In this document: piece after piece, positions 1 to 33,801 of the stretch
Numbering within the stretch: the first letter of the stretch is position 1
How the letters are laid out: the number at the start of each line of letters is the position of its first letter
Source of the DNA: Rhodospirillales bacterium
Lineage (GTDB): Bacteria; Pseudomonadota; Alphaproteobacteria; Rhodospirillales; Casp-alpha2
Assembly: GCA_021775105.1 (NCBI GenBank)
Contig: JAJFIJ010000137.1
Location: forward strand, 1-33,801
Direction of reading: 5' to 3'
DNA: 33,801 bases
Notes under the pieces: model-generated
Database searches by the model: none
Seen by the model: only the letters and a program-made list of their open reading frames with translations
Told to the model about the DNA's origin: nothing
Position numbers and translations under genes: made by a program

Positions 1-146
1 GTAATTTCCGGTTCGGGCGCGTCGGAGCCACGCAGCTCCGGAGGGGTCAAATCACAGAGCACATGCTCATGCATCAAGGTCGGGCCAAGTGTTTCCGGAT
101 CGATTGGACCGCAAACAGTCTGGATTGAGCTGTTTCCCGAAAGCAT
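1..146 (-). CDS. Phosphotriesterase-family hydrolase, N-terminal part (runs off left edge)
   Basis: Only the first 48 codons lie in the window; the gene continues past base 1. The visible residues begin MLSGNSSIQT and contain GPTLMHEHVLCDLT, the HxH metal motif near the first beta strand of the phosphotriesterase (PTE/PHP) TIM barrel. The stretch is closely similar to the start of the complete PTE-family gene at 18157-19209 (IQTV, then LGPTLMHEH), so this is a second paralogue. The ATG at 146 follows an AAAGGA motif about 12 bases upstream and lies 7 bases after the stop of the DUF6282-like gene, so it is the last visible member of the importer operon. Members of this family act as lactonases, amidases or phosphotriesterases. 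Which activity applies cannot be decided from the fragment. Confidence 0.8.
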   Translation of the reverse strand, partial: MLSGNSSIQTVCGPIDPETLGPTLMHEHVLCDLTPPELRGSDAPEPEI

Positions 147-153
147 CCGTCAA

Positions 154-1080
154 TTAATCCTTTCGGGACTCAACCTTGAACAGTTCGGCCGGATTCAGCG
201 AGGCCATCTGGTGAAGCATCTCACGATTGAATCCGGCACTTTCAATCATTAACAAAAACTCACGAAATCCTTCTACGGGTGGAGGCAACACGAATACGCC
301 ACAATCACCGGAAAGAACCGTACGAGCAGGTGTCGCTTCGGTAATTAGTTGTGCCATGCGCGGAAGGTTGACGGGCGTAACTGTATGCTTTTCTGCATCA
401 ACGTGAGTCAATCCCAGTTGTGTGGCGTGGCTCATGAAGAAAAAGGAAAACTCCGCAAATCCACCTGCCTGTGTTATCTGGCGCACCTCGGCAGGATCAA
501 AATGACTGGCTGGCACGAGGATTTTTGAGACGCCCCTTGCTGCCGCGAGTTCAACCAACCGGCAGGCTTCCGGTCCGGATATATGGCCGGTATTAAAAAC
601 CACATCATGTGCAGCAATTATGTCCAGGATCTCAGGCAACGGATCAGGGAGTTCGCCACTTTCAGGTATTGCCAGACAGGCGTCGACATAAGAGCTCTCC
701 CGTCCTTCCTGACGGGCGATATTTTGTGTGTGATGGGTCGGCAGTGATATGAACCGTGCACCGTCAGCGTCACTGTACCCATACGCCAGTGCGGCCTTCA
801 CGGCTTCGACAGATATGCCGCCGGCTGGCGGTTCCATGATAAGCCCGCCAAAAACATCGATATTAAGATCAGCGAGCTCACGGCGGGCCAGAGCGGCAAG
901 TCCGCTGCTATTGGAAAAGTTATCCATTAAACCAATACCACGCATTCCTGCTTCCGCTGCTGCGCGTGTAGCCTGAAATACATCGACACTTCGGGCATTG
1001 ATATGGGGGCAGGCATGGACGTGACAGTCCACGGCATCAATCAGCATATCCATTCCCTTAATCATGATGGCACGCTCCAA
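154..1080 (-). CDS. DUF6282-like metal-dependent hydrolase
   Basis: This 308-residue protein looks like a small amidohydrolase-type TIM barrel. Residues 15-25 read DAVDCHVHACP, giving an HxH metal pair. Further candidate ligands are the His in FNTGHISGP near residue 165 and the Asp in VLSGDCGVF near residue 258. The overall pattern (DxHVHxxP followed by an alpha-helical AAEAGMRG segment) is that of the uncharacterised DUF6282 group, which I name from memory of that pattern. The start at 1080 is 6 bases from the stop of the ABC ATPase gene; a second Met at residue 6 is an alternative. The protein has no signal peptide and is expected in the cytoplasm. Its place between an importer ATPase and a phosphotriesterase-family gene suggests it hydrolyses the imported compound or a product of it. 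The substrate is unknown. Confidence 0.7.
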   Translation of the reverse strand: MERAIMIKGMDMLIDAVDCHVHACPHINARSVDVFQATRAAAEAGMRGIGLMDNFSNSSGLAALARRELADLNIDVFGGLIMEPPAGGISVEAVKAALAYGYSDADGARFISLPTHHTQNIARQEGRESSYVDACLAIPESGELPDPLPEILDIIAAHDVVFNTGHISGPEACRLVELAAARGVSKILVPASHFDPAEVRQITQAGGFAEFSFFFMSHATQLGLTHVDAEKHTVTPVNLPRMAQLITEATPARTVLSGDCGVFVLPPPVEGFREFLLMIESAGFNREMLHQMASLNPAELFKVESRKD

Positions 1081-1086
1081 TCAGGT

Positions 1087-1824
1087 TTAATGGCGTAAAA
1101 TTTTTCCAACAAAATCTTTTGTTCGATCCTTCGTCGGCGCATCAAAGATAACTTCTGGAGAACCGATTTCGACGATATGGCCGTCAGCCATAAATGCGAC
1201 TTTTGAGGAAACTTCCCGCACGAACCCCATTTCATGCGAGACAATAAACATTGTCATACCTTCTGCCGCCAGCAATCTGATCGCATCAAGAACTTCATTG
1301 ACCAGTTCCGGATCAAGCGCCGACGTCACTTCATCAAGCAGGAGAATTTCCGGTCGCAATGCAAGTGCGCGTGCAATAGCAACACGTTGTTGCTGTCCGC
1401 CGGAAAGTTCATCGGGGTAAGAATTGAACTTGTCCGCAAGCCCAACCTTGGAAAGGAGTTCTTTTGCCTCTTCCGTCACTTCAGAAAGAGGGCGTCTTTT
1501 GACTTTGGTTGGAGCAATCGTAACATTCTGCAAAACCGTCATGTTCTGAAACAGGTTATATTGCTGAAAAACGATCGCAATGCGATCCCTCAACATTCTC
1601 AGGATTGCCTTGTTTGTATAGTCAATATCGCTGTCGTCCAGACGCACCTTCCCGGCGATGGGCGGCAACAAACCAATGAGAACCCGTAACAGGGTACTTT
1701 TCCCTGACCCAGAAGGTCCGATAAGGCTTACGATTTCACCCTTTTCGACGTCCAGATTGATTTTTTCCAAAACAGTCAGCTGATCATAAGCAGCTTTAAG
1801 ATCAACGATTTCGAGTTGGGGCAA
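1087..1824 (-). CDS. Polar amino-acid-type ABC transporter ATPase
   Basis: The protein is a complete ABC ATPase of the GlnQ/HisP/OccP type, powering uptake through the two adjacent permeases. Numbered from the proposed TTG start, Walker A (GPSGSGKST) is at residues 36-44, the Q-loop Gln at 87, the signature LSGGQ at 140-144, Walker B LLLDE at 161-165 and the switch His at 197. Homology begins right after the TTG (PQLEIVDLK). The TTG is preceded by GGAGA with a 6-base spacer, while an upstream ATG at 1875 would add 17 residues unlike the family and overlap the permease by 74 bases. With the TTG start the overlap is 23 bases, normal for translational coupling. The length of 245 residues is typical. 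The family is certain; the ligand is not known. Confidence 0.92.
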   Translation of the reverse strand: MPQLEIVDLKAAYDQLTVLEKINLDVEKGEIVSLIGPSGSGKSTLLRVLIGLLPPIAGKVRLDDSDIDYTNKAILRMLRDRIAIVFQQYNLFQNMTVLQNVTIAPTKVKRRPLSEVTEEAKELLSKVGLADKFNSYPDELSGGQQQRVAIARALALRPEILLLDEVTSALDPELVNEVLDAIRLLAAEGMTMFIVSHEMGFVREVSSKVAFMADGHIVEIGSPEVIFDAPTKDRTKDFVGKILRH

Positions 1825-2491
1825 GTCTTTTCTCCATCCAGATACCAAATCGCACCAACGGATAAGACAGCGCAAAATAAAGCACGAGTATTGATCCGAA
1901 AACGAGAGCCGCAGAGAACCCCTTGTTATTCAGAACCTTCCCGGCATAAGTCAGTTCAACCACACCAATTTGAGACGCCAGAGCCGTATCCTTGATAAAT
2001 AAAATGAAGAAACTGAATACGGGCGGCAGGATAATTTTCCACGCTTGTGGCACGATAACGTAACGAAGTGTCTGGAGAAGCGTCATGTTCATCGCTTCTG
2101 CAGTATCCCACTGGGTCTGATGGACGGACTCAAACCCGCCGCGAATAATTTCAGTAATAAATGCCGTCGCAATAAAGCAGACACTGACAAGAGCCACTGT
2201 GAAAAGCGAGATATCAATTTTAGCTATTTGAAAGACAAAGAACACCATCATAAGAGTGACAAGAAACGGGGTTCGGCGGAACACTTCTATGAAAATAAAG
2301 GCAAGGAAACGTAGCGGCATCAAGATCATTGAATCTGTTCTGCGTGTCACGGCAAGAAAAAATCCCGAACAAAAACCAAACAGGCAACCCACCGCCGACA
2401 ACAGGAATGTCGCCAACAAGGCCTCAACAAGAAAGACCATGTTGTAGTAGGTGAAAAAATCAGGAGCTTCTTCAACAATCCGCTCCCACAT
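1802..2491 (-). CDS. ABC transporter permease, HisM/GlnP type (second subunit)
   Basis: This is a 229-residue inner-membrane permease of the polar amino-acid class, with several hydrophobic segments (for example residues 16-48 and 70-110). The EAA cytoplasmic loop that contacts the ATPase is present (AEAMNMTLLQTLRYVIVPQA, followed by a PP-rich segment). It overlaps the preceding permease by one base and the ATPase start by about 23 bases, so the three are translated as a unit. Its sequence differs clearly from the first permease, as expected for a heterodimeric pair such as HisQ/HisM or OccQ/OccM. Confidence 0.9.
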   Translation of the reverse strand: MWERIVEEAPDFFTYYNMVFLVEALLATFLLSAVGCLFGFCSGFFLAVTRRTDSMILMPLRFLAFIFIEVFRRTPFLVTLMMVFFVFQIAKIDISLFTVALVSVCFIATAFITEIIRGGFESVHQTQWDTAEAMNMTLLQTLRYVIVPQAWKIILPPVFSFFILFIKDTALASQIGVVELTYAGKVLNNKGFSAALVFGSILVLYFALSYPLVRFGIWMEKRLAPTRNR

Positions 2492-3165
2492 CAGAACAAC
2501 CTCATCTTTGCACGGAACAGATACCGACCGGCCAATCCAAGAATGGACGTGGCAGCCACTGTCAGCACGATGTAAAATCCTGCTGTGATGGAAAATACTT
2601 CAATTGAACGGAATGTTTCCGCGTTGATGTTAAAGGCCCGCCCGGTCAATTCCTCTACGCCGAATATAGCTGCCATTGATGTTCCCAGTGTCATGAGAAT
2701 GTACTGGTTGGACAAAGGCGGGAACAATACCCTTGCGATATGCGGCATAACGACATATCGCACACGCTGTATCAGACTCATTCCCAGAGTCTCCGCCGCT
2801 TCCATTTCATTACGATGCACGGACTCGAACCCGGCGCGCTGAATTTCGGTAAGATAAGCACCGGCATTCAATGTCATGCCAATGAGCACAGCTTCATAAG
2901 ATGTGAATAAAATTCCTGCGTCCGGCAGGGCAAAATAGATAAAAAAAATCTGCACGAGCTGAGGGGTGTTCATAAAAAATACGATGTACGAATTTGTCAC
3001 TCCTCTTGATATCGGCCCGCCAAAGGTTTTGGCCATGGCACCAAACATACCAATGACCATACCCCCGCAAAATGCCAAAAACGCAATTTGCAAACTGATC
3101 CAAGCGCCTCCTGCCATATAGGGAAGGTATTCGGTAACCTGACCGAATTGCAGTGTGTAACTCAT
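2491..3165 (-). CDS. ABC transporter permease, HisQ/GlnP type (first subunit)
   Basis: This is a 224-residue integral membrane protein with the canonical EAA loop of polar amino-acid permeases (AAETLGMSLIQRVRYVVMP, then FPPLSNQYI). Hydrophobic spans lie at roughly residues 15-45, 57-80, 90-110 and 185-210. It is the first permease gene after the binding protein, separated from it by 88 bases that carry a GC-rich hairpin. The ATG start is the only sensible one in frame. Together with the neighbouring permease, ATPase and binding protein it completes a four-component importer. Confidence 0.9.
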   Translation of the reverse strand: MSYTLQFGQVTEYLPYMAGGAWISLQIAFLAFCGGMVIGMFGAMAKTFGGPISRGVTNSYIVFFMNTPQLVQIFFIYFALPDAGILFTSYEAVLIGMTLNAGAYLTEIQRAGFESVHRNEMEAAETLGMSLIQRVRYVVMPHIARVLFPPLSNQYILMTLGTSMAAIFGVEELTGRAFNINAETFRSIEVFSITAGFYIVLTVAATSILGLAGRYLFRAKMRLF

Positions 3166-3205
3166 GACGTTTCTGCCTCTGCTTCAGCACTTGACCAGCG
3201 AAATG

Positions 3206-3236
3206 CCGCCGCCTGACAGGGAGTATCAGGCGGCGG
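3206..3236 (-). promoter_or_regulatory. Intercistronic GC-rich hairpin between binding protein and permease genes
   Basis: An 11-base perfect inverted repeat (CCGCCGCCTGA / TCAGGCGGCGG) with a 9-base loop lies in the short gap between the binding-protein stop and the first permease start. It has no following T-run on the minus strand, so it is not a standard intrinsic terminator. Hairpins at this position in importer operons commonly stabilise the upstream message, giving more binding protein than membrane subunits. That role is inferred here. Confidence 0.6.
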
Positions 3237-3253
3237 TCATCTGGTCAGACAGC

Positions 3254-4066
3254 CTAGAAGTAAGGCGACGGGCTGACGCTGAACAACATGTCAATGCCGA
3301 ACCACTTCTTCCAAGTATCATCAATGAACCCTCCGCGATGAAGTTCAAAGAGAGCAACATTGAGCCAATCCTTCAAGCTGCTGTTTCCCTTGGCGACGCC
3401 GAGAGCGCAGAAGTAAACATTAACCGGTGCCTTCACCACATGCCATTTGGTGTTTTTGTATTTGTTCATGTGTTCGCCAACGAAATCGATCACATCAATC
3501 ATGGCATCACCCCGGCCTTGCGCCAAGGCACGGACAGCATCCGGATAGTTATCAAGCAACAGGACTTCAGCTTTGGAAACATTGTCCTTGATAAACTTCA
3601 ATGGCGTCGTTCCGCGAACCTGAACAAGCTTGACGCCAGCAGCATCCAGGTCTTTGTAGCTCTGGTAAGGTTTGCCTTCAGTCGTCAGGACACCAAAGAC
3701 TTCGGTGTGAGCGGGAACAGTGAAATCGATAATTTTTGCGCGCTTGGGATTGCGGGTCATCGCACCCATAACATAGTCGATTTTCCCGGAGGCCACGAAC
3801 GGAATGCGATCCGGCGACCCGACTTTAACAATTTCAAGCTCAACACCCAACATTTCTGCGAGTTTTTTTGACAGGTCTACATCAAAACCAACAATTTCAT
3901 TTTTTTCGTTATATTTCCCAAGTGGCGGCAAGGTAGGGTTTACCCCGACAATAAGTTTTTTGGACGACAAAATTTCATCCAGGGTGCGGGCCTCACCAGA
4001 AACCGGCGACAGGATTACAGCAACTGCAAAAGCGGCAACCACAGTCTTCATCAGATACTTAAACAT
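3254..4066 (-). CDS. Periplasmic binding protein of a polar amino-acid-type ABC importer (SBP_bac_3 family)
   Basis: The 270-residue product starts with a Sec signal peptide (hydrophobic residues about 8-24, ending near VSGEA). A family-3 solute-binding fold follows: LIVGVNPTLPPLGKYNEK at the start of lobe 1, then GFDVDLSKKLAEMLG, then DYVMGAMTRNPKRAKIIDFT. The NPKRAKIIDF segment is characteristic of amino-acid and opine binders. The ATG has a very good AGGAGG site immediately upstream. It is the first gene of the minus-strand operon and faces the divergent dehydrogenase operon across an AT-rich region. By position the likely ligand is the substrate of the dehydrogenase: an amino acid, imino acid or opine-like N-substituted amino acid (inference). 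Confidence 0.9.
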   Translation of the reverse strand: MFKYLMKTVVAAFAVAVILSPVSGEARTLDEILSSKKLIVGVNPTLPPLGKYNEKNEIVGFDVDLSKKLAEMLGVELEIVKVGSPDRIPFVASGKIDYVMGAMTRNPKRAKIIDFTVPAHTEVFGVLTTEGKPYQSYKDLDAAGVKLVQVRGTTPLKFIKDNVSKAEVLLLDNYPDAVRALAQGRGDAMIDVIDFVGEHMNKYKNTKWHVVKAPVNVYFCALGVAKGNSSLKDWLNVALFELHRGGFIDDTWKKWFGIDMLFSVSPSPYF

Positions 4067-4366
4067 ACTAGTCCTCCTCTGTTTTCAGCGCATCAACACG
4101 CGGAAATTGACAATTACGGGTTCGCAAATATCACCCAACGACCAACAACAAGACGATGGAGAAAAGAAATTATACATAAAATTATATATAATTCATATAT
4201 AATTTTTATATCATTTTAGAATTTGATTTTGTATCATTTCTTTTCAAGGTGAGGACTTGCTTGACGCGAAACGTCTGATTTTTCCGAGCATGTCAGTTTG
4301 GCACATTGAATTTTCTTGCTGTTCGCCTCATACAAAGGCAACCGCACTGGATTTAGAGAAACCATA
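4067..4366. promoter_or_regulatory. Divergent promoter region between importer and dehydrogenase operons
   Basis: This 300-base gap contains no gene. It must hold the promoters of both divergent operons. Its centre, about 4165-4235, is extremely AT-rich and contains a perfect 14-base palindrome and a repeated TATATAAT core, described separately. I could not pick a convincing -35/-10 pair on either strand. Confidence 0.65.
4180..4203. promoter_or_regulatory. Candidate regulator-binding site (AT-rich palindrome plus repeat)
   Basis: AATTATATATAATT at 4180-4193 is a perfect 14-base palindrome. Its TATATAAT core (4185-4192) recurs at 4196-4203, 11 bases or about one helical turn further on. The same 8-mer occurs at 10419-10426 just upstream of the GntR gene that converges on this operon. 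This makes it a candidate operator for that regulator. Low-complexity AT sequence can produce such matches by chance, so confidence is limited. Confidence 0.4.
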
Positions 4367-4654
4367 ATGACCCGACGCATTGTCCAGGGGAAGCAACGAG
4401 GAACGGAAATCACCATCAAGATAAATGGAGCTTTTTTCATGGCTTACGCTGGTGAGACCGTTGCGACGGCTTTATTGAGTGCTGATTTTCAAGAGCTTCG
4501 AACCAGCCCCAGAAAAGGTGATGCGAGAGGGCCTTTCTGTTTTATGGGTTCCTGTCAGGAGTGTCTGGTTCAAATTGACGGCAGACCACGACTCGCCTGC
4601 CAAACCCGGGTGTCCGAGGGGCTTTCGATAGAAACCGGGTTCAAGTATGAATGA
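4367..4654 (+). CDS. 2Fe-2S small (gamma) subunit of an opine/hydroxyproline-type dehydrogenase
   Basis: This 95-residue protein is a stand-alone Fer2_4 domain of the kind found as gamma subunit of D-hydroxyproline dehydrogenases and opine oxidases and at the N-terminus of heterotetrameric sarcosine oxidase alpha chains. The cluster cysteines are C58, C63, C66 and C78 (FCFMGSCQEC, then LAC). It would carry electrons in a complex with the FAD subunits encoded next. The start at 4367 fits the family; an in-frame upstream ATG at 4316 would add 17 unrelated residues, and the Shine-Dalgarno for 4367 is weak. Its stop overlaps the next start by 8 bases. The cysteine spacing is the same as in the N-terminal module of the fused enzyme at 10846-13812. 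Confidence 0.88.
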   Translation: MTRRIVQGKQRGTEITIKINGAFFMAYAGETVATALLSADFQELRTSPRKGDARGPFCFMGSCQECLVQIDGRPRLACQTRVSEGLSIETGFKYE

Positions 4655-6068
4655 TCAACCTGACGTTCTGGTGCTGGGTGCTGGCCCTGCGGGTATTGGT
4701 GCCGCTTTAGCTGCCACTGAACTTGGCCTTAGAACTGCCATTTTAGACCGGGCACCAGACGGAGGTGGTCAGGTTTACCGGTCATCTTTGACTTTGCCTC
4801 AGCCTGGCTACAAATCTGCTGAAAAAGGAATTCGTCTGCGTCAGGCCCTTGCCGCAAGCTCGGCGAAAGTATTTTTCGATTGCCGTGTTTGGTCCGTTCG
4901 GCGGGATTTCCGTGTTGACGGAATTGATCCCGAAGGCAAAAAAACATGGAAGCCCAAATCAATCATTGCGGCCATTGGCACAACAGAACGGGTAATTCCG
5001 TTCTCAGGCTGGACCACACCTGGCGTTTACGGCCACGCTGCAACAACAATACTTCTGAAATCACAATCTATTTTGCCCGGAAACAATAGCGTTGTCGCAG
5101 GAAGCGGACCACTTCTCGCGGCTGTCGCCTATGGCATTATTGCAGGCGGCGGGAACGTCGCCGCGATCATCGATATCGCGGGACGTGGGGAGTGGCTGGC
5201 TTCGATCCCAGCGTTATTATCCCGGTCCGAAGATTTACGACGGGGCCTCAAATGGATCCGTGAAATCAGGCGCGCGAAAATTCCCATACTCTATCGACAT
5301 TCCGTGTTGGCCGTAAACCCGAGAGAAGACGGATTGGAGGTGATTGCACAACCTGTTGATAGTAACGGTCAGTGTATAGTGAGCGGACAGACACAAACCA
5401 TTACGGCGGACAGCCTCTCAATCGGCAACGGCTTGACACCATCGACAGAACTAACGCGATTGCTGGGCGCGGAGCACGTTTTCGTTGCTGAGGCTGGCGG
5501 CTGGATTCCGTCACTAGATAGTAGGCAAAGGACAACAATAAGCGGATTGTACGCGGCGGGTGATGGCGCGGGTATCACGGGTGCTGACGCGGCACTCACT
5601 GAGGGAAAGATTGCCGGTTATACCGTCGCTCTGGATATGAATCGCATTGATGCATCAGAACACGAACGCCTGATATCCCCGTTGATTGCCCGATTGATGA
5701 AGGTTTCACGGGCGGGGCGCCGCATGGCGCAGATGATGGCACCTCGTCCAGGCCAGATTTCAGACATCAAACCAGAAACGGTTGTCTGTCGATGTGAAGA
5801 TATCACACGCCAGGAAATCGACGCTGCGATCGACAACGGTGCCAGCGACATCAATCAGCTTAAATCATGGACCCGGTGCGGCATGGGACCTTGTCAGGGA
5901 AGAACATGTGGAGATGTTGTCGCCTCGATTGTTGCAGCGCGATGCGGAGGGCGAGAAAAGGTCGGCTGCTGGTCTCCACGCATACCCCTTACTGCATTGA
6001 GCATGGATGAATTGACGGGTGATTTTGATTACGATGACATCCCCATTCCCAGGGCGGCTCCATTATGA
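4647..6068 (+). CDS. FAD/NAD(P)-binding dehydrogenase alpha subunit with C-terminal BFD-type [2Fe-2S] domain
   Basis: The 473-residue protein begins with an FAD Rossmann motif (VLGAGPAG, residues 9-16). It has a pyridine-nucleotide-disulfide-oxidoreductase core, a second nucleotide fold near residue 150 (VAGSGPL) and the FAD-binding AAGDGAGITGA near 303-313. The C-terminal segment carries C381-x-C383 and C416/C421, a BFD-like [2Fe-2S] site. This architecture is that of OoxA/NoxA opine oxidase alpha chains and D-hydroxyproline dehydrogenase alpha chains. It is expected to pass electrons from the beta-subunit amine oxidation through FAD and FeS centres. It overlaps the gamma gene by 8 bases and precedes the beta gene. 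Which secondary amine is oxidised cannot be told from sequence. Confidence 0.9.
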   Translation: MNDQPDVLVLGAGPAGIGAALAATELGLRTAILDRAPDGGGQVYRSSLTLPQPGYKSAEKGIRLRQALAASSAKVFFDCRVWSVRRDFRVDGIDPEGKKTWKPKSIIAAIGTTERVIPFSGWTTPGVYGHAATTILLKSQSILPGNNSVVAGSGPLLAAVAYGIIAGGGNVAAIIDIAGRGEWLASIPALLSRSEDLRRGLKWIREIRRAKIPILYRHSVLAVNPREDGLEVIAQPVDSNGQCIVSGQTQTITADSLSIGNGLTPSTELTRLLGAEHVFVAEAGGWIPSLDSRQRTTISGLYAAGDGAGITGADAALTEGKIAGYTVALDMNRIDASEHERLISPLIARLMKVSRAGRRMAQMMAPRPGQISDIKPETVVCRCEDITRQEIDAAIDNGASDINQLKSWTRCGMGPCQGRTCGDVVASIVAARCGGREKVGCWSPRIPLTALSMDELTGDFDYDDIPIPRAAPL

Positions 6069-6092
6069 AATATGTCAGATGGGATTCGTGCC

Positions 6093-7217
6093 ATGAACAT
6101 TAGGCCGCAGCACGACAGCACATATGATGTCGCCATCGTGGGGGCTGGCATTATGGGATCAAGCACAGCCCTGTTCCTTGCGCGTGGCGGTATGCGCTGC
6201 GCCCTGATTGACCGGCGAGGCGTGTGCAGTGAAGCTTCCGGCATTAATGCTGGCACATTAACCATGCAGATGACTCGCGCAGCACTGATTCCCTATGCGC
6301 TGAAAGCGTGGGAAATGTGGAACCAACCGGAGCAGTGGTTGGGCATGGATCCGGGCGTGACCATCTGCAACGGTCTTTCTCTGGCATTCACGGAACCCGA
6401 GATAGAGGTTCTGGAACAACGCGCCAGGGCCCGCCGGGAATTTGGTGCAGATATTGAGGTGATCTCATCAACCCGTGCCAGAAAAATCGAGCCTGCATTA
6501 TCATTATACCCTTTAGCAGCCGCCTATTGCCCGACTGATGGGCACGTTACTGCAAACCGTACAGGCCTGGCATTCCGTGCTGCCCTTGATCAGGAAGATG
6601 TTGAACTGTTTGACAATTCATTGGTCAGATCGGTAGTTCAAGATGCCACCGGATTTACAATCCTTGGAGATGAGTCGATCATTCATGCGAAACGCATCGT
6701 TCTTGCTGGCGGTGTGTGGCTGCAAGAAATGCTTCGTTGGCTCGGGCTGAACATCTCTATCAAGACTTTGATTAATCAATTGGCGATTACCGAGCGCATG
6801 GGTCCGGCAATGCGTACCGTAATTGGTATCGCTAACGGGCTACTATCACTCAAACAATTTTCCAATGGAACGGTATTGATCGGCGGTGGTTGGCAGGGAC
6901 AGGGAGATCGCGAGACAAGGATCACCGAGCTCATTCCGGAGAATCTGGTCGGCAATGCTCAACTTGCCTGTCACGCGATTCCTGCACTCCTGCAAACGCG
7001 GCTTGTACGGGCCTGGTCGGGGTTTGAGGCGGAAACCGCTGACGCCATGCCTATAATCGGCGAAATACCCGGAATTAGAGACGCCTATGTCATTGGCAGC
7101 GCACATTCGGGTTATACCAGCGCTCCTTACATGGCGAAGCTATTGGCCCAGAGGATATTGGGTAATTCGCCGGAAATGCCGCTATTTAACCCGAGCCGCC
7201 TGCTGACTGATACTTGA
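6093..7217 (+). CDS. FAD-dependent amine oxidoreductase beta subunit (DAO family)
   Basis: This 374-residue product is a DAO-superfamily flavoprotein like glycine/sarcosine oxidase, OoxB and the beta chain of D-hydroxyproline dehydrogenase. The dinucleotide motif VGAGIMGSS begins about 15 residues from the N-terminus. The C-terminal region contains AWSGFEAETADAMPIIGE and a GSAHSGYTSAP segment typical of FAD closure in this family. It is the probable site of C-N bond oxidation in a three-subunit complex with the two preceding genes. The start at 6093 is preceded by GGGA at suitable distance; an ATG at 6072 adding seven residues is the alternative. Its counterpart is fused in one chain in the gene at 10846-13812. 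Confidence 0.88.
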   Translation: MNIRPQHDSTYDVAIVGAGIMGSSTALFLARGGMRCALIDRRGVCSEASGINAGTLTMQMTRAALIPYALKAWEMWNQPEQWLGMDPGVTICNGLSLAFTEPEIEVLEQRARARREFGADIEVISSTRARKIEPALSLYPLAAAYCPTDGHVTANRTGLAFRAALDQEDVELFDNSLVRSVVQDATGFTILGDESIIHAKRIVLAGGVWLQEMLRWLGLNISIKTLINQLAITERMGPAMRTVIGIANGLLSLKQFSNGTVLIGGGWQGQGDRETRITELIPENLVGNAQLACHAIPALLQTRLVRAWSGFEAETADAMPIIGEIPGIRDAYVIGSAHSGYTSAPYMAKLLAQRILGNSPEMPLFNPSRLLTDT

Positions 7218-7251
7218 CGCGCGTTGGCTCTATAATGTTGTGGAGAAAAGC

Positions 7252-8673
7252 ATGACACCGAACGACCGGGAACGAAACGTCAGTCTGGAAGATATGGACC
7301 GTGACGGACTGTTCCACCCGAACACCGATTTGCGTGCTTTTGCACACGGCGAACTCGGCGACCCACACATAATCCAGTCAGCCGAAGGGATCCGGATACA
7401 GGACCAGCATGGCCGGGAGCTGATTGATGCTTTTGCCGGGCTGTGGTGTGTCAATGTCGGATACGGACGGACGGAAATTGCTGATGCCATGTATGAGCAG
7501 GCCAAGAAGATGGCCTATTACCATACGCATTGGGGCTTTTCGAACGAACCGGCAATTCGCCTCACTGATCGTGTTCTGAAAATGATGCCATCCGGCATGA
7601 GCAAGATATTCTGGGGCCTTCAGGGGTCAGACGCTCATGAAACCCAAGTCAAAATTGCCTGGTACTACAACAATGTTCTTGGTCGCCATAAGAAGAAAAA
7701 AATTATCTCCAGGGATCGTGGGTATCACGGGTTGACCATCATGTCGGGCAGCCTCACCGGCTTAAATGTATTGCACGAAACCTTTGATCTACCGATGGAC
7801 CGCGTTCGGCACACCATGGCTCCTTATTACTACTGGCGCCAGGATCGGACCATGGATGAACGCGCATTTTCCAAATTCTGCGCCACTGAACTTGATCGCC
7901 TGATCGAAGTCGAAGGCCCGGAAACCGTCGCCGCGTTTATCGCCGAACCAGTTGTTGGTGTCGGCGGCGTCATCCCCTCACCAGAAGGGTACTGGGAGGA
8001 AATTCAGAAAGTCCTGCGCAAGCATGATGTGTTGCTGATGGTTGATGAGGTTGTCTGCGGCTTTGGCCGACTGGGAGTAAATTCTGGCTGTGATTTTTAT
8101 GACATCCAGCCGGATATGATGTGTATCTCCAAAGGGCTAACCAGCGCCTATTTCCCATTGGCGGGTAGTGTACTAAGCGATAGCATTTGGGCAGTTCTGG
8201 AACAGGGTTCGGAAAAATTTGGACCATTTGCCCACGGGTTTACTTATGCTGCGCACCCTCTGGGCGCGGCAACGGCGCTGGCCAATCTTGATATTGTCGA
8301 ACGCGAAGGATTAATGGAAAATGTTCGTGACGTCGGCCCTTATCTTTTTCAACGCCTTCGAGACACCTTCGCTGATCATGAAATGGTCGGCGATATTCGA
8401 GGCGTCGGACTTCTTGCCTGCATCGAACTGGTGGCCAGGCGCGATGGCCCGACGGCGTTTGATCCAGACCTTGGCATCGGCAACCGTATCGCCATCGCGT
8501 GTCGGGCGGAAGGTGTCATTGTTCGCCCCCTCCCCCATGGAGACATTGTAGGTTTCTCGCCACCGCTAATTATCCAACGGAATGAAATCGATGAAATCAT
8601 CGCCCGCTGCAAAAAGGCGTTCGATGGCGTTGTTGATTCTATGATCCAAGAAGGCACTTGGAGGCCCAACTGA
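7252..8673 (+). CDS. Class III PLP aminotransferase (omega-transaminase-like)
   Basis: The 473-residue protein has the full class III aminotransferase pattern. These are LWCVNVGYGR near residue 65, the phosphate-binding GLQGSDAHE, the Trp/Tyr-rich HWGF and PYYYWR segments seen in beta-alanine or taurine:pyruvate enzymes, the PLP-nitrogen Asp in VDEVVCGFGR (about 265) and the Schiff-base lysine in SKGLTSAY (about K294). The ATG at 7252 has GGAG six bases upstream; a GTG at 7240 is in frame but less likely. It lies in the dehydrogenase operon, 34 bases after the beta gene. It probably removes or adds an amino group on a product of the oxidase using pyruvate or 2-oxoglutarate. The exact amine donor is unknown. 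Confidence 0.88.
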   Translation: MTPNDRERNVSLEDMDRDGLFHPNTDLRAFAHGELGDPHIIQSAEGIRIQDQHGRELIDAFAGLWCVNVGYGRTEIADAMYEQAKKMAYYHTHWGFSNEPAIRLTDRVLKMMPSGMSKIFWGLQGSDAHETQVKIAWYYNNVLGRHKKKKIISRDRGYHGLTIMSGSLTGLNVLHETFDLPMDRVRHTMAPYYYWRQDRTMDERAFSKFCATELDRLIEVEGPETVAAFIAEPVVGVGGVIPSPEGYWEEIQKVLRKHDVLLMVDEVVCGFGRLGVNSGCDFYDIQPDMMCISKGLTSAYFPLAGSVLSDSIWAVLEQGSEKFGPFAHGFTYAAHPLGAATALANLDIVEREGLMENVRDVGPYLFQRLRDTFADHEMVGDIRGVGLLACIELVARRDGPTAFDPDLGIGNRIAIACRAEGVIVRPLPHGDIVGFSPPLIIQRNEIDEIIARCKKAFDGVVDSMIQEGTWRPN

Positions 8674-8674
8674 A

Positions 8675-9637
8675 ATGACAAGAATTAAAAAACAAGGATT
8701 GAAGGGCGTATATCCAGCGACAATTTGCCCTTTGGACAGAGATCTGAAGATTAATGAAAACGAACTTGCTTCTCACATCTCAGGTCTTGATCAGATTTCA
8801 GGCGTCAATGGGTTCCTGATCAATGGTCATGCTGGGGAGAATTCTCTCCTGACCAGAGATGAGAAGCGTAGGGTCACAGAAATTTCGCGGAATTCCGTAT
8901 CCGATGACACCGTTTTGATTTGTGGGGTTAATTCCGAGTCGACCTCACAAGCAGCAATTCATGCCAAGGATGCAGCTCTTGCAGGAGCCGATGCGATTTT
9001 GGTTTTTCCGCCCAATTCATGGGCGATGTCAGTGTCGCCAGAGATGGTCGTGAGCCACCATGATGCAATCATTAATGCTGTCGATTTGCCAATAGTCCTG
9101 TATCAAGCTCCACACTTTCTTGGGCCGATGGCCTATTCACATGAAGTCATCTCAACACTTATAGCAATACCTCGAGTCATCGGGATTAAGGAAGGCAGCT
9201 GGGAAGTCTCGGCATACGAGGGCAACCGCAGGCTTGTCAAAACACTTGATCCGTCTGTTGCCGTTATGGCATCGGGAGACGAACATCTACTAACGACTTT
9301 TATCCTTGGAAGTGAAGGCAGCATCGTAAGTTTGGCGATTATCATTCCTGAAGTGATTATTGCTCTTGAAGAGGCTATCCGAAGAGATGACCTTGCCGCG
9401 GCCCTCGAGGCTCATAACATCATCTATCCCTTGGCAAAGGCGATTTATGGAACAGACCCCGGAAATCTTGCAACAGCGAGATTGAAGACCTGCCTGAAAT
9501 TACTTGGCCGACTAGAATGCGATGCTATGCGTTTACCTATTGGTCCCTTGTCTGATGATGAAGTCGTTAAGTTGCGCCAAGCGCTTTCGGAGTCCGGTAT
9601 ATTGGAAAATGACACCGATCAGATGATAAGCGCATAG
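8675..9637 (+). CDS. DHDPS/NAL-family lyase or hydratase (first of three in the window)
   Basis: The 320-residue TIM-barrel protein belongs to the dihydrodipicolinate synthase/N-acetylneuraminate lyase family. The Schiff-base lysine is K172 (GIKEG) and the catalytic tyrosine is Y143 (VLYQAP). The carboxylate-binding loop reads NGHAGE rather than the usual GTTGE, so a true DapA role is unlikely. Relatives next to hydroxyproline-type dehydrogenases act as Pyr4H2C deaminases, and others are 2-keto-3-deoxy acid aldolases. The start lies 1 base after the aminotransferase stop, with a GGAGG motif inside that gene's end. It is the last gene of the operon. Its sequence is distant from the other two DHDPS-family proteins in the window, which suggests a different substrate. 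Confidence 0.87.
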   Translation: MTRIKKQGLKGVYPATICPLDRDLKINENELASHISGLDQISGVNGFLINGHAGENSLLTRDEKRRVTEISRNSVSDDTVLICGVNSESTSQAAIHAKDAALAGADAILVFPPNSWAMSVSPEMVVSHHDAIINAVDLPIVLYQAPHFLGPMAYSHEVISTLIAIPRVIGIKEGSWEVSAYEGNRRLVKTLDPSVAVMASGDEHLLTTFILGSEGSIVSLAIIIPEVIIALEEAIRRDDLAAALEAHNIIYPLAKAIYGTDPGNLATARLKTCLKLLGRLECDAMRLPIGPLSDDEVVKLRQALSESGILENDTDQMISA

Positions 9638-9665
9638 ATTAGTTTGAAACAACCGGATAGCCGTC

Positions 9666-10304
9666 TCAGGAGCCTGTAACGATCTTGAGAACATCCTTCT
9701 CGATATTCTTCAAGTGGCGCAAAATTGCCTTCTCTGCAGCCCGGGCATTCCCATCTGAAAGAGCCTTTAGAATTGAAAGATGCTCGTCTGCATCAGCGTC
9801 GGCACGATCAAAGGGACGGCCTATTTCAAATAACTGCGTTGTAATTCGAAGCCGTCGTATATTATCGGCCAGCACTTCATTTTTCCCGACTTCTGCCAGC
9901 CAGTCATGTAAATCACTATCCAGGTGCCAGTGCGCTGCACCTCGGACATCTTCTTTCAGCAATTCCTGGATGCGTTCTTGAAAGGCCTGGATATCAGCCT
10001 GTCCTGCCTTGCCAATTGCCAAACTAGCCGCCTTGGTTTCCAGATATTGACGGACTCTCAGACTTTGAAAATACTCAGTAGCATTGACTTGCCGCACGGC
10101 AAATGAACGGCCCTTTTTCTTAACCAGAAACCCCGCGCCCTCTAGTCGAACCAGAGCTTCCCGCAGCGGGGTTCGGGTTGAACCAAGTATCTTTGCAAGC
10201 TGACTTTCAACTAGCACATCCCCACCCGCCAATTGGCGGTTAACGATCATGTCGCGGACTTTTAGAAAAGCTTTGTCGGAAAGAGAATCGTTGTTATTAT
10301 CCAT
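9666..10304 (-). CDS. GntR-family transcriptional regulator, FCD subfamily
   Basis: The 212-residue protein has an N-terminal winged helix (SQLAKILGSTRTPLREALVR, about residues 36-56) and a C-terminal all-helical FCD ligand domain. The metal-site residues of FCD domains are visible: Asp and His in LDSDLHDWL, His in DEHLSIL and His in ILRHLKNI. FCD regulators typically repress catabolic genes and are released by the pathway substrate or an intermediate. The gene converges on the dehydrogenase operon with only 28 bases between stops and no clear terminator. By position it probably controls that operon, and perhaps the divergent importer, through the AT-rich sites at 4180 and 10415. Confidence 0.9.
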   Translation of the reverse strand: MDNNNDSLSDKAFLKVRDMIVNRQLAGGDVLVESQLAKILGSTRTPLREALVRLEGAGFLVKKKGRSFAVRQVNATEYFQSLRVRQYLETKAASLAIGKAGQADIQAFQERIQELLKEDVRGAAHWHLDSDLHDWLAEVGKNEVLADNIRRLRITTQLFEIGRPFDRADADADEHLSILKALSDGNARAAEKAILRHLKNIEKDVLKIVTGS

Positions 10305-10545
10305 TGTATCTTCAGTCTATAAAAATAGCAGGCTACGGCAAGCCAGACCTAAATATTCTTCCGTTAAAAAGTAAAATAATTAATTAGAATTCTTTCGCCA
10401 ACTAGAATGACATAATTGTATATAATATATATATGATTTTAAAGATATTCTTACAGCTTTAACGATTTGGAACGTCAGTTAAATCTAGTTTTATGTCCGA
10501 TATTTATGATGCAATTCTGCCTTGTCAAAGGAATCTTTGTATTTA
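10305..10545. other. AT-rich non-coding region upstream of the GntR gene
   Basis: No coding sequence is visible. The region holds the promoter of the GntR gene and a near-palindrome, ATTGTATATAAT at 10415-10426 (five of six pairs). This contains the TATATAAT core also found twice in the 4180-4203 site. A GntR autoregulatory site here is plausible but unproven. Confidence 0.45.
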
Positions 10546-10765
10546 GGGCATTGTCACGTTAACTGGTAAAGGGTGAGGCTCGATTGCTTTCTGATTCAGC
10601 TCTTCACATAGTCACGGCTGCGGACCATGAATTCAGCACGTCACTTCCAAACTGCTTCATTGTCTTTCGGGAGGTGAGATTCCGTTGGTTATTGAAGTAG
10701 TTATAGAAGGCAGTGAAGATTGAGAGAAAACGCTTCGCAGATTTAACAGACTTGAAACGCTGCTG
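10546..10765 (-). pseudogene. Remnant of an IS6-family insertion sequence (transposase C-terminus and one end)
   Basis: Reading the minus strand down to a stop at 10604 gives QRFKSVKSAKRFLSIFTAFY followed by NYFNNQRNLTSRK. This is the characteristic C-terminal pattern of IS6-family transposases and aligns with the intact copy at 31203-31901 (MARFRDAKALQIFASI, then YNHFNHDRHLVPRN). About 50 codons are recognisable; the catalytic DDE core and N-terminus are missing. At 10546 the sequence GGGCATTGTCA resembles the element ends at 31145 and 31954 (GGGCACTGTCA and GGGCGATGTCA), which fits the expected right end of this fragment. It is therefore a decayed element that is not closely identical to the intact copy. 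Confidence 0.7.
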
Positions 10766-10845
10766 TTGACATTGTGATGTGTGGACAGCCTCTGCGTTGC
10801 AAGAGTTTTCTGATATTGCCTTAGATTGGCGTATTCGAAGTGTGA

Positions 10846-13812
10846 TCAAGTCGCAACCGGTGCCAGTCTCTCAAGTGCGAATGGACGAAGGTCGATCTCG
10901 CTCTTGCCGCAGGTAATCAACTCCGCGGTGGTTTTTCCCAGAATTGGTCCCATGGTAAAACCATTGGCGCCAACGGCATTGAAAAGACCTGGAACACCAG
11001 GAGCCTCACCGATAATCGGTGCGCCATCAATCGTCACTCCCGCCGCTGCCCAGGTGCGAATGACATTAAGGTCTTCAATTGCCGGGACCACCCGCTGGGC
11101 AATCCACAAGTTTCCGGCGATGGCATCGATAAGAGTTCTCGGCCGCCCGAGGTTCCGATCAAACCCGGCAAACCAGCCGCCGCCGATAATCAGATTGCCG
11201 TTGCTTGCCTGTTTCATGGTCAGATGACGGTGAGCGTGGGCGACCATGTGATCGAGCAACGGTTCGGCTGCTTCGGTGACGATCATTTGTTGCGGCGCAC
11301 TTTGCACCGGCAGCTCGAGCCCCGCAAGATTAGCCGTTGCCCGGCTCCACGCACCGGCGGCATTGACAATACGCTGGCAGCGTATCGGTCCTGCGCTGGT
11401 GCTGACCTGAAAACCCTTGCCGTCTCGTTCTATCGCAACGACCCGCGCGTCGGTCACAATCTCTGCGCCCCGGTCCACGGCGGCACGCCTCAAACCTGGT
11501 GTCGCCAGCAACGGATTGATTTTTCCCTCTCCTGGGCAAAATGCTGCGCCAATCATGCGTTCGGACACCGCCGGAGCGACACTTCTCAGCTCTTGCGGGC
11601 CAAGCAGCTCCATGTCGATTCCCATACGTTGTTCGGCCTCTGTTTTTTCTTTTAGAAAGGCCATGTCCTGTTCCGTTTCCGCGACCATCAAACCGCCCGT
11701 GATTTTGATTTCAAAATCGGCGTTCAGTTCCCGCTCGAGGGCCAGCCACAATTCGATTCCCAGCTTTTGCAGGCGCAGGGTCTGGATTGCAGGCGACGTT
11801 CCGGCGGCATCGGCGGCAGTGAAATCGAATGACAGCAATTGCAAATGCAAGCTACCGGCATTGCCGCCGGATGCCTGACCATTGATTTGACCGGCTTCAA
11901 CTACCAACACCTCTATGCCGCCGCGCGCGAGGAATAACGCAGTTGAAATTCCGACAATGCCACCGCCGATGACGAGAACATCAACATTTCTGTGATTGCC
12001 AACCCGCTCTCCGGTCGGATCTGCCTGTTTGGCCGATTCCGGTAGATCAACGATCTCCGGCTTATAGCCTCGCCATTCCGGCTGCTCTTTGATAAAGGAT
12101 TTCACAGGCACCGGTTTTATCGGATTCTGTGTGGCATATAACGGGTAGGAGGGTGACAGTGTATCCCGTTCCTTCAATCGCTGCACTGCCAACCCTGTGC
12201 AATACCGGCCCTGACAGCGACCCATACCGATGCGGCTCTGACGTTTCAGATTTCCGAGATCGCTGATGCCGGAATCTATCAATTCGTCAATGCGCCCGAG
12301 GGTAATGTTCTCGCAACGACAAATCATCGTTTCCGCCGCGGCGAGGGATAGTCCGGGGGAGGGTGTCTGAAACAGATTCCAAAGCGCCTTCTGGAATCGG
12401 TGGTGAAGCGAAAGATCGCGGTGAGCGGCAGGGTTGCGATCAACCGTGACCCCAAGATCGCCGAGAATGGCTTCGGCGGCAATTTGTCCTTCGCTCAAGG
12501 CGGCATGCGCACCGGCAAACCGACCGCCGTCACCGATAATGAATACCTCGGGTACTGAGCTTCGACCATCAGGATGGCGAACAGGGTTTGCTGTTCCGTT
12601 GTCCGCAAACGTGAAGTCACAGCCCAGCAATCGCGGCAGTTCGTTATTCGGCAGGAAGCCATAGCCAAGGCACAGAGTATCGGCTTCAAGCCGTTTCGCG
12701 CGATCATGGTCTATTGAGCCATCACCATTGATAGGTGCGATGACAGCCGCCCGCAACCGCTCTTCTCCTTCGGCTTCCAGAATATGGTGCCCGTATAATA
12801 CCGGCACACCGGCGGCCTTCAGGGCGCGGAGATACTTCACACCGCGCATTGTCAGTGACGGCCCATGCACAAAGCTGTTGATGCTTTCAACGATTCGTCC
12901 GGGAAATGGTGAAGGTGCGGATTCCGCCAATGCCACAACGTTCGCCCCGGCGGACATCAATTCTGCAGCCAGTTGGAAATTCAGCGGCCCATTGCCGGCG
13001 ATCACAATGGCCCGTCCGGGCGCTGTCCGGTAAGACCGCAGCAGCCCCTGCGCGGCACCGGTCATCATCACACCGGGCAGGGTCCAGCCCGGAAAAGCAC
13101 AGGGCCGCTCGTAGGCCCCTGCGGCAATGACCACTCTTTTTGGAGAAACCCGCCTGGACCTGTCGCCAGCATGCATGACAATTTGATAATGACCGTCTTC
13201 GATTCGCTCAACGCCCCAAACGGTTGCGCCGGAAATGATCTCTGTTCCACTCTTTTGAACGCCTTCGATTAACCTGGCGCCATCCGCATATTGACTGTCG
13301 GGAGGTTCTGCCTCGGCAAATGCGTGCGAGGTTGCCAATTGCTTGAAAAACTGTCCGCCCGGATCAGGCCTTTCATCGGCCACCATAATGGAAAGTCCGT
13401 AGCCTGAAAGTCCATTTGCCGCGGATAAGCCAGCAGGACCGGCTCCGATGATCAAGACGTCAACTGTTTCAGTAGACTCCGACGTGGAGGCCTCGTCAGC
13501 GAGGCTTGGTTGTGTGGCGACAGGAGAAAGATAGTCGAGAGAGCGTACGCTTGACCCATCCGCCGCTTTTGTCAGACAGGCGCGAACACCAGCCCCGCCA
13601 TCCACCGAAACCATGCACTCAAAACAGGCTCCCATGCCACAGAACAGGCCGCGACCATGACCATCCCGGTCGCGCCGAAACGCCCTGATGTCGGAGGCCG
13701 TAAGCGCGGCGGCAATGGACTGCCCGTCGATGCTTTTAACGTCGGTTCCATCGAACGTGAATGTTATTTTCCGGCCCCTGCGATGAAAACGGGGATCGCC
13801 TGAAAGAGTCAT
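10846..13812 (-). CDS. Single-chain gamma-alpha-beta fusion of an opine/hydroxyproline-type dehydrogenase
   Basis: This 988-residue protein contains in one chain the three modules encoded separately at 4367-7217. Residues about 10-95 are a Fer2_4 domain (C58, C63, C66, C79). Residues 117-460 are an FAD/NAD(P) oxidoreductase (IIGAGPAG at 121-128, second fold near 270). Residues 490-550 are a BFD-type [2Fe-2S] domain (C498, C500, C533, C538). A Pro-rich linker spans about 555-608, and residues 611-988 are a DAO-family amine oxidase (VIGGGIVG at 614-621). No frameshift is needed. It should oxidise a secondary amine, with the DAO module as catalytic site and the rest relaying electrons. It follows the M20 gene by 26 bases, so hydrolysis of an N-acyl or amide compound may feed it. 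The Shine-Dalgarno is weak. Confidence 0.9.
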   Translation of the reverse strand: MTLSGDPRFHRRGRKITFTFDGTDVKSIDGQSIAAALTASDIRAFRRDRDGHGRGLFCGMGACFECMVSVDGGAGVRACLTKAADGSSVRSLDYLSPVATQPSLADEASTSESTETVDVLIIGAGPAGLSAANGLSGYGLSIMVADERPDPGGQFFKQLATSHAFAEAEPPDSQYADGARLIEGVQKSGTEIISGATVWGVERIEDGHYQIVMHAGDRSRRVSPKRVVIAAGAYERPCAFPGWTLPGVMMTGAAQGLLRSYRTAPGRAIVIAGNGPLNFQLAAELMSAGANVVALAESAPSPFPGRIVESINSFVHGPSLTMRGVKYLRALKAAGVPVLYGHHILEAEGEERLRAAVIAPINGDGSIDHDRAKRLEADTLCLGYGFLPNNELPRLLGCDFTFADNGTANPVRHPDGRSSVPEVFIIGDGGRFAGAHAALSEGQIAAEAILGDLGVTVDRNPAAHRDLSLHHRFQKALWNLFQTPSPGLSLAAAETMICRCENITLGRIDELIDSGISDLGNLKRQSRIGMGRCQGRYCTGLAVQRLKERDTLSPSYPLYATQNPIKPVPVKSFIKEQPEWRGYKPEIVDLPESAKQADPTGERVGNHRNVDVLVIGGGIVGISTALFLARGGIEVLVVEAGQINGQASGGNAGSLHLQLLSFDFTAADAAGTSPAIQTLRLQKLGIELWLALERELNADFEIKITGGLMVAETEQDMAFLKEKTEAEQRMGIDMELLGPQELRSVAPAVSERMIGAAFCPGEGKINPLLATPGLRRAAVDRGAEIVTDARVVAIERDGKGFQVSTSAGPIRCQRIVNAAGAWSRATANLAGLELPVQSAPQQMIVTEAAEPLLDHMVAHAHRHLTMKQASNGNLIIGGGWFAGFDRNLGRPRTLIDAIAGNLWIAQRVVPAIEDLNVIRTWAAAGVTIDGAPIIGEAPGVPGLFNAVGANGFTMGPILGKTTAELITCGKSEIDLRPFALERLAPVAT

Positions 13813-13838
13813 GCTCGTGTTCCGGTTATCGAAAAGGA

Positions 13839-15008
13839 TTACCCATCATTGGCTAATCCCAGAATATCCGCAACCACGCCTTTCAGGATCAATGCGCTCT
13901 CGGTAACTTTGTCGATCTCAACGGATTCGTTGCTGGCGTGACCTTCAGTGCCTATTCCGGGGCCGAAATTGACAATCTCTATTCCATCGTCGGAGAAATA
14001 ACGACCATCACTGACGCCGATAGCGCTGGTAAAGGACGCTGGCGATCCGGTGTGGGCCTGAACGGCCTGGCGTAATGCCTGCACCAAGGAGCCATCGTCA
14101 TCACCAATGAAGCCATTGGTTCCCCGTATTTTTCTCATTGATACCATTTCCTCAGGCTCGCCTGTCCGGGTGACTATCCCCCGGAGTTCTTCGAAGGCCT
14201 GATCAACAGTTTCGCCGGGCAATAATCTGCGGTCAATTTGTACAAGGCAGCGGCTGGGAACAACATTGGTGTTAACCCCGCCCTGAAAGAGTCCGAGGTT
14301 CATAGTCGACCGCATGACACCTTCCACACGTCCGGTTAGCCGAGAATTCATTTCTCTCTCAATGGCAGAGCATACCCGCATCATCCGGGAAATTGCATTG
14401 TCGCCGTCTTCGGGGGCTCCGGCATGGGCAGGTCGTCCAAAAGTTTCAATCTCGGTCCACAGCACACCGCGCTCGGAAACAATCAAGGCGTTGTCTGTGG
14501 GCGCGCCCAGCAAAAGCAAGTCCGGTTTAACCGCACCACTCTCGCGCAAGTAGGCCATACCATTTTCGTCGAGGCTTTCTTCGTCTGTAACGAAAGTGAA
14601 AACAACTTCACCTTTTGCCGGGCCGCCGTGCCTGGCGATTTCTTCCGCTAACCAAAGCTGGGCAGCGCCGCTGCTTTTGCAATTGGCGGCCCCCAAACCG
14701 AAGACCTTGCCGTCAGAAATATGTGCCTCAAAGGGTGGATGTTTCCACAATGTCGCATCACCAGCACCAACCGTATCGATATGCGTGTTGAATACGAGTG
14801 ACGGAGACCCCGTTCCCATACGGGCGACGACATTATCGAGACCTTCCTTGCGTGTGTGAATGACAACTTTGTAGCCAGCGGTTTCCAGAATGTTGGCGAT
14901 ATAGCGGGAAATCTCAGTTGAGTTCCCCGGTGGATAAGCTGTTGGAATCGCAATAAGATCGCTCAGGATACCGATGATCCGTCGATCTATATTCGAACTA
15001 CTGTTCAC
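13839..15008 (-). CDS. M20-family metallohydrolase (ArgE/DapE-like) with altered metal ligands
   Basis: The 389-residue protein has the M20 two-domain pattern. The first metal motif NTHIDT (H76, D78), the catalytic Glu pair in TDEES (E143/E144) and a C-terminal metal His (GHASNES, H357) are present. A dimerisation lid domain lies between about 185 and 295. Two usual metal ligands are changed: the bridging Asp of the GxGAxDxK motif is N109 (GLGAANCK), and the Glu of the EPT motif is A169 (LGAPTD). The enzyme may bind one metal or have shifted specificity. The start is GTG with GGGAG about 9 bases upstream. It is first in an operon with the fused dehydrogenase, suggesting it releases the amine substrate from an amide or acyl precursor. 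Confidence 0.85.
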   Translation of the reverse strand: MNSSSNIDRRIIGILSDLIAIPTAYPPGNSTEISRYIANILETAGYKVVIHTRKEGLDNVVARMGTGSPSLVFNTHIDTVGAGDATLWKHPPFEAHISDGKVFGLGAANCKSSGAAQLWLAEEIARHGGPAKGEVVFTFVTDEESLDENGMAYLRESGAVKPDLLLLGAPTDNALIVSERGVLWTEIETFGRPAHAGAPEDGDNAISRMMRVCSAIEREMNSRLTGRVEGVMRSTMNLGLFQGGVNTNVVPSRCLVQIDRRLLPGETVDQAFEELRGIVTRTGEPEEMVSMRKIRGTNGFIGDDDGSLVQALRQAVQAHTGSPASFTSAIGVSDGRYFSDDGIEIVNFGPGIGTEGHASNESVEIDKVTESALILKGVVADILGLANDG

Positions 15009-15094
15009 GACTTTATACTCCCGCTCGGTTCATGGTATAGCTTACCCAGCACTATGGGTTTACACGTCCGGAAATTTTCGTGCAAGATACCAGC

Positions 15095-15559
15095 ATGCAA
15101 CAGAACCTGTATTTCGAGGATGTCGTCGTCGGCGACGAGGCAAAAACATCCACCCGCAAGGTCACCCGCGCCGATATTCTGACCTTCGGCGACATCACCT
15201 ATGATCATCATCCGCTGCATACGGACGACGCCTTCAGCCGGGAGATGGGGTTTGATGGAATCATTGCTCACGGCCTATACGGATTGTCTCTCATGCAGGG
15301 CTTGCAATCAGAATTGAAGCTCTACGAGAAGACCTCCATCGGTTCGTTGGGATGGAACAACGTTCGCTTCTCCAAACCCTTGATGCCCGATGATGAGGTC
15401 TATGTGCGGGTTCGATTTACCCATAAACGCGAAAGCAAAAAGCTGGATCGGGGCATCGTCACCGAAACTTTCTCACTGATCAACCAGCGTGGCGAAGCGA
15501 TCACGGAAGCAGAACACGTGACGCTGCTGAAGCGCCGGCCAGCTGAAGGTGAAGGTTAA
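15095..15559 (+). CDS. MaoC-like hot-dog dehydratase
   Basis: This roughly 154-residue single hot-dog protein matches the MaoC dehydratase family: NLYFEDVVVGD at the N-terminus, then the active-site helix motif with the Asp and His of DHHPLHTD (about residues 37-42 from the ATG) and GFDGIIAHGLYG. Such enzymes hydrate enoyl-CoA or enoyl-acid substrates. The ATG at 15095 fits the family start; a GTG at 15080 is in frame. It is divergent from the M20 gene across about 86 bases and converges on the CoA-transferase gene, whose stop codon overlaps its own. A role downstream of the CoA-transferase in processing an acyl-CoA is inferred. Confidence 0.85.
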   Translation: MQQNLYFEDVVVGDEAKTSTRKVTRADILTFGDITYDHHPLHTDDAFSREMGFDGIIAHGLYGLSLMQGLQSELKLYEKTSIGSLGWNNVRFSKPLMPDDEVYVRVRFTHKRESKKLDRGIVTETFSLINQRGEAITEAEHVTLLKRRPAEGEG

Positions 15560-17142
15560 CCGGCTTCGCAGTCCAGGATTGTCTGCCGTAACCTCATGGA
15601 ACCCTCGCTGAAAATGCGGGGGTCCATTTTCTTCAGGTCATCCGCAATCCGCGGCTTGAATTCCATCTGGTCCAACACATCCTCATTCAGGCGGACGCCC
15701 GGCGCCAGCTCAGTAACCGTAATTCCGTCGGGCATCATGCGCAGCACGGCACGTTCGGTGACGAACATGGTGTCTTGACCACGCTCTTGACCAAAGCTGG
15801 CGTTATAACTGATCTGATTGACCTTTGGTACGAACTTGCGGATCGATCCTTCGTTGGTGATGCACAGTTTCCCACTGCCGACTTCGCCCTTGAGACCCCC
15901 GCCGGTCAACGTGCCGCTAAAGACGATCCGCTTGGCGTTCTGGGTGATTTCGATGAAACCGCCGGCGCCATCGTTGCGGTCACCGAAACGGGTGACATTA
16001 ACGTTGCCTGCCGCATCCACTTCGGCGAAAGAGACAAAAGCCACGTCCAGCCCACCACCGGCGTAAAAGTCGAACATGTAGCCCTGCTCCATAATCGCCT
16101 TCGGATTGATCGACGACCCGAAATAGAGGCCCTTACCGGGAATGCCGCCGACAGGGCCAGCTTCGACGGTCAGGTTGACCAAGTCTTCCATATCCTCCTC
16201 CGCGGCGACGTTGGCAATGCCGGCGGAAACGCCAACGCCCAAATTGAAAACCGCGTTGCGCGACAATTCGAAGGCTCCGCGCCGGGCGATGACGCGCCGC
16301 AAGTCCAGCGGATCGGGAATGATGGTGGCCAGCGGTCGTACTGTCTCGCCGCAGAGACCGGGGTCGAACCGCTCGGCGTAATTCTGCATCTGATCGGGAT
16401 CGACGACAAAGTGATTTATAAGAAACCCCGGAACGCGGACCATTTGCGGATGCAGGGTGCCGCGCCGGGCCAGGCGCTCGACCTGGCAGACCACGGTGCC
16501 ACCGGCATTGTGCACTGCCTGGGCAATGGACAGGGCCTCCAGAGCGGCGGCCTCGCGTTCCATGCTGACATTTCCATCCTCGTCCGCTGTGGTGCCGCGG
16601 ATCAGCGCGACATTTGCCCTGGGTGTTGCGTAGAACAACCACTCGCGGTCATCCAACTCGATCACTCGAATTATGTCCTTGGTGGTTGCGCTGTTCATGC
16701 GCCCGCCCTCCTGGCGAGGGTCCATATAGGTGTGAAGACCAACATGAGTGACGACACCCGGCTGACCGGCGGCCATGGCCCGGTAGAGTTGGCACATAAC
16801 GCCTTGCGGAATGTTGTAGGCCTCGATCTCGTTGCTGGTGATCAGTTCTTTCATGAATGGTAATTGAAGCCCGAAATTGCCGCCGATGACGCGCCCCACT
16901 AGCCCTTTGTGGGCCAAATGGTTGAGTCCTTTTTCGGTGACGGCGCCAACGCCGGTAGTGTGGATTACTCCCAGTTTCTGTGGATGTTTATCCTTCAAAA
17001 ACCGTTGCCCAATAGCGACAAGAACGGACTCGGCAACACCCATGCCAGCCGATCCGCCAACGATGATGGAGTCGCCATCGTTGATGAGTTCAGCAGCCTG
17101 CTTGGCGGTGATCACATTATCAATCATTTGCCGCAATTTCAT
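15556..17142 (-). CDS. Family I CoA-transferase (propionate/acetate CoA-transferase type)
   Basis: The 528-residue single-chain protein carries both halves of a family I CoA-transferase, like YdiF or propionate CoA-transferase. The N-terminal half has the glycine-rich VGGSAGMGVAES near residues 28-39. The C-terminal half contains the proposed catalytic glutamate E327 in TVEAGPVGG, followed by GKGLYFG. It would move CoA from acetyl- or succinyl-CoA to an organic acid through a glutamyl-CoA thioester. Its start overlaps the tautomerase stop by 4 bases, so it is the last gene of the minus-strand operon from 19209. Its presence indicates that the pathway yields a short carboxylic acid activated before beta-oxidation-like steps (MaoC, enoyl-CoA hydratase). 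Confidence 0.9.
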   Translation of the reverse strand: MKLRQMIDNVITAKQAAELINDGDSIIVGGSAGMGVAESVLVAIGQRFLKDKHPQKLGVIHTTGVGAVTEKGLNHLAHKGLVGRVIGGNFGLQLPFMKELITSNEIEAYNIPQGVMCQLYRAMAAGQPGVVTHVGLHTYMDPRQEGGRMNSATTKDIIRVIELDDREWLFYATPRANVALIRGTTADEDGNVSMEREAAALEALSIAQAVHNAGGTVVCQVERLARRGTLHPQMVRVPGFLINHFVVDPDQMQNYAERFDPGLCGETVRPLATIIPDPLDLRRVIARRGAFELSRNAVFNLGVGVSAGIANVAAEEDMEDLVNLTVEAGPVGGIPGKGLYFGSSINPKAIMEQGYMFDFYAGGGLDVAFVSFAEVDAAGNVNVTRFGDRNDGAGGFIEITQNAKRIVFSGTLTGGGLKGEVGSGKLCITNEGSIRKFVPKVNQISYNASFGQERGQDTMFVTERAVLRMMPDGITVTELAPGVRLNEDVLDQMEFKPRIADDLKKMDPRIFSEGSMRLRQTILDCEAG

Positions 17143-17324
17143 TCCGTATCGTGTACCAGTTCGCCACTATGAGCCGCGTTCTCCTTTGGTACGTCGAAAA
17201 TATACACCGTCACAGTTTCTGGCGGCACATCGTAAGCCTCGCAGGTCGCTTCGGTGATACTCCTGACGATTTGCCGTTTTTTTTCCACCGGACGCTCGAA
17301 CCCGTAGACATGAATAATTGGCAT
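17139..17324 (-). CDS. 4-oxalocrotonate tautomerase-family protein
   Basis: This small protein of 61 residues starts MPIIHVYGFERP, leaving Pro1 as the catalytic base after Met removal, as in the 4-OT superfamily. The rest (EKKRQIVRSITEATCEAYDV, then PPETVTVYIFDVP) fits the beta-alpha-beta fold. The ATG at 17324 has AGGAGG five bases upstream; starts further upstream would bury Pro1. It overlaps the CoA-transferase by 4 bases and follows the dioxygenase by 11. Tautomerases interconvert enol and keto forms, so an unsaturated 2-oxo acid intermediate in this operon's pathway is suggested. The arginine pair typical of 4-OT is not obvious beyond R11, so the substrate is open. Confidence 0.85.
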   Translation of the reverse strand: MPIIHVYGFERPVEKKRQIVRSITEATCEAYDVPPETVTVYIFDVPKENAAHSGELVHDTE

Positions 17325-17335
17325 TGGAACCTCCT

Positions 17336-18142
17336 TCAAGGCGAGGATTTGGCGTGCGGCCAAACCACGGGGAACAATTCACAGTCGAGCTTGTCGCCGG
17401 GTTCGAGACCCGGATCGTGGGGCAGCGCGATCATTTTCTGGCGGCGGATAAAGCACATGTCGTCACCCGTCCAGCGAACGGAAAGGGCCCGGCGGCGGTA
17501 CTCGGCGGTGTCGTTTGATCGCGCGCCGTGCAAGGTGAGGCCGTGAAAGACCAGGGCATCGCCCGGCTGCAGGTTCCAGGTGACGATGTCATAGGCGTCT
17601 CGATCGCTTTCGATATCCGGCAGCGGCGCGAATTCCGATTCTTCCGACACATCCTTGCCGCGGAAATCAACGAATTGGTATCGCTCGCCTGTGTGATGCG
17701 AGCCACGCACAAATTCCAGCCCGCCGTTATCCAATCCCACTTCATCGAAGGCGATCCACATGGAGCAGATCTGGTCACCCTCGACCGGCCAATAGTTCAT
17801 ATCCTGATGCCATGGCGTCGGTGCCACAGCGCCCGGCTCCTTGACCATCAAGTGGTCGTAAAACAGGTTGATCTTCGTCGCCTGCATCAGTGTGCCAGCA
17901 ATCTCAGCGGCCGGTGATTCGAACGCCAAGGCGCGGAAATCCGGATCATAGGTCCACATGAATTTCTCGCTGAAGAACATGCCCGGCTGGTCCGGCGCAT
18001 AGCGTTCGCGGAACGGACCGGGATTTTGTTCGACCCGGTCAATGGCAGCAATTATCCGCGCCACCCAACCGGCATCGAGCAGTCCTCGAATACAAACAAC
18101 TCCGTCGTCCGAATATGCCTTGATGTCTTCGTCGCTGACCAT
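17336..18142 (-). CDS. Phytanoyl-CoA dioxygenase-family Fe(II)/2-oxoglutarate oxygenase
   Basis: The 268-residue protein has the PhyH-family jelly-roll pattern. The iron ligands are H112 and D114 (TPWHQDMNYWP) and H205 (GLTLHGARS), with arginines near 216-223 for 2-oxoglutarate binding. Other marks are LFYDHLMVKEPG and NGGLEFVRGSH. Despite the family name, bacterial members hydroxylate many small molecules (ectoine, amino acids, phosphonates). The start at 18142 was chosen because it begins the conserved region; the longer frame to 18310 overlaps the phosphotriesterase-family gene. It lies 14 bases after that gene and 11 before the tautomerase. A hydroxylation step early in the operon's pathway is likely; the substrate is unknown. 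Confidence 0.88.
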   Translation of the reverse strand: MVSDEDIKAYSDDGVVCIRGLLDAGWVARIIAAIDRVEQNPGPFRERYAPDQPGMFFSEKFMWTYDPDFRALAFESPAAEIAGTLMQATKINLFYDHLMVKEPGAVAPTPWHQDMNYWPVEGDQICSMWIAFDEVGLDNGGLEFVRGSHHTGERYQFVDFRGKDVSEESEFAPLPDIESDRDAYDIVTWNLQPGDALVFHGLTLHGARSNDTAEYRRRALSVRWTGDDMCFIRRQKMIALPHDPGLEPGDKLDCELFPVVWPHAKSSP

Positions 18143-18156
18143 GGTGCTCTCACAGT

Positions 18157-19209
18157 TCAAACAAAAGTTAATAGGCGCTGCGGTGTCCGAATCAAAATGG
18201 CATCGATCTCGTTTTCGGAAAAACCCTTGCGGCGCATCAGCGGTACGACATTCAGCATCATGTGCCGATAACCATGACCCCCATAGGTCACGAGCCGGGT
18301 TTTTGTGCAAATGTCGTGTGAGACGACAACCTGATCGCCCTGGCCGCGCTCGATCAGCGCGCGGATGAAGGCGAGTCGCATGTAATCAGTTGGCAGATCG
18401 GAATCGGCGAACCAGTAGTAGGATGTCTCAACACCGAAAAAATCGTACTCGATGACGCAGCCCGTATCGGCCAATCTGAACACATCTTCATTGGTGAAGA
18501 ACGTACGGTCAATATGACTCATGACCAGGCGCGTCGGATCGCCGCCAGCATTGGTTATTATATCGACAATCTCGAACGGCGCGTCGCGGTGACGGCCGGG
18601 GTGGACGTTGATGGACGCGCCAGTTTCCTGCTGGGCCCGTGCGGCGGCCTGCAGGACTTTTCGCTCAAACGGCCGTAGTGGCCACATGCAGCCGATCTCG
18701 CCAATGATGCCGGCTTTCACGTCGGTTCCCCAGCAACCCTTGGTAACCTGATCGATCATCTCTTCAGTCAGGGCTTCCACGGATTGATGCTTCATGTGTT
18801 CGGGGACGTATTCATCGACGTAGTACCCCGCACCCTGGATGATGTGAATTCCAGAACCTTCGGATAGATACCGCAGTCCATCAGGGTCCGGTTCCAAACC
18901 AAAGTTTGAAAGATCGACGATCGTCCCACCGCCGACTTCACGAAGTCGCATCAACTCCTTCAGGGCGACCGCGTAATCCTGATTATATTGGTTGCCATAG
19001 TCGAGAATGGACCGCCGGTTGATCTCGCACACATTGTCCAAGGTGATGATAACCGGCTCCTTACCACTGGCTTTGACCTCAGCTTTGACCTCGGGCCGGG
19101 TGACGTCCCATAGGATGTGTTCGTGCATTAAGGTGGGGCCCAAATCATCGGGCTCAATCAGTCCGCTGACTGTTTGAATTCGGCCTTTCTGCTCCGCCAT
19201 TGCTGACAT
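18157..19209 (-). CDS. Phosphotriesterase-family metallohydrolase (complete)
   Basis: The 350-residue TIM-barrel protein carries the PTE/PHP signature: H29-x-H31 in LMHEH, a bridging carboxylate at E171 (GEIGC) in place of the carbamylated lysine of true phosphotriesterase, His residues in INVHPGRH and MSHIDR, and the catalytic Asp in VSHDICTK. The Glu-for-Lys change is typical of PHP and lactonase-like members, so lactone, lactam or amide hydrolysis is more likely than phosphotriester hydrolysis. The ATG at 19209 follows GGGAAG by about 9 bases; a downstream ATG at 19200 and an upstream TTG at 19227 are alternatives. It heads a four-gene minus operon with dioxygenase, tautomerase and CoA-transferase. 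It is a paralogue of the gene cut at the left edge. Confidence 0.88.
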   Translation of the reverse strand: MSAMAEQKGRIQTVSGLIEPDDLGPTLMHEHILWDVTRPEVKAEVKASGKEPVIITLDNVCEINRRSILDYGNQYNQDYAVALKELMRLREVGGGTIVDLSNFGLEPDPDGLRYLSEGSGIHIIQGAGYYVDEYVPEHMKHQSVEALTEEMIDQVTKGCWGTDVKAGIIGEIGCMWPLRPFERKVLQAAARAQQETGASINVHPGRHRDAPFEIVDIITNAGGDPTRLVMSHIDRTFFTNEDVFRLADTGCVIEYDFFGVETSYYWFADSDLPTDYMRLAFIRALIERGQGDQVVVSHDICTKTRLVTYGGHGYRHMMLNVVPLMRRKGFSENEIDAILIRTPQRLLTFV

Positions 19210-19213
19210 AATT

Positions 19214-19290
19214 CTACATCTTCCCAAGGCTCATGCTTCCATCCACTATCAACGAGATGGAGCCGCCGTCAAGGGTCAGTCCAATTGGTT
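19214..19290 (-). pseudogene. Possible C-terminal scrap of a short-chain dehydrogenase
   Basis: On the minus strand the codons before a TAG at 19214-19216 read LTLDGGSISLIVDGSMSLGK and then Met. The end resembles the VDGGMSLGK tail of many short-chain dehydrogenases. It sits directly upstream of the phosphotriesterase-family gene, in the space before the divergent DHDPS-family gene, and no N-terminal part can be found. It may be the residue of a former first gene of the operon. The match is short and could be coincidence. Confidence 0.25.
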
Positions 19291-19387
19291 CAAATTTGGC
19301 AGTGCCAAAATCCGGTGATATAGTGCGTCCGTATTCGATGAAATTTGCGACCCTAAAACACCGTCTGACCAGTGAGGAATCGAGACC

Positions 19388-20317
19388 ATGAAACAATTGC
19401 GAGGAACTTATACGGTCATCGTCACACCGTTTACGGAAGACAACTCTCGGGTCAACGAAACTATGCTCAGGTGGTTGGTCGATTTTCAAATTTCTGAAGG
19501 AATTCACGGTATCATTACGCTCGCCAGTAACGGTGAATTTCTGTCCTTGTCCGACGAAGAACGTCATGATGTGGCGCGGATCGTTGTTGAACAGGCGAAC
19601 GGACGGGTGCCGGTTGTTGTCGGCACAGCCGCCGAAAGCACTACCGATGTGATCCGTTATACGCAAGATGCTGAAAGTGTCGGCGCTGACGCCGCCATGG
19701 TGTTAACGCCCTACTATTGCTGGATCGACGAAGATGAGATTTTTGAACACTATCGGCGCATTGCCGAAGCCACATCGCTGCCGATCATGCTCTACAACCA
19801 CCCGGCTTCGACGGTCTTGGATATGAAGCCGCCGCTGGTCGCGCGCTTGGCCGACATCGACAACATCTCTTATATCAAGGAATCGACCACCGACACACGC
19901 CGCGTTTATCAAATTAATGATCTTTGCGGCGACAAGATCACCGTCTTTGCCGGCTACCTCGGCTATGAAAGTTTCATGGTCGGTGCCGAGGGTTGGGTGT
20001 CGGTGTGCGCCAACATCTTACCCCGAAAATCGGCTCAGATGTTCGAATTGGCCGTCGACCAAAACGACAAGGACGCTGCATGGGTTGTTTTCAAGGAACT
20101 TGTGCCGCTCATCGATTTCCTCGGTGATCATCTCTATGCTCACGGCATGAAAGCGGCATTCAGAATGCTCGGCCGCGATATGGGCGACCCACGCCCGCCG
20201 CGCCTGCCCATGCGGCCGGAATTGGAAGCTCCGCTGCGCAAGGTGATGGACGACCTCGGACTGTTCGATCAGGAATTACCCCCGGTCGAAGAATATTCCA
20301 ATATCGCAGCTCAGTAG
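19388..20317 (+). CDS. DHDPS/NAL-family lyase (second of three)
   Basis: The 309-residue protein is a DHDPS-family TIM barrel with Schiff-base lysine K164 (YIKEST) and catalytic tyrosine Y136 (MLYNHP). The pyruvate-carboxylate loop reads LASNGEF instead of GTTGE, which argues against a biosynthetic DapA role. It aligns without gaps over most of its length with the third DHDPS-family protein at 22731, including the shared FAGY segment and GDPRPPRLP near the C-terminus. The pair therefore arose by duplication. A GAGG motif precedes the ATG at slightly long spacing. It is the first gene of a long plus-strand array and divergent from the phosphotriesterase-family operon. Cleavage, dehydration or deamination of a 2-oxo acid is the expected type of reaction. 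Confidence 0.9.
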   Translation: MKQLRGTYTVIVTPFTEDNSRVNETMLRWLVDFQISEGIHGIITLASNGEFLSLSDEERHDVARIVVEQANGRVPVVVGTAAESTTDVIRYTQDAESVGADAAMVLTPYYCWIDEDEIFEHYRRIAEATSLPIMLYNHPASTVLDMKPPLVARLADIDNISYIKESTTDTRRVYQINDLCGDKITVFAGYLGYESFMVGAEGWVSVCANILPRKSAQMFELAVDQNDKDAAWVVFKELVPLIDFLGDHLYAHGMKAAFRMLGRDMGDPRPPRLPMRPELEAPLRKVMDDLGLFDQELPPVEEYSNIAAQ

Positions 20318-20346
20318 GTCAATCGCTCCATGCCGCGACATGCACC

Positions 20347-21858
20347 ATGACCGAACGGCCATTTAGCGTTATCCGCGGTGGTCGTCTGCTTGACGGTGGC
20401 ACATTGGATGGCAAGCATGGTGATATCCTCATCGAAGGCGATGTGATCCGTGAGGTTGGGCCGGCCAGCTTGGGGGTACCCGATGATGCTAAGGTGATCG
20501 ATGCGACAGATCAGCTCCTGACGCCAGGTCTTGTCAACGCTCACACCCATGGCGACGTGAGCATGGCTAAGGGATTGGGAGACCGGCTCAGTTTGGAATT
20601 GCTGCTGAATGCCTCACCTCTGACCAGTGAGACATTTCGTCTTGAGGACAAATACCTGGCAGCCAAACTTGCCGCAACGGAAATGGTCCTGTCAGGCTGC
20701 ACGGCCTGTTACGATCTGTTTTCAGAATTTCCCATACCGTCACCTGAGGGTCTGGCCGCAGTCGGTCAGGGATATGCGGATGTCGGAATACGTGCCGTTG
20801 TTGCGCCGCTGATGGCAGATCGCAATTTTTGGCAGGCCATCCCCCATTTGCTCGAAGCACTGCCGGAAAATTTACGATCCCAGGTCGACAAAACGCAAGC
20901 CAATCCGGCCGAGGCTTCGATCGAAGCCTGCCGTCAGGCGTTGGACGGTTGGACCATTGATCGCGAACAGGTCCGTCTGGCCCTGGCACCGACTATTCCG
21001 CACCATTGCGAACCATCCTTCTTTCGTGCCTGTCGGGATTTGTCCAATGATTACGGCGCGGCCATCCATACCCATGTCGCGGAATCGAAAGTCCAGGCTG
21101 TTGTCGGCTTTAAGAAATTCGGTAAAACGCTGACAGCGCATCTGGATGATCTCGGCGTGATTGGCCCCAACTTTACAGCGGCACATGCCGTATGGGTTGA
21201 TGCCGACGATATTAAGCTCCTAGCCGACAAAGGCGCGTCGGTGGCACACAACCCGTCCAGCAACCTGCGTCTAGGCGCCGGAGTTGCGCCCGTGAGGGCG
21301 ATGTTGGATGCCGGGTTGAATGTCGGTGTCGGCACGGATGCCAGCACATGTGGGGATGCGTTGAATATGTTCGAGGCCCTGCGGCTGGCGAATTATCTCA
21401 GCCGGTTAAATACACCCGATCCGGACAAATGGTTGAATGCCAAAACAGCTCTCTCGATGGCCACGGAAGGGAGCGCGCAGGTGCTCGGTTTCGAGGGACT
21501 GATCGGCAGACTGCAACCCGGTTTCAAGGCGGACATTGTGTTTCTCGATTTGCGCCGTATTCAGTATCTGCCTTTCAACAATGCGGTGCGTCAGGTGGTC
21601 TATCAGGAATCTGGTACGGCGGTGTTGCACGTCATGGTCGGTGGGCGTTTTATTGTCCGTGACGGTCGAATTAAAACCGTCGACTACGACGGACTGCGGC
21701 GCGATGTTGATCGGTTGAATGATCGCCTACATAATGAAACACAGGAAGCGAAGCTACTGGTGAGCCAGTTGGAAGGGGTTGTTGGACACTTTTGCGTCGC
21801 TCTTGCCAAGCAGCCCTATCACGTTCATCGTTATATCGGCATGCCGCCGGAAACGTGA
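20347..21858 (+). CDS. Amidohydrolase-family deaminase (SsnA/MtaD/creatinine deaminase-like)
   Basis: The 503-residue protein shows the amidohydrolase architecture: an N-terminal beta-sandwich piece, then the barrel with H66-x-H68 (GLVNAHTHGD). The pattern of a mononuclear deaminase follows (IHTHVAES with His and Glu, AAHAVW, VAHNPSSNLRLG, GTDAST). VAHNPSSN plus GTD is characteristic of aminohydrolases acting on N-heterocycles (guanine, S-adenosylhomocysteine, cytosine, creatinine). It would convert a C-NH2 group to a carbonyl with release of ammonia. It starts 29 bases after the preceding DHDPS-family gene with no clear Shine-Dalgarno. The C-terminal tail, about residues 460-503, is longer than usual and unassigned. 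Confidence 0.87.
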   Translation: MTERPFSVIRGGRLLDGGTLDGKHGDILIEGDVIREVGPASLGVPDDAKVIDATDQLLTPGLVNAHTHGDVSMAKGLGDRLSLELLLNASPLTSETFRLEDKYLAAKLAATEMVLSGCTACYDLFSEFPIPSPEGLAAVGQGYADVGIRAVVAPLMADRNFWQAIPHLLEALPENLRSQVDKTQANPAEASIEACRQALDGWTIDREQVRLALAPTIPHHCEPSFFRACRDLSNDYGAAIHTHVAESKVQAVVGFKKFGKTLTAHLDDLGVIGPNFTAAHAVWVDADDIKLLADKGASVAHNPSSNLRLGAGVAPVRAMLDAGLNVGVGTDASTCGDALNMFEALRLANYLSRLNTPDPDKWLNAKTALSMATEGSAQVLGFEGLIGRLQPGFKADIVFLDLRRIQYLPFNNAVRQVVYQESGTAVLHVMVGGRFIVRDGRIKTVDYDGLRRDVDRLNDRLHNETQEAKLLVSQLEGVVGHFCVALAKQPYHVHRYIGMPPET

Positions 21859-21904
21859 TGACAGAGAGTTGTTTCTGAAAGCCTGCAAGACGGGGACAAA
21901 ACCA

Positions 21905-22561
21905 ATGGCAGGGCAAAAAAAACCAGGATCAAATAACCAGAAGGGAGGATTGTCCCGGGTCGCTTATGATTACGTGCTTGAGCGCATTGTCAGCCGGGAA
22001 CTGGCAAGCGGTACAATCATCCAGGAACGCAAATTGGCCGATTCTCTCGGCGTCTCGCGCACGCCCATGCGTGAAGCTTTGGGGCGTCTGGAGGGAGAAG
22101 GTTGGCTGGTTCGCCTGACCGACCGATTGTTGTCGGTCAAGGTCGTCAGCATAGATGAATATCTGCAGGCCTTGCAGGTACGCCGATTGCTGGAACCCCG
22201 TGCAGTTGTTCTGGCAACGGAGCGTATGGACAAGAAGGATCTGAAAAAAATCCGGACCGAAGTAATGGCGCTACGCAATCACAAGAACCCGGGCTATGAT
22301 TTACATTGGGCGGTCGATGATAATATACACGGTGCCATATCAAAGGGTTGCGGTAACGCCATCATGGCGTCCGTAATTGCCGACCTGAGGCGCTTGACCC
22401 AATTGTTTGAAATCCAGACCATTCCGCGACGCATCAAGCCCGGTTGCGCCGAACATCTCGCTATATTGGATGCCATGATCGCTGGCGACGCGGAAGAGGC
22501 AAGCGCTGCCATGCGCCTGCATCTTGAACATGTACGTGCCGGGGTCATGGACGACCTTTAG
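21905..22561 (+). CDS. GntR-family transcriptional regulator, FCD subfamily (second)
   Basis: The 218-residue protein has a winged helix (RKLADSLGVSRTPMREALGR) and an FCD domain with the Asp/His ligands DDNIHGAI, CAEHLAIL and LHLEHV. It is recognisably related to the regulator at 9666 (both contain the RLTQLFEI/RITTQLFEI type segment). The ATG at 21905 is preferred because the HTH lies at the usual distance; an earlier in-frame ATG at 21779 lies inside the amidohydrolase gene. It lies within the plus-strand array, 46 bases after the amidohydrolase, and 88 bases before a perfect 16-base palindrome that it probably binds. Local autoregulation and control of the downstream TRAP/hydantoinase genes are inferred. 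Confidence 0.9.
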   Translation: MAGQKKPGSNNQKGGLSRVAYDYVLERIVSRELASGTIIQERKLADSLGVSRTPMREALGRLEGEGWLVRLTDRLLSVKVVSIDEYLQALQVRRLLEPRAVVLATERMDKKDLKKIRTEVMALRNHKNPGYDLHWAVDDNIHGAISKGCGNAIMASVIADLRRLTQLFEIQTIPRRIKPGCAEHLAILDAMIAGDAEEASAAMRLHLEHVRAGVMDDL

Positions 22562-22649
22562 GGCCGGGGCCAGACGCCGAGCTGGGTCGTCGGCGCGCTC
22601 CTCGGGCGAATCTACTTGCCCGGCGACGTGAATGTGTGTCAAAGTATAC

Positions 22650-22665
22650 AAGTGGTATACCACTT
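22650..22665. promoter_or_regulatory. Perfect 16-base palindrome, probable FCD-GntR operator
   Basis: AAGTGGTATACCACTT is a perfect inverted repeat centred on TA. The TGGTATACCA core is the form bound by many FCD GntR regulators. A partial second GTATAC-like half (AGTATACA) lies immediately to its left at 22643-22650. It sits 88 bases after the GntR stop and 65 bases before the GTG start of the next DHDPS-family gene, where a promoter would be expected. I did not find a convincing -35/-10 pair. Confidence 0.75.
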
Positions 22666-22730
22666 AATCATGCGAAGGCATGTTGTGGACTGGAACACCA
22701 TCGCTTCTCCGGGGAGGATCGATACCGGTC

Positions 22731-23627
22731 GTGGATAATTTTGAAGGCAGTTTTACCGTTATGGTGACGCCCTTTACGGAGGGTGGTGACAACGTTGACG
22801 TGCTGGCATTGCAGCGGTTCGTCGATTGGCAAATCTCTGAGGGCGTGCCGGGCCTTATACCCTTGGGCAGTACGGGTGAATTTCTTTCCATCACCGGGAA
22901 TGAGCGCGTCCAGATCGCCGAAACGGTGATCAAGCAGTCCGCCGGTCGTGTGCCCGTCCTGATCGGAACCGCGGATGAATGGACGGACAACGCCATCGCC
23001 TTCAGCCGCGAAGCGGAAGGCCTTGGCTCCGATGGTGTCATGGTCGTGCCGCCCTACTACTCCAGCCCGACCGACGACGAATTGTTTGTCCACTACAAAC
23101 GCATCGCCGAAGCCATCTCCATTCCGGTGATGGTTTACAACAATCCGAATACGGCAAACGTCGATCTCAGTCCAGCGCTCATCGCGCGCATGGCCGAGGT
23201 CGACAACATTCTCTACATCAAGGAATCCAGTGGTGATATCTCCCGGGTCCGGGAGATCACAAATCTGGCCGGCGACAAGATGACGGTCTTTGCCGGCTAT
23301 CATCCCTGGGAATCAATTCGCTTGGGTGCCAAAGGATATGTATCTGTGTTTGGTAATATCCTACCGCGATTGTCGGCCGATCTCTACGCGTTGTCATCGA
23401 AGGATGAAACGGCGCTGCAAGCCCGCGATCTTTATCACCAGGTGTTGCCGTTGATGAATGCCATATCGGGCGACCTTTACGTCTCGGCGACCAAGACGGC
23501 TCTTCGTCTGATCGGTATGTCCACCGGTGATCCAAGACCGCCCCGCCTACCCCTGCCTGACGCCAATGTCGCGTCGCTGCGGCAGGTTCTATCCAAACTA
23601 AACGTTCTCGATGACAAGGCCGCGTAA
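22731..23627 (+). CDS. DHDPS/NAL-family lyase (third of three)
   Basis: The protein of about 298 residues has Schiff-base lysine K164 (YIKESS), catalytic tyrosine Y136 (MVYNNP) and a GSTGEF carboxylate loop, numbered from the GTG start. This start was chosen because it makes the N-terminus align residue for residue with the paralogue at 19388 (seven residues before the TV[IM]VTPFTE segment). GGGGAGG lies 13 bases upstream, a long spacing. An ATG at 22680 would add 17 unrelated residues. The GSTGE loop is closer to canonical DHDPS/KDG aldolase enzymes than the LASNGEF of the paralogue, so the two probably act on related but different 2-oxo acids. It leads into the TRAP importer genes 48 bases later. 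Confidence 0.9.
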   Translation: MDNFEGSFTVMVTPFTEGGDNVDVLALQRFVDWQISEGVPGLIPLGSTGEFLSITGNERVQIAETVIKQSAGRVPVLIGTADEWTDNAIAFSREAEGLGSDGVMVVPPYYSSPTDDELFVHYKRIAEAISIPVMVYNNPNTANVDLSPALIARMAEVDNILYIKESSGDISRVREITNLAGDKMTVFAGYHPWESIRLGAKGYVSVFGNILPRLSADLYALSSKDETALQARDLYHQVLPLMNAISGDLYVSATKTALRLIGMSTGDPRPPRLPLPDANVASLRQVLSKLNVLDDKAA

Positions 23628-23675
23628 TCGGCGCGGTCAGATTTGACTTTCACACACTAGAAGGAGACCCAACCC

Positions 23676-24659
23676 ATGAAGAAACTTTTATCAGCAACGA
23701 TAATCGGCGCCATCAGCCTGATAGGCGCGACACTGAGTGGACCGGCTCTGTCGGCAGAAATCGTCCTCAAAGCTGGACATTCGCAAAATGCCGGAGAGCC
23801 CATGGATCTTGGGCTGAAGATGATCAGCGAACATCTTATGAAGGCCACAGGCGGAAAAGCTGAAATTCAGGTTTTCCCGAATATGCAGCTTGGCGGTGAA
23901 GTGGAAATGATCAAGCAGGTGCTGACGGGCAGCCTGGATATCACGTCGCCTTCAAACGCGCCGCTGACCAACTTCGTGCCGGAACTGAAAATCTTCGACA
24001 TGCCGTTCCTGTTCCGCGACGAAGATCACATGATCAAAGTACTGCGCGGCCCCGTTCTGCAAGACATCAACAAGATCGTCTCGAAGCGCGGCATTCGCCT
24101 GCTTGGCGTCTACAATGTCGGTGTCCGCCACATCATGAGCAAGAAGCCCGTCAAGACCATCGAAGATATGCAAGGCCTGAAAATTCGGACCATGCAGAGC
24201 AAGTACCACATGGCCGCCTTCAATGCCTTTGGCGCCAACGCCACGCCGATCAGCTACGCTGAACTATATTCCTCCCTGCAAACCGGCGTAGTTGACGGTG
24301 CGGAAGCTGCCAATACCAACTACTTCGGAAAAAAGTTCTACGAAGTCGCTCCCTATTGGGGCCAGGTCGGCTGGACCATCCTGACCGCGCCGATCATCAT
24401 GTCGGAGAAGAAGTTCGCCAGCTTGCCCGCCGATGTGCAATCTGCGTTGATTGAAGGTGGTAACAAGGCGGCTGCCTGGGAACAGGATCATTACGCAGCC
24501 ATCGACAAGAAGCGCCTTGGTGCGCTGAAGGAAAAAGGTGTGACAATCACCAAACTGGATACCATACCGTTCCAGAAAGCCGCCAAGAAAGTGCATGACG
24601 AATTTTTGACATCCGATGACGAAAAGCGGATTTTGAAAATGATCCAAGACACCAAATAG
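23676..24659 (+). CDS. TRAP transporter substrate-binding protein (DctP family)
   Basis: The 327-residue protein begins with a Sec signal peptide (MKKLLSATIIGAISLIG, cleavage after ALSA). DctP-family sequence follows: LKAGHSQNAGEPMDLGLK, LTGSLDITSP, DMPFLFRDEDHM, and the conserved arginine-bearing KIRTMQSKYHM segment that normally clamps the substrate carboxylate. The ALQ/SSLQTGVVDGAEA motif is also present. It would capture a carboxylate-containing solute in the periplasm and deliver it to the membrane pair encoded next. An AAGGAG motif lies 9 bases before the ATG. The ligand cannot be predicted from sequence alone; TRAP ligands include C4-dicarboxylates, sugar acids, ectoines and 2-oxo acids. 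Confidence 0.93.
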   Translation: MKKLLSATIIGAISLIGATLSGPALSAEIVLKAGHSQNAGEPMDLGLKMISEHLMKATGGKAEIQVFPNMQLGGEVEMIKQVLTGSLDITSPSNAPLTNFVPELKIFDMPFLFRDEDHMIKVLRGPVLQDINKIVSKRGIRLLGVYNVGVRHIMSKKPVKTIEDMQGLKIRTMQSKYHMAAFNAFGANATPISYAELYSSLQTGVVDGAEAANTNYFGKKFYEVAPYWGQVGWTILTAPIIMSEKKFASLPADVQSALIEGGNKAAAWEQDHYAAIDKKRLGALKEKGVTITKLDTIPFQKAAKKVHDEFLTSDDEKRILKMIQDTK

Positions 24660-24731
24660 ACCTCTCCCGTTAGACGCCGTGGTCGGTCGGGACTCCCCTT
24701 GTAAATTCTCAGGGGACTCCCTGGCTGGCCA

Positions 24732-24756
24732 CAGTGCGGTTACAATGACCGCACTG
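24732..24756 (+). promoter_or_regulatory. Intercistronic hairpin after the TRAP binding-protein gene
   Basis: A perfect 9-base inverted repeat (CAGTGCGGT / ACCGCACTG) with a 7-base loop lies in the 127-base gap between binding protein and small permease. No T-run follows. It probably limits read-through or protects the upstream message, as is common after TRAP binding-protein genes. That function is inferred. Confidence 0.55.
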
Positions 24757-24786
24757 AATTTCAGAAGATTACTGCAGGGGGAATAG

Positions 24787-25314
24787 GTGGACAAAGCAAG
24801 GCCCATTCTCGGCAAAACCGTCCATGTGCTGCGCACCGCTGTCGAATGGATTGTGGTCGCCTGCTTCATCTATATGACCTTGGCCGTCCTGGCCCAGGTC
24901 TTCGGGCGCTACGTATTCAATTATTCCATTTCCTGGACCGAGGAGACCGCCAAGTTCGCGCAAACCTGGGTCGTGCTCATGGGCGCCGGCATCACCATGC
25001 GCCGCGGGCTGCACGTGGCCGTCGATGTCCTTGCCGCCATGCTGCCGCTAGGTCTTCGCCGCGCACTGTTGTTGGTGGTTGTCTTCGGCTGTCTCTGGTT
25101 TTTGGGCATCGTCATCTACGGCAGCATTCCGCTGCTCGAACTGGGCTGGATGTTCGAAACCTCCCCGGTGCTTCAGGTTCCCATGTGGATTATCTACCTG
25201 TGCTTGCCGTTCGGGGCTGTTTACTTCGGCATTGAAATTGTCTTGTCGGTGATCAAGCGTTGGGATGACCCGTTCACCCAGCCAGCGCCGTCAGACGCGA
25301 GTAGCGCGTCATGA
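24787..25314 (+). CDS. TRAP transporter small permease (DctQ family)
   Basis: The 175-residue protein has four hydrophobic segments (about residues 17-38, 55-75, 90-115 and 130-155). It carries the family marks FGRYVFNYSISWTEE and RRGLHVAVD. It pairs with the large permease in the inner membrane. The start codon is GTG, preceded by a purine-rich AGGGGGAATAG. It overlaps the large permease start by 4 bases (ATGA), showing translational coupling. Confidence 0.92.
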   Translation: MDKARPILGKTVHVLRTAVEWIVVACFIYMTLAVLAQVFGRYVFNYSISWTEETAKFAQTWVVLMGAGITMRRGLHVAVDVLAAMLPLGLRRALLLVVVFGCLWFLGIVIYGSIPLLELGWMFETSPVLQVPMWIIYLCLPFGAVYFGIEIVLSVIKRWDDPFTQPAPSDASSAS

Positions 25315-26597
25315 TATTTGCCTTTTCCGCGTTCCTGGTTTTTCTCGCCATCGGCACACCCATCGTCTTTGTGCTGGGTATCGCCGCCACGCTGACGTTG
25401 ATGCTGACCCAGCCAGACATCCCCATCACCATCGTCACGCAACGTATCTACGACGGGCTGAATTCTTTTACGATCATGGCGATCCCGTTTTTCGTTTTTG
25501 CCGGCACGATCATGGATGCGGGCGGCATCTCCCGACGCATTGTCGATTTTGCCACCGCCATCGTCGGCTGGATTGTCGGCAGTTTGCTGATGGTATCCGT
25601 GGTGGCGGCAACGAGCCTGGCGGCAATCTCCGGGTCCGGATCGGCGGATGTAGCCGCGATTTCAGCAATCATGCAACCGGAACTGCGGCGTCGTAAGTAT
25701 GATATCGATTTCTCCGCCGCCATCATCGCCTGTGCCGGATCGCTGGCACAGATCATCCCGCCGAGCCTGATGATGGTCATTGTCGCCCTGGTTTCCGATC
25801 TTTCCGTCGGTGCCATGTTCCTGGCTGGCGTCATACCCGGGCTGATGACCGTGCCCGGACTTTTGGCCTCGGCCTACATCCACGCGCGGCGCGGCGGACC
25901 GCAATACCGCGAAGTGCAGCCCTTTACCATGGAGCGGCTACGCAAATCTTTCTTGGCCGCCATCCCTGCGCTCGGCATGCCGGTGATCATTATCGGCGGC
26001 ATCATCGGTGGCGTGTTTACGCCGACGGAAGCCGCCGCCGTGGCGGTTCTGTACGGTCTGTTGATCGCCTTGTTCGTTTATCGCGACCTGAAGGTCCGGC
26101 AATTGCCGGGGCTGATCCTGCAAGCCGCAGCCCTGTCGGCAGCCGTCATGACAATCATCGGCACGGCCAGCATCTTCGGTTGGTTGGTAGCCAGCGCCAA
26201 CGTGCCGGCGCATTTGGCCGCCTGGATCAAAACCATCACCTCCCAGGCCTGGACTTTCCTTATTCTGGTCAACGTGCTGCTCATGCTGATCGGCATGTTC
26301 ATGGAGAGCTTGGCGGCGATCCTCATTTTGGTCCCGGTACTCATGCCCATCGCCATCAGCTTCGGCATCGATCCCATCCACTTCGGCTTGGTCGTCGTCA
26401 TGAACTTTGCCATTGGTATGGTGACGCCGCCTTATGGTATCACGCTGTTCGTCGCATCCAGTGTTGCGGAGCGTAACATCATCCAGGTTTCGCGGCGCAT
26501 CTTCTGGCCGTGGCTGATGATGACCCTCATTCTATTGCTCGTCACCTTCGTCCCCGAGATCGGCCTGTTCCTGCCGCGCCTCGCGGGCCTGTTATAG
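25311..26597 (+). CDS. TRAP transporter large permease (DctM family)
   Basis: The 428-residue protein is almost entirely hydrophobic with about 12 membrane segments and typical DctM motifs: IPFFVFAGTIMDAGGISRRI, ATSLAAISGSGSADVAAI, IIPPSLMMV, GIIGGVFTPTEAAAVAVLYG and MVTPPYGITLFVASSVA. It uses the sodium gradient to move the solute across the inner membrane with its small partner. The length is normal and no breaks are seen. The hydantoinase gene follows after 12 bases, strongly suggesting that the imported solute or its product is a hydantoinase substrate. Confidence 0.94.
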   Translation: MIFAFSAFLVFLAIGTPIVFVLGIAATLTLMLTQPDIPITIVTQRIYDGLNSFTIMAIPFFVFAGTIMDAGGISRRIVDFATAIVGWIVGSLLMVSVVAATSLAAISGSGSADVAAISAIMQPELRRRKYDIDFSAAIIACAGSLAQIIPPSLMMVIVALVSDLSVGAMFLAGVIPGLMTVPGLLASAYIHARRGGPQYREVQPFTMERLRKSFLAAIPALGMPVIIIGGIIGGVFTPTEAAAVAVLYGLLIALFVYRDLKVRQLPGLILQAAALSAAVMTIIGTASIFGWLVASANVPAHLAAWIKTITSQAWTFLILVNVLLMLIGMFMESLAAILILVPVLMPIAISFGIDPIHFGLVVVMNFAIGMVTPPYGITLFVASSVAERNIIQVSRRIFWPWLMMTLILLLVTFVPEIGLFLPRLAGLL

Positions 26598-26609
26598 GGA
26601 ACAGTTGTC

Positions 26610-28052
26610 ATGACCAAATTCGACCTGATCATCAAAGGCGGCCGCGTCGCCACGGCTGCCGACGTCTTCCATTGTGATATCGGCATCAAGGATGGCCGCA
26701 TCACTGCCCTGGCTGATAATCTCGACGGTGCGGACGAGGTGATTGATGTAGCTGGCGCGACCATAACACCGGGTGGTGTCGATGCCCATTGCCACCTGGA
26801 TCAACCGTCCATGGACGGCTCTGTGTGCGCCGATGATTTTACTTCTGGGACACGTTCGGCCGCTGCCGGCGGTACGACAACAGTGATTCCCTTCGCCTTG
26901 CAAATGCGTGGCCTCAGCCTCAAGGAAGCCGTCGACGACTACCACAAGCGTTCCGATGGCAAAGCCTTGGTAGATTACGCCTTCCACCTGATCGTCACCG
27001 ACGCAACACCGCAGGTCTGCGGCCAGGAACTACCAGCGTTGCTGCAGGATGGCTATTCATCGTTCAAGATTTATATGACCTACGATGACCTTAAACTCGA
27101 CGACGGCCAGATCCTCGACGTCCTGGCCGTCGCCCGCCGTCATCAAGGCATGGTGATGATCCATGCTGAAAACAGCGAATGCATAACCTGGCTGACGGAC
27201 AAGCTGGAGCAAGCCGGCAAGTTGGCACCGAAATACCATGCGACGTCGCGGCCCGGCCCGGTCGAGCGCGAAGCCACTCACCGTGCGATCACATTGGCGG
27301 AATTGATCGATGTTCCCATCCTCATCGTTCATGTGTCCTCAGAACAGGCAGTTCAAGAGATACAACGCGCGCAGCGCCGCGGCCTAAAAATTTATGGCGA
27401 AACGTGCCCACAATACCTGTTCCTCACCGAGGACGATTTAGATAAGCCCGGCTTCGAGGGTGCCAAGTGCATCTGCAGCCCGCCCCCCCGGGATAAGGAA
27501 AACCAACAAGTGATTTGGGACGGATTGACCAACGGTACGTTCCAAGTGGTGTCGTCCGATCACGCACCCAGTCGCTATAACGACCCGCAAGGCAAGATGT
27601 TGCAGGGGACGGAAGCCTCTTTCCGTATCGTGCCGAACGGCATCCCGGGGATTGAAACCCGCCTTCCGCTATTGTTCTCTGAAGGCGTTGGCAAGGGGCG
27701 CATTGATCTGCAAACTTTTGTCGCCCTGACCGCGTCGAACGCCGCTAAAATATACGGCCTCTACCCGCGCAAGGGCACCATTGCGGTCGGCGCTGATGCG
27801 GATATAGTTATCTGGGATGATCATCGGAAGGTCACGATCACCAACGATATTCTCCACCATAACGTCGACTATACGCCCTACGAAGGTATTGAGGTGACCG
27901 GTTGGCCGCGCACGGTACTCAGTCGTGGACAAGTTGTCGTTGAGGATGGTGAGGTCAAAGGCAAAGCCGGCCACGGCCAGTTTCTGCCATGCGATCCGCC
28001 GGAGAAAGCCGCGCCCCTTGGCCGGTCCGTGACGGATTTCCAACCCGCATAA
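26610..28052 (+). CDS. hydA: Dihydropyrimidinase / D-hydantoinase
   Basis: The 480-residue protein has all the dihydropyrimidinase metal ligands: H60-x-H62 (DAHCHLD), the carbamylated lysine K153 (FKIYMTYDD), His in MIHAEN, His in VHVSSE and the catalytic Asp in SSDHAPSR. It hydrolyses cyclic ureides (5,6-dihydropyrimidines, hydantoins) to N-carbamoyl amino acids. Length and end (the ADIVIWD beta-sandwich return) are normal for the family. A GGGA lies 9 bases before the ATG. It is the last gene of the TRAP array. A hydrolase of the class that removes the carbamoyl group begins at 33219, about 5 kb further on. Allantoinase is a less likely alternative because the PPPRDKENQ segment and YMTYDD lysine motif favour dihydropyrimidinase. 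Confidence 0.92.
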   Translation: MTKFDLIIKGGRVATAADVFHCDIGIKDGRITALADNLDGADEVIDVAGATITPGGVDAHCHLDQPSMDGSVCADDFTSGTRSAAAGGTTTVIPFALQMRGLSLKEAVDDYHKRSDGKALVDYAFHLIVTDATPQVCGQELPALLQDGYSSFKIYMTYDDLKLDDGQILDVLAVARRHQGMVMIHAENSECITWLTDKLEQAGKLAPKYHATSRPGPVEREATHRAITLAELIDVPILIVHVSSEQAVQEIQRAQRRGLKIYGETCPQYLFLTEDDLDKPGFEGAKCICSPPPRDKENQQVIWDGLTNGTFQVVSSDHAPSRYNDPQGKMLQGTEASFRIVPNGIPGIETRLPLLFSEGVGKGRIDLQTFVALTASNAAKIYGLYPRKGTIAVGADADIVIWDDHRKVTITNDILHHNVDYTPYEGIEVTGWPRTVLSRGQVVVEDGEVKGKAGHGQFLPCDPPEKAAPLGRSVTDFQPA

Positions 28053-28063
28053 ATTCTGGATGT

Positions 28064-28828
28064 TTATTTACCGGTAAACTTCGCTGGCCGTTTTTCAACG
28101 AACGCAGCAATGCCTTCATCGTGATCGTCTGTTTGCCACAAAAGAAGTTTACGTTCCAAGCTGAGGCTCTCATCTAAGGGTCTGCCATAGGTCATGAGGA
28201 TTTCCTCCTTGGCCATGCGGACCGCAATCGGTGAATTGACAGCAATTATTCCCGCAATTTCGATGGCCCGGGCCACAGTTTGCTCTTTTGGTGTGACCTC
28301 AACGGCAAGGCCCCAGTCACAGGCTGTTTCAGCGTCGATAAATTCGCCGCTCAAGACCATCTTCATGGCCCGCGCCTTGCCGATGGCACGAGGCAGGCGC
28401 TGGGTACCACCGTCGCCCGGAAAGGCCGCGATCTTCACCTCCGGTGTCCCGAATTGCGCGTCCTCCCCGGCAATAACGATATCACAGAGCAGTGTCAGTT
28501 CGCAGCCCCCTCCAAGGGCATAGCCATTGACCGCCGCTATCAAGGGCTTTGGAAATTTTTCAATGGTCTTCCAAGCCTTTAGGCGATCGGCGGCCGCCCA
28601 CATGGGGAAGCCATCTTCCGGCATCTCCTTGATATCGGCTCCGGCGGAAAAGGCCCGGTCGTCGCCAGTTATAACCACGCAGCGGATTTCGTCGTTTGCC
28701 GCCGCCTCGTCAAGTGCCGCCGCAACATCAACCAATAATGATTTGGAAAGCGCGTTCAGTGCCTTGGCCCGATTCAACGAAATCAGCAGAACATGATTAG
28801 CAGGTGTTGTGACGTTGATATTTGCCAT
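28064..28828 (-). CDS. Enoyl-CoA hydratase/isomerase family protein
   Basis: The 254-residue crotonase-fold protein has both oxyanion-hole segments (AFSAGADIKE and ALGGGCEL). Both catalytic glutamates of classical enoyl-CoA hydratase are also present, E110 and E130 (GTPEVKIAAFPGDGGTQRLPR region), so hydratase activity is likely. The start at 28828 has a GAGG motif 9 bases upstream; an ATG at 28834 is too close to that site, and the longer frame to 28900 overlaps the reductase gene. It lies 11 bases after the aldo/keto reductase and shares its operon. It converges on the hydantoinase with only 11 bases between stops. With the CoA-transferase and MaoC protein it points to an acyl-CoA branch. 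Confidence 0.9.
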   Translation of the reverse strand: MANINVTTPANHVLLISLNRAKALNALSKSLLVDVAAALDEAAANDEIRCVVITGDDRAFSAGADIKEMPEDGFPMWAAADRLKAWKTIEKFPKPLIAAVNGYALGGGCELTLLCDIVIAGEDAQFGTPEVKIAAFPGDGGTQRLPRAIGKARAMKMVLSGEFIDAETACDWGLAVEVTPKEQTVARAIEIAGIIAVNSPIAVRMAKEEILMTYGRPLDESLSLERKLLLWQTDDHDEGIAAFVEKRPAKFTGK

Positions 28829-28839
28829 TGGCATTGTCC

Positions 28840-29865
28840 TCAATTCTTGGGTATTGGAGCCTCGACATGAATGAGGCTTTCGTGTCGCAACTCCAACCAT
28901 AGGTCTTCGGGGAGTTTCTCGTCAAACATCGCCAAGGTTCGATGCACGTCGGCGGCGGATTTCATACCTGGGAGAACACTGGCAACAACCGGATGAGCGA
29001 GCGGGAATTGCAGCGCCACAGCCGCAAGGGAAGCCTTGTGTGATGCCGCGATCAGTTGCATGCGGCGCACCTTGTCTACTATTTCCGGTGGCGGTACAGC
29101 ATCGAAATAGGTCGTCCCGTTAACGGGGCCGCGTGCAAGGATTCCCGAATTATAAGGTGCGCCAACGATGATGCCGACACCACGTTGCTCACAGTTTGGC
29201 AAAAAGGTCGTCAATGAGTCATGCTCAAGCAAGGTGTAGCGCCCGGCAAGCAGGAAACAATCAAAATCGGCGGCTTCCAGACACGCTGCACATACTTCCC
29301 AGTCATTTACCCCGACGCCCACTGCGGTGATGGTGCCGTTGTCGCGAAGTTTTGCCAAAGCCGGATAGGCCCCCTCCATTGCTTCCCGAAAGCGCAGGCC
29401 CTGATCGCCGGCCTGATTGTGTGGATCGATGTCGTGTATCAATGCGAGATCAATCCGATCCAGATTCAGGCGCTGCAGGCTTTCGTCCATGGACCGCATG
29501 ACGCCGTCATAACTGTAGTCGTAACGAACCTGAAACGGCAGGCGGTGGGCATCATCTGAAGGCAAGGTGTGGCCAGAAGGCAACGGGTCCAAGAGCCGCC
29601 CGACCTTGGTCGACAGGACGAATTCCTGACGGGGCCGACCCGAAAGCGCTCGGCCCATGCGTTGTTCTCCCAATCCATTGCCGTAAAGCGGTGCCGTGTC
29701 GAAATAACGGACCCCTGCCGTATAACTTTTGTCGACGGCATCGAAGGCATCCGAGTCCGATACCGGGCCATACAGATTTCCGACTTTGGAACCGCCGAAG
29801 CCGAGCGCCGTAAGGGTTAATTTGGTTCGGCCAAGTAAACGCCGTTCTTTGGGACTTGTTCCCAT
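28840..29865 (-). CDS. Aldo/keto reductase (aldose dehydrogenase-like)
   Basis: The protein of about 341 residues has the aldo/keto reductase tetrad: D56 and Y61 (FDTAPLYGNG), K87 (STKVGR) and H144 (ALIHDID). The pattern GLGEQRMGRAL and the insert PLPSGHTLPSDDAHR after the lysine strand resemble the L-fucose or D-threo-aldose 1-dehydrogenase group. It should oxidise or reduce a sugar- or hydroxyacid-type carbonyl with NAD(P). The ATG at 29865 is preferred over an in-frame TTG at 29880. It is the first gene of a two-gene operon with the enoyl-CoA hydratase and divergent from the third GntR gene. Confidence 0.88.
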   Translation of the reverse strand: MGTSPKERRLLGRTKLTLTALGFGGSKVGNLYGPVSDSDAFDAVDKSYTAGVRYFDTAPLYGNGLGEQRMGRALSGRPRQEFVLSTKVGRLLDPLPSGHTLPSDDAHRLPFQVRYDYSYDGVMRSMDESLQRLNLDRIDLALIHDIDPHNQAGDQGLRFREAMEGAYPALAKLRDNGTITAVGVGVNDWEVCAACLEAADFDCFLLAGRYTLLEHDSLTTFLPNCEQRGVGIIVGAPYNSGILARGPVNGTTYFDAVPPPEIVDKVRRMQLIAASHKASLAAVALQFPLAHPVVASVLPGMKSAADVHRTLAMFDEKLPEDLWLELRHESLIHVEAPIPKN

Positions 29866-30085
29866 CGCCTGCAATTCCAAAAGGATTTGTTGATGTGATG
29901 ATAGTGTCTGAAGATTACGTCATGCACAACGAGGGCATTGTTAAAGGAGAGCGGTCATATTGTTCAACTGGCGTACATATAATATACTAATTAAATTCTT
30001 ATTACATACATATGATATTCGTGGAATAAATAATTTTCTGACCTCGACACAGCAACTAATTTTGAACAGCTTTATGGAGTTGATC
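29866..30085. promoter_or_regulatory. Divergent regulatory region between aldo/keto reductase and GntR genes
   Basis: The 220-base gap has no gene. It contains GTACATATAATATAC at 29973-29987, an imperfect palindrome (five of seven pairs), and CATATG within 30009-30014, in AT-rich surroundings. These are candidate sites for the adjacent FCD GntR regulator. Confidence 0.4.
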
Positions 30086-30826
30086 ATGAATGAACCCTCG
30101 AAAAAGTCCAAACCCGTAACGCCCCGTACGCGCGGTGAAGGCGCGATACGGGTGTACAATAAATTGCGGGAGGACATCCTTCGCATGAACCTTGAGCCTG
30201 GAGAGTTGCTCGACGATGTTAAAATTGGCAAGCAGTTTAATCTCTCCAGATCCCCGGTCCGCGAGGCGTTGATACGATTGTCGGCCGAAGGTCTGGTTAA
30301 AACGCTACCGAACAAAAGCACTTTGGTCGCGCCTATCAACATTGTAGAGTTTTCTCAGTTTATTGATGCTCTGGATTTGATGCAACGCGCGACCACCCGC
30401 CTTGCAGCTAAACTGAGGACCGGGCAGGAACTTCAGGACATCAAGGACAAACAGAAAATGTTTGACAATGCCCTTGCCAAACGCGATGCCCTGATGATGA
30501 TTGAAGCCAACTACGGGTTTCATGTTGCGATCAGCATAGCCGGGAAAAATTCGTATTTTACACAATTCACCGCCCGCCTTCTTGATGAAGGGCGGCGCAT
30601 GTTACGTCTGTATTTCCGCTCCTTTGTAGATACGCTTCCCCCTGAAATTGCAGATGAACATAACCAGTTGATCAAGGCCATTGAAGACCGGAACGAGGAT
30701 CTGGCGGAACAACTGGCACATCAGCACGTCATTCAGGTCAGTGATTCTTTCCTGTCTTCGCTTGGTGTCCGACATACATCCGAAATGGCTATAGAGGCGT
30801 TAGGTGAACAGGCTTTGTCACGTTAA
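30086..30826 (+). CDS. GntR-family transcriptional regulator, FCD subfamily (third)
   Basis: The 246-residue protein has a lysine/proline-rich start, a winged helix (DVKIGKQFNLSRSPVREALI) and an FCD domain. Potential metal ligands are NYGFHVAIS (His), ADEHNQLI (His) and LAHQHVIQ (His). It differs from the other two GntR proteins by lacking the LFEI segment, and it reads LLDDVKIG where they have ESQLA or ERKLA. The ATG at 30086 has GGAG six bases upstream; the frame remains open to 29960 but the added residues are unlike the family. It is divergent from the reductase/hydratase operon, which it probably controls. Confidence 0.88.
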   Translation: MNEPSKKSKPVTPRTRGEGAIRVYNKLREDILRMNLEPGELLDDVKIGKQFNLSRSPVREALIRLSAEGLVKTLPNKSTLVAPINIVEFSQFIDALDLMQRATTRLAAKLRTGQELQDIKDKQKMFDNALAKRDALMMIEANYGFHVAISIAGKNSYFTQFTARLLDEGRRMLRLYFRSFVDTLPPEIADEHNQLIKAIEDRNEDLAEQLAHQHVIQVSDSFLSSLGVRHTSEMAIEALGEQALSR

Positions 30827-30899
30827 CAGGCCATCCTCTGACAATGCCATACAATGTGTTCTCTCACGACGCCGAACAAAAAACCTACCCCTTCAGCAA

Positions 30900-31077
30900 A
30901 CAAATAATTTCCCTGGTATCGATTTTGAATTCCCTGTTCCCTATAGAATATTACCCTGTTATTTTTTTAGGGAAATTCCGCTGAATGTTAAGGAAACCCT
31001 GCGGTCACGGAGGCCATTTTCGGACAATGGTACAAATCTTAGATTATTTCCCTGTATTTTCCCTGTTTAACAGGGAA
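30900..31077. repeat. Cluster of TTCCCTG/CAGGGAA repeats
   Basis: At least seven copies of TTCCCT or its complement AGGGAA fall within about 170 bases. They end in a near-perfect palindrome TTCCCTGTTTAACAGGGAA (31059-31077, 9-base arms around one base). No believable gene covers the region. The pattern looks like an intergenic repeat family; I cannot name it. It lies immediately upstream of the insertion sequence. Confidence 0.5.
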
Positions 31078-31089
31078 TTTCTTGGAGGC

Positions 31090-31137
31090 GAGTTCGCTTG
31101 AGACTGCGCCCACCACCACTCTTCTCCGTGCGAACTC
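31090..31137. repeat. Spaced inverted repeat beside the IS6 element
   Basis: GAGTTCGC at 31090-31097 and GCGAACTC at 31130-31137 form an 8-base perfect inverted repeat around a 32-base spacer, ending 7 bases before the left end of the insertion sequence. It may belong to the same repeat unit as the TTCCCTG cluster. Its function is unknown. Confidence 0.35.
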
Positions 31138-31144
31138 TCGCTCA

Positions 31145-31954
31145 GGGCACTGTCAGAGGAAACAAACTTGAGTCATCAATGCTTGTTTCGTAGCTTCTCG
31201 AGATGAGAAACCCATTCCGTTACTTCAAGACTTCACCCGAGATTATTCGCTTGGCAGTGATGATGTATATTCGTTTTCCTCTGTCGCTGCGGCAGGTCGA
31301 GGATCTGCTCCACGAACGCGGCATCGATATTTGCCATGAGACGGTGCGTGCATGGTGGAACCGGTTCGGGCCAGTGTTTGCGGCAGAGATTAGGAAAAAG
31401 CGAGTTGAATCTGCGCGGATTCATATCCAATGGCGTTGGCACCTTGATGAGGTATTTGTTCGAATTAGTGGTGAAACTCACTACCTCTGGCGCGCCATTG
31501 ACCACGAAGGAGAAATCCTGGAGGCGTTTGTTACCAAACGACGGGATCGCAAGGCAGCATTGAAATTCCTACGTAAAACAATGAAACGTCACGGGCTTCC
31601 TAAAGCAATTGTTACTGACAAACTTCGGTCTTACCGAGCCGCTATGAAGGTGATCGGAAATGAGGTTATTCAAGAGACAGGAAGATGGCTTAATAATCGG
31701 GCTGAGAACTCACATCAACCATTCCGACGACGAGAATATGCGATGGCAAGATTTCGAGACGCAAAGGCGTTGCAGATATTCGCTTCAATTCACTCGTCAA
31801 TTTACAACCATTTCAACCATGACCGGCATTTAGTTCCCCGCAATATTTTCAAAGAAACCCGGTCTGCTGGCCTAGCTGAATGGCGTCAATTCGCCGCTTG
31901 ATATTTATTGATCAGAGCATGCGCAGGCGCACTGCTATTTCTCTGACATCGCCC
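31145..31954 (+). mobile_element. IS6-family insertion sequence, apparently complete
   Basis: The element is 810 bases, the normal IS6 size, with one transposase gene. The left end GGGCACTGTCAGAGGAAAC and the complement of the right end GGGCGATGTCAGAGAAATA agree at 14 of 19 positions, giving imperfect terminal repeats. The flanking 8-mers (CTCGCTCA and CAACTAAC) do not match, so there is no target duplication. That is compatible with cointegrate-type IS6 transposition followed by recombination, or with age. It separates the third GntR gene and repeat tract from the LysR gene. Confidence 0.8.
31203..31901 (+). CDS. IS6-family transposase
   Basis: The 232-residue protein is a full-length IS6 transposase. 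It has an N-terminal helix-turn-helix (SLRQVEDLLHERGIDICHET) and the DDE catalytic core with D82 (WHLDEVF), D139 (IVTDKLRSY) and E168 (NNRAENSHQP). The W-R-AID strand between D82 and D139 is also typical. No frameshift or missing catalytic residue is seen, so it may be active. The ATG has no strong Shine-Dalgarno, which is common for transposases. Confidence 0.93.
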   Translation: MRNPFRYFKTSPEIIRLAVMMYIRFPLSLRQVEDLLHERGIDICHETVRAWWNRFGPVFAAEIRKKRVESARIHIQWRWHLDEVFVRISGETHYLWRAIDHEGEILEAFVTKRRDRKAALKFLRKTMKRHGLPKAIVTDKLRSYRAAMKVIGNEVIQETGRWLNNRAENSHQPFRRREYAMARFRDAKALQIFASIHSSIYNHFNHDRHLVPRNIFKETRSAGLAEWRQFAA

Positions 31955-32042
31955 CAACTAACGTTAAAATTATGGAGCTAGATTAAATTCAGGTAATGTA
32001 AATCAGGCCTCGAGGTGGTTGCAGACCGCAACGGAGGAAAGA

Positions 32043-32960
32043 ATGAATTTTACACAGTTAAGAGCCTTTCACGCAGTCGCTGCAACCGGAGGATTCACCA
32101 AGGCGGCGGAATCCTTGAACGTCACACAGCCAGCAGTCACCCGCCAAATGAAGGCGCTTGAGGAGGATTACGGAATTGCGCTCTTCCATCGCCAAGGCCA
32201 TCGTCTGGAATTAACTGAGGCAGGGCAAGATCTTTTCAATGTCAGCCAAAGAATATTTGGCTTGATCGCCGAAGCCGGCGATATTGTGACGGGTGAATCT
32301 CAGTTGCAAGGCGGCAGTCTTCGTGTTGGAGCAGACAGCCCTTACTACATCATGGAAATCCTAGCCGCCTTCAAGGAGCAATATCCTTCCATGTCGTTGT
32401 CTGTTTCCATGAGCAACGCAAAAGATTTGTTTCGCGCGTTACGAAATTTTGAGATCGATGTGGGCATGATTACCGCTATCGATTTAGCGCCCGAGTTCGT
32501 TGGCAGAACTTTCACGCAGCTCCTGCTCACGTTGTTGGTGCCGGAAAATCATAGTTGGAGCCGGCATAAAACGATTTCGTTGTCGGAATTGAAAGATCAG
32601 CCGATCATTTTGAGGGAGCCCACATCCGTTACTTGTATGCTCTTCAAAGAAGCACTTCAGATTGCAGGGGTTGAGGCGAACGTCGTCATGGAGTTGCGAA
32701 ACCAAGTCACGGTCCGCGAAGCCGTTGCCGCTGGATTGGGGTTTGCGCCAGAACTCGCCGGTGGCATGCGCCAGGACGAACGTTTGCATCGAATAACCAT
32801 CATTGAGGCCCCGGACCCATGTCATGAATATATCACATGCCGAAAGGATCTATATTCACTCAGAAAAGTCCAAGCGTTCTTCGATATTGCTGAAAAAGTT
32901 GCGCCGGTACTGGTGAAACGGAAAATCTTGACCTCCCCATTACAAGGAAAACATAACTAA
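32043..32960 (+). CDS. LysR-family transcriptional regulator
   Basis: The 305-residue protein has the LysR helix-turn-helix at its start (FTKAAESLNVTQPAVTRQMK, about residues 18-37). A two-lobed type-2 periplasmic-binding-like effector domain begins near residue 90 (GSLRVGADSPYYIMEIL). The ATG at 32043 follows GGAGGAAAGA, an excellent ribosome site; a longer frame to 32019 lacks this. It is transcribed toward the partial M20 hydrolase. LysR regulators usually control a neighbouring gene in response to a pathway metabolite, so the hydrolase operon is a likely target, although it lies on the same strand rather than divergent. Confidence 0.92.
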   Translation: MNFTQLRAFHAVAATGGFTKAAESLNVTQPAVTRQMKALEEDYGIALFHRQGHRLELTEAGQDLFNVSQRIFGLIAEAGDIVTGESQLQGGSLRVGADSPYYIMEILAAFKEQYPSMSLSVSMSNAKDLFRALRNFEIDVGMITAIDLAPEFVGRTFTQLLLTLLVPENHSWSRHKTISLSELKDQPIILREPTSVTCMLFKEALQIAGVEANVVMELRNQVTVREAVAAGLGFAPELAGGMRQDERLHRITIIEAPDPCHEYITCRKDLYSLRKVQAFFDIAEKVAPVLVKRKILTSPLQGKHN

Positions 32961-33042
32961 AAGTTATAAAATAATATTTTTTTTGACTTGCCCTCCGGTA
33001 TTCAATTGAGGTTATTCAGCATTAGGCACCCTATTGTTCTTT

Positions 33043-33058
33043 CCACCTGAATAGGTGG
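33043..33058. promoter_or_regulatory. Small hairpin upstream of a short reading frame
   Basis: CCACCT-GAAT-AGGTGG is a perfect 6-base stem with a 4-base loop, ending 15 bases before a 13-codon reading frame with a strong ribosome site. It may be part of a leader or the residue of a terminator; no T-run follows. Confidence 0.35.
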
Positions 33059-33072
33059 CGTAACAGGAGGCA

Positions 33073-33114
33073 ATGAAGTCAGCTTGCTTCACAGTTTTGG
33101 CGGCCGCACTCTAA
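33073..33114 (+). other. Thirteen-codon reading frame with a strong ribosome site
   Basis: AACAGGAGGCA precedes an ATG that encodes MKSACFTVLAAAL and then stops. The peptide looks like the first part of a secretion signal, suggesting either a leader peptide or the stump of a gene whose remainder has been lost. Translation is plausible from the ribosome site alone. Nothing recognisable follows in any frame before 33219. Confidence 0.35.
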
Positions 33115-33218
33115 CGTGTAATGCCCACCACTAACGTTGAATCCTGTTTTTACGCCGTTGAACTGCAAAATATTTCTTGTATTTGAGCGATCAGGAGCAC
33201 GACGCATTGCGGGGAAAA

Positions 33219-33801
33219 ATGGACGATATTCAAATTAACTCGGACCGTCTGTGGGCGAGCCTCATGGAGATGGCGGAAATCGGTGCGACCCCGGCGGGCG
33301 GCGTGTGCCGGCTCACGCTCACAGATCTCGCCCGTGAATCCCGTGATTTGTTCATAGCGTGGTGTGAGGACGCGGGTTGCGTGACCCACTTCGATACCGT
33401 CGGCAACATATTTGCGCGTCGCCCCGGCACCGATGAAAACCTGCCGCCCGTCATGACCGGTAGTCATCTCGACTCTCAACCTACAGGCGGAAAGTTCGAC
33501 GGCACTTATGGAGTTCTCGCTGGCGTTGAGGTGATCCGCACCCTCAATGAGCATGAGATTGAAACCGTTGCGCCCGTGGAAGTGGCCGTATGGACTAACG
33601 AAGAGGGATGCCGGTTTACACCCTCCATGTCAGGCTCCGGCGTATTTTCCGGGGTCTATGATCTCGATTTCATCCTCGCGCGCGAGGATGAAAACGGTGT
33701 CAGTATCGGTGCTGAATTGGAGCGTATTGGTTATGCGGGAACCACGCCCACGGGTGAGCGGGCAGTTGCCGCGTATTTCGAGGCCCATATCGAGCAAGGC
33801 C
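33219..33801 (+). CDS. M20-family Zn-dependent hydrolase, N-carbamoyl-amino-acid/allantoate amidohydrolase class (runs off right edge)
   Basis: The first 194 codons are present. They contain H83 in GSHLDSQPTGG, the bridging D94 (KFDG), the Glu pair E128/E129 (WTNEEG) and H190 (EAHIEQG). This is the ligand set of the beta-ureidopropionase, allantoate amidohydrolase and N-carbamoyl-L-amino-acid hydrolase branch of M20. The enzyme would remove the carbamoyl group as CO2 and ammonia, the step following the dihydropyrimidinase at 26610. All expected ligands up to the edge are intact, in contrast to the M20 protein at 13839-15008. The ATG has GGGG four bases upstream and another purine-rich site (CAGGAG) further back. 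The C-terminal half is outside the window. Confidence 0.88.
   Translation, partial: MDDIQINSDRLWASLMEMAEIGATPAGGVCRLTLTDLARESRDLFIAWCEDAGCVTHFDTVGNIFARRPGTDENLPPVMTGSHLDSQPTGGKFDGTYGVLAGVEVIRTLNEHEIETVAPVEVAVWTNEEGCRFTPSMSGSGVFSGVYDLDFILAREDENGVSIGAELERIGYAGTTPTGERAVAAYFEAHIEQG

Follow-up and report, generated by a model that had tools for sequence, protein, structure and literature searches.

Putative operator with GTATAC boxes 11 bp apart between an FCD-type GntR gene and a DHDPS-TRAP-hydantoinase operon in a Rhodospirillales bacterium

The palindrome AAGTGGTATACCACTT at 22650–22665 of the 33,801-nucleotide stretch analysed here (the window) is part of a site that is likely the operator of the adjacent FCD-type GntR protein (gene at 21905), with phased boxes placed before a DHDPS-TRAP-hydantoinase operon. 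Judged by comparison with related loci, it is probably a real, functional operator of an ordinary class. The sequence, spacing, conservation and synteny of the site were computed, and the credibility of the putative operator rests on its conservation.

Structure of the site and its gene neighborhood

The regulator gene (21905–22561, plus strand) encodes a protein of 218 aa with an N-terminal GntR helix-turn-helix (Pfam, 5.1e-15) and a C-terminal FCD domain (2.7e-22), both above the Pfam curated cut-offs. It reached the cut-off of no NCBIfam model and fits no equivalog, and among solved structures 7xp0 is the closest to it in sequence (E 7.2e-22). Upstream of it on the plus strand lie a first DHDPS-family gene (19388–20317) and an amidohydrolase gene (20347–21858). 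The first gene behind the site, also on the plus strand, encodes a DHDPS-family lyase (22731–23627; 66% identical in genome G038), whose GTG start was picked by similarity to relatives and by the preceding GGGGAGGA. It is followed on the same strand by the TRAP transporter genes DctP, DctQ and DctM (23676–26597) and by a D-hydantoinase/dihydropyrimidinase gene (26610–28052), which scored 790.6 bits against NF009941 (cut-off 647) and 560.5 bits against TIGR02033 (cut-off 393.25). The opposite strand carries an M20 peptidase-like gene and a gene for a 988-aa fused flavin oxidase. The window contains three DHDPS-family genes between 8675 and 23627 and three FCD regulator genes (9666, 21905 and 29960); the 9666 gene is preceded by sarcosine-oxidase alpha/beta-like genes and a class-III aminotransferase gene, and an IS240/DDE-type transposase gene (31203–31901) separates the third FCD gene from a LysR gene.

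The 16-bp perfect palindrome described in the initial annotation was confirmed, and its center, GTATAC at 22655–22660, is the central box of the putative operator. The adjoining element AGTATACA (22643–22650) is also present; it had been described as a half, but contains a second complete, self-palindromic GTATAC box at 22644–22649, located 11 bp from the central box. The unit is therefore GTATAC-N5-GTATAC, with cores 11 bp apart. A right-hand box is missing in the window, where only one of the six positions matches. The central TGGTATACCA has the form of the palindromes of the FadR subfamily (TKGT/ACMA boxes with GT and AC separated by 2–3 nt), the separation here being 2 nt. The earlier assignment to the type of site recognized by FCD-GntR proteins was borne out: the neighboring gene encodes a GntR protein with an FCD domain, the core reads GT-2nt-AC, and such sites recur beside homologous regulators.

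In 100 simulated windows, generated by a first-order Markov chain derived from the window, perfect palindromes of at least 16 bp occurred at a mean of 0.74 per window, and 51 of the 100 contained at least one. The window itself includes a perfect 26-bp palindrome, TTTCATCCTCGCGCGCGAGGATGAAA, at 33668–33693 and a perfect 18-bp palindrome at 20912–20929 within the amidohydrolase gene, both longer than the one at 22650–22665. Symmetry by itself is thus not beyond chance; the feature that exceeds chance is the two-box unit together with its location.

Conservation of the box spacing

Related loci included four orthologues (53–72% identity) from named metagenome-assembled genomes. The genome searches, each of which included the own genome, gave 8 of 297 in the order (E ≤ 1e-40), 2 of 385 in the class (1e-45) and 5 of 398 in the phylum (1e-38), and 15 of 27 plasmid records were taken. 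L025 and L105 were counted as one contig (G038), as were L026 and L106 (G017). The resulting set used for statistics comprised 31 loci with 38 regulator homologues, selected on protein alone.

The conserved unit in these loci consists of two or three GTATAC-like boxes with a pitch of 11 bp. Exact GTATAC was found 21 times in the 29,682 bases within 450 bp of the regulators versus 17 times in 291,066 bases of these loci further away, a 12-fold higher density (Fisher p 1.2e-12; regulator genes excluded), in a comparison that overstates independence because the loci are partly related. Half of the regulators (19/38) had an exact GTATAC within 450 bp and the other 19 did not. When neighboring sites were merged and the window was excluded (n = 19), 16 sites had, to one side or both, a second box (at least four of the six GTATAC positions) exactly 11 bp away, whereas each of the other distances from 7 to 25 was represented by 0–4 of the 19. 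Right-hand boxes at +11, in the orientation of the locus, accounted for 15 of the 19 sites. Among the 17 GTATAC sites further from the regulators, 8 likewise had a second box at this distance. The L025 and L028 sites in this group are operon sites before TRAP/DHDPS genes, and on partial inspection several of the eight look like regulon sites.

A particularly clear counterpart is found in genome G253, where a 28-bp perfect palindrome with three boxes, TTATACAAGTGGTATACCACTTGTATAA, is located about 80 bp behind the regulator gene and precedes DctP-DctQ-DctM-DHDPS-hydantoinase-M20-oxidase genes, all in one direction. The window shares 21 bp with G253 and 19 bp with locus L028 at the matching place; the sequence common to L028 and the window, GTATACAAGTGGTATACCA, stands in L028 before DctP-DctQ-DctM-DHDPS. 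In G716, a three-box site lies before DctP. In G038, the operon is set apart from the regulator by a PTE gene in reverse orientation and by other sequence; GTACAC-ATTTG-GTATAC stands before the DHDPS-DctP-DctQ-DctM-hydantoinase genes, whose proteins are 66–88% identical to those of the window, and a second copy of the site is found beside the PTE gene. This arrangement implies that the site is tied to the start of the operon rather than to the regulator gene's end. A TRAP/DHDPS operon is thus preceded by the site in G038, G253, L028 and G716. In A. vitis and Aureimonas, the site precedes an ABC solute-binding gene, and in L026 and L027 it is flanked by the regulator and a divergent gene (2749–3618 and 2714–3589, respectively) that was read from its sequence as encoding an ABC solute-binding protein. 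Two Rhizobium plasmid loci, spotted by eye, have GGATCC as the central box with the left and right boxes still at 11 bp.

The position of the site, 89 bp behind the stop codon of the regulator gene, and one terminator-like match here on the minus strand could be taken to mean that the palindrome works at the RNA level, for instance as a terminator hairpin downstream of the regulator gene, and is not a protein site. This is very improbable: relatives keep the boxes at 11 bp even where the arms are not complementary (G716 and G038), and the site remains with the operon start when other genes intervene. An intrinsic terminator was rejected, since no match to a stem-loop followed by a T run was found on the strand of the regulator and the conservation pattern also speaks against it.

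A matrix built from the sites of 12 relatives, with the window omitted, gave the window site a score of 28.8 versus 11.1 for the best non-overlapping place in the window. Among the ten best places per strand, there was no operator copy before the upstream DHDPS/amidohydrolase pair or before the M20 gene. The best hits outside the site (11.1) were AT-rich stretches of the type GTATAT or GTACAT-N5-ATATAC at 10410–10440 and 29965–29995. They adjoin the FCD regulator genes at 9666 and 29960 and may be the operators of those regulators or mere AT-rich sequence.

The genome-wide scan for the motif that the initial annotation had proposed as a check revealed no enrichment over reversed controls in the own genome (a 4.98-Mb draft of 389 contigs, 90.5% complete and 5.3% contaminated). 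TGGTATACCA was found at 4 places versus 2 for the reversed control, and the 16-mer, allowing up to three mismatches, at 9 versus 21. The pattern GTAYAC-N5-GTATAC, with up to two mismatches, was rarer than its reversed control (70/67 versus 184/172); without mismatch it occurred at only two places in the draft genome, the window site and C24:30622. We therefore claim no large regulon. The other occurrences of TGGTATACCA were on contigs C10, C15 and C132; the one on C10 fell inside an ORF called by a simple ORF picker, and a scan for boxes at 11 bp in C15 and C132 returned none with 11 or 12 matches. The place on C24 (30614–30646; L022 and L076) is a 33-bp inverted repeat, TTCAGTTAGTA-N11-TACTAACTGAA, which holds GTACAC-N5-GTATAC and lies upstream of another FCD gene.

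Across the order, an 18-mer scan with up to two mismatches matched 8 of 297 genomes versus 17 of 297 for the reversed control, so that the pattern alone is not enriched. Exact matches were confined to the own genome and G253. Four of the eight matching genomes (G000, G253, G172 and G211) had the match beside a regulator homologue; for the matches in G016, G023, G041 and G188, no FCD domain was found in the eight neighboring ORFs tested. That the palindrome is a chance sequence would agree with the number expected per simulated window and with the lack of genome-wide enrichment of the 10-mer and the 16-mer. Nevertheless, this reading is barely credible in view of the 21-bp and 19-bp identities at the matching place, the 11-bp spacing signal and the difference in matrix score between the site and the rest of the window.

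Candidate binding protein and control of the operon

In the relatives, the link between regulator and operator is the co-occurrence of the sites with homologous regulator genes. The phylogenetic tree of the regulators grouped that of the window with five others (91/89, below the star threshold of the tool), and all six members of this group have a site, placed either close to the regulator or where an operon begins. Over the whole tree, the presence of a site was not clustered (179 of 500 shuffles gave values as low).

The operator could also be bound chiefly by another FCD regulator, such as the product of the nearest paralogous gene in the window (9666–10304, 37%), or be shared by both proteins. 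The three FCD genes of the window and the eleven FCD matches in the genome leave room for such a binder, as do divergent regulator pairs near one operon in G172, G211, A. vitis, Aureimonas and two Rhizobium loci. We nevertheless consider it quite unlikely. Searches with the 9666 protein in G038 and G017 (E ≤ 1e-30) gave the 21905 orthologue as the sole match, yet both genomes contain the site, and the site adjoins the 21905 gene and its orthologues. The 21905 protein is therefore favored as the binder. In L071, L072 and L091–L094, two homologous FCD regulators transcribed divergently stand before an ABC/DHDPS/oxidase operon, and such pairs possibly have common operators.

The initial annotation had further proposed an internal promoter that separates the control of the genes downstream of the site from that of the first two enzyme genes. 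Separate control agrees with the position of the site, which in G038 stays before the DHDPS-TRAP-hydantoinase operon. The promoter itself was not recovered, as no sigma-70-like promoter was recognized in 22500–22800. In 8 of 12 sites before operons, a TTG element noted by eye (CTTG in seven, GTTG in one) precedes the TATNNN of the left box by 16–18 bp. At this spacing, TTG is absent in the window, G253, L028 and G716, and the CTTGCC of the window (22615–22620) is too far away for a usual spacer. A scan of offsets placed the top mean -35 score at +13 (the left box itself looks like TTGACA there) and not at the left box, for which 3 of 12 sites reached four of six positions with a 17-bp spacer. 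TATACA at 22645–22650 is a possible -10 element. If the TTG element and the left box do form a promoter, the left box would be the -10 element and the central box would contain the transcription start; bound regulator would then cover the promoter.

The same TTG spacing raises the alternative that the left box is merely a promoter -10 element which the regulator does not contact, the operator being the single central dyad. This appears unlikely, as the right-hand boxes at +11 (15 of 19 sites) cannot all be -10 elements, and the best left boxes are those of the window, G253 and L028, which have no TTG at that spacing. An operator of phased boxes bound by the 21905 protein remains the preferred reading.

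The identity of the binder, repression, promoter position, inducer and stoichiometry are what we infer from here on. The regulator would most likely bind as one dimer to the central TGGTATACCA, and the neighboring box or boxes (the window has two boxes in all, relatives as many as three) may strengthen binding by way of a second dimer or additional contacts, the 11-bp pitch being close to one helical turn. Control of the DHDPS-TRAP-hydantoinase operon would most likely be by repression, with the bound regulator covering the promoter of the uptake and hydrolase genes; this is read from the relatives, since no promoter was recognized in the window. Repression would be lifted once the FCD domain takes up a small carboxylate from the pathway, perhaps one derived from hydantoin-like cyclic amides. 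D138, H142, H184 and H206 are invariant in seven aligned homologues. By analogy with the metal-ligand set of one Asp/Asn and three His given in the available part of the Atu1419 literature (PMC7797058), they suggest a metal-bound carboxylate effector. Neighboring genes in the plasmid loci are annotated as hydantoinase/carbamoylase amidase and 5-oxoprolinase, or as allantoinase PuuE, a weak hint that the ligand comes from cyclic amides.

Relationship to known GntR operators

The UxuR operator consensus has TGGTATACCA at its center. The site shares this center, and the A. vitis site reads AATTGGTATACCAATT, but the regulator is a different one: the Uxu operon regulator model gave 26.8 bits against a cut-off of 442. 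Additional boxes 7–12 nt from the operator center, of open function, have been described for 23 groups of GntR regulators by Suvorova et al. 2015 (PMC4494728), whose available text also gives the GT-2nt-AC spacing for part of the FadR subfamily. The present site therefore belongs to a known kind. As far as that text goes, the published additional half-sites are weaker and variable in distance, whereas the present sites have a constant spacing of 11 bp and an extra box can equal the central one. Within this kind, the site is distinguished by its strict pitch.

Two FCD-type regulators offer further comparisons in the available portions of their reports. Escherichia coli NanR binds a (GGTATA)3 operator cooperatively as three dimers (PMC8012715). 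The similarities are an FCD-type GntR protein, repeated boxes containing GGTATA and control of uptake and lyase genes, with repression being presumed in the present case. The NanR boxes, however, are described as direct repeats read asymmetrically by one dimer, whereas those studied here are self-palindromic and 11 bp apart. Three close direct GGTATA repeats were not found in the window, which has two self-palindromic boxes, and the NCBIfam NanR model gave the 21905 regulator 54.6 bits against a cut-off of 260. Atu1419 of Agrobacterium fabrum is a tetrameric regulator described as recognizing a 10-bp palindrome, ATGTATACAT, with the same GTATAC core, which overlaps the -10 element (PMC7797058). 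Its two palindromes are 190 bp apart and joined by looping, unlike the 11 bp found here. HypR, an FCD regulator that controls hydroxyproline use in Streptomyces, has a different motif according to the available description. Our literature search found no paper joining GGTATACC with GntR and none combining GntR, hydantoinase, TRAP transporter and dihydrodipicolinate synthase; on half-site or tandem GntR boxes, it found only PMC4494728.

A bolder proposal is that these sites constitute a distinct class of FCD operators, in which two or three self-symmetric boxes at one helical turn carry dimers stacked on one face of the DNA, the left box serves as the -10 element and the whole acts as a cooperative switch. 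We regard this as conceivable but doubtful. If true, it would represent a cooperative switch for the uptake of cyclic-amide-like nutrients in proteobacteria. The analysis offers an operator and a target operon that can be tested for a regulator outside the NCBIfam equivalogs, one whose relatives are found next to transporters of the TRAP or ABC type, lyases of the DHDPS family, hydantoinases and fused flavin oxidases. For the additional half-sites published for GntR operators, which are unexplained, it supplies a precise case with a fixed 11-bp pitch, in which cooperativity can be tested.
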